Positions 1 to 42,748 of a stretch of DNA of 42,748 nt are shown piece after piece. The translations under genes and the position numbers were made by a program. The DNA comes from Gammaproteobacteria bacterium (lineage in GTDB: Bacteria; Pseudomonadota; Gammaproteobacteria; SZUA-152): contig DROS01000002.1 of assembly GCA_011321815.1 (NCBI GenBank), positions 1 through 42,748 of the forward strand, read 5' to 3'. Under the pieces are notes generated by a model. It was not told the DNA's origin. It saw only the letters and a list, made by a program, of their open reading frames with translations, and ran no database searches. The first letter of the stretch is position 1. Every line of letters begins with the position of its first letter.

Positions 1-1179
1 GGCCAGTCCGGTGCCGCTTATTGTGGTATTGATTGAGGGGTTGCCAGTGCCAAAGTCGATGTCGAGAGCGGCCATATGTGTGCCGGCACTGGCAGGTTGA
101 AATTGCAGAGTGATCGAGCAATTGCCGTTGTTGACGATGGTTGTATCCATACAGTTTTGGGAGAGCAGGGCAAAGTTTGCAGGATTGCTGAGATTGATCG
201 CAGTGACGGTGATATCTGCACCGGAATAGTTGTTCAGGGTCAGCGTTGTGGACGTACTGCGACCGATTGCGTGGTAGTTGAGTTGACGTTGACCGGTCAG
301 GGCGATGGATGTGGTGTCGTTTATCCACTCAGTATAATTGGCTGCACGAGTGTAAACACCGGGATTGTTTGCTGCTGCGCAGCCATTACCAAAACTGGTG
401 ACGCCGGTTTGGTAATAAGTGCCGTCATTTGTGTCGACGTACAGTATGGGGCCACCGCTGTCGCCCTGGCAGGTGTCTTTTCCACCAGCAGCAAAACCCG
501 CGCAAATCATATTACTGGTCAGCAGATTATCGTAAATGGCATTACATGCGTCAAAATCAAATCGTGGAATCTGTGCTTCCTGTAACAGGGTAGGGAAGGC
601 GGGTGTCTGGACGTCGGCGCTGGTGTCTCCCCAGCCAATGATCGTCATTAGTTCACCGGTGGTGATGTTATCGGTGAGGGTATTGTCGGCAATGGCCAGC
701 ACGGCGTTGTTCGACGGTGTTGTCAGTTGTAGCAGGGCGATATCATTGTCTAGTGAAATGGTATTGTAAGCCGGATGTACGAAAATGTTACTGACGGTTT
801 TTCGGTCGGCGTTGCTGATGTTGTCTAAATCGTTGATGCCAATGGCTATTTCGACTTCGCTGGTTGAAGAAATGTCATTGACGCAGTGAGCGGCTGTGAG
901 TATCCAGCGACTGGCAATGAGTGTGCCGCCACAAAACTGGGCGTTAAAGCCGTCATTGATGTTGGCGAACAACAGGGCAGCTGCCCAGGGATACTCATTG
1001 GGGTCTGCATTTTTGCCGCCGACAATGCGTGGCGTGGTGCTGCCGGCAAGCCCGGCCTGTGCTGAAATTGAAAACCCTGTGAACAATAACCCTGTCAGCA
1101 GGAGAAACAGAACCACTTTATGAGACAGGTTTGTGTTGCCGGGCTTCTTTCGCCGGGGGTAGCGGGAAGGTTTTGTCAT
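1..1179 (-). CDS. Secreted trypsin-like (S1) serine protease, C-terminus cut by window edge
   Basis: The reading frame opens at ATG 1179 and stays open for 393 codons to the window edge, so the C-terminus is missing. A basic N-terminus and a hydrophobic segment ending near SISAQA look like a signal peptide. The IVGG activation site follows, then the S1 triad: His in TAAHC, Asp in DNDIALL, and Ser in GDSGGP. Paired cysteines around His and Ser fit secreted trypsins. After the protease domain (about residue 290) the chain continues into a beta-rich region with the look of a choice-of-anchor/ASPM-type Ig-like domain (NFALLSQNC, CSITLQFQPASAG). The role is probably extracellular or surface proteolysis; the substrate is unknown. 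It is transcribed away from the window, with about 290 bp separating it from purH. Confidence 0.9.
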   Translation of the reverse strand, partial: MTKPSRYPRRKKPGNTNLSHKVVLFLLLTGLLFTGFSISAQAGLAGSTTPRIVGGKNADPNEYPWAAALLFANINDGFNAQFCGGTLIASRWILTAAHCVNDISSTSEVEIAIGINDLDNISNADRKTVSNIFVHPAYNTISLDNDIALLQLTTPSNNAVLAIADNTLTDNITTGELMTIIGWGDTSADVQTPAFPTLLQEAQIPRFDFDACNAIYDNLLTSNMICAGFAAGGKDTCQGDSGGPILYVDTNDGTYYQTGVTSFGNGCAAANNPGVYTRAANYTEWINDTTSIALTGQRQLNYHAIGRSTSTTLTLNNYSGADITVTAINLSNPANFALLSQNCMDTTIVNNGNCSITLQFQPASAGTHMAALDIDFGTGNPSINTTISGTGLA

Positions 1180-1469
1180 TGTATTTGACCATTTTTCAGC
1201 GAAACATTGTTGCAGTGTACTGGATTTGTGGTGGGTAGGCTGTGACAAATTGGACAAAATACCGGTGATATACCCGTGGCGTTTGGGAGTTAGGTTATAG
1301 GTGCGCGTCATATTTTCTTCGCGGTAAGGCGTAAAGACGCGCAATAAATCGGTTTGCTGCAAGGCGTTTTAATGCGGCTGTGGAACAAACAGGATGTGCA
1401 ATCAGACCTGAGTCCTAAATGTTACGGGTATATCTGCACATACACCTGCCTGCCATCCCTGATGGTTGC

Positions 1470-3035
1470 TTAATGCCGGAAATGCCGCATGCCGGTAAAC
1501 ACCATGGCGATGCCATGCTCGTCGGCAGCGGCGATGACTTCGTCATCACGCATGGAGCCACCGGGCTGAATTACGGCGCGGATGCCTACTTCGGCGGCGC
1601 TGTCCAGGCCATCCCGAAAGGGAAAAAAGGCGTCGCTGGCCATTACCGAGCCTTTTACCACCAGCTCTGCATCGGCGGCTTTGATGGCGGCAATACGTGC
1701 GCTGTATACGCGACTCATTTGCCCGGCGCCGATGCCGATGGTTGTGCCGTTTTTACCGTATACAATGGCGTTGGACTTAACAAATTTGGCCACCTGCCAG
1801 GTAAATAACAGGTCACGCATCTCCTGCTCGTCGGGCGCACGCTGAGTGACTACTTTTAGTTGGTCAGCGCGGATCATGCCTAAATCACGGTCTTGCACCA
1901 GCAGGCCGCCGTTGACCCGTTTATAATCCAGTCCTGGTGTACGTTCATCACCCCATTCGCCGCATTCCAGTACCCGCACATTTTTCTTTTGTGCCAGGAT
2001 GGGCTTGGCGTCGTCGTTAATACCGGGAGCAATGATGACCTCGACAAACTGACGATTGACGATGGCTTCAGCTGTTTCAGCATTCAATGGCCGGTTAAAG
2101 GCGATGATGCCGCCGAAGGCCGAGGTGGGATCGGTGCTGTAGGCCTGATTGTAGGCATCGAGTTGGCTATGGGCCGTGGCGACCCCACAGGGGTTGGCAT
2201 GTTTGACGATGACACAGGCGGTCCCGGCAAACTGTTTGACGCATTCCAGCGCAGAATCTGTATCGGCGATGTTATTGAAGGACAGTTCTTTACCCTGTAA
2301 TTGCACGGCAGTGGAGATGGAGGCTTCGGCTGGGCTGGCTTCCACATAAAAGGCCGCTTTTTGATGCGGGTTTTCGCCATAGCGCATTTCCTGCGCTTTG
2401 CGGAACTGGCTGTTGTATGTGCGGGGAAAGTCGGATTTGCTACAGTCCAGTTGTGTTGCGCCCAGATAGTTGGCAATGGCGCCATCGTAAGCAGCGGTGT
2501 GTTCGAAAGTTTTGGTGGCGAGATCAAAACGGGTGGTAGCGCTTACGATGCCTTTGTTGTTTTTCATCTCATTGATGACACGGGTGTAGTCTTTGGCATC
2601 CACCAGCACGGTGACTGCGTTATGGTTTTTTGCCGCAGCACGCAACATGGTGGGACCACCGATGTCGATGTTTTCGATGGCGGCAGGCAGGTTACAGTCG
2701 GGGCGAGCCACGGTTTCTTCAAAGGGGTAGAGGTTGACTGCCACCAGGTCGATGGGGGCAATACCGTTATCGGCCATTACCGCATCATCTATGCCGCGCC
2801 GCCCCAGCAGGCCACCGTGAATTTTTGGGTGCAGGGTTTTTACCCGGCCATCCATCATTTCCGGGAAGCCGGTGTAGTCGGAGACCTCGACAACATCCAC
2901 GTCGTTATCGGCGAGCAGTTTGGCGGTACCGCCAGTGCTGAGAATTTCCACACCAAGCTCGCGCAGGGCGCGGGCAAAGTCGATGATACCGGTTTTATCC
3001 GAGACGCTGATGAGGGCGCGTTTGATGACTGTCAT
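1470..3035 (-). CDS. purH: Bifunctional AICAR formyltransferase / IMP cyclohydrolase
   Basis: At 521 residues this matches the usual PurH length. The protein catalyses the last two steps of IMP synthesis: formyl transfer to AICAR from 10-formyl-THF, then ring closure. The N-terminal MGS-like cyclohydrolase domain starts [11 protein letters not shown] and carries STGGTAKLL. The C-terminal transformylase domain includes [15 protein letters not shown] and [10 protein letters not shown], and the protein ends GMRHFRH as PurH proteins typically do. It lies downstream of fis and dusB on the same strand, an order common in gammaproteobacteria, but a terminator-like hairpin separates it from fis, so it may have its own promoter in the 115-bp gap. 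Confidence 0.97.
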
Positions 3036-3100
3036 GATTGAACCTGTGTTGCTTTCCCGGGGCGTTGTCGATGAAAAAACAGCGCCAAAGGGTATTTCAT

Positions 3101-3128
3101 AAATAACAAAGGGGCCACAAAGGGCCCC
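3101..3128 (-). terminator. Rho-independent terminator after fis
   Basis: On the minus strand a GGGGCC/GGCCCC stem with a 6-nt loop is followed by TTTGTTATTT. It begins about 22 bp past the fis stop codon and lies before purH, so it probably ends the dusB-fis transcript. Confidence 0.65.
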
Positions 3129-3150
3129 GGTGTCGCGGTGTTGTTAAAAT

Positions 3151-3450
3151 CTAGTTCAGGTCGTACTGCTTGAGCTTTTTGCGCAATGTGCCGCGGTTAA
3201 GCCCCAGTACAATCGCAGCTTTGCTTTGGTTGCCGCGTGTATAATGCAACACGCTTTCCAGCAGAGGCTGTTCGATTTCCTGTAGTACCATCTGGTACAG
3301 GTCTGCGGGCGGATGCCCGTCAAGGTCGTTGAAATAACCTTCCAGCATGGATTTGATGTGGTCGCTCAGAGGTGCGTTTTGTGCGTCATCTTCCAGATGA
3401 TCTGCGGCAACTTCGACCATGGACTCAGTGTTCTGAAAATGTATTGTCAT
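3151..3450 (-). CDS. fis: DNA-binding protein Fis
   Basis: The 99-residue protein matches Fis length. Its C-terminus has the Fis helix-turn-helix: LLESVLHYTRGNQSKAA, then LGLNRGTLRKKLKQY. Fis is a nucleoid-associated protein that bends DNA, activates rRNA promoters and stimulates some site-specific recombinases. Its start codon overlaps the dusB stop (ATGA), so translation is probably coupled to dusB, the standard gammaproteobacterial arrangement. Confidence 0.95.
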   Translation of the reverse strand: MTIHFQNTESMVEVAADHLEDDAQNAPLSDHIKSMLEGYFNDLDGHPPADLYQMVLQEIEQPLLESVLHYTRGNQSKAAIVLGLNRGTLRKKLKQYDLN

Positions 3451-4433
3451 GCGGCTAGTTCCTCCCGAACCAACAAGGTATCAAAAAAATCTTTTGTTAT
3501 TTGTAATTGTTCTACGACGGTCTCCACCTGATTGACCGCCTGGCGGAATGCTCCGCCGTGCCGTTGCCCTTTGCTGTACCAGGAGATGTGTTTGCGCGCC
3601 ATGCGCACTCCTGTGTACTCCCCGTAAAACGCATAAAGATTTTGCAGGTGTTCGAGCAGAATGTCGCGCACCTCTTTAAGCGAGGGCTCTGGCAGTTTTT
3701 CTCCGGTTTTTAAATAGTGGTCGATCTCACGGAAAATCCAGGGGCGTCCCTGGGCCGCTCGACCGATCATGACGGCATCTGCCTGGGTGTATTCCAGCAC
3801 CCGTTTTGCCTTTTCCGGCGTACTGATGTCGCCATTGGCCACCACTGGGATGTTTATCGCTGCCTTGATGGCAGCAATGGTGTCGTACTCTGCTTCCCCT
3901 TTATAGGCGCAGGCACGGGTACGTCCATGCACGGCCAGGGACTGGATGCCCGCGCTTTCGGCGATGCGGGCAATGCGGACTCCGTTGCGGTTATGGGTAT
4001 CCCAACCGGTACGGATTTTCAGGGTGACGGGGACAGATACTGCGTCAACGACGGCGTCGAGGATATCACCCACCCGTGTTTCGTTTTGCAACAGCGCTGA
4101 ACCGGCGGCCACATTACAGACCTTTTTGGCCGGACAACCCATGTTGATGTCAATAATCTGTGCGCCGTTGTCCGCATTGTAACGTGCGGCTTCGGCCATC
4201 ATCTGCGGATCAGCACCCATAATCTGTACCGAGCGTGGATCGGTTTCACCGTCATGATTGGCGCGGCGTCTGGTTTTTTCCGAACCCCATAACAGGGAGT
4301 TGGAGGACACCATTTCCGATACTGCCATGCCCGCGCCCAGTTTTTTGCACAACTGCCGGAAAGGGCGGTCGGTGACGCCTGCCATGGGTGCAAGGATAAG
4401 TTGGTTGGAAAGTGTGTAAGGGCCGATTTGCAT
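3447..4433 (-). CDS. dusB: tRNA-dihydrouridine synthase B
   Basis: The 328-residue protein is a TIM-barrel FMN enzyme that reduces uridine to dihydrouridine in the tRNA D-loop. Visible signatures are LAPMAGVTDRPFR at the N-terminus, the active-site cysteine in NMGCPAKKV, the HGRTR motif, and VVANGDI with MIGRAAQGRPW for phosphate binding. It is the first gene of the dusB-fis unit. The 230-bp upstream gap contains an inverted repeat (CTGGCGT/ACGCCAG, 4485-4509) of unknown role. Confidence 0.96.
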   Translation of the reverse strand: MQIGPYTLSNQLILAPMAGVTDRPFRQLCKKLGAGMAVSEMVSSNSLLWGSEKTRRRANHDGETDPRSVQIMGADPQMMAEAARYNADNGAQIIDINMGCPAKKVCNVAAGSALLQNETRVGDILDAVVDAVSVPVTLKIRTGWDTHNRNGVRIARIAESAGIQSLAVHGRTRACAYKGEAEYDTIAAIKAAINIPVVANGDISTPEKAKRVLEYTQADAVMIGRAAQGRPWIFREIDHYLKTGEKLPEPSLKEVRDILLEHLQNLYAFYGEYTGVRMARKHISWYSKGQRHGGAFRQAVNQVETVVEQLQITKDFFDTLLVREELAA

Positions 4434-4663
4434 GGGTTTTGCTTGAGTTTTTTACTTGGGTTATTTCTCCTGGTTAAGAGCGCTCTGGCGTAACTGCCAA
4501 ACACGCCAGGGGAAAAACAGAGACACATACTTTGCCGGGAAAACGGAAGGATAATATTACTCTTAACCCGAATGAGAAAAAAGATGTTGCTGAAGTTTTT
4601 TCATGTGTATTGCCCTTGAACCTCAGTGTTTACCGAAAATTATTTGTCCGGTACGGATTGTCT

Positions 4664-6091
4664 TCATGTGAGAGGGCGTGTCTGACGTGGATCAATTTCG
4701 GCATGAAACTCGTAATTCACCGCAGCCTTGCCCGGGTCCACCAGCTCCAGGTCGATACGTATCGGCATGTCAGGTGTCATGCCGGTGTTCAGATCAACCG
4801 TATTACTCAGGTATTCACGGGGCGTGAAACGTCGCTGGGCAATTTTTTTACCGTTGATGTCTGAAAATACCATGGTCAATAAAGGGAAAGGTTGCGCAAA
4901 GGTGGCGGTGTTAATCAGGGTGGTGCTGACAATGAGCGCATTGTCGGCTGAAGGATGGGAGCGTACATCACGACCGATGATTTCAATCTGCTTGATGTCG
5001 TAGGGCTGGCTCAGTGTGCAATTCAGTACCGCGCACATTTGTATCAGCCAGGGGCGCAGGGCGGCGTCTTTGGCCAGCTCGTCGCGTGAGTGATATATCA
5101 CTTGTGACACCAGGGTGAACATCAGCAACAGGCTGCCAATTATCCACGGGGTACTGGATGGACGCAGTTGCTCGGCTTTGGCAGCATGCAGGTCGTCCAG
5201 GATGAGGCTGGGAATATTGATGTCCTGGGTTTCGTGTGCAGACGTGGGTTGTTCTTCCGGTTTATGTGCGGTTTCTGCTGGCCAGTCGTTTTCGGGGGCG
5301 GCTGCATAGACAGTGCCGGTGTCAGGCTGTTGTTCGGCTATGGCGTCTGGTGTGCCGGTATCGGTTGCTGTTGATGTATCGGGGTCAGGGTCGGCGGTTT
5401 CGATCATGAGCGGGTCATCATCGGTATCCGTTTTGCCAGTATGCCGGGGCTTGTCATCCGGCTTGTCCATGTAAACAGCAAATTCAGCAAACTCGTCATC
5501 ATTGATGAGGATGTCAGTATCCAGGGCTGCGGTGGCGGTGTCGATGTCGCCGAAGTTTGTTTCACCAGTGGACACCGGTACTTTGTCCGTATTGGCGGAA
5601 AAAGTGTCAGCCAAGTCTGTGTCAGTCAAGGCGGTGAGTGGGGACTCTTCCGTAACCAAGGCGCTGTCAGTCAACGGCGAACTTTCAGCCGGGAGCACGT
5701 CGTTGGCTGTCGATGTGTCTTCAGCGGGTAACGCACTTGTTGTTAGAAATTCCTCAAAACGGTCAATTTCCTCCATGGGAACATCATGGCTATTTGCTTC
5801 GTTGATGATGTCGCTGAAGATGTCAATGCTGTCGTCGGCCTCGGCGTCTGTTTGCCAGGTGACAAATTCATCTGTTGTGTCTGGTTCACTGTGCGGTGTT
5901 TTTTCAGACCAGTCGTGGTGTTCGTTGCCGGTATATGCCGGGTCTGCTGTTTGCGGTAACTCTTCGCTGAGATGGTCCAGCGCATTAAATACAGACAGGC
6001 ACTGTCCGCAGCGCACGTCGCCGTTGGCCGCTCTGAGTTGGCTGGCGGAAAGCTGAAAGATGGCGTCACATCGGGGACACTGGGTAAACAT
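4664..6091 (-). CDS. Zinc-ribbon membrane protein with DUF3426 domain
   Basis: The N-terminus carries the MJ0042-type zinc ribbon (CPRCDAIFQL ... VRCGQCLSVF). A long acidic, Thr/Asp/Ala-rich low-complexity region of about 250 residues follows, then one membrane helix (PWIIGSLLLMFTLVSQVIY) and a C-terminal DUF3426 domain with the usual ending about cysteines and VDPG. The family sits between prmA and dusB in many gammaproteobacteria; prmA is not present here. The function is not established; topology suggests a cytoplasmic zinc ribbon and a periplasmic C-terminal domain. The linker is unusually long and acidic. Confidence 0.85.
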   Translation of the reverse strand: MFTQCPRCDAIFQLSASQLRAANGDVRCGQCLSVFNALDHLSEELPQTADPAYTGNEHHDWSEKTPHSEPDTTDEFVTWQTDAEADDSIDIFSDIINEANSHDVPMEEIDRFEEFLTTSALPAEDTSTANDVLPAESSPLTDSALVTEESPLTALTDTDLADTFSANTDKVPVSTGETNFGDIDTATAALDTDILINDDEFAEFAVYMDKPDDKPRHTGKTDTDDDPLMIETADPDPDTSTATDTGTPDAIAEQQPDTGTVYAAAPENDWPAETAHKPEEQPTSAHETQDINIPSLILDDLHAAKAEQLRPSSTPWIIGSLLLMFTLVSQVIYHSRDELAKDAALRPWLIQMCAVLNCTLSQPYDIKQIEIIGRDVRSHPSADNALIVSTTLINTATFAQPFPLLTMVFSDINGKKIAQRRFTPREYLSNTVDLNTGMTPDMPIRIDLELVDPGKAAVNYEFHAEIDPRQTRPLT

Positions 6092-6128
6092 GATGGCGGT
6101 TTGTAGTCGTGTGTTGTTTTGTCAATGG

Positions 6129-7988
6129 TTATGATGATTGACTGAGTTTGCTGATCCTGGCCTGCTCCGCCGGTGGTGCTTCAATATGTTTGAATTCAAA
6201 CAGTGAAAAGGAGCTGCTGGTGTCGATCATGCGCGTCAGGCGCACATACTCTAGCTCAGTTTGGCGGTTGAGTACCAGCTGAGTGCCAACGTCATAAATA
6301 CTGGCTGGCACCAGCAGGGCAAATTCCATTACATTTTGTTTTTCCAGAAAAGCCGGCTGAATGAGCAGGCTGCGAAAATATTCCCCACCAGCACCTGCAC
6401 CACCAATGGCCCGTACAGCCACGGGGGTGTTGTGTGTGGACAGGGTCATGATGCCGATGTCGAAGGTTTTGCCCGGTGTATCCTGTAGCCAGCGTAGCAC
6501 ACCGACGGTCCAGGGTTCATCGTTAGTGTTGCGAAAGGCCACCACTGCGCCGACACGTGTGCGGGATTGGGTTTTTGGCAGGCGACGCAATGCCAGGCCG
6601 GCAGCACTGTGGTTGAGGCGTAACCAAGGCTCGGCACGAAAGTGCGCCATGGCCGCTTCGCGTTTTTCGCGGGCGTGAATTTCCGTTTCATGGATGGCAT
6701 CCCACACATCGACGCCTTCGGTGAAGCGGGAAACCCGGGTGATGTCCCGTCCCTGTTGGTTGGTGCTGCCGGGGGATTCCAGCGTCAACGCATCTGCCGG
6801 CGCCAGTGTAAGGCCACTGCTGGCCTCCTGTGGGCGATGGTACTGAATTTCATCCTGCTCGGGATGAAAGTTGCTTTCGTTACTGATGAAGTGATGACAC
6901 ATATCCAACCCCATACATAACAACATATGGGTGTTCATGTCTTCTTCGCGCAGGTAAGCACGTTCTGCGCGCCCCTGCCAGGCTTTGCGCAGACGGGTGA
7001 GCAGATCGCGTCGCAGACGTTCGACGATGGTCAATGGCACATGTTTGGCCTGGTGCTGTTCATCCACACTGGCGCTGATTTCATCGAGTTTTTCCTGTAA
7101 TTTGCTGATGTCCAGAAAGCGGCCATCCACGGGGCGAAAACGCGCATACCCGGTCGCTACTGCGGGAGGGCGTTCGCCAGCCAGGTCAATAACGATGTCA
7201 CCGGTTTTCGCCTCAGTGATTTTTTTGCTGAACAGGCGGCAACCGGCCGTCCACTTTTCCAGGCATGTGTAGATTTGCGTCGCCTGTCCCGGCATCAGAT
7301 GATTGGGCGTAGCCAGTGCCAGCAACACCAGGCGAAGATAGCCGTGTTGCACTGTCATGAAGGGGGTTTTGGCATAGCCCGGAGTGCTTTCTTTGTGGTT
7401 CCCTGCGGGAGCATTCGCCTCGTTCCCGTTTTCGGTGAGCACGCGGGTATGCAGACCATTGCGTTCCGCCAGCTGGTATGTGCGGTGTATTTCACCCCAT
7501 AAACCGTTCACTGGCGGCGAAAACTGGGAATAGCATTCCAGCAATTGATAACCCAGATGGTCGATGGTGAGCCGCAGAGACGCAATAAACAGATTGATGC
7601 TCATCTCGTTATTTTCGGCGTCGATGACCGCATCGGCAACCGTTGTTTTGTAGGCAAAGGCCGCTTCATCCAGAAACCGGGCCGCCATATTTGCATGTGT
7701 GCGGGCATTTTTGCGTAGAGGCAGGGGTTCATTTTGGTAATGGCTGCGCAGCTGCTCAATGATGCTGTTGATCACTGGTTGCAATGTAATCATTGCGTTA
7801 AGCCGCATTGCCGCGGGCATTTTGCAGCGGTTGTAACTCTGCAAAAGCCTGAATGCCAAAGATGCCGTGGATTGTAAATTGATGGTTGGTTGTGCCGCAA
7901 TCCATGCTGCCAGCGCACTGGGCTGGGGTTGTAGTGCATTGATGTTGTTTTGCCGTTGCTGCGGCAGGCGATACCTGAGGGGGTTCAT
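6129..7988 (-). CDS. Conserved-looking protein of unknown function, possible PilZ-like C-terminus
   Basis: I do not recognise this 619-residue protein with certainty. I chose ATG 7988; the frame stays open to a TTG at 8078. There is no signal peptide or membrane helix. The N-terminal two thirds look alpha-helical and Leu/Gln-rich. The last 130 residues are beta-rich (VGAVVAFRNTNDEPW, TVGVLRWLQD, FDIGIMTLS), reminiscent of PilZ-type barrels seen in some gammaproteobacterial cyclic-di-GMP proteins, but I see no clear RxxxR...D/NxSxxG motif, so nucleotide binding is not claimed. It lies just upstream of the DUF3426 gene on the same strand, where prmA often lies. Confidence 0.6.
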   Translation of the reverse strand: MNPLRYRLPQQRQNNINALQPQPSALAAWIAAQPTINLQSTASLAFRLLQSYNRCKMPAAMRLNAMITLQPVINSIIEQLRSHYQNEPLPLRKNARTHANMAARFLDEAAFAYKTTVADAVIDAENNEMSINLFIASLRLTIDHLGYQLLECYSQFSPPVNGLWGEIHRTYQLAERNGLHTRVLTENGNEANAPAGNHKESTPGYAKTPFMTVQHGYLRLVLLALATPNHLMPGQATQIYTCLEKWTAGCRLFSKKITEAKTGDIVIDLAGERPPAVATGYARFRPVDGRFLDISKLQEKLDEISASVDEQHQAKHVPLTIVERLRRDLLTRLRKAWQGRAERAYLREEDMNTHMLLCMGLDMCHHFISNESNFHPEQDEIQYHRPQEASSGLTLAPADALTLESPGSTNQQGRDITRVSRFTEGVDVWDAIHETEIHAREKREAAMAHFRAEPWLRLNHSAAGLALRRLPKTQSRTRVGAVVAFRNTNDEPWTVGVLRWLQDTPGKTFDIGIMTLSTHNTPVAVRAIGGAGAGGEYFRSLLIQPAFLEKQNVMEFALLVPASIYDVGTQLVLNRQTELEYVRLTRMIDTSSSFSLFEFKHIEAPPAEQARISKLSQSS

Positions 7989-8185
7989 GTCTCGTTGATC
8001 CGTCAGAAGATTTATTGTCTGATCGGCAAACGGGTGAAAATATTGAGTGGGAGTGTTACCCGAAAAAGCAGGTAACAAATTGTTTTTACGACGGTTGCAG
8101 AAAGGGGGGTGGCTGCGCTTTTGCTTTGTTTATGCCCTGTTTTTTTGTGCTGAGCGCGCCCTGCTGGTTTTTGCGGTTGACGCTA

Positions 8186-8205
8186 TGAGCCCCCTTGGGG
8201 GCTCA
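8186..8205 (-). terminator. Strong GC-rich hairpin after the YhcB-like gene
   Basis: Perfect 9-bp arms (TGAGCCCCC/GGGGGCTCA) with a 2-base spacer lie 9 bp past the stop codon. No T-run follows on the minus strand, so factor-independent termination is uncertain; it may be a 3'-end stabilising hairpin. Confidence 0.45.
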
Positions 8206-8213
8206 GATAGAAT

Positions 8214-9011
8214 TCAGTGAATGGACGGGTGGGTTTTATGATGCTCCAGTTCTGTGCTGGGAACGGATTCTGCGCCCAGGGGGATATTTTCGTCGCTCTT
8301 CTCCTGTTCGCTGGCTTCCTCCAGTGTTTTTAGTTCCGCTTCCGTGATGGCCGGAGTATCGTCAGCGGTTTCTGTTGCAAGCGCCGCCTTTGTTTCCGCG
8401 GGGTCTGTTGTTTCCGCCGGGTCCGTGGCTACAGATTCCGCAGATGTTTGTCCGGTCTGGTGTTCTGCCGCTTCTGTTACAGCGTCCGCTGGTTGAGCGG
8501 CGGTTTCAGCAGAGGCTGTTTCGGTGGTTGTCGTGCCGGTTTCATCAGTAGCCGCAAGGGTTTCGTCATCGGAACGTGTCACGTCATCATGTTCCGCAAC
8601 GCTGGGTGTGGCGGCGGCATCGGCATCCGGTTCTTCATCAGCAGTCGCGCTGGCGGCAGCAACGCCGGCACCCGTGGCGGCCACAGCGGGGAGGATTTTT
8701 GTTTCCGGTAAATCCAGCGCAGCCGGGAGTGGCTTGTCGTTGCAGAGTTTTTGTGCGCCAGTGGCCAGGTGTTCGTACACTTCGCGGTAGTCATCAGTAA
8801 GTTTGTTGAACAACAGGGATGTTTTGAGAAAGTGGCGGTTGACCTCGCCCTGATATTCACTGAGCTGGTTTTGTGTAACTTCTAGTTGCTTCTCCAGTCC
8901 CAGAGTATGCTTGTCTTTTATTTGCCGGGCGAGAAAAAATCCTGCGCCGCCGCCGATGGCGAACAAGATGGCTCCGCTCATCCACGCCATGAGTGATATT
9001 TCGCTGAACAT
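8214..9011 (-). CDS. YhcB/ZapG-family (DUF1043) inner-membrane protein with long Ala/Glu/Thr tail
   Basis: An N-terminal membrane helix (SGAILFAIGGGAGFFLARQI) is followed by a coiled-coil-like stretch and the family signature around LSEYQGEVNRHFLKTS and LTDDYREVYEHLATGA. In E. coli YhcB/ZapG is linked to cell division and envelope growth. Family members are usually about 130 residues; this one has 265. The extra half, from about residue 120, is a low-complexity acidic Ala/Glu/Thr/Asp tail (repeated DPAETTDPAET). A GAGG ribosome site precedes ATG 9011. It is divergent from lexA. Confidence 0.85.
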   Translation of the reverse strand: MFSEISLMAWMSGAILFAIGGGAGFFLARQIKDKHTLGLEKQLEVTQNQLSEYQGEVNRHFLKTSLLFNKLTDDYREVYEHLATGAQKLCNDKPLPAALDLPETKILPAVAATGAGVAAASATADEEPDADAAATPSVAEHDDVTRSDDETLAATDETGTTTTETASAETAAQPADAVTEAAEHQTGQTSAESVATDPAETTDPAETKAALATETADDTPAITEAELKTLEEASEQEKSDENIPLGAESVPSTELEHHKTHPSIH

Positions 9012-9076
9012 GTTACACCTCTTCTCGTTAATTTCAGGAATCTGCTGAATGTTGAACGTCGGTGATCGTAGCGCAG

Positions 9077-9168
9077 AGAGTCATTTGAAGGCCATTTTTT
9101 GGTTGTTTGAAACGAACATCAGGCCTGTTTTAACGAAAATGATCGGGAAAACAGGCCGAAATGACTCT
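9077..9168. repeat. Nested inverted repeats in the gap between the YhcB-like gene and lexA
   Basis: Two perfect 10-bp arm pairs are nested: AGAGTCATTT (9077-9086) with AAATGACTCT (9159-9168), and GGCCTGTTTT (9122-9131) with AAAACAGGCC (9148-9157). No gene is seen in the 460-bp gap. The structure could be a small RNA, an operator region or a relic; nothing decides between these. Confidence 0.55.
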
Positions 9169-9459
9169 TTTCGCGGCAGATCCACCCGAAGTCCGGCAAG
9201 GCTCCTGGGGATTTTTGATACCTCACATGCTAACGGATGTAGCGCGAGGCTGTCATGCAATTTTTAATGGTTTGTCGAAATTTAGTGTCCATCAGTGGTT
9301 TTGGTGGGGCCAATTGTCTGATTTGACGCCATACATGGGTATATTGGCGATATTGCGGGCATCGCTCCTCTTGTTATTTTCCGGGTTGCCGGCTTGCCGA
9401 AAGGAGCCGCAGGCCACTCGCCCGCCGCAGGCAGTTGACCGTTTTATGCAAGACAGGGC

Positions 9460-9492
9460 TTGCAGAATGTGATTTACTGTATATAATCACAG
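9460..9492 (+). promoter_or_regulatory. lexA promoter with overlapping SOS box
   Basis: A -35 TTGCAG (9460-9465) and a consensus -10 TATAAT (9482-9487) are 16 bp apart. A 16-bp LexA box of the form CTG-N10-CAG with an AT-rich centre occupies 9477-9492 and covers the -10, as expected for autorepression. It lies 64 bp before the lexA ATG. Confidence 0.85.
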
Positions 9493-9555
9493 AAAAGTGA
9501 TTGATAGCTGTATGGATTGACAGCTGATAACAGAAATATTCCGGGGGAATGTCAA

Positions 9556-10161
9556 ATGAAAGGTTTAACCAAGCGCCAGCAACAAGTGCTGGATATGATC
9601 CGTGATTTTATTGAAGAATACAATATGCCACCGACCCGGGTGGAAATTGCCGATGCCATGGGTTTTCGCTCCGCCAATGCTGCGGAAGATCACCTCAAGG
9701 CCCTGTTGAACAAAGGTGCCATTGAAATGTATGCCGGCTCCTCGCGCGGGATTCGTATTGTGGACAACAAAGAACACGGCCTGCCGGTCATTGGGCAGGT
9801 GGCTGCGGGGAATCCCATACTGGCAGAGGAAAATATCGAGGACCACTATCAGATGGATGCCGCTATTTTTTACCCGGCGGCAGACTATTTGCTGCGGGTA
9901 AAAGGTATGAGCATGCGTGATGTCGGCATCCTCAGCGGTGACCTGCTGGCAGTGCATCGCACGCAGGATGTGCGCAGCGGCCAGATTGTCGTCGCCCGCC
10001 TGGGCGATGAAGTGACCGTAAAGCGTTTTCGCCGTCGTGGCAACAAAGTGCGCCTATTACCTGAAAACCCCAGCTTCAAACCCATCGAAGTGGATCTGCG
10101 CGACGAAGACCTGACCATTGAAGGTTTGGCGGTTGGGGTGATCAGAGGAGAACTGAAATAA
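9556..10161 (+). CDS. lexA: LexA repressor
   Basis: This is the SOS-response repressor. I chose ATG 9556 ([15 protein letters not shown]), giving 201 residues, the usual size; an in-frame ATG 13 codons upstream is unlikely. The winged helix-turn-helix includes [19 protein letters not shown]. The self-cleavage site is Ala-Gly in QVAAGNP, the catalytic Ser is in [10 protein letters not shown], and the Lys is in DEVTVKRF. The SOS box upstream supports autoregulation. The stop overlaps the next start (TAATG), coupling it to the SulA-like gene. Confidence 0.97.
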
Positions 10162-10886
10162 TGAAACAGGCAGCGGAATACTCCGGACTCAGGGCCGTTG
10201 GCCATAATTTGATCAACGGTTCGCTGGGTATTTATGTACAGGCGATGTGGCGTCTGAGTATCCGCTTGTTCGCAGGGTGCCTGAGACCCGGCAATAAAAA
10301 GGGCAGAGGGAAAAGCCAGGCACACGATGGGCAGGCAGTCAGCCACGTACGGGTGACGGATGTGAGTAAAAAACAGGAAGCAGATGAACCGGATATGGTG
10401 GCCGAAGAAATTCTGCCGGCCGGAGTATTGACTGAAATCCGCAGTATTTCATGTCAGGGTGAACAATGTCGTACAGGAATGCAATCTCACAATTTACGGC
10501 AGAATCTGAAACAAATGCTGCCGGCCCTGGCCAGCTTCTGCCAGCAGCGCTGGCTGGTGCTGGTGGCTCCGCCCTGTTTACCCAGTGTGGATGAATTAAA
10601 AAAAGCAGGTATTGATCCGGCGCGTGTATTGCTGGTGCATTCGGATGCGGCTAACGGATTTAATGTTCTGGAGCAGACCCTGCGCTCGGGCACCTGCGGT
10701 GCTGTATTGGCCTGGCTGGAAAAGGGTGACGTGCAAACGCTGGATTGCCTACGCCAAGCTGCCGAAGCCGGTAATGCCTGGGGCGTGCTGTTTCGCGCAA
10801 CAAAACGGAAAAAACGGGTACAGCGTTCGCGTATTTCATCTCCCCGGCAGAGCGAGGGTGTACAATTGAAAATGGCGATCAATTGA
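10161..10886 (+). CDS. sulA: SulA-like cell division inhibitor
   Basis: The 241-residue protein shares the SulA core: EQCRTGMQSHNL, then QRWLVLVAPPCLPS, GIDPARVLLVHS, a hydrophobic GTCGAVLAWLE, and a basic C-terminus. SulA binds FtsZ and blocks division while DNA is damaged. Its start overlaps the lexA stop, so it is under the same SOS box, as in Pseudomonas. The N-terminal 90 residues are longer than in E. coli SulA (169 residues). A hydrophobic, basic first segment is present but I do not assign it a role. Confidence 0.85.
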   Translation: MKQAAEYSGLRAVGHNLINGSLGIYVQAMWRLSIRLFAGCLRPGNKKGRGKSQAHDGQAVSHVRVTDVSKKQEADEPDMVAEEILPAGVLTEIRSISCQGEQCRTGMQSHNLRQNLKQMLPALASFCQQRWLVLVAPPCLPSVDELKKAGIDPARVLLVHSDAANGFNVLEQTLRSGTCGAVLAWLEKGDVQTLDCLRQAAEAGNAWGVLFRATKRKKRVQRSRISSPRQSEGVQLKMAIN

Positions 10887-10990
10887 AATTAATGGCGAAT
10901 ATCGCTCCAATTTAAAAAAAGTAAGGCTGAATAGCGGCTAAAAATTTTAAATAAAGGCCTGAGGCTTGTGTTGTCACTCTAATATACCCG

Positions 10991-11024
10991 TGGTGCACAT
11001 TCCTTAAGGTTTAAATGTGCACCA
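10991..11024. repeat. Perfect inverted repeat between sulA and lemA
   Basis: Eleven-base arms (TGGTGCACATT/AATGTGCACCA) flank a 12-nt loop that itself contains CCTTAAGG. No T-run follows on either strand, so it could be an operator or an mRNA hairpin. The rest of the 308-bp gap shows nothing I can call. Confidence 0.5.
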
Positions 11025-11194
11025 TCCATTCCCGTTGCAGGCAAATCCAGGTTGTTTTCTTGCGCTTTTCAATGCCATAAGCAATGATTCCACTGTTGAT
11101 CTCTCGACCGCTTCATTCGTCGCATTTGTTGCCGATATTAACAAGAACCCTCAGTTGAGCTGAATAAATCAGTCGAAACCAAAAAGGAGTCGTA

Positions 11195-11767
11195 GTGGAT
11201 ATTTCAACCTTCATTATCCTGGGCCTGATTGCTGCTGTGGTGCTATACGCCATCATGATTTACAACAATCTGGTGTCGCTGAAGCATAATGTCAGCAAGT
11301 CCTGGGCGAATATCGATGTATTGCTAAAACAGCGCCATGATGAATTGCCGAAACTTATTGAAGTTTGCAAGCAATACATGGGATACGAGCAGGAAACCAT
11401 GGAAAAAGTGATGAAGGCACGTTCCGCCGTGGCCAGTGCCCAGCAAAGTGGTAATATTGGCGCCCTCGGCGCGGCGGAAACCCAGTTGCGCATGGGCTTG
11501 GGTGGTCTGTTTGCTTTAGCCGAAGCCTATCCGGATCTCAAAGCCGATCAATCTTTTCAGCATTTGCAGACACGCATCACCGGGCTGGAAAATGCCATTG
11601 CCGATCGGCGTGAATTTTATAACGAAGCAGTGAATCTCAATAATGTACGCATCGAGCAATTCCCGGATGTCATCATTGCCAGCAAGTTTAATTTCAAGCC
11701 TGCTGAATTGTTGGAATTTGACGAAGAAGAACTCAAAGACGTTAATGTCAAAGAGCTGTTCAGCTAA
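11195..11767 (+). CDS. LemA family protein
   Basis: The 190-residue protein starts at GTG 11195, preceded by AAGGAG. It has a single N-terminal membrane helix (FIILGLIAAVVLYAIMIYNNLVSLK) and the LemA signature: NVSKSWANIDVLLKQRHDELP, then the long four-helix bundle with LFALAEAYPDLKAD and an RREFYNEAVNLNN-type motif. LemA proteins are membrane-anchored with an outward helical bundle; their role is not settled. The GIDE-domain gene begins 25 bp later, a pairing seen in other bacteria. Confidence 0.93.
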   Translation: MDISTFIILGLIAAVVLYAIMIYNNLVSLKHNVSKSWANIDVLLKQRHDELPKLIEVCKQYMGYEQETMEKVMKARSAVASAQQSGNIGALGAAETQLRMGLGGLFALAEAYPDLKADQSFQHLQTRITGLENAIADRREFYNEAVNLNNVRIEQFPDVIIASKFNFKPAELLEFDEEELKDVNVKELFS

Positions 11768-11792
11768 CTTCGCGCGAATCATTTTTTAGTTC

Positions 11793-12716
11793 ATGTCTGC
11801 TGATTCATTGCAAGCCTGGGTGCTCAATCTCCCCCAGGGTAAATTCTATTTGTACCTGCTTGTTTGCATTGTCGTGTCTGTGGCGGGGTTTGTTTTCGCC
11901 TTCGTTTTTTTCCGGCGGGCACGCATTATTGAAGACACGCCGACTTCGAAAATCCGTTCTGCGGCACAAGGTTATGTTGAGCTGGCCGGGCGCGGTGAGC
12001 TTATGGAGGGAGAATCCATCGTGGCGCCGCTCACCACCACACCCTGCACTTGGTATCGCTACAAGGTGGAAAAAATCAACGACCGGCACAGCCATGTCGT
12101 GGCATCCGGCACCAGTGATGAATTGTTTGTATTGGTGGGAAGTACAGGCCGTTGTGTGATTGACCCGGATGATGCCGTAGTCACCTGTAAAACCAAAAAA
12201 GTATGGTATGAATCCAGTTATCCCTCACAGCGTAACTCGCACAAAAGCGGCAGTTTTTTGGGGCGGCTGGGTGGACGTTACCGTTACACGGAAGAACGCA
12301 TGCATCCCGGTGAGCCTTTGTACGCCATTGGTATGTTTATGTCGGTGGGAGGTGGCGCAGAATCCTTTAATACCGATGCCGAGGTACGTGAAGTGCTGGC
12401 GCTTTGGAAAAAGAACCGGGCTGCCTTATTGAAACATTTTGATGCCAATGGGGATGGAGAGCTTGATGTGCAGGAATGGGAAGCCGTGCGCAGGGCAGCT
12501 TATGAGCGAGTGCGTCGTGAGCAATCGAAACGCAGTGTGGAGCCACCCACGCACCTTATGAAAAAGCCGCAATACGACAACCGTCCCTATTTGTTGTCTG
12601 TGTATCCCCAGCACGAGCTGGTCAAGCGTTACAAACTGAAAGCGGGAGCCTGCTTGACAGGGTTTTTTGTGGCAGGTTCAGCGGCGGCGTGGATGACAGC
12701 ATTACGGCTTATGTAG
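11793..12716 (+). CDS. GIDE-domain membrane protein with EF-hand insert
   Basis: The 307-residue protein has an N-terminal helix (FYLYLLVCIVVSVAGFVFAF), a GIDE-type domain (GYVELAGRGELMEGE, LTTTPCTWYRYKVE) as found in eukaryotic MULAN/MAPL and bacterial homologues, and a C-terminal helix (GACLTGFFVAGSAAAW). Near residue 215 a canonical EF-hand loop is visible (DANGDGELDVQE, with acidic residues at positions 1, 5, 9 and 12), suggesting calcium binding. It has no RING domain, so ubiquitin ligase activity is not implied. It is co-directional with lemA and likely in one transcript. Confidence 0.85.
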   Translation: MSADSLQAWVLNLPQGKFYLYLLVCIVVSVAGFVFAFVFFRRARIIEDTPTSKIRSAAQGYVELAGRGELMEGESIVAPLTTTPCTWYRYKVEKINDRHSHVVASGTSDELFVLVGSTGRCVIDPDDAVVTCKTKKVWYESSYPSQRNSHKSGSFLGRLGGRYRYTEERMHPGEPLYAIGMFMSVGGGAESFNTDAEVREVLALWKKNRAALLKHFDANGDGELDVQEWEAVRRAAYERVRREQSKRSVEPPTHLMKKPQYDNRPYLLSVYPQHELVKRYKLKAGACLTGFFVAGSAAAWMTALRLM

Positions 12717-12775
12717 TTTGGTAGAGTTGGCGCCATTGATGGGCGATGCCTACCCGGCAAGCAGAATCGGTATTT

Positions 12776-13426
12776 TTATCCGTGTAACTGCTGTCCCAGC
12801 GACAGTGTATATAGCAAGACGACGGGTACCTGCATGATCATCACCACCGTACGGTAAGTTAACCGCGCGGAATCTTCTCGCTCAATTATTCCATCAACCT
12901 TTTTTCCCAATTGGTGCGAAAGCCATTTGGCAATTTCATGGGTCACAAAGGCGAATATCAATAAGCTCAACACAGTTGTTGCGCCAGGCCAGAAATAAAT
13001 GTCTACTTGTGGTTGGGTTTCTGCCCACCAGCGAAATACCATGGTAGCGGCCGCAATGCCTTGAATGGGTAATACAAAGGCTGGCCAGCGGCTGAATACC
13101 GGAATTAACGGTAACAGCAATGACAACAGAAAAGTCACATTGACCAGATTGCTCAGGCGCAGTTGTCCGGCGGCCAGCAGCTCACTAACAGGCCGCGCCG
13201 ATTCCACGCCAAATAACACCGGATAAGCCACCAAAATAAAACTGACCAGCGCCAGTGCGCGTGCTGCGGGGATGATGAGATGCTCCATCAGCCAGTGTGA
13301 AGGTGCAACATCAGCGATGGCGTTCAGTGATTTATAAGCAGCAACTTCGACGAGCACTGAGACAACAGCAAAGAGCGCCAAGGCAAACAACAGTTGTGGA
13401 TGGAAGAGGGATTCTAATAAGGTCAT
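12776..13426 (-). CDS. Membrane protein of unknown function
   Basis: The predicted protein has 217 residues from ATG 13426 (MTLLESLFHPQ); the frame extends 27 codons further but those residues are polar and overlap the promoter region of the divergent gene. About five hydrophobic segments are visible (LLFALALFAVVSVLVEV, ALALVSFILVAYPVLFG, VTFLLSLLLPLIPVF, VLSLLIFAFVTHEIAKW, VVMIMQVPVVLLYTLSL). I recognise no family. It is divergent from the pseudouridine synthase gene. Confidence 0.7.
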   Translation of the reverse strand: MTLLESLFHPQLLFALALFAVVSVLVEVAAYKSLNAIADVAPSHWLMEHLIIPAARALALVSFILVAYPVLFGVESARPVSELLAAGQLRLSNLVNVTFLLSLLLPLIPVFSRWPAFVLPIQGIAAATMVFRWWAETQPQVDIYFWPGATTVLSLLIFAFVTHEIAKWLSHQLGKKVDGIIEREDSARLTYRTVVMIMQVPVVLLYTLSLGQQLHG

Positions 13427-13511
13427 GAAATATCTGTTGTGTATGATATCTTGCGGGTTGTAGTGCCTTACTTCGGCTACAATATGCGCAAGCTTTAAAG
13501 TGGTCACTACT

Positions 13512-14375
13512 ATGCCTGAACTTACATCACCTTTTGAAATTCACCTCACGGTTGACAACGCCGTTAGCAATGCCGTAAGCCTGTTGGCAGAGGCCACTGG
13601 CCTGTCCAAACAACACATCAAACAGGTCATGCAAAAAGGCGCAGTCTGGCTGGAAGAGAAAAAAACCGGTAAGCCACGCAGGTTACGCCGCGCCAGCAAA
13701 GCACTTGCGGTGGGTGATGAGTTGCATCTTTATTACGATGCACAGGTGCTGGCATCTGTTCCCATACCACCGCAGCTCATTGCAGACCAGGGTGAATACA
13801 GTATCTGGTACAAGTCTTATGGTTTACTTTCACAAGGTTCAAAATGGGGGGATCATTGCACCGTTCAGCGTTGGGTTGAACAAAACCTGACACCACAGCG
13901 TCCGGCTTTTGTCGTGCATCGCCTTGATCGTGCGGCCACTGGCCTGATGATTATTGCCCACCAAAAACGTATAGCCACAGAGCTTGCCACACTGTTTGCA
14001 CAACGTAAAATGGAAAAACGTTATCAGGTGATTGTGCATGGCCGGTTTTCTGAAAGCACTTGGCCACAAAAAATAGATACCGATATCGAGGGTTGTCATG
14101 CGCGCAGTTATGCACGGTTGTTAAAATACGATGCGGGGAAAAATCATTCTCTGCTGGATGTGCGCATTGATACCGGGCGTAAACACCAGATACGCAAACA
14201 CCTGTTGAGTATTGGTTTTCCTGTGGTGGGTGACAGGCTATATGGCGAGGAAGAACAGCCGGAAGCGGGTGGGGGTAATCTGCAATTAACCGCCAGTAGT
14301 CTGCTTTTTGTTTGCCCGGTTACGCAGCAGGAAAAATATTTTCAATTGCCTGAAGCGTTACTGCTCAAACTGTAA
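13512..14375 (+). CDS. RluA-family RNA pseudouridine synthase
   Basis: The 287-residue enzyme isomerises uridine to pseudouridine in rRNA or tRNA. The N-terminal 80 residues resemble an S4-type RNA-binding segment (LSKQHIKQVMQKGAVWLE). The catalytic motif is HRLDRAATGLMI with the nucleophilic Asp. GRKHQIRKHL and VVGDRLYG follow in the expected order. The exact target base cannot be read from the sequence. The start chosen is MPELTS. Confidence 0.9.
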   Translation: MPELTSPFEIHLTVDNAVSNAVSLLAEATGLSKQHIKQVMQKGAVWLEEKKTGKPRRLRRASKALAVGDELHLYYDAQVLASVPIPPQLIADQGEYSIWYKSYGLLSQGSKWGDHCTVQRWVEQNLTPQRPAFVVHRLDRAATGLMIIAHQKRIATELATLFAQRKMEKRYQVIVHGRFSESTWPQKIDTDIEGCHARSYARLLKYDAGKNHSLLDVRIDTGRKHQIRKHLLSIGFPVVGDRLYGEEEQPEAGGGNLQLTASSLLFVCPVTQQEKYFQLPEALLLKL

Positions 14376-14545
14376 GCGAGGCTGTTGTTTATATGCCCGT
14401 GGCAATTGAGGTTCAGGCCTGATTCAAAATTTATTACTGCGTATTTAACGCAACATTCGCAAAGAAAAAACAGTATAAGTCCTGGGACTGTGGCGTGTTG
14501 TAAAGCTATGCGTGTAGCACATTTGCGCTACACGCATACGATGCC

Positions 14546-14905
14546 TTATTTGTTGATTTTGATCGTGGATTTTTCAACCAACAGGGGGTACATGTATCCC
14601 ATGCCAAAATCGGTACCCAGCACAACCGTGCCGGTAGCGGTGACATTGTCGCCGACGTTGGCGGTTTGCCTGCTGGTTACGATGAGATTGTTGGTGCCCT
14701 TTCCGCCGGTGCCATCCTGTATGTGAACAAAATTACGTTTCATAATGCCATTATTCACTTTTACAACTTTCCCCGTCACCGTGACTTCTTTTCCTTTCAG
14801 CTGGGCCATTTGCGTGTTGACTTCTTCAACGGTCATGGTTGCTGTAAATGCCGATGTGCTGATGAACAGGCCCAATGCGACGATGGTGATCAGTAATTTT
14901 TTCAT
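14546..14905 (-). CDS. Small periplasmic OB-fold protein
   Basis: A signal peptide (KKLLITIVALGLFISTSAFTA) precedes a compact beta-barrel sequence (GKEVTVTGKVVKVNNGIM, NFVHIQDGTG, NLIVTSRQTANVGDNVTATGTVV) typical of the bacterial OB-fold/nucleic-acid-binding-like domain proteins. The mature part is about 100 residues. Starts at 14905 and 14914 are both possible; 14905 gives better spacing from AGGAG. The function is unknown, and DNA binding is not supported by location. It is convergent with the pseudouridine synthase gene. Confidence 0.8.
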   Translation of the reverse strand: MKKLLITIVALGLFISTSAFTATMTVEEVNTQMAQLKGKEVTVTGKVVKVNNGIMKRNFVHIQDGTGGKGTNNLIVTSRQTANVGDNVTATGTVVLGTDFGMGYMYPLLVEKSTIKINK

Positions 14906-14942
14906 TTTGTTCATTCTCCTGGTAATGAATATTTCAGATGAT

Positions 14943-17759
14943 TCAAATTTTTTTGATGCGCTTCAGTTGCTCTTCAAAGTTTTTTAATGCGGTTTGTATG
15001 GCCGCAATTTTTTCCCGCTCTTTTTCCACGACCGCCTCGGGCGCACGTTCGACAAAGTTCGGGTTGGACAGCTTCCCTTCAATACGTGCTACATCCTGTT
15101 TTTTCTTTTCGATCTCTTTGCTCAGCCGTGCAATTTCAGCATCTTTATCGATGAGTCCTGCCATGGGAATGAGTAGTTTCATTTCCCCCAGCAGTGCGGT
15201 GGCAGACTCCGGCGCTTCATCTCCTTCGTTCAGCACGGTAATGGATTCAGTGCGGGCCAGAAAATCAATCGTGTGCCGGTTGCGTTTGAGATTGCCGATG
15301 TCTGTGTCATTGGCATTCTGTAACAGTACCGGTAAAGGTTTGCTGGGTTTGATGTCCATGCCGGAGCGAATCTGGCGCACACCGACAATAAACGCTTTGA
15401 CCCATTCTATTTCACGAGCGGCGGCTTCGTCCACACTGTCGGTATCGGGTTGCGGATAAGGCTGGCGCATAATGGTGGCGCCTGTGCATCCGGCAAGGGG
15501 CGCAATTTTTTGCCAGATTTCCTCGGTAATGAACGGCATCAGCGGATGTACAGTACGTAACAGGGACTCCAATGCACGCACCAGGGTTTGCCGTGTGCCG
15601 CGCAATTGCGCCTCGCTGCTGTCATCACTCGTGAGCACAGGCTTGGAAAGTTCCAGATACCAGGCGCAATATTCATTCCAGGTGAAATCGTAAATAACCT
15701 GCGCAGCGTGGTCGAGACGGTAATTCTGCAAAGCCTCGATGACCTGCTGCTGGGTCTGTTGCAGACGCGCATCAATCCATTTATCAGCGGCAGACAGCTC
15801 AACATCCCCACCGTTCTGACCGCAATCCTTGCCCTCGGTGTTCATCAGCACGTAGTTAGCCGCATTCCACAGTTTGTTACAGAAATTGCGATAACCTTCC
15901 ACACGTCCAAGATCGAAATTGATATCGCGCCCCGTGGATGCCAGGGTGGCAAAGGTGAAACGCAAGGCATCAGTACCGAAGGAGGGGATACCCTCGGGGA
16001 AATCCTTGCGGGTCTGTTTCTCGATTTTTGGCGCATCCTTGGGCTTCATCAGCCCCGTGGTGCGTTTGGCCACCAGTGATTCCAGATCAATGCCATCAAT
16101 GAGATCAATGGGATCCAGCACATTGCCCTTGGATTTGGACATCTTTTGACCGTGGGAATCGCGCACCAGTCCGTGGATATAAATATCGCGGAAAGGCACC
16201 TTGCCAGTGAACTTCAGACCCATCATGATCATCCGTGCAACCCAGAAAAAGATGATATCGAAGCCCGTGACCAACACAGAAGAAGGGTAAAAAGTATCAA
16301 GTTCCGGGGTCTTTTCCGGCCAGCCGAGAGTGGAAAAGGGCCACAGTGCAGAAGAAAACCAGGTATCCAGCACATCTTCATCCTGGCTCAGTGTTATTTC
16401 AGGGCCGAGGCCGTGTTTTTCGCGCACCTCGGCCTCGTTGCGGCCCACGTACACATTGCCCTGCTCGTCGTACCATGCGGGGATGCGGTGGCCCCACCAG
16501 ATTTGCCGCGAAATACACCAGTCCTCGATGTTACGCATCCACTCGTAATACGTATTTTTCCAGTTATCCGGCACAAACCGGATGTCACCGTTTTCCACCG
16601 CTTTGATGGCCGGCTCCGCCAATGGCCCCACCTTCACATACCACTGATCCGTCAACAAAGGCTCGATCACTGCACCGGAACGGTCGCCGCGAGGCACCAT
16701 CAATGTATGTTTTTCAGTTTTTTCCAGTAAACCCTGTGCATCGAGATCCGCGACAATCTGCTTGCGGGCCTTATAACGATCCAGCCCATGATAAGCAGCA
16801 GGAATCGAAGCACCCTGCTCATCGTCATTGCCAATAATGGCAGCATCAATGGTGAAAATGTTGATCAGCCCGCCATTGGGCAATGCTCCGAAGGCCTTCT
16901 CATCACGGTGCTTTTGCCACACACCGTAATCATTGAAATCGTGTGCCGGAGTAATTTTCAAGCAACCGGTGCCAAATTCCGGGTCCACATAATCGTCCGC
17001 GATAATGGGGATTTTACGACCGGTGATTGGCAGCTCCACCCATTGCCCAATGAGGTGGCTATAGCGCTCATCATCCGGATGCACCGCCACCGCCGCATCG
17101 CCGAGCATGGTTTCCGGGCGGGTAGTGGCAACGATCAAATGCCCGCTACCATCGGCCAGCGGATAACGCATATGCCACATATGGCCATTTTCTTCCTCAG
17201 ACAACACCTCAAGATCAGAAACCGCGGTATGCAGCACCGGGTCCCAATTCACCAAACGCTTGCCACGGTAAATCAGCCCCTCCTCATGCAGGCGCACAAA
17301 CACCTCCTGCACCGCATTGGACATGCCTTCATCCATGGTGAAGCGCTCGCGGGACCAATCCAGCGACGACCCCATGCGGCGCAACTGGCGGGTAATATTT
17401 CCCCCCGATTCCTCGCGCCAATGCCAGATGCGTTTGATAAAATCGTCACGCCCCAGGTCATGACGGGTTTTGCCCTCGGCGTTAAGCTGGCGCTCCACCA
17501 CCATTTGCGTCGCAATACCAGCGTGGTCCGTGCCCGGCTGCCACAGCGTGTTATCACCCCGCATGCGATGGTATCGGGTTAAGGTATCCATCACCGTATT
17601 ATTGAAACCGTGGCCCATATGCAGGCTACCGGTGACATTGGGTGGCGGGATCATGATGCAATAAGGGCTGCCCTCGCCAGACGGGGCAAAATGACCTTCT
17701 TTTTCCCAGGTCTCATACCATTTTTGTTCGATGGTATGGGGGTTGTACGTTTTTTCCAT
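14943..17759 (-). CDS. valS: Valyl-tRNA synthetase
   Basis: The 938-residue class I synthetase charges tRNA-Val. The HIGH-type motif is in [15 protein letters not shown] near the N-terminus. The editing domain includes [10 protein letters not shown] and VHPDDERY. The KMSKS motif is [12 protein letters not shown]. The anticodon-binding domain carries WNAANYVL, and a C-terminal coiled coil ([19 protein letters not shown]) is typical of ValS. It stands alone on the minus strand; no holC or pepA is seen upstream. Confidence 0.98.
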
Positions 17760-17909
17760 GGATTGTTGACCGCCGACAAGGCTGCGTAAAAAAGGGACGC
17801 ATTATACCGAAGAACGGCGACAGGGTGTGCCAATTGAAAATTTGATCAACAAGACAGCAAGCGTGCCGCTATGCTCCGGGCACGACCTGCAAACCAGTAT
17901 GGAGGCAAA

Positions 17910-18824
17910 ATGGCCCATCAGATTGAAGCACTCAATGCGCAGTTTGCGCTACCGGAACAACTATGGTTTCAGACAGGCGAAAACGGACTGCCCAAAGTGC
18001 AAATCGACAACAAACTGGCAAGCGCCGAAATCTACCTGCAAGGTGGCCACATTACCGCATTTCAACCCCGAGGCAACAAACCGGTATTGTGGATGAGCCC
18101 ATTGGCACAATTTCAACGCAACAAAGCCATTCGCGGCGGCGTACCGATAATCTGGCCCTGGTTTGGCCCGCACGCCATCGACAAACACAAACCGCAACAC
18201 GGCTTTGCCCGCACCACAGAATGGCAAGTGAACGCAACAAAAGCACTGCCCGACAGCAGCACCCAATTACAGTTACAAATGCAGGACACGCCAGCCACGC
18301 AGGCACTATGGCCCCACGCCTTTGAACTGAACTTAAGCATCACCGTAGGGACAGAATTAAAAATCGAACTGACCAGCCGCAACACCGGCGAACAAACCAT
18401 CACCATCGGCGGAGCCCTGCACAGCTATTTTGCGGTTGGTGACATAGGGCAAATACACATCGACGGCCTGCTTGGACACAACTACATCGACCAGCTGGAC
18501 AGCAACCGGATAAAACGACAACACGAAGCCATCCACATCAGGCAAGAAGTGGACCGAATTTATTTCGACACCGAAGACACCTGCACAGAAGGTATCTGCG
18601 CTATTTTTGACGCAAAGCTATTGCGGCAAATCTACATCAAGAGAACAGGCAGCCGCTCCACCGTGATCTGGAATCCCTGGGAAAAAAAAGCCAAAGCCAT
18701 GGCCGACTTTCCCGATAACGGCTATCGGCAAATGGTTTGTATCGAAACGGCAAACGCCGTAGACGACGTGCGACATCTGGCGCCTGGAGAAACACATACC
18801 CTGAGCCAGATTATTGGCTTATGA
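17910..18824 (+). CDS. D-hexose-6-phosphate mutarotase (YeaD family)
   Basis: The 304-residue protein interconverts alpha and beta anomers of hexose 6-phosphates. The start at 17910 is preceded by GGAGG at good spacing; the frame opens 13 codons earlier. Family features visible are NKPVLWMSP, IRGGVPIIWPWFG, HGFARTTEW, the TITIGGALHSYFAVGD segment and a late VIWNPWEKK. The stop is immediately followed by transposase-remnant sequence, so this gene marks the left edge of the accessory block. Confidence 0.93.
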   Translation: MAHQIEALNAQFALPEQLWFQTGENGLPKVQIDNKLASAEIYLQGGHITAFQPRGNKPVLWMSPLAQFQRNKAIRGGVPIIWPWFGPHAIDKHKPQHGFARTTEWQVNATKALPDSSTQLQLQMQDTPATQALWPHAFELNLSITVGTELKIELTSRNTGEQTITIGGALHSYFAVGDIGQIHIDGLLGHNYIDQLDSNRIKRQHEAIHIRQEVDRIYFDTEDTCTEGICAIFDAKLLRQIYIKRTGSRSTVIWNPWEKKAKAMADFPDNGYRQMVCIETANAVDDVRHLAPGETHTLSQIIGL

Positions 18825-18831
18825 CGAAAGG

Positions 18832-18979
18832 AAAGACAGAAGCGAGGTATGTTGCTGAGCAGGATATTCTGGAATATATTGCCATGTTTTATAACAGTGA
18901 AAGGTTGCATTCGTATCTGGGATACATGAGTCCGAATGCATTTGAATAGAAATTGTTGGATATGGAGAAAGCGGCTTAA
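18832..18979 (+). pseudogene. IS3-family transposase (OrfB) C-terminal remnant
   Basis: Translation in frame with 18832 gives the end of an IS3-type DDE transposase: LEYIAMFYNSERLHSYLGYMSP, followed by NAFE. A TAG stop is followed in frame by KLLDMEKAA and another stop. Nothing of the catalytic core remains upstream because the mutarotase gene ends there. No complete IS end is seen. Confidence 0.75.
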
Positions 18980-19089
18980 CTGAGGAGTCATAAAATGCTT
19001 GACCACGTCACATTGCCGTGTAAAAACCTGAAATTCCTGACGCACCGGAAACCTTTTGGTAAGACGTGCTGAAAGACCAGCCAGATAAA

Positions 19090-19146
19090 ATATTCACCTT
19101 TTACGCTTCAACTCGGACAGACTTTCGGCTAAGCGCGACGTTAGGG
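19090..19146 (+). other. attC-like site, plus orientation (left boundary of the toxin-antitoxin cassette)
   Basis: The right half reads GCGCGACGTTAGGG, matching the R' ends of the better attC sites here, and the core CGGACAGACTTTCG matches their central CGGACA-N-TCCG element. The left R'' box is degenerate. Crossover would fall between 19140 and 19141. Confidence 0.5.
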
Positions 19147-19560
19147 CCTGCTGAGATAATTGTCGATATAGTCGGAAATGGTTATAGCTGTCGAAGGGAA
19201 TTCTTTTAAGATTTTTTTATCTTGCGTAACTAATCGAATGTTGAGGTGGTGGGCAAGCGCAACAAACTCGCAATCATATGCTGAGCAATTGCTCTCATTG
19301 ATTAATGCAAGTACTTGAGAAGAAGAAACGTCGAATTCATTTTGGACCATGATTGATTCGGCTTTCTCTTGAAGTTGCAGTGCCTTTTCAAGGGTAACGA
19401 TTTTCTTTCTAAGGTAAAGTGCTAGAACATTTCGAAATTCACTTCTCCAAAGTACCGGCGCCACCCAATTGGAATCGAGCTGATATAAAGTGTCAATTGA
19501 TTCTGTGTACGAAGTGGGTAATAAAAAATAAGAAATGATGTTTGTATCAGCAACGATCAT
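19141..19560 (-). CDS. PIN-domain toxin (VapC/FitB-like)
   Basis: The 139-residue PIN-domain ribonuclease has the N-terminal acidic motif IVADTNIISYF, a conserved Glu in WRSEFRNVLALY, and the later acidic motif SAYDCEFVALAHHL with LVTQDKKI near the end. Such toxins cleave tRNA or other RNA when freed from antitoxin. Its start overlaps the antitoxin stop (ATGA). Its stop codon TAA is the complement of the first three bases after the attC crossover G/TTAGGG at 19140, so the gene runs exactly to the cassette edge. Confidence 0.88.
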   Translation of the reverse strand: MIVADTNIISYFLLPTSYTESIDTLYQLDSNWVAPVLWRSEFRNVLALYLRKKIVTLEKALQLQEKAESIMVQNEFDVSSSQVLALINESNCSAYDCEFVALAHHLNIRLVTQDKKILKEFPSTAITISDYIDNYLSRP

Positions 19561-19799
19561 GGTCTGCCTTCATTGATGGCTTGCTCGATCTCTTCATCAG
19601 TAAATGCATTAGGATCGATTTGGGCGCGAAGTGTGCGAATTTCAATCAGCTTGTCTTCGGGTGATACCTTTTGGGGAAAAAGAGAGCGTTTCAAACAAAT
19701 AATGACTTCACTGTTAATGCTTCTATGATGCTGTTTTGCAACATGTTTTAGTTCTGAGTACAGGTCGTCAGGGATGTTTTTAATAGTCAAAGCGGGCAC
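19557..19799 (-). CDS. Ribbon-helix-helix antitoxin (FitA/VapB-like)
   Basis: I start this gene at GTG 19799 because a strong AAGGAGG lies 7 bp upstream; the ATG at 19832 or 19862 would place that site inside the gene. The product is 80 residues: PALTIKNIPDDLYSELKHVA, QHHRSINSEVIICL (the FitA/Arc-type ribbon-helix-helix), then a toxin-binding tail with DEEIEQAINEGRP. It should repress its own promoter together with the PIN toxin. Confidence 0.85.
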   Translation of the reverse strand: MPALTIKNIPDDLYSELKHVAKQHHRSINSEVIICLKRSLFPQKVSPEDKLIEIRTLRAQIDPNAFTDEEIEQAINEGRP

Positions 19800-19874
19800 A
19801 GCAGCAACCTCCTTAATATAATTTGTTGGTTTCATTATGGTTGCGTAATGATAGCTGGTCAAGTAGCAATTCAG

Positions 19875-19979
19875 CCCTAACCAGAGAATGTGCGCAGACA
19901 GTCACGGTCATAAGCGTCACGATTTTCGCATTCGCAAAAATAACGCCACTTACGCCTGCCGGTGATTCAAACGTTATGT
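19875..19979 (+). other. attC site, probably plus orientation
   Basis: The 105-bp element runs from CCCTAAC (19875) to GTTATGT (19979), with the right half CCGGTGATTCAAACGTTATG resembling the R' halves of the other sites. If plus-oriented, it closes a cassette (19141-19973) whose vapBC genes run antisense to the cassette. Confidence 0.55.
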
Positions 19980-19997
19980 CGAACCAATTAACGAGCT

Positions 19998-20330
19998 ATG
20001 ACTAAGCCAAAACAATTAAATGGCGGTTACGGTATACCATACGATTCAGAACCTGCTTTAAAGAAACTGGGTTCGTCATTATCATCTGGAACAAGGTGCC
20101 GCAACTCGGACAGACTTCCGCATTGTTTGTTTTGTGTGGCCATTCCGCTTCGCTCGTGTGTCATGACGAAAGATGAAAGTCTTTCTTGCTGTATCAAAGA
20201 TGAGGGTAGGCCCCTCGGTTTCGGTAGCCAGATGCTGGAATCAAACAACCCTATGCGGCCCTTGTATAGATATAACGCCTCACATCACCGGCAGCAAAGA
20301 GCAGGGCGAGGAACGAGCGCTTTTCGTTGA
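19998..20330 (+). other. Possible short plus-strand cassette ORF running into a half attC
   Basis: An ATG 19 bp after an attC R' box opens MTKPKQLNGGYGIPYDSEPA, but after about 31 codons the frame enters attC-like sequence (20091-20120, core CGGACAGACTTCCGC), so the remainder to 20330 is probably not a real protein. No family is recognised. It may be a truncated cassette gene whose attC right half was lost. Confidence 0.25.
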
Positions 20331-20332
20331 AT
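20270..20332 (-). other. attC-like site, minus orientation
   Basis: On the minus strand ATTCAAC starts a 63-bp imperfect palindrome ending in CCGGTGATGTGAGGC then GTTATAT, matching other right halves. It would close the lipoprotein cassette. Its orientation is opposite to the site at 19875, so an inversion junction lies between them. Confidence 0.45.
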
Positions 20333-20339
20333 ATGTCCA

Positions 20340-20419
20340 ATATTCGCCTCAAACGATCAAAAAAATGGACTCAAAATGGTTTTCTCTCGCGACGATTCCC
20401 TAAGTCCGACAGACTCCTA
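20340..20419. mobile_element. Possible insertion-sequence end remnant
   Basis: The stretch ends in TAAGTCCGACAGACTCC directly against the lipoprotein gene stop. This resembles, from memory, IS1182-like terminal sequence. No transposase and no second end are seen, so the call is weak. Confidence 0.3.
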
Positions 20420-20423
20420 GGAT

Positions 20424-20912
20424 CTATAAAAGTAGATATGATTTTGAATCTACAACTTTCGTCCAAGCCCGTTTTGCTTCCTTTAACTCATCTGGTGTTG
20501 CAGTTGGTAAGATATGTCCAGACCATTTCTTTGCAATATCGCCTTCTTTTGTTGTGGGCTCATAATAAGCAGTTTGAGAAAGAGCTTCTTGGCAAATAAC
20601 CCCCATAACCAACCTTTTTCCTCGCAAAGTCGAATTAGTCAACGTTAGATCATCAAGACAATTAACAAGTACATTAACTACAAGCTCTGGTTCTCTAATT
20701 GATAGTATTTTTTCGATAAGGTTCTTTTCTGAATAGATATAGCGTTTTAATTCATTATTCCATAGGTACTCCCCTTTCATTTCACGTAACTTCGTCAGCA
20801 TAGAATCTGTGAAGCCTGAATCCACAGACCTTGTGTTTTGAAAACAAGCAGCAAGTAAGATAATAAAAATTCCGACAGATATTAATCGTAATACATGGTT
20901 CAGAGATGGCAT
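20424..20912 (-). CDS. Small lipoprotein of unknown function (cassette gene)
   Basis: The 162-residue protein has a lipoprotein signal peptide (LRLISVGIFIILLAAC, lipobox LAAC) with cleavage before Cys at about residue 23. The mature part is mixed and polar with no family I recognise (LREMKGEYLWNNELKRYIY, LVNVLVNCLDDLTLTN). AAGGAG precedes ATG 20912, which lies 22 bp past an attC R' box at 20940. Membrane-anchored and small secreted proteins are frequent among cassettes. Confidence 0.7.
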   Translation of the reverse strand: MPSLNHVLRLISVGIFIILLAACFQNTRSVDSGFTDSMLTKLREMKGEYLWNNELKRYIYSEKNLIEKILSIREPELVVNVLVNCLDDLTLTNSTLRGKRLVMGVICQEALSQTAYYEPTTKEGDIAKKWSGHILPTATPDELKEAKRAWTKVVDSKSYLLL

Positions 20913-20933
20913 TTAATTCTCCTTTATTTCTAC

Positions 20934-20976
20934 AGCTAACGCCGCGGAGGAGTGTCCGTGTTGAAGTGCCTTAGGC
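20934..20976 (-). other. Shortened attC site after the GFA-family gene
   Basis: The minus strand reads CCTAAGGC, then CACGGACACTCCTCCGCGGC, then GTTAGCT. The right half is good, but the R'' box has lost its consensus C and the whole element is only 43 bp, so it is probably a deletion derivative. Confidence 0.5.
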
Positions 20977-21375
20977 ATTATTTGGTGGCCATTCATCATA
21001 TTGTGGAACCCCTTCTGGAATGGTTTCCCATGAGGCTTTAGAGCCAACAAAAATATGCATTCCAAGCTCTATTTCTGGATCTCTATCTACGCAGCCCAAA
21101 GTAACCCCGTGTACTTTTCCTGCATATGTAGCGCATAATGTTGAACCACATATGCTACAGAAAAGAAGGCCAGCCCCATTCTTAGAATCGTAACTGGTTA
21201 GCAACTCTTCTCCACATACCCATGAAAATTCTTCTGGTTCTAATTGGGCATATGCTGAAGCCTGCGCACTAAATGCTTTACGGCACATTGAACAATGGCA
21301 AGAACGTGCATCTCGCAATCTACCCTCTATTTTGTATTGCACTGCGTCACAAAAACATGAACCAGTTATTGCCAT
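20971..21375 (-). CDS. GFA-family (glutathione-dependent formaldehyde-activating-like) zinc protein
   Basis: The 134-residue protein shows the GFA fold cysteine pattern: GSCFCDAVQY, then CHCSMCRKAFSA, then FCSICGSTLC. The family binds zinc and glutathione-like ligands; most members have no assigned substrate. AGAGGA lies before ATG 21375. The gene begins 20 bp downstream of an attI-like GTTAGGC crossover, making it the first cassette behind the left 0.4-kb repeat. Confidence 0.88.
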   Translation of the reverse strand: MAITGSCFCDAVQYKIEGRLRDARSCHCSMCRKAFSAQASAYAQLEPEEFSWVCGEELLTSYDSKNGAGLLFCSICGSTLCATYAGKVHGVTLGCVDRDPEIELGMHIFVGSKASWETIPEGVPQYDEWPPNNA

Positions 21376-21394
21376 TAGATTATTTCCTCTTGAT

Positions 21395-21796
21395 GCCTAA
21401 CTTATTAGTATCAGGCACATTTGCCTGATACTACTGAAAACCGGTCAATTTGCCCTGATATCGGATATTACGGTATATCTCCCCTGTTTTTTTTCGCCCA
21501 AACCTTGTTTCGGGAAGCGCCATGTCAATCAATACCATCTTTCAAATAATCTCATTCTCATCAATATTCAGCAATGCAAATATTCCTCTTTTCAAAAAAA
21601 GGGTACACCCGGTGTACAAAAAAACAGCACATAGATTAACGCCTGATCAGACGGCGATGTGTTAGGCTGCACAAAAAACGCCCTTCCAACTTACAATGGT
21701 TATCTATCCGTCCAAAGCCGGATTGATCGGCCATAGAGGTTGACTGGTTCTTTCGATCAAAGCCGGAAGTTTCCGCGCCACCCTGAAAGCCTCTGT
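21395..21796 (-). repeat. 0.4-kb repeat, copy 1, with attI-like end
   Basis: This stretch matches 27431-27840 in direct orientation at roughly nine bases in ten by eye. On the minus strand it ends with a perfect hairpin (AGTATCAGGCA/TGCCTGATACT, 4-nt loop) and then CTAATAAGTTAGGC, the type of crossover seen in attI sites. It also contains the odd palindrome GTACACC-C-GGTGTAC and an imperfect CGCCTGATCAGACG. No convincing protein is encoded. Confidence 0.85.
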
Positions 21797-22247
21797 GGCT
21801 CCATACGTTATTTGACGTATGCCCCTGTGCCACATGTATTAAAACCCGGCGAGTGTTATCGACATTTTTTATCGGTTGCCAAGTGGCGGTGATAAAAGAA
21901 GGTAAACTAGAATTTGAAAAACAGGAATACGGTACGAGCAATGCTTATAACAATCAGCTGTATGCAATGGTTAGGTTCTTTTGATTTTTGGTTTCGAAAT
22001 AAACTGGAAACACAATTGGTTCACAAAATTAATTTGTATCTGACCCGAATGGCACTAAGTTAAGTGGCGTTATCATGCATTGTATCAACAGCCCGGCCCA
22101 GTTTTCCGGCGGTTTCAGCGACGCCAAATTAATGCTGAACTGGCTTAACTTAGTGACATTCGTATCTGACCCTATTTATTCTAACATGGTTTTTTTGTGT
22201 GCACGTTCTTCATAGGTTCGAATAAAACCCCCAGCCCCATTTTGAAT
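21797..22247. other. Non-coding stretch with hairpin, collapsed attC and MITE
   Basis: No gene is supported here. A CATACGT/ACGTATG hairpin sits at about 21803-21822 inside TGTGGC/GCCACA arms. A compact 31-bp TTATAAC...GTTAGGT element (about 21950-21977) looks like an attC that has lost its middle. A MITE-like element follows at 22047-22161. The minus-strand frame 21636-21941 has no family features. Confidence 0.5.
22047..22161. mobile_element. MITE-like element, 115 bp, with 11-bp target-site duplication
   Basis: Terminal inverted repeats of 18 bp (GAATGGCACTAAGTTAAG and CTTAACTTAGTGACATTC, one mismatch) lie exactly between two copies of GTATCTGACCC (22036-22046 and 22162-22172). The interior of 79 bp has no coding capacity. 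The 11-bp duplication is typical of IS4-group transposition, but the parent family is inferred only from that. Confidence 0.8.
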
Positions 22248-22709
22248 TCACTGAAAGCCTTTAAATCTTGGATCATCCTTGGCAGCTTTAGCGTAACTCC
22301 AAGCGTCGCGAGCAGATCCAGAAGAAGGAACTGGCTTCTCATTCGAAAAACCACACCGGGAATAACGGGGACAACATTTCGCACTAAAGTATCTATTTAC
22401 TTGCTCATATTGACCAACACGTCCAGTAGATTTTTTGGTTGTACCTATATCAACTTTTTTACCATAACCGGGTTTGATATTGACTCGTTTATCGCGAGCC
22501 CCAGAAACATCAAGCTTTACGGTGATCATAGCACTGCATAAATTGAATACTTCTACTTCGCCTTCAGTTCCTAAACTAACGGCTCGACTACATTGCGGCA
22601 TACTAACCCGATCATTTTTACCGCATTTATCTGCTAGGCTGGGAAATGAAGTGAACATCGCCATTATACCAAGAATACAATATACCTTTTTCGAAATGAA
22701 TATCTTCAT
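22248..22709 (-). CDS. Secreted Cys-rich protein of unknown function (cassette gene)
   Basis: The 153-residue protein begins with a signal peptide (ISKKVYCILGIMAMFTSFPSLA). The mature part has about seven cysteines (DKCGKNDRVSMPQCS, FNLCSAMITVKLDVSG, SAKCCPRYSRCGFS), suggesting disulphides in the periplasm or outside. I recognise no family. The AT-rich sequence and position behind a decayed attC support cassette origin. Confidence 0.65.
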   Translation of the reverse strand: MKIFISKKVYCILGIMAMFTSFPSLADKCGKNDRVSMPQCSRAVSLGTEGEVEVFNLCSAMITVKLDVSGARDKRVNIKPGYGKKVDIGTTKKSTGRVGQYEQVNRYFSAKCCPRYSRCGFSNEKPVPSSGSARDAWSYAKAAKDDPRFKGFQ

Positions 22710-22742
22710 GTTGTTACCTTTTATGGATGTGATTTAAAAAAT

Positions 22743-22799
22743 TTATACCGCTAAAATCAGCGGTGCGTTTTTTGCGTTCGCTGGATTTTATTGTTAAGG
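22743..22799 (-). other. attC-like site with altered R' core
   Basis: The minus strand reads CCTTAACAA, then AAAATCCAGCG pairing with CGCTGATTTT with one unpaired C (an extrahelical base, as in attC), then AGCGGTATAA. The last box differs from the expected GCGTTATAA by one base, G for T at the crossover. Total length is 57 bp. Confidence 0.5.
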
Positions 22800-22900
22800 C
22801 GTTTTTTGTCCTTAACTACTAAAGCAGCCCAATTAGTAGAACCTTTCATATTTTTTAGTTCTTGTTCAGAAAATTTAATTATTTTCTTTTCCGTTTTTTC
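22800..22900 (-). pseudogene. Second BrnA-like antitoxin N-terminal fragment
   Basis: Shifting frame at the end of the antitoxin gene gives KKIIKFSEQELKNMKGSTNW, which parallels the start of the intact antitoxin (DIKRFTLEELEKMKSESD). It runs straight into the attC-like site. It looks like a truncated duplicate. Confidence 0.4.
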
Positions 22901-23102
22901 TCTCCGATGCAAGTTGCATTTCATTTAATTCTTCTTTAGTTAAAATTGGCGTATCTGGATCTGCCAGACTTCTCTCTATTATATCTTTTTCGGTTGTATT
23001 CTTAATTTTTTCAAGATCAGATTCGCTTTTCATTTTCTCAAGCTCCTCTAAAGTAAATCGTTTTATGTCTTCAGTCATGATATTTTTCTTTGTCAAGATC
23101 AT
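22875..23102 (-). CDS. BrnA-like antitoxin, short form
   Basis: The 75-residue product has the N-terminal pattern of BrnA antitoxins: IKRFTLEELEKMKSESDLEK, then TEKDIIERSLADPDTPILT. BrnA normally continues into a DNA-binding ribbon-helix-helix of about 40 residues, which is missing here. The start at 23102 overlaps the brnT stop (TAATG); ATG 23078 is an alternative. The gene is probably decayed with its toxin. Confidence 0.55.
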   Translation of the reverse strand: MILTKKNIMTEDIKRFTLEELEKMKSESDLEKIKNTTEKDIIERSLADPDTPILTKEELNEMQLASERKNGKENN

Positions 23103-23353
23103 TAGCCATATCTTGAAGATATTATACGTATAACCTCTTCTTCATCCTCATATACCCTCTCAGTATATACTACAAATAGGATGCCAAAATGAACTTTACC
23201 AATAGTCTGAATTCATGTTTCACCATAATCTTTTCGATTATCAACTCTCTTTTGTCTTTTGGGATCTTTCTAAATTTTAGTTGCATCTATAAAATCTATA
23301 CCCCTTTCCCTAAGGGTTTTTAGCCGTTTATTTTTATCCCACTCAAATTGTAT
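23102..23353 (-). pseudogene. BrnT-like toxin, inactivated
   Basis: Translating from 23353 gives IQFEWDKNKRLKTLRERGID, the normal BrnT start, but the first codon is ATA behind a good AAGGAG. A TAG stop follows after 27 codons. In another frame the family continues: DNRKDYGE, a TGA where Arg is expected, then IQTIGKVHFGILFVVYTERV and VIRIISSRYG. Thus at least a lost start, a frameshift and a nonsense change are present. BrnT is a RelE-fold ribonuclease. Confidence 0.7.
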
Positions 23354-23372
23354 GTTTGTCTCCTTTTTGTAG

Positions 23373-23432
23373 CCCTAACGCCGCAAACGAAGCGACACTT
23401 TTGACTGTCCGTGTGAATTTGCATTGTTATGT
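23373..23432 (-). other. attC site after the VOC gene
   Basis: On the minus strand ACATAAC and GTTAGGG boxes enclose a 60-bp imperfect palindrome (GCAAATTCACACGGACA with TGTCGCTTCGTTTGC). This is near the minimum attC size and clearly paired. Confidence 0.75.
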
Positions 23433-23435
23433 GTT

Positions 23436-23804
23436 TTATTCATTGATTACGCAAAAACCATTGCCGAATGGGTCTGCGCAATATGCAATAGAACCCCAGT
23501 CACCACTTTCACCACCCTCGTGTTGGCCACCTAATTGAAGTATTTTTTCAACAATTTCATCGACATTTTCAGCAAGAAAGTCCAAGTGAACAGGGGTCCA
23601 ATGACGACCGTAATCACGTTTTACTGCTTCCAATGGTATTGGTTTTGTTCCTGCTTTTTTTTCTTGTAAATATATATCGCAATTTCCAGCTGAAATTACA
23701 GACATACCCCCTTGGTCTCTCAACTTCTCACAACCGAGGGCTTCAATATAAAAGGTCTCTGCTTGCTTCAGGTTGGAGACATCAACACTTACAGATATTT
23801 TCAT
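23436..23804 (-). CDS. VOC-superfamily (glyoxalase-like) protein
   Basis: The 122-residue protein has two beta-alpha-beta-beta-beta units: ISVSVDVSNLKQAETFYIEA, then the second unit starting PVHLDFLAENVDEIVEKI and ending ADPFGNGFCVINE. Metal-binding positions look incomplete because the first strand lacks His. Family members include dioxygenases, glyoxalases and antibiotic-binding proteins such as bleomycin- or fosfomycin-resistance proteins; none can be assigned. AAGGA precedes ATG 23804. Confidence 0.85.
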   Translation of the reverse strand: MKISVSVDVSNLKQAETFYIEALGCEKLRDQGGMSVISAGNCDIYLQEKKAGTKPIPLEAVKRDYGRHWTPVHLDFLAENVDEIVEKILQLGGQHEGGESGDWGSIAYCADPFGNGFCVINE

Positions 23805-23808
23805 TATG

Positions 23809-24780
23809 TCATTCCTTAATTAATTGGTGCTGCGAGCACATAACGCTATTGTTAGATGATTTATTTGCTATGCCAAAAGGTATATGCACCATTGGTATAT
23901 CACCGCCTTCAGACTCTAAATGGCTTTTCTGGTCATCAAAGAATATGTGCGGCTTCAATACCGTTAATATACGGTCTTTTTTCATCCCCCCCAGAAAGAA
24001 TGTTTCATTTGCACTAACACCCCACTCTTCTAAGGTGGTTATGACTCGCTCGTGGGCTGGAGAATTTCTTGCTGTAACTATTGCCGTTCTTATTATTCTC
24101 TTATAATCTCGATCCTCCTCTTGAGCACGATCCTCAAGTTTTTGCATGAAGGATAACTTTTTGAATAGGTCAGCTAAAGGACCAGGATTATGTGGGATAT
24201 GAGATTTTTCCTTTTCATGCTCATAGAAACCTTCTAAATCTTTATCTTGATATACAGTCTCAGATTCATCATCAGCAATAACCCCATCGAAATCAAATGC
24301 AATCCGAAGTTCATCATCAGCTATATCATCAACAACTTTAGTCGGCAAAACCGTACCGGCTGGATACCCATAATCTATTGCTTTTAATACATCACTCTCG
24401 TTTGCAGATAAAAATAATGAGGCATTAAATGCGGGTATATAAGCGTAAGGAGACTTCCCCTCCATAAATGCCGCCCTTGATATATCAAGTCCGTGATGCG
24501 AAATGCTACGGAATACTCGCTTTCCCGTTATTGCAGAATTTCTAGATAACAGCACGACTTCAACAGGGCTTTCTTTCTTAAATCGCTCATTGATATTCAG
24601 AAACCTTCTCACAAAGGGAAACGCCACGCCTTTTTCTAGTACAACATCGAGATTTTCTTTTTGGTATTCCTTATAGGCTTTTGGTCCTTTCTCTCGAAAT
24701 ACACGATCTGATTCAGACAAGTCAAATAGCGCACTTGATGAAACTGCTATAACTAATTTTCTTTCTATTGGATAGGGCAC
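23809..24780 (-). CDS. Cytosolic 5'-nucleotidase (cN-I family)
   Basis: The 323-residue protein matches the cN-I (NT5C1-like) group: KLVIAVSSSALFDLSESDRVF at the N-terminus, VVLLSRNSAITGKRVFRSI, then the HAD-type nucleophile motif IAFDFDGVIADDESE, TAIVTARNSPAHERV, and HIFFDDQKSHLE. It should dephosphorylate nucleoside monophosphates in the cytoplasm. The natural end is probably near NKSSNN; the last 13 residues are read from a collapsed attC and the leader of the next gene, and the stop falls 2 bp before the VOC start. Confidence 0.85.
   Translation of the reverse strand: MPYPIERKLVIAVSSSALFDLSESDRVFREKGPKAYKEYQKENLDVVLEKGVAFPFVRRFLNINERFKKESPVEVVLLSRNSAITGKRVFRSISHHGLDISRAAFMEGKSPYAYIPAFNASLFLSANESDVLKAIDYGYPAGTVLPTKVVDDIADDELRIAFDFDGVIADDESETVYQDKDLEGFYEHEKEKSHIPHNPGPLADLFKKLSFMQKLEDRAQEEDRDYKRIIRTAIVTARNSPAHERVITTLEEWGVSANETFFLGGMKKDRILTVLKPHIFFDDQKSHLESEGGDIPMVHIPFGIANKSSNNSVMCSQHQLIKE
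23838..23857 (-). other. Collapsed attC scar inside the nucleotidase 3' end
   Basis: The minus strand reads ATCTAAC-AATAGC-GTTATGT: an R'' and an R' box only 6 bp apart. The palindromic middle is gone. This fused two cassettes and extended the nucleotidase frame. Confidence 0.6.
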
Positions 24781-24794
24781 TCTTTTATCCCTTC

Positions 24795-24897
24795 ATCTAA
24801 CGCCATGCTCACCTGCATTTGTAGCGGGGCTTGGCTTTGTGCTATTCAAGCCAAAACAAGTAACGCGGAAAATGTCAGGTGCAGCTAATTGTTAGGC
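24795..24897 (-). other. attC site between the 200-residue gene and the nucleotidase gene
   Basis: GCCTAAC to GTTAGAT on the minus strand, 103 bp, with arms TTAGCTGCACCTGACATTTTCCGCG and its partner near GCAGGTGAGCATGGC, and an inner GGCTTG/CAAGCC pairing. The R'' box begins 3 bp after the upstream stop codon. Confidence 0.75.
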
Positions 24898-24900
24898 CTT

Positions 24901-25503
24901 TTACTTATCGAAACCTGATTTATCTAGATACCCTAAATTAACGGAGTCACCCCACCTATATCCAACGCCAACACCTACTTTTCTTGAAAGGTTAACCCCT
25001 CCTTCTCTACATAATGATTGCGATGATTCATAAATAGCCGGGATAATAAAAGCGAATGGGAGTGCATAGTCAATTAGGTCATCTAGTTCAATTAGCTTAC
25101 CTATTGTATTCCCTACCCAAGAAAGGCCATCATTATTTGCATCCCCTAGCTTGGAAATTATTCCAGCGCTTTCTCTCCACTCATTATAATCATCTTCGTA
25201 GTATTCTACTGACTCCATAGCAACTAATTTACCACTCCATAACCCATCATTTTCTGGGTCGTCGAGAAGAGCAAAAAATATTCCTTTCACTCCACTCTTT
25301 TCAGAGTACTCGTAAACTTCCTTGAGCCAAGGCTTTAATCTAAGAGCATGGTCCGTAGCGTTTTCATTTCGAATTAGGTCCCATTTTTTGTTTGGCACAA
25401 CTTCATTACAGTAGTCTGCAATTGAATTCAAACACTGCAATGTACTTTTCTTTTCATTTATTGATGTTTTAACAATGGACTGAACCGTACCAGCATTTAA
25501 CAT
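24901..25503 (-). CDS. Unrecognised 200-residue protein (cassette gene)
   Basis: I know no family for this. AAAGGAG lies before ATG 25503. The protein is mostly polar and acidic in the middle (YYEDDYNEWRESAGIISKLG). A hydrophobic patch (LIDYALPFAFIIPAIYESSQS) near residue 150 could be a membrane segment or core. The tail is Gly-rich (VGVGVGYRWGDSVNLGYLDKSG). GDANNDGLSWVG superficially resembles a calcium loop but lacks the rest of an EF-hand. Confidence 0.65.
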   Translation of the reverse strand: MLNAGTVQSIVKTSINEKKSTLQCLNSIADYCNEVVPNKKWDLIRNENATDHALRLKPWLKEVYEYSEKSGVKGIFFALLDDPENDGLWSGKLVAMESVEYYEDDYNEWRESAGIISKLGDANNDGLSWVGNTIGKLIELDDLIDYALPFAFIIPAIYESSQSLCREGGVNLSRKVGVGVGYRWGDSVNLGYLDKSGFDK

Positions 25504-25537
25504 GATATTCTCCTTTTGTGTATTTTTGTGCCAAGTG

Positions 25538-25645
25538 CCCTAACGTTCGCAGTGAGCGGCAGAATGGAGCGGTGTGAGGCTTGTGCTATCAAAGCACAAA
25601 CGAAACGCCGCGGAATTCTGTCCGGCTCTACTGCGCTTGTTAGCT
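25538..25645 (-). other. attC site
   Basis: AGCTAAC to GTTAGGG on the minus strand, 108 bp, with left arm GCCGGACAGAATTCCGC pairing with GCTCCATTCTGCCGC and inner TTTGTGC/GCACAA. It shares the inner segment with the site at 26224-26329. It overlaps the stop codon of the preceding gene. Confidence 0.8.
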
Positions 25646-26203
25646 GTGCATTTGCAAATCACAAGAGTTTGACTGTGATTTAATAATATTTCCTTCTGCT
25701 ATTTTAAGGAATTCCATTATTTGATCTGACCAATCTAAAACTGAAAAGAAAAATCCCCAGTTTTCACCCTTATACTTTCCAGCAAGGGTTATTTCTCCTG
25801 ACCACCAAACCATATCTTGGTGGTAGGATTTATTTCCAATAAAATCTAAATTGAATTTTTCAGCATGGATTATTTTATTACAAATGAAACGAAAATTTTT
25901 CTCTTTAGAATTTCCGTCTGCACATTGGCCCGAATTAAAAATTCTAATTTTACTACCAAAATTCACTTGTATTTTTTGAGATTTTAAATCATCAACTAAA
26001 CATCGAATTTTTACTGCAATCTCAATAAGGTTGTTACTAATAACCAGCTTGGTTAGTTTTGTATAATCATTAACATTATAGGTTTTATTGTATTCTTCAG
26101 AACCCATATTATATCGTTTGCAGAACTCCTCACCAGATAAAGCTAATCCAGAAACAATTATCAATTTTTCTTTAATTTCATTTAGTCCAAAGTAATGAGA
26201 CAT
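25640..26203 (-). CDS. Unrecognised 187-residue protein (cassette gene)
   Basis: I start at ATG 26203, preceded by AAGGA; upstream codons of the open frame lie in the attC. No family is recognised. Features are LALSGEEFCKRYNMGSEEYN, a Lys/Ile-rich middle, FICNKIIHAEKFNLDFIG (a His-containing helix recalling HEPN/abortive-infection helices, but not a clear match), and aromatic strands VWWSGEITLAGKYKGENWGF. It is very AT-rich compared with the core genes. Confidence 0.65.
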   Translation of the reverse strand: MSHYFGLNEIKEKLIIVSGLALSGEEFCKRYNMGSEEYNKTYNVNDYTKLTKLVISNNLIEIAVKIRCLVDDLKSQKIQVNFGSKIRIFNSGQCADGNSKEKNFRFICNKIIHAEKFNLDFIGNKSYHQDMVWWSGEITLAGKYKGENWGFFFSVLDWSDQIMEFLKIAEGNIIKSQSNSCDLQMHS

Positions 26204-26223
26204 AATTTTCCTTAACGAGGAAC

Positions 26224-26329
26224 AGCTAACGTCGCAAATCACCGGAAAATTGTGGCAACGTGAGGCTTGTGGCATTCGCCACAAACGAACGTTGCGGAAA
26301 TTTGTCCGAGTGAATTTGCTTTGTTATGC
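26224..26329 (-). other. attC site after the first cassette gene
   Basis: GCATAAC to GTTAGCT on the minus strand, 106 bp. Left arm GCAAATTCACTCGGACAAAT pairs with TTTTCCGGTGATTTGC; an inner stem GTTTGTGGC/GCCACAAGC is present. This is the best-formed site in the window. Confidence 0.82.
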
Positions 26330-26338
26330 CTGCTTAAT

Positions 26339-27415
26339 TCAATCCTTATCCCAGCCCGCTCTGCCATCGCAGAATTCGCAACCTTTCCAATAAGTGTCTT
26401 CAGATAGACTGGTAGACTCATCATTACACCAACCGCACATCCCGTAAGTATCGGAAACTGCGAAGCATTGGGTACAAAGATATTCTGACTCGGATATTTG
26501 TACGACAGTTTCATAGCCCATGCACTCTCCACAATTGAGCGGGAAAGGGTAGTCTCCCCCATCTTTTATAGCCATGTAAGCTTCTCCGTCGTCAATGAAG
26601 GTTTCTAGCAAATGGCTTCCGTTATGGACAGCACCACACATAGAACACTTAGCTGATGGTTCCCCTCTATACAGCACTTCACCTTCTTCACATTCGGAGC
26701 ATTGTATTTTCAAACATTGCTCATGGAGTCCACAAACAAGACATTCTGACTCATACAAACAGTTTTGGTCATTCAGATGCTTTTCAGACATGAAACCACA
26801 TGAAGGGCATTCTAAGAACACATATCCGCTAACGACCATATCCTTAATCGATGGTTTGAGTTCTTCATATACAACTTTCAAAAATTCATGATGCTCGCGT
26901 AGCTTTGCATCAATTTCTGAAATATTTTTCTCCCAGCTTTCAAACGTCTCCTTCCATTGACCTAACATTAGGTCATGTAAAAAATACCATGCAGTTAACT
27001 GCTCCTTGACAATGGCCTGCAACCTTTGAATTCCAGCCTTCTCTGTTTCCGCATTGTGATAAAAATGAACCATTTGATTTCTATGCTTTGTTACAGTGCG
27101 GAATGATTTAAGCGCTTTATCCCCTAGTCCAGATTGGGCAACTTTCTCTAATCTTGTTGACGCTTCTTCTAAAGTCACAGAAACGAATTTACCTTGGGTA
27201 AATTCTTGCCAGTCTGCCTGTTTTTTAGGGGATACTACGAGAGACCAATGTTCCGCCATTAGCCTTGCCTTGAGTATAAGCTCAATTGATGCATGGAAAT
27301 GAATTACCGAATACTTTGGCTTTTCCTTAATCTCGATAATAGACTGCCCCAAAAAATCAAGCGCATTGTTAACAACGTGCTGGAACATCTCTTGAGGTAT
27401 TTTCGATTTACTCAT
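26339..27415 (-). CDS. Zinc-ribbon-rich protein with HEPN/DUF4145-like N-terminus (cassette gene)
   Basis: The 358-residue product starts at ATG 27415 (MSKSKIPQEMF). The first 190 residues are helical, with an HFHASIELILKARLMAEHW stretch and TKHRNQMVHFYH; an R-N-x-x-x-H arrangement like this is the HEPN ribonuclease motif (inference). The C-terminal half has at least six CxxC pairs (LECPSCGF, SECLVCGL, IQCSECEEG, KCSMCGAV, NCGECMG, LCTQCF, GMCGWC, GCEFCDG), suggesting several zinc ribbons. It is the first cassette after the right attI-like site. Confidence 0.75.
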   Translation of the reverse strand: MSKSKIPQEMFQHVVNNALDFLGQSIIEIKEKPKYSVIHFHASIELILKARLMAEHWSLVVSPKKQADWQEFTQGKFVSVTLEEASTRLEKVAQSGLGDKALKSFRTVTKHRNQMVHFYHNAETEKAGIQRLQAIVKEQLTAWYFLHDLMLGQWKETFESWEKNISEIDAKLREHHEFLKVVYEELKPSIKDMVVSGYVFLECPSCGFMSEKHLNDQNCLYESECLVCGLHEQCLKIQCSECEEGEVLYRGEPSAKCSMCGAVHNGSHLLETFIDDGEAYMAIKDGGDYPFPLNCGECMGYETVVQISESEYLCTQCFAVSDTYGMCGWCNDESTSLSEDTYWKGCEFCDGRAGWDKD

Positions 27416-27430
27416 ATGTTCGATCCAAGG

Positions 27431-27840
27431 GCATAACTTATTAGTATCAGGCAAATGTGCCTGATAATACTGAAAACCGGTCAATTTGACCTGATATTGG
27501 ATATTACGGGACTATTACGGCATATCTGCCCTGTTTTTTTCGCCCGAACCTTGTTTCGGGAGGTGCCATGTCAATCAACACTATCCTTCAAATAATCTCA
27601 TTCTCATCAATATTCAGCAATGCAAATATTCCCCTTTTCAAAAAAGGGTACACCCGGTGTACAAAAAACAGCACATAGATTAACGCCTGATCAGGCGGCG
27701 ATGTGTTGGGCTGCACAAAAAACGCCCCTCCAACTTACGATGGTTATTTATCCGCCCAAAGCCGGGTTGATCGGCCATTGAGGGGGGCTGGTTCTTTCGA
27801 TCAAAACCGGAAGTTTCCGTGCTGCTCTGAAAACCTCTGT
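27431..27840 (-). repeat. 0.4-kb repeat, copy 2, with attI-like end
   Basis: Direct repeat of 21395-21796. On the minus strand it ends ATCAGGCA...TGCCTGATACTAATAA and GTTATGC, 15 bp before the start of the zinc-ribbon gene. Copy 2 has a short insertion (GACTATTACGGC region) relative to copy 1 and a perfect CGCCTGATCAGGCG palindrome. If this is attI plus leader, the integrase gene expected beside it is absent. Confidence 0.85.
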
Positions 27841-27881
27841 CATTTATGGACGGAACCAAGCTATTGGCTTCGTCGGCGTTA
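27841..27881 (+). other. Half attC, plus orientation, at the right edge of the array
   Basis: GGCTTCGTCGGC followed by GTTAGCT matches an R' half on the plus strand. No left half precedes it; the 0.4-kb repeat begins instead. The remaining 120 bp up to tonB show nothing further. Confidence 0.4.
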
Positions 27882-28004
27882 GCTCAAATAAAAATTCAAC
27901 CGGTGTAATGGGTCCAAATAACCAAAAAAGTTAAATTGCTTCCGGTCGGGCCGGGGGTGTATTGGGTGATGTTTTCTACGGCCACGGGCTGAGGAACACG
28001 CGGG

Positions 28005-28724
28005 TTACTGCAAGTCAAATCTCACCGGCAAACGTAATAACACGGCAACAGGCTCATTTTCAACTTCAGCTGGATAAAAACTTGAGGCTAAAATAGCTTG
28101 TTTGGCTGCTTCGTCAAAATATTTTCCGGCCGAGGTTAAGATGTTAACTTTTCGTACTCGCCCTTCTTTGTCTATCAGTGCTTCCAGTTTGACAATGCCG
28201 CTAATGCCTTGTCGGCGCATTGTTTCAGGGTAAACTGGGGTTTGCCGGTGTAAGAATCGGGGAGCTTGTGTGAGCTGAAATATTGGTACAGGGGTTGGTA
28301 GTGCATTTTCCGTTGGTTCTATGAGCATCGGTGGTGTTGGTTCGGTGGAAGGGGGTTCATTGGTTTCCGCAATTTTTTCCACGACCTTTTCTTCAGGTTT
28401 ATGCACCACAGGTTCAGGTGGGGTTTCTTTTATACGGTTTTTTGCTTGCGGGGAAATTGCCGGTTTGGGAGGAGGTGGTGTTTTTTCTGCTGCTGGCTTT
28501 TGGGGTATGGGTTGTTTTTCGGGTTTTGGGGTGGGTGGTTGTTCTTTCTGTTTGGCGGGCGTTGGCCATGTCGTTAAGTCCACTACCAGTAGCGGGCGTG
28601 GTTCCGCAGATTGTGTGCGGTAATTTGCCAGTACGTTGATAAAAAACAGCAGGCTGAGCGTTAGCAAAATGCCACTGGTTATCGCAATCCCAGCCGAGGG
28701 TAAGCTCCTAGTTACGTTTTTCAT
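28005..28724 (-). CDS. tonB: TonB-type energy transducer
   Basis: The 239-residue protein starts at ATG 28724, overlapping the exbD stop. An N-terminal helix (AGIAITSGILLTLSLLFFINVLA) precedes a Pro/Lys/Glu-rich periplasm-spanning linker, then a TonB C-terminal domain (PVYPETMRRQGISGIVKLEA, DKEGRVRKVNILTSAG, AILASSFYPAEVENEPV). It passes proton-motive energy from ExbBD to the receptor encoded in the same operon. Confidence 0.93.
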   Translation of the reverse strand: MKNVTRSLPSAGIAITSGILLTLSLLFFINVLANYRTQSAEPRPLLVVDLTTWPTPAKQKEQPPTPKPEKQPIPQKPAAEKTPPPPKPAISPQAKNRIKETPPEPVVHKPEEKVVEKIAETNEPPSTEPTPPMLIEPTENALPTPVPIFQLTQAPRFLHRQTPVYPETMRRQGISGIVKLEALIDKEGRVRKVNILTSAGKYFDEAAKQAILASSFYPAEVENEPVAVLLRLPVRFDLQ

Positions 28725-29130
28725 CGGTGGCAATGCCCAGTTGTCGGGCTCCCCCGGCTTTTGCTGCGTCAATGACATCAATCAGTGATTCAGTGGTGGC
28801 GCGGCGGTCTGCGTGAATAGTGACAGCCAGTTGTGGTTTGATTGATAGCTCGGCTTTAAGCCGTCGTTTGATGTCGTCAACGGTCACTGGCCGTTCTTCC
28901 ATATAGGCAATACCTTGTTGATCAATTTTGATAACAAGGTGTTCATTATCGAGGGCAGCGGCATTTTCCGAGTCAGGTTTTTCGATGAGCAGGCCATCGT
29001 TTTCCGGGAATACGGTGGTGACCATAAAAAAAATCAACAGCAGAAAAACGATATCAACCAGCGGTGCTATGCTGATTTCGGGTTTTCCGGTATTGATGAC
29101 CGGCATTGGGCATAGATCATCCGTTTGCAT
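28708..29130 (-). CDS. exbD: ExbD/TolR-family proton-channel subunit
   Basis: The 140-residue protein has one membrane helix carrying the essential Asp (ISIAPLVDIVFLLLIFFMVTT) and a periplasmic domain with VTIHADRRATTESLIDVIDAA. Gene ends overlap exbB and tonB, so the three are translationally linked. Confidence 0.94.
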   Translation of the reverse strand: MQTDDLCPMPVINTGKPEISIAPLVDIVFLLLIFFMVTTVFPENDGLLIEKPDSENAAALDNEHLVIKIDQQGIAYMEERPVTVDDIKRRLKAELSIKPQLAVTIHADRRATTESLIDVIDAAKAGGARQLGIATDEKRN

Positions 29131-29749
29131 GGTGTTGTGCTTTTTTTAATGCGCTGACATCACGGTGCAAAATCAGCTGGATGGCTTGGTGTGTTGTTGC
29201 CATCAAGACAGTGATGCGGCGTGATAGCAGGTGATGTAAAAAAATCACCGGGATGGCGATGATTAATCCACTGGCGGTGGTGAGCAGTGCTTGTGATATG
29301 CCATCGGCCATTTCATCCGGCTTACCGCTGCCGTGCAGTGCAATGACTTCAAAGACATTAATCATGCCGGTGACGGTGCCGAGCAGGCCGAGCATGGGGA
29401 GCAGGGAGGCTAGGATGGCGATGGTGGCAAGGCTGCCTTCCATCCGGGGGGTGATTTCTGCCAGATGAATATTGAATTCTCTGGCCATGTCTTCTTTTGA
29501 TTGCACTTCGGGCCAGTGGGTTGCGGCGAGTAATTGAGCAATGGGGCTTGTACTGCCGTTTGTGATGGGCAGGTAGTCGTTGTCCGAGCGCAGTTTGTGA
29601 TAATCATTCCGGGCGTTTTTTATTAGTGTTTGGCCACGTAAGGCTTCCCATATCACCAGTGCCATGGCGGTGCAGGCGACGAAAAAAATGATCCACATAA
29701 TGGGTCCACCGCTGTTCATCAGTGATAAAAATTCATGTTGAATATTCAT
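29117..29749 (-). CDS. exbB: MotA/TolQ/ExbB-family proton-channel protein
   Basis: The 210-residue protein has three membrane helices: GGPIMWIIFFVACTAMALVIW, then TIAILASLLPMLGLLGTVTGMI and ISQALLTTASGLIIAIPVIFL, the two classic ExbB core helices. It forms the pentameric stator with ExbD. It starts 4 bp downstream of the receptor stop codon region. Confidence 0.94.
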   Translation of the reverse strand: MNIQHEFLSLMNSGGPIMWIIFFVACTAMALVIWEALRGQTLIKNARNDYHKLRSDNDYLPITNGSTSPIAQLLAATHWPEVQSKEDMAREFNIHLAEITPRMEGSLATIAILASLLPMLGLLGTVTGMINVFEVIALHGSGKPDEMADGISQALLTTASGLIIAIPVIFLHHLLSRRITVLMATTHQAIQLILHRDVSALKKAQHHANG

Positions 29750-29753
29750 GTTT

Positions 29754-32069
29754 TTAAAACTCCACTTCTACACCGAAAAAAGGGAAAAATGACATGCCGG
29801 TAACTTCGGTAGGATTGTCGATCTTTTCATATTCGTTACCGTAGTCATACTCAACGATGTTTTTGGCAAAGGTCACGTTTTGCAGATCAAGATAAAATTT
29901 TAATTTGGATTCTCTAAGCAGCACTTCACGCCCGATGCGCAGGTCCAGTTTATAATAAGTGGGCAGGCGTTCGGCATTGTGTTTACCGTATTCGGCTGTC
30001 CAGCGATTATTCACCGCATCCCAATTACGGCCTGTGATGGCGGTGTAAGGGCGGCCGGAATGTACTTGGGCTTTGATGCTCCAGTCCCAGCGTTTCCAGC
30101 TGCCGCCAAAAGGCTGGCCCCAAACTGCTGTGAAGGTGAGTGGTTGGTCGCCTGAAAAGTCGCGTGTGATACCGGTGATTTCATTGGTGCGGCGTGACCT
30201 GGCCCAGGAGAGCGATAGCCAGCCGATTCTGCCCTGACTGGGGATGCGTTTGACAAACAGATCAAAGCCATAGGCTTCGCCGGTACCTCGGTTGGCGTAA
30301 TTATTGGGTGGGTCCGTTTCATCAAGGGCGACCACCAGGTTTTTCATCGGTTTGTGGTAGATCTCGGCCTTGACGCTGTAGCGTGGGTTGATCTGATGTT
30401 CAATGCCGAGAATGCGATGTTCTGCTTCGGTCATCAACAGGGCCGGGTTGCCAAAGGATTCAACTATTTCTTCGCCGCGAGGCATCTGGATATATTGACC
30501 CCAGGTGGCCATTAGCAGCGTGTCGGGCGTTAATTGATATTCCAGTGTTGCGCGTGGTGAGAGCTGGTGGACATGAAATCCTCCGGTGACTTCAATATTG
30601 GTATGGCGCAGACCCAGCTGGCTGGTTAATTTGTTTGTCCATTGTTGGCGGTATTTGATGTAAGGGGATATTTCACTGCCGTTGATTGTTTTATCAAGGC
30701 GATATTTTCTTTGTGACGTGAAGTCGCAATCAGGGTCGTTTTCGGTACAACTCCGGGGGGCATAGACATCCACGGGAATGGTTGCATAACCGCTGGACAG
30801 GCCAAAGCTGAGTTGTGATTTTTTTCGTACCTGCCAGCGTAGTTCCGGTTGCAGATAAACCTGGTTGTTTTCTGTGCGGGCAAAAAAGGGTTCTCCCCGT
30901 TCGTCACGTCCTATGCGAACCGCGTTTTTTTCGTGTATGTAGGCCAGTGTTGACAGGCTGTCCCATTGGCTGTTCCAGCGTTGTTGCCAGGTCAGCCCGG
31001 TGGTTTGATACGCAATTTTGTTATTCAACTCACCGGCGAGCTGGGGGTCGGATTTGGCTGAGCTGCGCAGCTCCATCTTTAATTCATCACTTGCGGAAAA
31101 CACGTAACTGTCAAGGTAGCCATTATCAAGCTGATGGCGATAGAGTGCCTGAAAATCATAAAACCGTGGTACTAATAATATCTGGTCCGGGTCATCTTCA
31201 TTATCATCGGCGAAAAAATCAGTGGCCGCGCTGGGGGATAAAATCAGATCGAGATAGCTGCGGCGGCCCGCGATAAAAAAGCTGTCATCCCCGGGTTTTC
31301 CCGCCGGGCCTTCCACCAGAAATGAACTGGTGATGGTTGAAATATCAAATTTATAACGCATGCGGTCATTTTGGGGGGCGCGTAATTTGGCGTCGATCAC
31401 GCCGCCCAGTGCATCACCATACTGGACGGGAAAGCCTCCCAGAAAGACATTGATGTCTTCGATTAGCGCAGGGTTGATGGTGGATTGAAATCCGCCGAAA
31501 TGATAGAGATAACCCACCGGTGCATTATTGACCCAGGTGATATTTTCATTGCCATTGCTGCCGCGCATATAGACTTCTGCGGAGCCTTCACTGGTGGCAA
31601 TGATGCCGGGTAGCGTAGTGATGGCTTTGAGAGGGTCTCCGCCACTGCCCGCAGCCTTGATTAATTCGGCGCTGGAAAGTGTCAGCTTTGATGTTTTTTC
31701 TGTCAGTCGCTCTGCGGTGACTTTCAGGCCTTCGCCCTCGATGACAAAGGGCTCCAGGTAGAGGGTGATCTTTGTCCGGTTTTGCGGAACCTGTTTTATC
31801 AAAGTCTCAAACCCGGCGGCTAATACCTTAACCTTGTTGGGTGTTGCGATGTCAGAGAATTCGATTTTTCCGGTTTTTCCTGTTTCGTCATAAACGTCGC
31901 CATCATTGATAACTACTGTTGCTCCGTCAACAGGCGCACCACTGCCTTTTTCTTTGACAATAACGGTAATGTCAGCGGCGAAAACGGTTTCCAGGCTGAA
32001 CAGCGTCACTATTAACAGATGGGCAAGGTAGCGTGTGCCCGGGATGTTCTTTTTAGCTGCAATGCCCAT
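29754..32069 (-). CDS. TonB-dependent outer-membrane receptor with carboxypeptidase-regulatory-like N-domain
   Basis: The 771-residue protein has a signal peptide (LAHLLIVTLFSLETVFA), an Ig-like CarboxypepD_reg domain (DGATVVINDGDVYDETGKTG), a plug domain (LKAITTLPGIIATSEGSAEVYMRG), and a 22-strand-type barrel ending in FFPFFGVEVEF with terminal Phe. The substrate is unknown; N-terminal domains of this kind are common in receptors for large ligands. It heads an operon with its own exbB-exbD-tonB, implying a dedicated energy system. No riboswitch or Fur box is obvious upstream. Confidence 0.9.
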   Translation of the reverse strand: MGIAAKKNIPGTRYLAHLLIVTLFSLETVFAADITVIVKEKGSGAPVDGATVVINDGDVYDETGKTGKIEFSDIATPNKVKVLAAGFETLIKQVPQNRTKITLYLEPFVIEGEGLKVTAERLTEKTSKLTLSSAELIKAAGSGGDPLKAITTLPGIIATSEGSAEVYMRGSNGNENITWVNNAPVGYLYHFGGFQSTINPALIEDINVFLGGFPVQYGDALGGVIDAKLRAPQNDRMRYKFDISTITSSFLVEGPAGKPGDDSFFIAGRRSYLDLILSPSAATDFFADDNEDDPDQILLVPRFYDFQALYRHQLDNGYLDSYVFSASDELKMELRSSAKSDPQLAGELNNKIAYQTTGLTWQQRWNSQWDSLSTLAYIHEKNAVRIGRDERGEPFFARTENNQVYLQPELRWQVRKKSQLSFGLSSGYATIPVDVYAPRSCTENDPDCDFTSQRKYRLDKTINGSEISPYIKYRQQWTNKLTSQLGLRHTNIEVTGGFHVHQLSPRATLEYQLTPDTLLMATWGQYIQMPRGEEIVESFGNPALLMTEAEHRILGIEHQINPRYSVKAEIYHKPMKNLVVALDETDPPNNYANRGTGEAYGFDLFVKRIPSQGRIGWLSLSWARSRRTNEITGITRDFSGDQPLTFTAVWGQPFGGSWKRWDWSIKAQVHSGRPYTAITGRNWDAVNNRWTAEYGKHNAERLPTYYKLDLRIGREVLLRESKLKFYLDLQNVTFAKNIVEYDYGNEYEKIDNPTEVTGMSFFPFFGVEVEF

Positions 32070-32371
32070 CAGTGTTTCTCTTTGTATCGTGTTGTGGTTC
32101 TGGTGCAGTTTAAAGAGAGAGGGCGGGCGGGTCTATTGGAAGAGTGCAGGGACAGTGCGCCCATTATAGCTACCCGCTTTGTTTGCACTGTTGTGGCTGT
32201 GTGCGATATTTGTATCAACGTGTAACGGCGAGTCTTGCATGTGCAGGACTGAAAACGCACGGCTTCTTAAAAATCACCGGGTACAACACGTCACTTGTCA
32301 GTGCCACTACAATGTAAGTTCTTACCGGAGTGCTTGTCCGGGTATATCACTTTATTATTGTTGCAAGCATA
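32070..32371. other. Intergenic region upstream of the receptor operon
   Basis: No gene is seen. A short near-perfect hairpin (AGTCTTGCA/TGCAGGACT) lies at 32231-32250. I see no cobalamin, TPP or FMN riboswitch signature. Confidence 0.5.
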
Positions 32372-32959
32372 TCAACGGATATCCAGGTCTTCCAGCAGGG
32401 CTGAAAGTCGCTCCAGGCGCTGCACCGGATCGTCTAACTGTAAAAAGTATTGTTTTTGTTCGAGGCGGATAGGCAATAATTCCGCCAGTCGGCTGCTGAC
32501 CCAGCTGGCATCGTCATATTTTTTTTCCACTTTCACAAACGGGTAACCGAGTTGCTCGAACAGGTTGCGTAAAACCTTTACGGTACGCTTGAACTCTTCG
32601 GGCAGGGGGTGGGCTGTTTCGTTCTCCAGCAGTTTTACTTGCACCATTGTAAGCTGGTTGGCTTGTACTTCGCGGGAGATAATCTCAAAGCGTTGTTGGC
32701 CGCAGGCGGTGATGCCCAGCAGGCCGTCCGGTTGTTTGCTGAAATAGCAGATTTCCGTAAGGGTGCCGGTGTCGTAGGTATCGGCGGCTTTGCCAACTTC
32801 CGACCCATCACGAATCAGACACACGCCAAAGCCTGAATTTGTTTTCATGCAGTTGCTGATCATGTCGAGATAACGTGGTTCGAAAATACGCAGTGGCAGG
32901 GTGCCGCCGGGAAACAGTACGGCATGCAGTGGGAATAACGGAATAGTCAGTATGCTCAT
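32372..32959 (-). CDS. LON peptidase substrate-binding-domain protein
   Basis: The 195-residue stand-alone LON N-domain protein starts [20 protein letters not shown] and carries [12 protein letters not shown], then [12 protein letters not shown] and [14 protein letters not shown]. It has no AAA or protease domain. The function is unknown; it may bind unfolded peptide. Its start overlaps the ubiX stop (ATGA), and the genes are often adjacent in gammaproteobacteria. Confidence 0.92.
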
Positions 32960-33573
32960 TGGTGTGGTTCTTCACCCCAGCGTGGTATTAATGTGTGCTC
33001 AATGTTCAGGTGGTCCAGTATCCGCGCGACGACAAAATCGATTAATGCATTGACGTTTTGCGGCTGATGGTAAAAACCGGGGCTGGCAGGCATGATGGTA
33101 ACTCCCAGTTGTGATAGTTTCAGCATGTTTTCCAGGTGAATGGCCGAAACGGGCATTTCGCGGTGCAGTAAAATCAGCTGGCGGTGCTCTTTCAGCATCA
33201 CATCGGCAGCACGTTCGATAAGGTCACGGCTGGCGCCATGGGCTATGGCGGACAGCGTTGCCGAAGAGCAGGGGCAGATTACCATGCTCCGGGCCGTGTT
33301 GGCGCCGCTGGCCACCGGCGACATCCATTGGTCACGACCAAAAACGTGTAACTGGTTTTCAGCAGCCTTGAAATATTCACTGAGGAATCGTTGTTGCTCA
33401 TCGGACCGCCCTGGCAGGTCAAAATCGGTTTCGGTGGCGATGACCACTTGTGCCGGTTGCGAAACCATCAGGTACACCCTGCATCCTGCATCCAACAGGC
33501 ATTGCAGCAGGCGCAGGCCGTACTGGGCGCCAGAGGCGCCGGTAATGGCGAGGGTGATACGATCAGGTTTCAT
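32956..33573 (-). CDS. ubiX: Flavin prenyltransferase UbiX
   Basis: The 205-residue enzyme makes the prenylated FMN cofactor for the UbiD decarboxylase in ubiquinone synthesis. Visible signatures are [17 protein letters not shown], the [19 protein letters not shown] segment and [17 protein letters not shown], and [12 protein letters not shown] near the end. It is part of the mpl-ubiX-LON minus-strand group. Confidence 0.95.
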
Positions 33574-33602
33574 GGGCGATTGTGCGTTGCCTGTTGTTTT
33601 GT

Positions 33603-35012
33603 TTACTGTCTCTCCTCTTCGGGAGAGGGAGAGGACTGCTGGGTGGTTGTCTTTTGCTGTATGGCCAACAAATGTAGCAGCTTTTCATGCAAGCTCCCAA
33701 AAGCACCGTTACTCATGATCAGTATATGATCACCGGAGCGGGCGGTTTCGGCAATGTGTGTGGCCAGCCGGTCAATGTCATCAAAAATTTGTGCGCTGTC
33801 CAGTGTTGCGGCTACGTGGTCGAGGTTCCAGTCCAGTCCTGCGGGTTGGTAGAGCAGCACCGCATCGGCTTCTGTCAGTGACGGCCCCAGTGTGTCCTGG
33901 TGAATGCCCAGGCGCATGGTATTGGAACGGGGTTCCAGCACGGCGATGATACCTGCGTTGCTCACCTTGGCGCGTAATCCGGCCAGGGTGGTTTTAATGG
34001 CAGTGGGGTGGTGGGCGAAGTCGTCGTACACGGTAATGTTATTGATTTCGCCACGAATCTCCATGCGCCGTTTCGGGCTTTGGAATTGTCCCAATGCGTC
34101 GATGGCGTATTTTGTCGGTACCCCGGCGTGGCGCGCGGCGGCAATGGCGGCCAGTGCGTTGTTAACGCTATGCTGGCCCAGTGAATCCCAGTGCACAGTA
34201 CCTTGTGATTGGCCGTCAAAAAACACTTCAAAGGTGCTGCCGTCGGCTTGTTTCAGTGCTGCATGCCAGCCGTTGCCAGGTTGCCCGTTGATGCTTTCTA
34301 CCGGCGTCCAGCAGCCCATCGCCAGTACCTGCTGAATGTGTGCATCGGCCTGTGGCGCGACAATCAGACCGTTGCCGGGCACGGTGCGCAGCAGATGATG
34401 AAACTGGCGCTCAATGGCTTCGATGTCAGGAAAGATGTCGGCGTGGTCGTATTCAAGGTTATTGAGTATTACGGTACGTGGCCGGTAATGCACAAACTTG
34501 GAACGTTTATCGAAAAAGGCGGTGTCGTATTCGTCGGCCTCCACCACAAAAAACGGTGCGTTACCGGCGCGTGCCGAGAGGCCAAAATTGCGCGGCACGC
34601 CGCCAATCAAAAAACCGGGCGTCAGTCCGGCATCTTCCAGAATCCACGCCAGCATGGATGCGGTGGTGGTTTTTCCGTGGGTGCCCGCCACCGCCAGCAC
34701 CCAGCGGTCTTTAAGCAGATAGTTGGCGAGAAAGGCAGGGCCGGAGGTGTAAGCCAGGCCACGTTCCAGCACGAATTCCACGGCTGCATTGCCGCGTGAC
34801 AGGGCGTTGCCAATGACCACCAGGTCGGGTGCCGGTTCAAGCTGGCCGGGATCAAAACCCTCGGTAAGGGTGATGCCTGCGTTGCTTAGCTGGGTGCTCA
34901 TGGGTGGGTAAACATTCTGGTCTGCGCCGCTGACCTCGAAGCCCAGCTCCCGCGCCAGCAGAGCGATGCCACCCATGAACGTGCCACAAATACCGAGGAT
35001 ATGAATGCGCAT
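33603..35012 (-). CDS. mpl: UDP-MurNAc:L-alanyl-gamma-D-glutamyl-meso-DAP ligase
   Basis: The 469-residue Mur ligase recycles murein tripeptide onto UDP-MurNAc. I start at ATG 35012 ([15 protein letters not shown]), overlapping the upstream stop as TGATG; the frame is open 48 codons earlier. The ATP-binding motif [25 protein letters not shown] and the [10 protein letters not shown] motif are in the Mur ligase order. The N-terminal GTFMGGIA replaces the GIGGxGM of MurC, as in Mpl. Confidence 0.96.
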
Positions 35013-35530
35013 CAGCCTGTGGCCGCTCCGGCAATTTGCAGTGCGACCATCACACGAATAGAGGTATAGATATAGAGCAGGGCGATACCGGTGCCCACCC
35101 ACATGGGGACATCCACCGCGTGACGCAGGATATGGCCGATGACGCTGATATTCCAAATGATCAACACCAGCAACAGAAAGGATAACGAGCTGGGATCATC
35201 GGCACTGGTCTGTTGCAGGTAGGCCACCAGCGGCCAGCCGATAAGTTCAAACAGGGTGCCGGTGGCGGCAAAGGCTGTCACGGTTTGTATGATGCGGCGT
35301 TGATAACCGCGAATCCACAGGGCGAGCCAAGCCAGACCGATAAGCAGCGTGGTATCAATGCCGGAGGATAGCAGTGCCAGCCCAAAGCTCTGATCCAGGG
35401 ATGCAATGACCAGCCCCATCAACAGATAAGCACCGATGCACAACAGCATCAGGAAGCGTGAGTGCGGCAGGTCTTGCGGCGCGGCGCGCAGGCGCATGAT
35501 GTTAAAAATCAGTATGACGAGTGCATTCAT
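35012..35530 (-). CDS. Membrane protein of unknown function upstream of mpl
   Basis: The 172-residue protein has about five hydrophobic helices (FLMLLCIGAYLLMGLVIAS, TTLLIGLAWLALWI, LSFLLLVLIIWNISVIGHIL, VGTGIALLYIYTSIRVMVA). No family is recognised. It overlaps mpl by TGATG and is probably co-translated with it, which suggests an envelope role only by association. Confidence 0.75.
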   Translation of the reverse strand: MNALVILIFNIMRLRAAPQDLPHSRFLMLLCIGAYLLMGLVIASLDQSFGLALLSSGIDTTLLIGLAWLALWIRGYQRRIIQTVTAFAATGTLFELIGWPLVAYLQQTSADDPSSLSFLLLVLIIWNISVIGHILRHAVDVPMWVGTGIALLYIYTSIRVMVALQIAGAATG

Positions 35531-35651
35531 AAGTGCGTGGCTGGTGTCGTATCAAGTTGTGGCGGGTCATGAAATAATACGCCTCATCATAACGCGAGCG
35601 GTGCAATAGTCGATAGTCACCCTGCGCAGTAAAAAAAGAGAGCAAAACAAC

Positions 35652-36818
35652 ATGCCTGAAGTCCCTGAAAAACCTCTGTTTATTGATACAGAAAATGCCT
35701 TGGCTGAATTATGCAACAAACTGCGTGGCCAGCCGGTGCTGGCACTGGATACAGAGTTTTTGCGTGAAAAAACCTATTATGCCCAATTATGCCTGCTACA
35801 GGTGGCGGCTGATGGCGTGATTGCCTGTGTTGATCCGCTGGCGCTGGATCTTGCCCCTTTGCTGGATATTATTTATGACCCTGCGGTGATCAAGGTGATG
35901 CACAGCGCCCGGCAGGATATGGAAATCTTTTTTGACTTGCGTGGTGATGTGCCCCGGCCATTATTCGATACGCAAATCGCCGCCACGTTAATGGGCTTTG
36001 GCGAGCAGGTAGGTTACGCCAATCTGGTGCAGCAGATGCTCGGTGTGACTCTGGATAAGGCGGCTACGCGCACGGACTGGAGCCAGCGGCCACTGGATGC
36101 CGAGCAAATCAACTACGCTGCCGATGACGTACGTTACCTGTTTACCGTTTACCATCAGCAAATGGATGTGCTTGGCAGCAAGGGGCGGCTTGAATGGTTG
36201 CAGGCCGATTTTGACGAAATGAGTGATCGCAGTACCTATGCACCCGCACCCGCCGATTTGTGGAAACGGGTGCGCGGCGCGCAAAAACTGTCTTCACCAC
36301 AACTGGCTGTATTACGGGGGCTGGCGGTGTGGCGTGAGCAGCGTGCCCAGGCCAGTAACCGGCCTCGACGCTGGATACTCAAGGATGAGGTAATGGTGGA
36401 GCTTGCACGCCGTTCGCCCGGTCAGGCAAGTGGCCTGGCAAAAATTCGTGGTATTGAAGAGCGTCTACTGAACCGTCATGGTGAATCCTTGCTTAAGGTG
36501 ATTGCCGAAGCCGGGGACACTGATCCTGGCGATTGGCCAACAAGATCGAAGAGTCAGCGTCTGGCTGCCGAGCAGGATGCGGTGGTGGACCTGCTCATGG
36601 CCGTGCTGCGTCTGCGTGGTAATCAGCATGATGTCAGTCCGGCTCTGTTGGCCAGCCGCAAACAACTGGAAGCATTAGTGGCCGGGGACACGGATGCTGC
36701 TGTGTTGCATGGCTGGCGTGCAGAATTGGCCGGACATGATTTGCAGGCGGTATTGGCAGGGAAAACAATGGTGCAGGTGGTCGATGGGGAATTGGAGCTG
36801 ATTGCGCCATCGCCATAA
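35652..36818 (+). CDS. rnd: Ribonuclease D
   Basis: The 388-residue 3'-5' exonuclease trims tRNA precursors. DEDDy exonuclease motifs are VLALDTEFLREKTYY, MHSARQDMEIFFD and INYAADDVRYLFTVY. The C-terminal half has an HRDC domain (QLAVLRGLAVWREQRAQ with RRWILKDEVMVELARR). It is divergent from the mpl group, with 121 bp between. Confidence 0.96.
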   Translation: MPEVPEKPLFIDTENALAELCNKLRGQPVLALDTEFLREKTYYAQLCLLQVAADGVIACVDPLALDLAPLLDIIYDPAVIKVMHSARQDMEIFFDLRGDVPRPLFDTQIAATLMGFGEQVGYANLVQQMLGVTLDKAATRTDWSQRPLDAEQINYAADDVRYLFTVYHQQMDVLGSKGRLEWLQADFDEMSDRSTYAPAPADLWKRVRGAQKLSSPQLAVLRGLAVWREQRAQASNRPRRWILKDEVMVELARRSPGQASGLAKIRGIEERLLNRHGESLLKVIAEAGDTDPGDWPTRSKSQRLAAEQDAVVDLLMAVLRLRGNQHDVSPALLASRKQLEALVAGDTDAAVLHGWRAELAGHDLQAVLAGKTMVQVVDGELELIAPSP

Positions 36819-36907
36819 GTTATGGAGCCTGTTGGCTCTACGCCGACGCATCACGGCCATGTAAGTGATGCGTATTTGGCCAAACCTGATGTTTGTCAAC
36901 GCAGGGG

Positions 36908-36962
36908 CCGCAGAGACGCGGAGAAAAACCAATAAAAACGCTGTGCTTCTGTGTCTCTGCGG
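36908..36962. repeat. Inverted repeat of the CCGCAGAGAC type
   Basis: Perfect 10-bp arms CCGCAGAGAC/GTCTCTGCGG flank a 35-bp spacer between rnd and the cardiolipin synthase gene. Sequences built on CGCAGAGACGC are, from memory, common dispersed intergenic repeats in environmental bacteria. Only one copy is in this window. Confidence 0.55.
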
Positions 36963-37063
36963 TTTCTGTGTAATAAATGCCACGGGTATGACTACACTTA
37001 GGGGGTGTTAACAACCACCGTTCGTAGCGCAAAGGTGGGTTAAAAAAACAGGCATGGTCATTT

Positions 37064-38227
37064 ATGGCGATGATTTTCCAGCGGCATTTTCCCTGGCGAG
37101 AAAATAATCAGTTTCAGTTGCTGGTGGATGGTGGAGAAATTTTTCCGGCGATGCTGGCCAGTATTCGCGCGGCACGGTCGCAGATTTTTCTTGAAATGTA
37201 TCTGGTGGAATCGGGTGTGTTGCTGGACCGGTTTATTCGCGCCCTGGCTGATGCCGCGCAACGCGGTGTGAATATTTATTTGTTGTTTGATGGCTATGGT
37301 GCGCGAGGTTTAAACGCCAGGGACCGGCAGCGCATCACCCAGGCCGGTATTCATCTGGCCATATATAACCCGCTACGACTTGGCAAGGTCGGACGCAATT
37401 TGCTGCGGGATCATCGTAAATTATTACTGGTGGATGCGGCGCAAGCCTTTGTGGGGGGGATGGGGCTGGCCGATGTTTTTGCTGCTGAGGCCAATCCTCA
37501 AACGTTTTGGCATGATGTTGCCGTACGTATTGAAGGGCCGGTGGTGGCGGATTGGTGCGCGGTGTTTTGTCACAATTGGCACTACTGGGCAAAGCAGGAT
37601 TTGTCCCCCGTGGTTATGCCTGGCACGGACAGGGCGGATGTGTTGGCCGGGCAGGCAGGGCGTATTGCCGGCGGTCGTCGTTTTGGTGCTTTGGGTATTC
37701 ATCACGCTTTTCTCAAGCGTGTGCGCAATGCTGAACGTCGGGTGTGGATGATGACGGCCTATTTTGTGCCCTCACGCAGTCTGTTGCGTGCCTTGCGCAA
37801 ATCTGCCAGACATGGCGTGGATGTGCGTCTGTTATTACCGGGTTCGAAAACAGATCACCCGGCGATACGTTATGCGGGGCAGCAGCATTATTATTCCCTG
37901 TTGCATGCCGGGGTGCGTATCTTTGAGTATCAGCCACGGTTCTTGCATGCCAAGGTGTTGATGTGTGATGACTGGGTATCGCTGGGTTCCAGCAATATGG
38001 ACAGCTGGAATTTGCGCTGGAACCTGGAGGCCAATCAGGAAATTGAGAGCAGTGATTTTGCGGCGCGTATGGGTGAATTGTTTACAGCAGACTTTGCCGA
38101 TAGCGAAGAATACCCGCTAAGCACCTGGCAAATGCGCCCCCGTTACCGGCGCATGCTGGAGTGGTTTTGGGGAAAGATTGCCCGCTGGCTTGAAAATATC
38201 AGTGCCCGTATCCGGCGGAAAAAATGA
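37064..38227 (+). CDS. clsB: Cardiolipin synthase B-type phospholipase D protein
   Basis: The 387-residue protein has two HxK(x)4D catalytic motifs: RDHRKLLLVDAAQAFVGG in the first half and FLHAKVLMCDDWVSLGSSNMD in the second, each followed by the usual Gly/Ser-Asn element. It lacks N-terminal membrane helices, like ClsB rather than ClsA. It should make cardiolipin from phosphatidylglycerol and a second phospholipid at the inner membrane. The start ATG 37064 lies in a poor ribosome-site context. Confidence 0.9.
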   Translation: MAMIFQRHFPWRENNQFQLLVDGGEIFPAMLASIRAARSQIFLEMYLVESGVLLDRFIRALADAAQRGVNIYLLFDGYGARGLNARDRQRITQAGIHLAIYNPLRLGKVGRNLLRDHRKLLLVDAAQAFVGGMGLADVFAAEANPQTFWHDVAVRIEGPVVADWCAVFCHNWHYWAKQDLSPVVMPGTDRADVLAGQAGRIAGGRRFGALGIHHAFLKRVRNAERRVWMMTAYFVPSRSLLRALRKSARHGVDVRLLLPGSKTDHPAIRYAGQQHYYSLLHAGVRIFEYQPRFLHAKVLMCDDWVSLGSSNMDSWNLRWNLEANQEIESSDFAARMGELFTADFADSEEYPLSTWQMRPRYRRMLEWFWGKIARWLENISARIRRKK

Positions 38228-38264
38228 TTTTGTGCTGCGTGCGAAGAGGATAATGCCTGACGGT

Positions 38265-38657
38265 TCAGTGCAATGTGTGTGGTAATGCCAGCGTGAATGC
38301 AGGAATGTCGGCATCAAAAGCGCGACCGTTGTCGGTCACCATCTGATAGCTGCCCTGCATGCTGCCTACCGGGGTTTCCAATACGGCACCACTGGTGTAC
38401 TCAAATGTTTCACCAGGGCGCAGATAAGGTTTTTCACCCACCACCCCCTCACCATGCACCTCCTGTACGTTACCGTTGGCATCGGTGATGACCCAGTGAC
38501 GGGTCATCAGTTTGGCCGCCACATCACCGGCGTTGTAAATGGTGACGTTGTAGGCAAAGACATAACGCTCATCATCGGGAGAGGATTGCTCTTCGAGGTA
38601 ATTGCTTTCCACACCGACTTCAATGAGGGTGTTATCAGGTTCTTTCGGGCTGCTCAT
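38265..38657 (-). CDS. apaG: ApaG protein
   Basis: The 130-residue protein starts at ATG 38657 (MSSPKEPDNTLIEVGVES). The ApaG beta-sandwich is clear: YVFAYNVTIYNAGDVAAKL, HWVITDANGNVQEVHGEGVVG, KPYLRPGETFEYTSGAVLETP, VGSMQGSYQMV. The family binds divalent metal or nucleotide-like ligands; its cellular role is unsettled. It is convergent with the cardiolipin synthase gene. Confidence 0.95.
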   Translation of the reverse strand: MSSPKEPDNTLIEVGVESNYLEEQSSPDDERYVFAYNVTIYNAGDVAAKLMTRHWVITDANGNVQEVHGEGVVGEKPYLRPGETFEYTSGAVLETPVGSMQGSYQMVTDNGRAFDADIPAFTLALPHTLH

Positions 38658-38774
38658 GGTCTTTGTATCTCGTTGGCCGTGCACCGGATTGGTGGCATGG
38701 GGGAGTTCCCACATTATACGTTGGTTTGATCGTGAATATTTAGCGGCGATTCATCCGCAGCGCCCCTATGAATA

Positions 38775-40250
38775 CTACGGAGTATCAGGAGTATCGGTGC
38801 TCAATGGCAACGCAGGCTTTGGTGCGTGAGGGTCTTCTTCAGGGGCATCACGCAGGGCAAGGATAATACCGCCAGGCTGACGTGCCAGGGTAATGACGGC
38901 GTCAGTCATTTCACGGAAATTTTTCACCAACAGGGTGTTGTCCGGGTCGTTGTGATTAAAGATCAGGTGGGTCAAGCCCTTGATCATCGCCAGTTGTTCC
39001 TGACCATTCTCCGCGGCTGGCGGCAGGGGCAACACATCAGCGCGGACAACCAGCATGGTGCGTGCAGGCCATTGGCTGGCGGCAAGGAAATGTTTTTCCG
39101 GGTCGGCGGCCTCAGGGATCAGGGTGCGGATCAGTTCGTCCGTGGGAGACAACAAGCCGCTTTCCAGGCGTATGCTGTGGGCCTTGTCTGCCTGCATAAA
39201 CAGGGTGGCCAGCACCAGCAATACGGCTAACACCAGTCCACGTTGACCAATGAACCCTGCGTGTTTGCCCAGCGCCAGATTGGCGCGAATCAGCAGCGGG
39301 GTGCCGCAATACAAAATAATGATCAGGGCGATAAAGGCCCAGTTGATATCGGCCACCAACAGGCCCAGCAGCAGGCCGAGTAACAGGCAGCTGCCGAACA
39401 GGTCGTTCAGCAGGCTGCGCCCCTGTTTGAACAAGACCACCAGCAGCAAAACAGCAATGATGATCCCCGGTATGAGGCTGATTTCACTGAGTATATTGGT
39501 ATCGGTACCCTGAAACATGCGGCTCAATGAAATAATCGGGTTTTCCATCCACGCCAGTGCAATCCAGCCGGTCTGCATGGCAAGAATAATGCCGGTGGCA
39601 ATGGCGATACCAATCCATACCTGTTTTTTCTGGCGTTCGGATTTGGGATTTTTGTGCCAGTGCCAGGCCAGGGCCAATGGGTAGGCCAGACCGATGGGAT
39701 GCAGGGTGACGGTGATGGCGACCAACAGAATTTGTATAAAATACAGGCTGCTGATGGTGTGCTCGGAAGCCCGGTATCTACGATCCAGCACCCAGCTCAG
39801 TCCAAAGGCGGCGATGAGGTAGGGGCCGACGCCCATATAGTCGGTGAGACCGAGGGTAGCGGGTGAGATAAGCAACAGGCCGGTGGCGATCAATGCCGTT
39901 TCATCACCGTACTGTGCGTCACGCTGCCGGGTCCAGTTGTACAGCAACATGGCCGCGCCAAAGGTGACCATCAATGAAAACACCTTGGCGGCGAGGATGC
40001 TGCCAGACCAGTACAGGCCCAGTGGGATAAACAGCAGAGCGCGAAAGTCCGGGCCGCCGTAAGTGGTTACCGGGTTGATCACCTGGTCCACTACCGACCA
40101 GTTGAGCAACAGCGCCACAGCTGCGCCTTCGTCCAGTCCGTAGGGGGTGAGGTTGATCAAACCAAGCCAGAGAATGCTGCCGCCCCAGACGAACATCAGC
40201 AGATAGGCCCAGACTTTGGGTGGGGTTTTTTCCAGTAGGGATTCGAACAT
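38775..40250 (-). CDS. Large multi-pass membrane protein, possibly GT-C-like
   Basis: The 491-residue protein has about ten hydrophobic helices and a C-terminal soluble domain of about 130 residues. An Asp-Glu pair in the first loop (LTPYGLDEGAAVALL) and helix layout recall GT-C/ArnT-type glycosyltransferases, but I see no firm family motif. I prefer ATG 40250 over TTG 40253. It is divergent from murJ, 237 bp away. Confidence 0.65.
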   Translation of the reverse strand: MFESLLEKTPPKVWAYLLMFVWGGSILWLGLINLTPYGLDEGAAVALLLNWSVVDQVINPVTTYGGPDFRALLFIPLGLYWSGSILAAKVFSLMVTFGAAMLLYNWTRQRDAQYGDETALIATGLLLISPATLGLTDYMGVGPYLIAAFGLSWVLDRRYRASEHTISSLYFIQILLVAITVTLHPIGLAYPLALAWHWHKNPKSERQKKQVWIGIAIATGIILAMQTGWIALAWMENPIISLSRMFQGTDTNILSEISLIPGIIIAVLLLVVLFKQGRSLLNDLFGSCLLLGLLLGLLVADINWAFIALIIILYCGTPLLIRANLALGKHAGFIGQRGLVLAVLLVLATLFMQADKAHSIRLESGLLSPTDELIRTLIPEAADPEKHFLAASQWPARTMLVVRADVLPLPPAAENGQEQLAMIKGLTHLIFNHNDPDNTLLVKNFREMTDAVITLARQPGGIILALRDAPEEDPHAPKPALPLSTDTPDTP

Positions 40251-40487
40251 CAAGGTATCTCTGTTGCTTGATTAACAGCCCGCGATGCCTTTGCCGAGAC
40301 CTGCAACCGGGTTGCAAAGGCGGGGATTTTACATGAACTGGCGGGAGCAGGAAATTATTTGCACTGGCTGGGTTAAACAGAAGTTAAAGAAGGTGGATTT
40401 TGGGCTGGCGGTGGGGACAGGTAAGATAGTGTTTTTCACCGTTATAAAAAAACCAACAAGAACAACATCCTTGATCATGTCCGCCCT

Positions 40488-42053
40488 ATGAGCCGCCGCC
40501 TGCTGAAATCCACCGGAATTGTCAGCGCCATGACCACCCTGTCGCGGGTGCTGGGTTTGGTGCGCGATGTGGTGTTTGCTCAGTTTCTTGGGGCCGGCGG
40601 CGCGACGGATGCCTTTTTTGTCGCTTTTAAAATCCCCAATTTCCTGCGCCGTTTGTTTGCCGAAGGGGCATTTTCGCAAGCCTTTGTGCCGGTGCTTACG
40701 GAATACAAAACGCAGCGCAGCGAGGCCGAAGTGCGAAGTCTGGTGCAAAACGTCGCCGGGACGCTGGGCGGCATTTTATTTGTGTTGACGGTATTGGCGG
40801 CGATAGCCTCCCCGGCCTTGGTGATGCTGTTTGCCCCCGGCTTTATCGACGAGCCGGAACGTTTTGGCCTTACGGCGCAGATGTTGCGTATTACCTTCCC
40901 GTATCTGTTGTTTATTTCGCTGGTGGCGTTGGCCGGCAGTATTCTGAATGCTTTCGGCCGGTTTGCCGTTCCCGCATTTACCCCGGTGTTCCTCAATGTG
41001 GTGCTTATCGGTGTTGTGATCTGGGTGGCCCCCTATTTTAACGAGCCGGTGGTGGCATTGGCCTGGGGTGTATTCATTGCCGGCATTGTGCAACTGTTGT
41101 TTCAACTGCCTTTCCTGAAACGTCTTGGTTTGCTGGTGTGGCCCAGGTGGGGGGCGCGTGATGACGGTGTGCGGCGTATTGGCAAACTCATGCTGCCGGC
41201 AATTTTTGGTTCTTCTGTGGCGCAGATCAACCTGCTGTTCGATACCATTATTGCCTCGTTTTTGGTGGCAGGCAGTGTGTCGTGGCTGTATTACTCTGAC
41301 CGTTTGGTGGAATTTCCGCTGGGTGTGTTTGGCATTGCTCTGGCCACGGTGATTCTGCCCAGTCTGTCGCAAAAACATGCCGCATCTGATCCGATGGCTT
41401 TTTCCCGCACCCTCGATTGGGCGTTGCGTTGGGTGTTGGTGATTGGCGCACCGGCCACTGTTGGTCTGTTTGTGCTGTCCGGCCCCATACTCACCACGTT
41501 GTTTCACTATGGTGCTTTTGATATTCAGGATGTGGACATGGCGCGCCTCAGCCTTATGGCTTACTCGTTGGGGCTGCTGGGGTTCATCGGCGTGAAAGTA
41601 CTCGCACCCGGCTATTACGCCCGGCAGGACATCAAAACCCCAGTGCGTATCGGTATCATTGCCATGGTGGCCAATATGGGGCTCAATGTTGTTTTTGTAG
41701 CGCCCATGGTGATGTTTGGTGTGGAGGGGCCGCACAGTGGCCTTGCATTGGCCACCGCTTGTTCCGCGTTTATCAATGCAGGGTTGTTGTTTCGCGGGCT
41801 GCGGCATGAAGGTGTGTTGCAAGTGTTACCGGGCTGGGGGTTGTTGATTGTGCGTGTGTCGGTTGCCAGTCTGCTGATGTTTGCGGTACTGGTTTGGGGA
41901 ATGGGGGATTTGTCGGGTTGGTTGCAATGGGGGTTGTGGCAACGGATTGGACAACTGGTGCTGTGGATTGGTGTCGGGGGAGCGGTTTATTTTGTGAGTT
42001 TGTTGGTGATGGGGGTAAAGGTGCGGGAGTTGATGGGGCGGATTGCCCGTTAA
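40488..42053 (+). CDS. murJ: Lipid II flippase MurJ
   Basis: The 521-residue MOP-superfamily protein has about 14 membrane helices. Signatures include VSAMTTLSRVLGLVRDVVFA, FFVAFKIPNFLRRLFAEGAF with AFVPVL, LLFDTIIASFL, YYSDRLVEFPLGVFGIALAT and LAPGYYARQDIKTPV. It moves lipid II across the inner membrane for peptidoglycan synthesis and is essential. The usual neighbours ribF/ileS are not downstream; mobile-looking sequence follows instead. Confidence 0.97.
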   Translation: MSRRLLKSTGIVSAMTTLSRVLGLVRDVVFAQFLGAGGATDAFFVAFKIPNFLRRLFAEGAFSQAFVPVLTEYKTQRSEAEVRSLVQNVAGTLGGILFVLTVLAAIASPALVMLFAPGFIDEPERFGLTAQMLRITFPYLLFISLVALAGSILNAFGRFAVPAFTPVFLNVVLIGVVIWVAPYFNEPVVALAWGVFIAGIVQLLFQLPFLKRLGLLVWPRWGARDDGVRRIGKLMLPAIFGSSVAQINLLFDTIIASFLVAGSVSWLYYSDRLVEFPLGVFGIALATVILPSLSQKHAASDPMAFSRTLDWALRWVLVIGAPATVGLFVLSGPILTTLFHYGAFDIQDVDMARLSLMAYSLGLLGFIGVKVLAPGYYARQDIKTPVRIGIIAMVANMGLNVVFVAPMVMFGVEGPHSGLALATACSAFINAGLLFRGLRHEGVLQVLPGWGLLIVRVSVASLLMFAVLVWGMGDLSGWLQWGLWQRIGQLVLWIGVGGAVYFVSLLVMGVKVRELMGRIAR

Positions 42054-42072
42054 TGTTAACCCGGCAACAGTT

Positions 42073-42100
42073 GTGGGCTCAAGTCCCATCGTCGCACCCA
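42073..42100 (+). tRNA. tRNA 3'-end fragment (T-arm, acceptor strand and encoded CCA)
   Basis: A 5-bp T-stem (GTGGG with CCCAT, one G-U pair) closes a 7-nt loop CTCAAGT. Seven bases (CGTCGCA), one discriminator and CCA follow in exact tRNA spacing. The 5' half is absent because murJ ends at 42053. Such fragments are typical attachment-site scars of tRNA-integrating elements. It is not a functional tRNA gene. Confidence 0.5.
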
Positions 42101-42132
42101 AATTAAGTAAGGCTAACGCACTTCGCTTGTTG

Positions 42133-42188
42133 GCCGCTGATTCGATAAAAAGGTTCTGCGTAGCAGGTTCATTTATCGAATCAGCGGC
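42133..42188. repeat. Perfect 17-bp inverted repeat with inner hairpin
   Basis: Arms GCCGCTGATTCGATAAA/TTTATCGAATCAGCGGC enclose 22 nt that contain CTGC-GTA-GCAG. It is too long and lacks a T-run for an ordinary terminator. Just upstream (about 42111-42136, minus strand) GGCCAAC...GTTAGCC could be a collapsed attC. Confidence 0.7.
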
Positions 42189-42196
42189 TTCAATGG

Positions 42197-42243
42197 CCAG
42201 CATAGTCAGATTTAACTATGCAAGCTGGTCACAGGTTTTGTGA
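42197..42243. repeat. Two further tandem hairpins
   Basis: CCAGCATAGT pairs with ACTATGC-aa-GCTGG (42197-42228), followed directly by TCACA/TGTGA (42229-42243). With the 17-bp inverted repeat they make three hairpins in about 110 bp. Confidence 0.5.
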
Positions 42244-42274
42244 TCGATGCGCCATAGTTCAGGAGTAGCTGACT

Positions 42275-42430
42275 TTACTTAAGTTTGGCCCCTTTACTTT
42301 TCATGCGTGCTTTTATTTGAGACGCAAAAACATTGGCTTTAAAACGGGCTCTTTCTGGTGATACTTCACCCTTTAGCGGGGTCATTTGTTTTTCCAGGTC
42401 AAGTATTGGTTTCGTCGTCTTGTTCTTCAT
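42275..42430 (-). CDS. Small basic protein of unknown function, 51 residues
   Basis: The frame starts MKNKTTKPILDLEKQMTPLK, and ends KARMKSKGAKLK. Its ATG overlaps the stop of the frame upstream (ATGA), suggesting a two-gene unit. A GAGG site lies about 15 bp upstream. No family is recognised; its small size and partner suggest a toxin-antitoxin or accessory pair, but that is a guess. Confidence 0.45.
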   Translation of the reverse strand: MKNKTTKPILDLEKQMTPLKGEVSPERARFKANVFASQIKARMKSKGAKLK

Positions 42431-42615
42431 CTTCGCATATTTCCTCTATGGTTTTTTTGGGTGCCTGAAGCTAGATAATCAGGTTCATCGACACTATCAG
42501 AAATCTCTTTGAGTTCACGGCTTCTACGCTTGGCAAACTCCTCGATTTCTTTCTGTGTCCAGCCTTTTTTCTGCTTGGCTTCTGCTAGTACTCTTTCAAG
42601 GTGATAAATTGGGAT
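42427..42615 (-). pseudogene. Truncated or frameshifted gene upstream of the 51-residue gene
   Basis: An open frame without ATG reads IPIYHLERVLAEAKQKKGWT, then QKEIEEFAKRRSRELKEISD, ending NMRR at 42427. A one-base shift at a run of seven A would instead continue into an acidic tail (TIEEICEDEEQDDETNT). The lack of a start and the slippery run suggest a broken gene or an unusual start. Confidence 0.4.
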
Positions 42616-42639
42616 TCAGCGTTCCTGTGGTGTTTCGCG

Positions 42640-42732
42640 GCACCAACAGTAGGCGCTTTAGGCGAGGCGCAGTGCGCAGGCAATGGTTGCTCCCTTGTCA
42701 AGCACTGCACCAACAGTAGGCGCTTTAGGCGA
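42640..42732. repeat. Direct repeat of 26 bp with 67-bp period at the window edge
   Basis: GCACCAACAGTAGGCGCTTT, continuing AGGCGA, occurs at 42640-42665 and 42707-42732. The second copy runs to the window end, so more units may follow. Not a CRISPR: the spacer is 41 bp and only two copies are seen. Confidence 0.6.
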
Positions 42733-42748
42733 CGCCGCAGCGGAACAC

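Follow-up and report, generated by a model that had tools for sequence, protein, structure and literature searches.

A miniature element with IS4-type ends, and the target preference of its relatives, in a gammaproteobacterial contig

The element and its surroundings

The stretch of DNA analysed (the window, 42,748 bp) includes a long non-coding tract located between a gene encoding a GFA-domain protein (20971-21375) and an unassigned ORF (22248-22709). The tract hosts a non-coding, 115-bp miniature element of IS4 type (22047-22161), to which no strand is assigned. It is made of a left terminal inverted repeat (22047-22064, plus strand, GAATGGCACTAAGTTAAG), an interior of 79 bp lacking coding capacity (22065-22143, plus strand), and a right terminal inverted repeat (22144-22161, minus strand; CTTAACTTAGTGACATTC as written, GAATGTCACTAAGTTAAG on the minus strand). 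Between the two ends, 17 of 18 bases are identical. The direct repeat GTATCTGACCC, identical at 11 of 11 bases, encloses the element exactly, its left copy spanning 22036-22046 and its right copy 22162-22172, both on the plus strand; the left copy agrees with the target consensus derived below from other insertions. The preliminary description of the locus had proposed a 115-bp element with near-perfect 18-bp ends, flanked by an 11-bp target duplication and devoid of coding capacity, and is confirmed in all these respects: open frames are limited by the length of the element to 38 codons, and no transposase gene is present. The span originally given, 22036-22172, holds for the structure as a whole, as it counts both duplications; the element proper is shorter.

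The association of inverted ends and direct repeat at 22036-22172 is beyond chance. Structures in which inverted ends (at least 14 matches out of 18) lie inside a perfect 11-bp direct repeat, all within 600 bp, number one in the window, and none in 100 first-order Markov sequences built from it. Allowing one mismatch, GTATCTGACCC occurs at three places in the window, against 0.43 expected, and the two exact ones are both at the element; these are also the sole exact occurrences in the entire assembly (3.58 Mb, 109 contigs). A single strand of the element folds well below shuffled sequences (z -4.66), as predicted by its inverted ends. The subterminal motif TTN(1-3)[GT]CA is present at both interior ends. 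When the ends of other copies were grouped into 104 clusters, 29 showed this motif, which had been picked by eye and post hoc, against a mean of 5.9 and a maximum of 15 in 500 shuffles. Promoter-like hexamers at the ends (2 versus 0.9 expected) were not accepted as a function.

Short repeats resembling attC sites are found around the element, at 20938-20975, 23383-23431, 25604-25645 and 26288-26328, beside small minus-strand genes encoding GFA, glyoxalase and other proteins. Their reading as attC-like is based on the repeats themselves, on comparison by eye and on the general anatomy of attC sites. A strict attC pattern matched no site in the array, and no integrase was found among 27 distinct ORFs, each scanned with Pfam, NCBIfam or both. 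Repeats and small genes possibly form a cassette cluster without integrase, and the earlier placement of the element within an array is plausible as regards the attC-like repeats, and finds no match in the strict pattern. Short non-autonomous elements in an integron setting are known from Acinetobacter, where, according to PMC3934969 and PMC10969869, 439-bp MITEs flank class 1 integrons in pairs; the window, in contrast, has one 115-bp copy amid attC-like repeats.

Other repeated sequences populate the region. Two directly repeated copies of a block some 400 bp long lie 6 kb apart (21395-21796 and 27431-27840), and are 90-93% alike in three pieces. The adjoining segment 21797-21893 is 95% alike to part of contig C95 of the same genome, and matches to pieces of 21797-21929 were found in contigs C88, C99 and C52, as well as in relatives such as G019 and G020. 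The latter area is therefore a dispersed repeat, which possibly belongs to the cassette array. Near an attC-like repeat, the interval 20202-20333 matches the Rfam intron family group-II-D1D4-2 (42.5 bits, cut-off 36); the two ORFs scanned there matched no Pfam family. At the edge of the array, a FitA-like antitoxin is paired with a PIN-domain protein (19141-19862).

Copies in other genomes

The element is found as a single copy in its own genome, and does not feature there the multiplicity by which MITEs are recognized. A search for its 14-base end, with up to two mismatches, returned 10 places, versus 23 for the reversed control, and with fewer than two mismatches only the two ends of the element itself. 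The 115-bp query had no match in 23 other genomes of the bacterial family. These counts accordingly lend no support to multiplication in this host. A longer query revealed in some of the same family genomes relatives at 68-72% identity, and family relatives with such ends measure 112-114, 145, 163 and 196-197 bp. Leaving out the nested composite and a long pair judged spurious, 12 of 18 end pairs from the family carry 11/11 duplications. One family genome (G003) hosts seven complete copies of 112-113 bp, all with 11/11 duplications, inserted at five different 11-mers. Since the element is single in its host and its relatives are multi-copy in G003, we call it MITE-like, a member by its ends and not by copy number.

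The insertion had also been described as fairly recent. The duplication is indeed intact, and dating goes beyond this evidence: no unoccupied version of the locus, which the description had suggested looking for in relatives, was found among 24 genomes, nor in plasmids searched with 21380-22760.

In the whole class, at least 24 of 369 genomes, the host included, match a 137-bp query, made of the element and its duplications, with E values of up to 0.001; the true number may be higher, scoring having been confined to two candidates per genome. Of the 32 foreign matches listed, 30 cover an end of the element and extend into the 11-mer outside it; the remaining two (G112 and G329) are interior, short, and located in or beside unrelated open frames, and were judged to be due to chance. 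A paired-end pattern retrieved six elements in 4 of the 369 genomes, against none for the reversed control among the matches listed. The 18-base end was found in at least 119 stretches of species genomes, from which 80 loci were taken.

Altogether 77 distinct end pairs, including that of the window, were judged among the matches listed. At least 9 of 11 flanking bases match in 49, and all 11 in 38. Pairs no more than 22 bp from the edge of their locus are omitted from this count, which hence excludes the 1503-bp elements L046 and L068, the latter having unlike 11-mers on its two sides. Matching 11-mers are missing in the other 28 pairs, among which are two of five long relatives (L158 and L198). 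In four of the 28 (L154, L199, L211 and L227), the flanks suggest by eye a duplication of 10 bp; others seem recombined or nested, or have different neighbours on the two sides. The four belong to records titled as cyanobacteria, and three of them have one end terminating in AAAAG. Since two Nostoc copies with an end of the same type (L170 and L212) carry 11/11 duplications, the length of the duplication is not fixed in cyanobacterial copies.

After dropping two nested composite pairs (L209, 285 bp, and L283, 158 bp), a set of 47 intact, non-redundant copies was obtained, which comprises the window element and 46 copies from other bacteria with such ends and matching 11-mers. Among the matches listed, 44 of the 46 are shorter than 400 bp, and 19 of the 47 measure 111-123 bp. 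The same ends and duplications are found in Gammaproteobacteria and in assemblies titled as cyanobacteria and Verrucomicrobiales. Element and duplications had no match in plasmids or phages. A 14-base end pattern hit 73 stretches in viral contigs, which were taken as unrelated: among those listed, with ends within three mismatches, none is complete over the 18 bases of the end, and none is accompanied by a partner end. A transposase scan of the viral contigs, able to reach close relatives only, found nothing. CACTAAGTTAAG did not occur in the literature searched, and four motif strings retrieved, among the matches listed, papers on unrelated subjects.

IS4-family relatives

Such ends also bound transposase genes. 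Four coding relatives are 1503, 1551, 1554 and 1557 bp long, thus inside the 1400-1650 bp range of autonomous members of the IS4 subgroup; a fifth, L174 (1962 bp), is outside. All five transposases exceed the 115-bit cut-off of the NCBIfam model IS4_1, scoring 220.7 (L046), 211.1 (L179), 199.3 (L198), 174.5 (L158) and 224.1 (L174) bits, and the exact signature Y(2)R(3)E(6)K is present in these and in L223. The end GAATGGCACTAAGTTAAG is found on L158, L174, L179 and L198, all of which have IS4_1 transposases. Duplications flank L046 (11/11), L174 (11/11) and L179 (10/11), and are missing in L158 and L198. A 1503-bp element of genome G263 has ends GAATGGCACTTACTTAAG, two positions off the left end of the window element, and GTATCTGACCC on both sides.

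The full-length parent IS sought in the host genome was not found. The L179 protein has a match in 10 of the 24 family genomes and none in the host, where no transposase of its group was found. Searched against plasmids, the same protein returned 611 records, 610 of which are below 60% identity. The only PF01609 protein found in the host genome, encoded by contig C102, was rejected as parent. It scores 101.9 against the IS4_1 cut-off of 115 and has one internal stop, and its 2.2-kb locus has no such end within five mismatches.

The ends of the window element (GAATG........TTA) fit, by eye, the pattern -AATR--------WTW---- in Table 1 of PMC2266710, and its 11-bp duplication falls inside the 10-13 bp range given there for the IS4 subgroup. 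The element is very probably a non-autonomous IS4-family MITE, and its ends and duplication place it nearest to the IS4 subgroup. Its group shares with that subgroup, as described in the paper, the end pattern, the 10-13 bp duplications, one-gene relatives of about 1.5 kb and the Y(2)R(3)E(6)K signature, and the window copy differs from it in lacking a transposase. The original classification as a MITE-like element with target duplication is likewise supported by the 46 other copies and by the transposase-encoding relatives. The element is genuine and correctly delimited, and is an ordinary member of an already known kind. IS231 of Bacillus is another IS4-family element with duplications of 10-12 bp, whose ends, in the same table, begin with CAT, and not with GAATG as those of the window type. 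A strong apparent insertion specificity is attributed to some members by De Palmenaer et al. (2008, PMC2266710).

The element alone is ordinary, and its value is that of an entry point to a widespread group. The ends, the length of the duplication and the target consensus allow base-precise annotation of such elements.

Target preference and RAYT genes

Both MIC231 and IS231 of Bacillus are IS4-family elements, with a GC-ended target. In the group described here, the 11-mers adjoining the ends are direct repeats, found in either orientation. As they vary among insertions yet agree on the two sides, they represent duplicated target and not element. The centre of the 11-mer is CWG in 33 of the 46 other copies, against a mean of 1.8 and a maximum of 8 in 2000 within-11-mer shuffles, and 33 of 46 start with GGG or end with CCC. 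The symmetrised consensus is GGGTCWGACCC, a quasi-palindrome with A/T-rich arms. The count was redone on the 32 copies found by end patterns alone, because other queries included the 11-mer of the window. CWG was found in 24 of these, against a shuffled mean of 1.2 and a maximum of 7 in 2000, and GGG or CCC in 19 (1 of 3 from the paired-end search and 18 of 29 from the 18-base-end scan). According to a matrix derived from the 32 copies, only four 11-mers in the window score as high as GTATCTGACCC or higher, and two of them are its own copies. The group thus prefers a non-random, quasi-palindromic target, GGGTCWGACCC, of which the window target GTATCTGACCC has the right half only.

Of 127 element-bearing loci, 12 have a RAYT gene at a distance of up to 500 bp, as do none of 29 loci picked by the bare 11-mer and none of 63 viral loci; with a first control this small and a second that is viral, the proximity is suggestive only. 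As a stronger, direct test, the target motif itself was looked for at 30 RAYT loci of the family, drawn from a longer list of family matches. The 150-bp flanks of these genes, 8,772 bp in total, contain 30 occurrences of the heptamer GGGTCWG/CWGACCC, versus 20 in the other 68,150 bp of the loci. It is present in the flanks of 16 of the 30 loci, whereas windows placed at random in these loci would predict 2.2. Tandem motif copies within single loci (L341, L342 and L366, for example) inflate the number of heptamers in the flanks, and not that of loci. All 30 heptamers form an inverted arrangement, with GGGTCWG on the upstream side of the RAYT gene and CWGACCC on the downstream side, which is the orientation of REPs around RAYT genes according to PMC2817692. 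Only two element ends (GAATGGCAC) were found in the 190-bp flanks of the 30 loci, hence the motif is present there without elements.

An IS4-family element inserting in REP sequences, ISRm22, is described by Tobes and Pareja (2006, PMC1525189). By analogy with it, REP-like repeats may serve the group as landing pads. ISRm22 is similarly an IS4-family element with a GC-rich palindromic repeat as target; it is reported with 6-bp repeats within Sinorhizobium REPs, whereas the group of the window features 11 bp and GGGTCWGACCC, and its possible link to REPs is drawn from the motif and the RAYT flanks only. What deserves further attention is the target rule and its connection with the repeats that flank RAYT genes, and the group provides a simple test of whether or not REP-like repeats next to RAYT genes are landing sites for IS4-type elements.

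Three other explanations were weighed against an IS4-type miniature element inserted with an 11-bp duplication. The TCTGACCC sequences might belong to the ends of the element, as parts of a longer inverted repeat without any target duplication. The preliminary description had itself pointed to direct repeats embedded in a longer conserved sequence as the finding that would speak against it, and the matter was taken seriously because TCTGACCC recurs directly outside such ends in many unrelated genomes. In the window and in 37 other pairs, however, the flanking 11-mers are direct and not inverted, identical left and right, and different between insertions (three of the 37 pairs come from the tandem locus L209, and two from the nested L283). 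Moreover, unlike 11-mers, such as GTATTAGATGG (L148), AGTGCTGATTC (L161, 10/11) and CACCCCGGCCT (L222), flank such ends elsewhere. The recurrence of TCTGACCC is explained by target preference, and the reading as a longer inverted repeat is highly improbable.

Just as poor a candidate is a REP- or REPIN-type repeat, moved single-stranded by a RAYT and not by a DDE transposase. The element is short, hairpin-forming and intergenic, and some related copies adjoin RAYT genes; yet such ends bound IS4-family transposase genes, and the repeat found around RAYT genes is the target motif, the element ends in the 190-bp flanks being as few as noted above. RAYT/IS200-type movement is, furthermore, not expected to leave an 11-bp duplication. 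An autonomous IS decayed in situ by internal deletion, in place of a MITE transposed at its present size, is less far-fetched, as the genome has no second copy to show transposition at 115 bp. It remains unlikely in the face of the 111-123 bp class, which accounts for 19 of the 47 intact copies, and of the 112-113-bp form complete seven times in G003.

Under the preferred reading, in which the miniature element belongs to the IS4 family, a transposase of IS4 type provided in trans would bind the ends of about 18 bp, and perhaps the subterminal motif too, and excise the element. It would then cut a quasi-palindromic target resembling GGGTCWGACCC with an 11-bp stagger and insert the element there; repair of the gaps would yield the two GTATCTGACCC copies. 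REP-like repeats would be plausible natural landing pads, the inverted repeats of RAYT genes in the family carrying the core of the motif. The site used in the window is a lone intergenic copy of the motif, comprising half of the palindrome, and a search of the window for RAYT genes found none: REP targeting is at most a possibility for this copy. As no source transposase was found in the assembly, the element can probably no longer move unless a helper is acquired. It is close to an even call, leaning slightly against, that a broad IS4-type lineage, mostly gene-less, has specialised on REP-like repeats kept by a domesticated RAYT transposase, the window copy being an orphan in a gene-cassette-like region. 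If true, one mobile system would be living on landing pads that another maintains.

Elements with such ends occasionally adjoin each other in opposite orientation, their outer ends separated by precisely 11 bp, as found in L046 (1483-1529), L206 (607-653) and L063 (1480-1526). In these pairs it looks as if the second element had used the duplicated target of the first.
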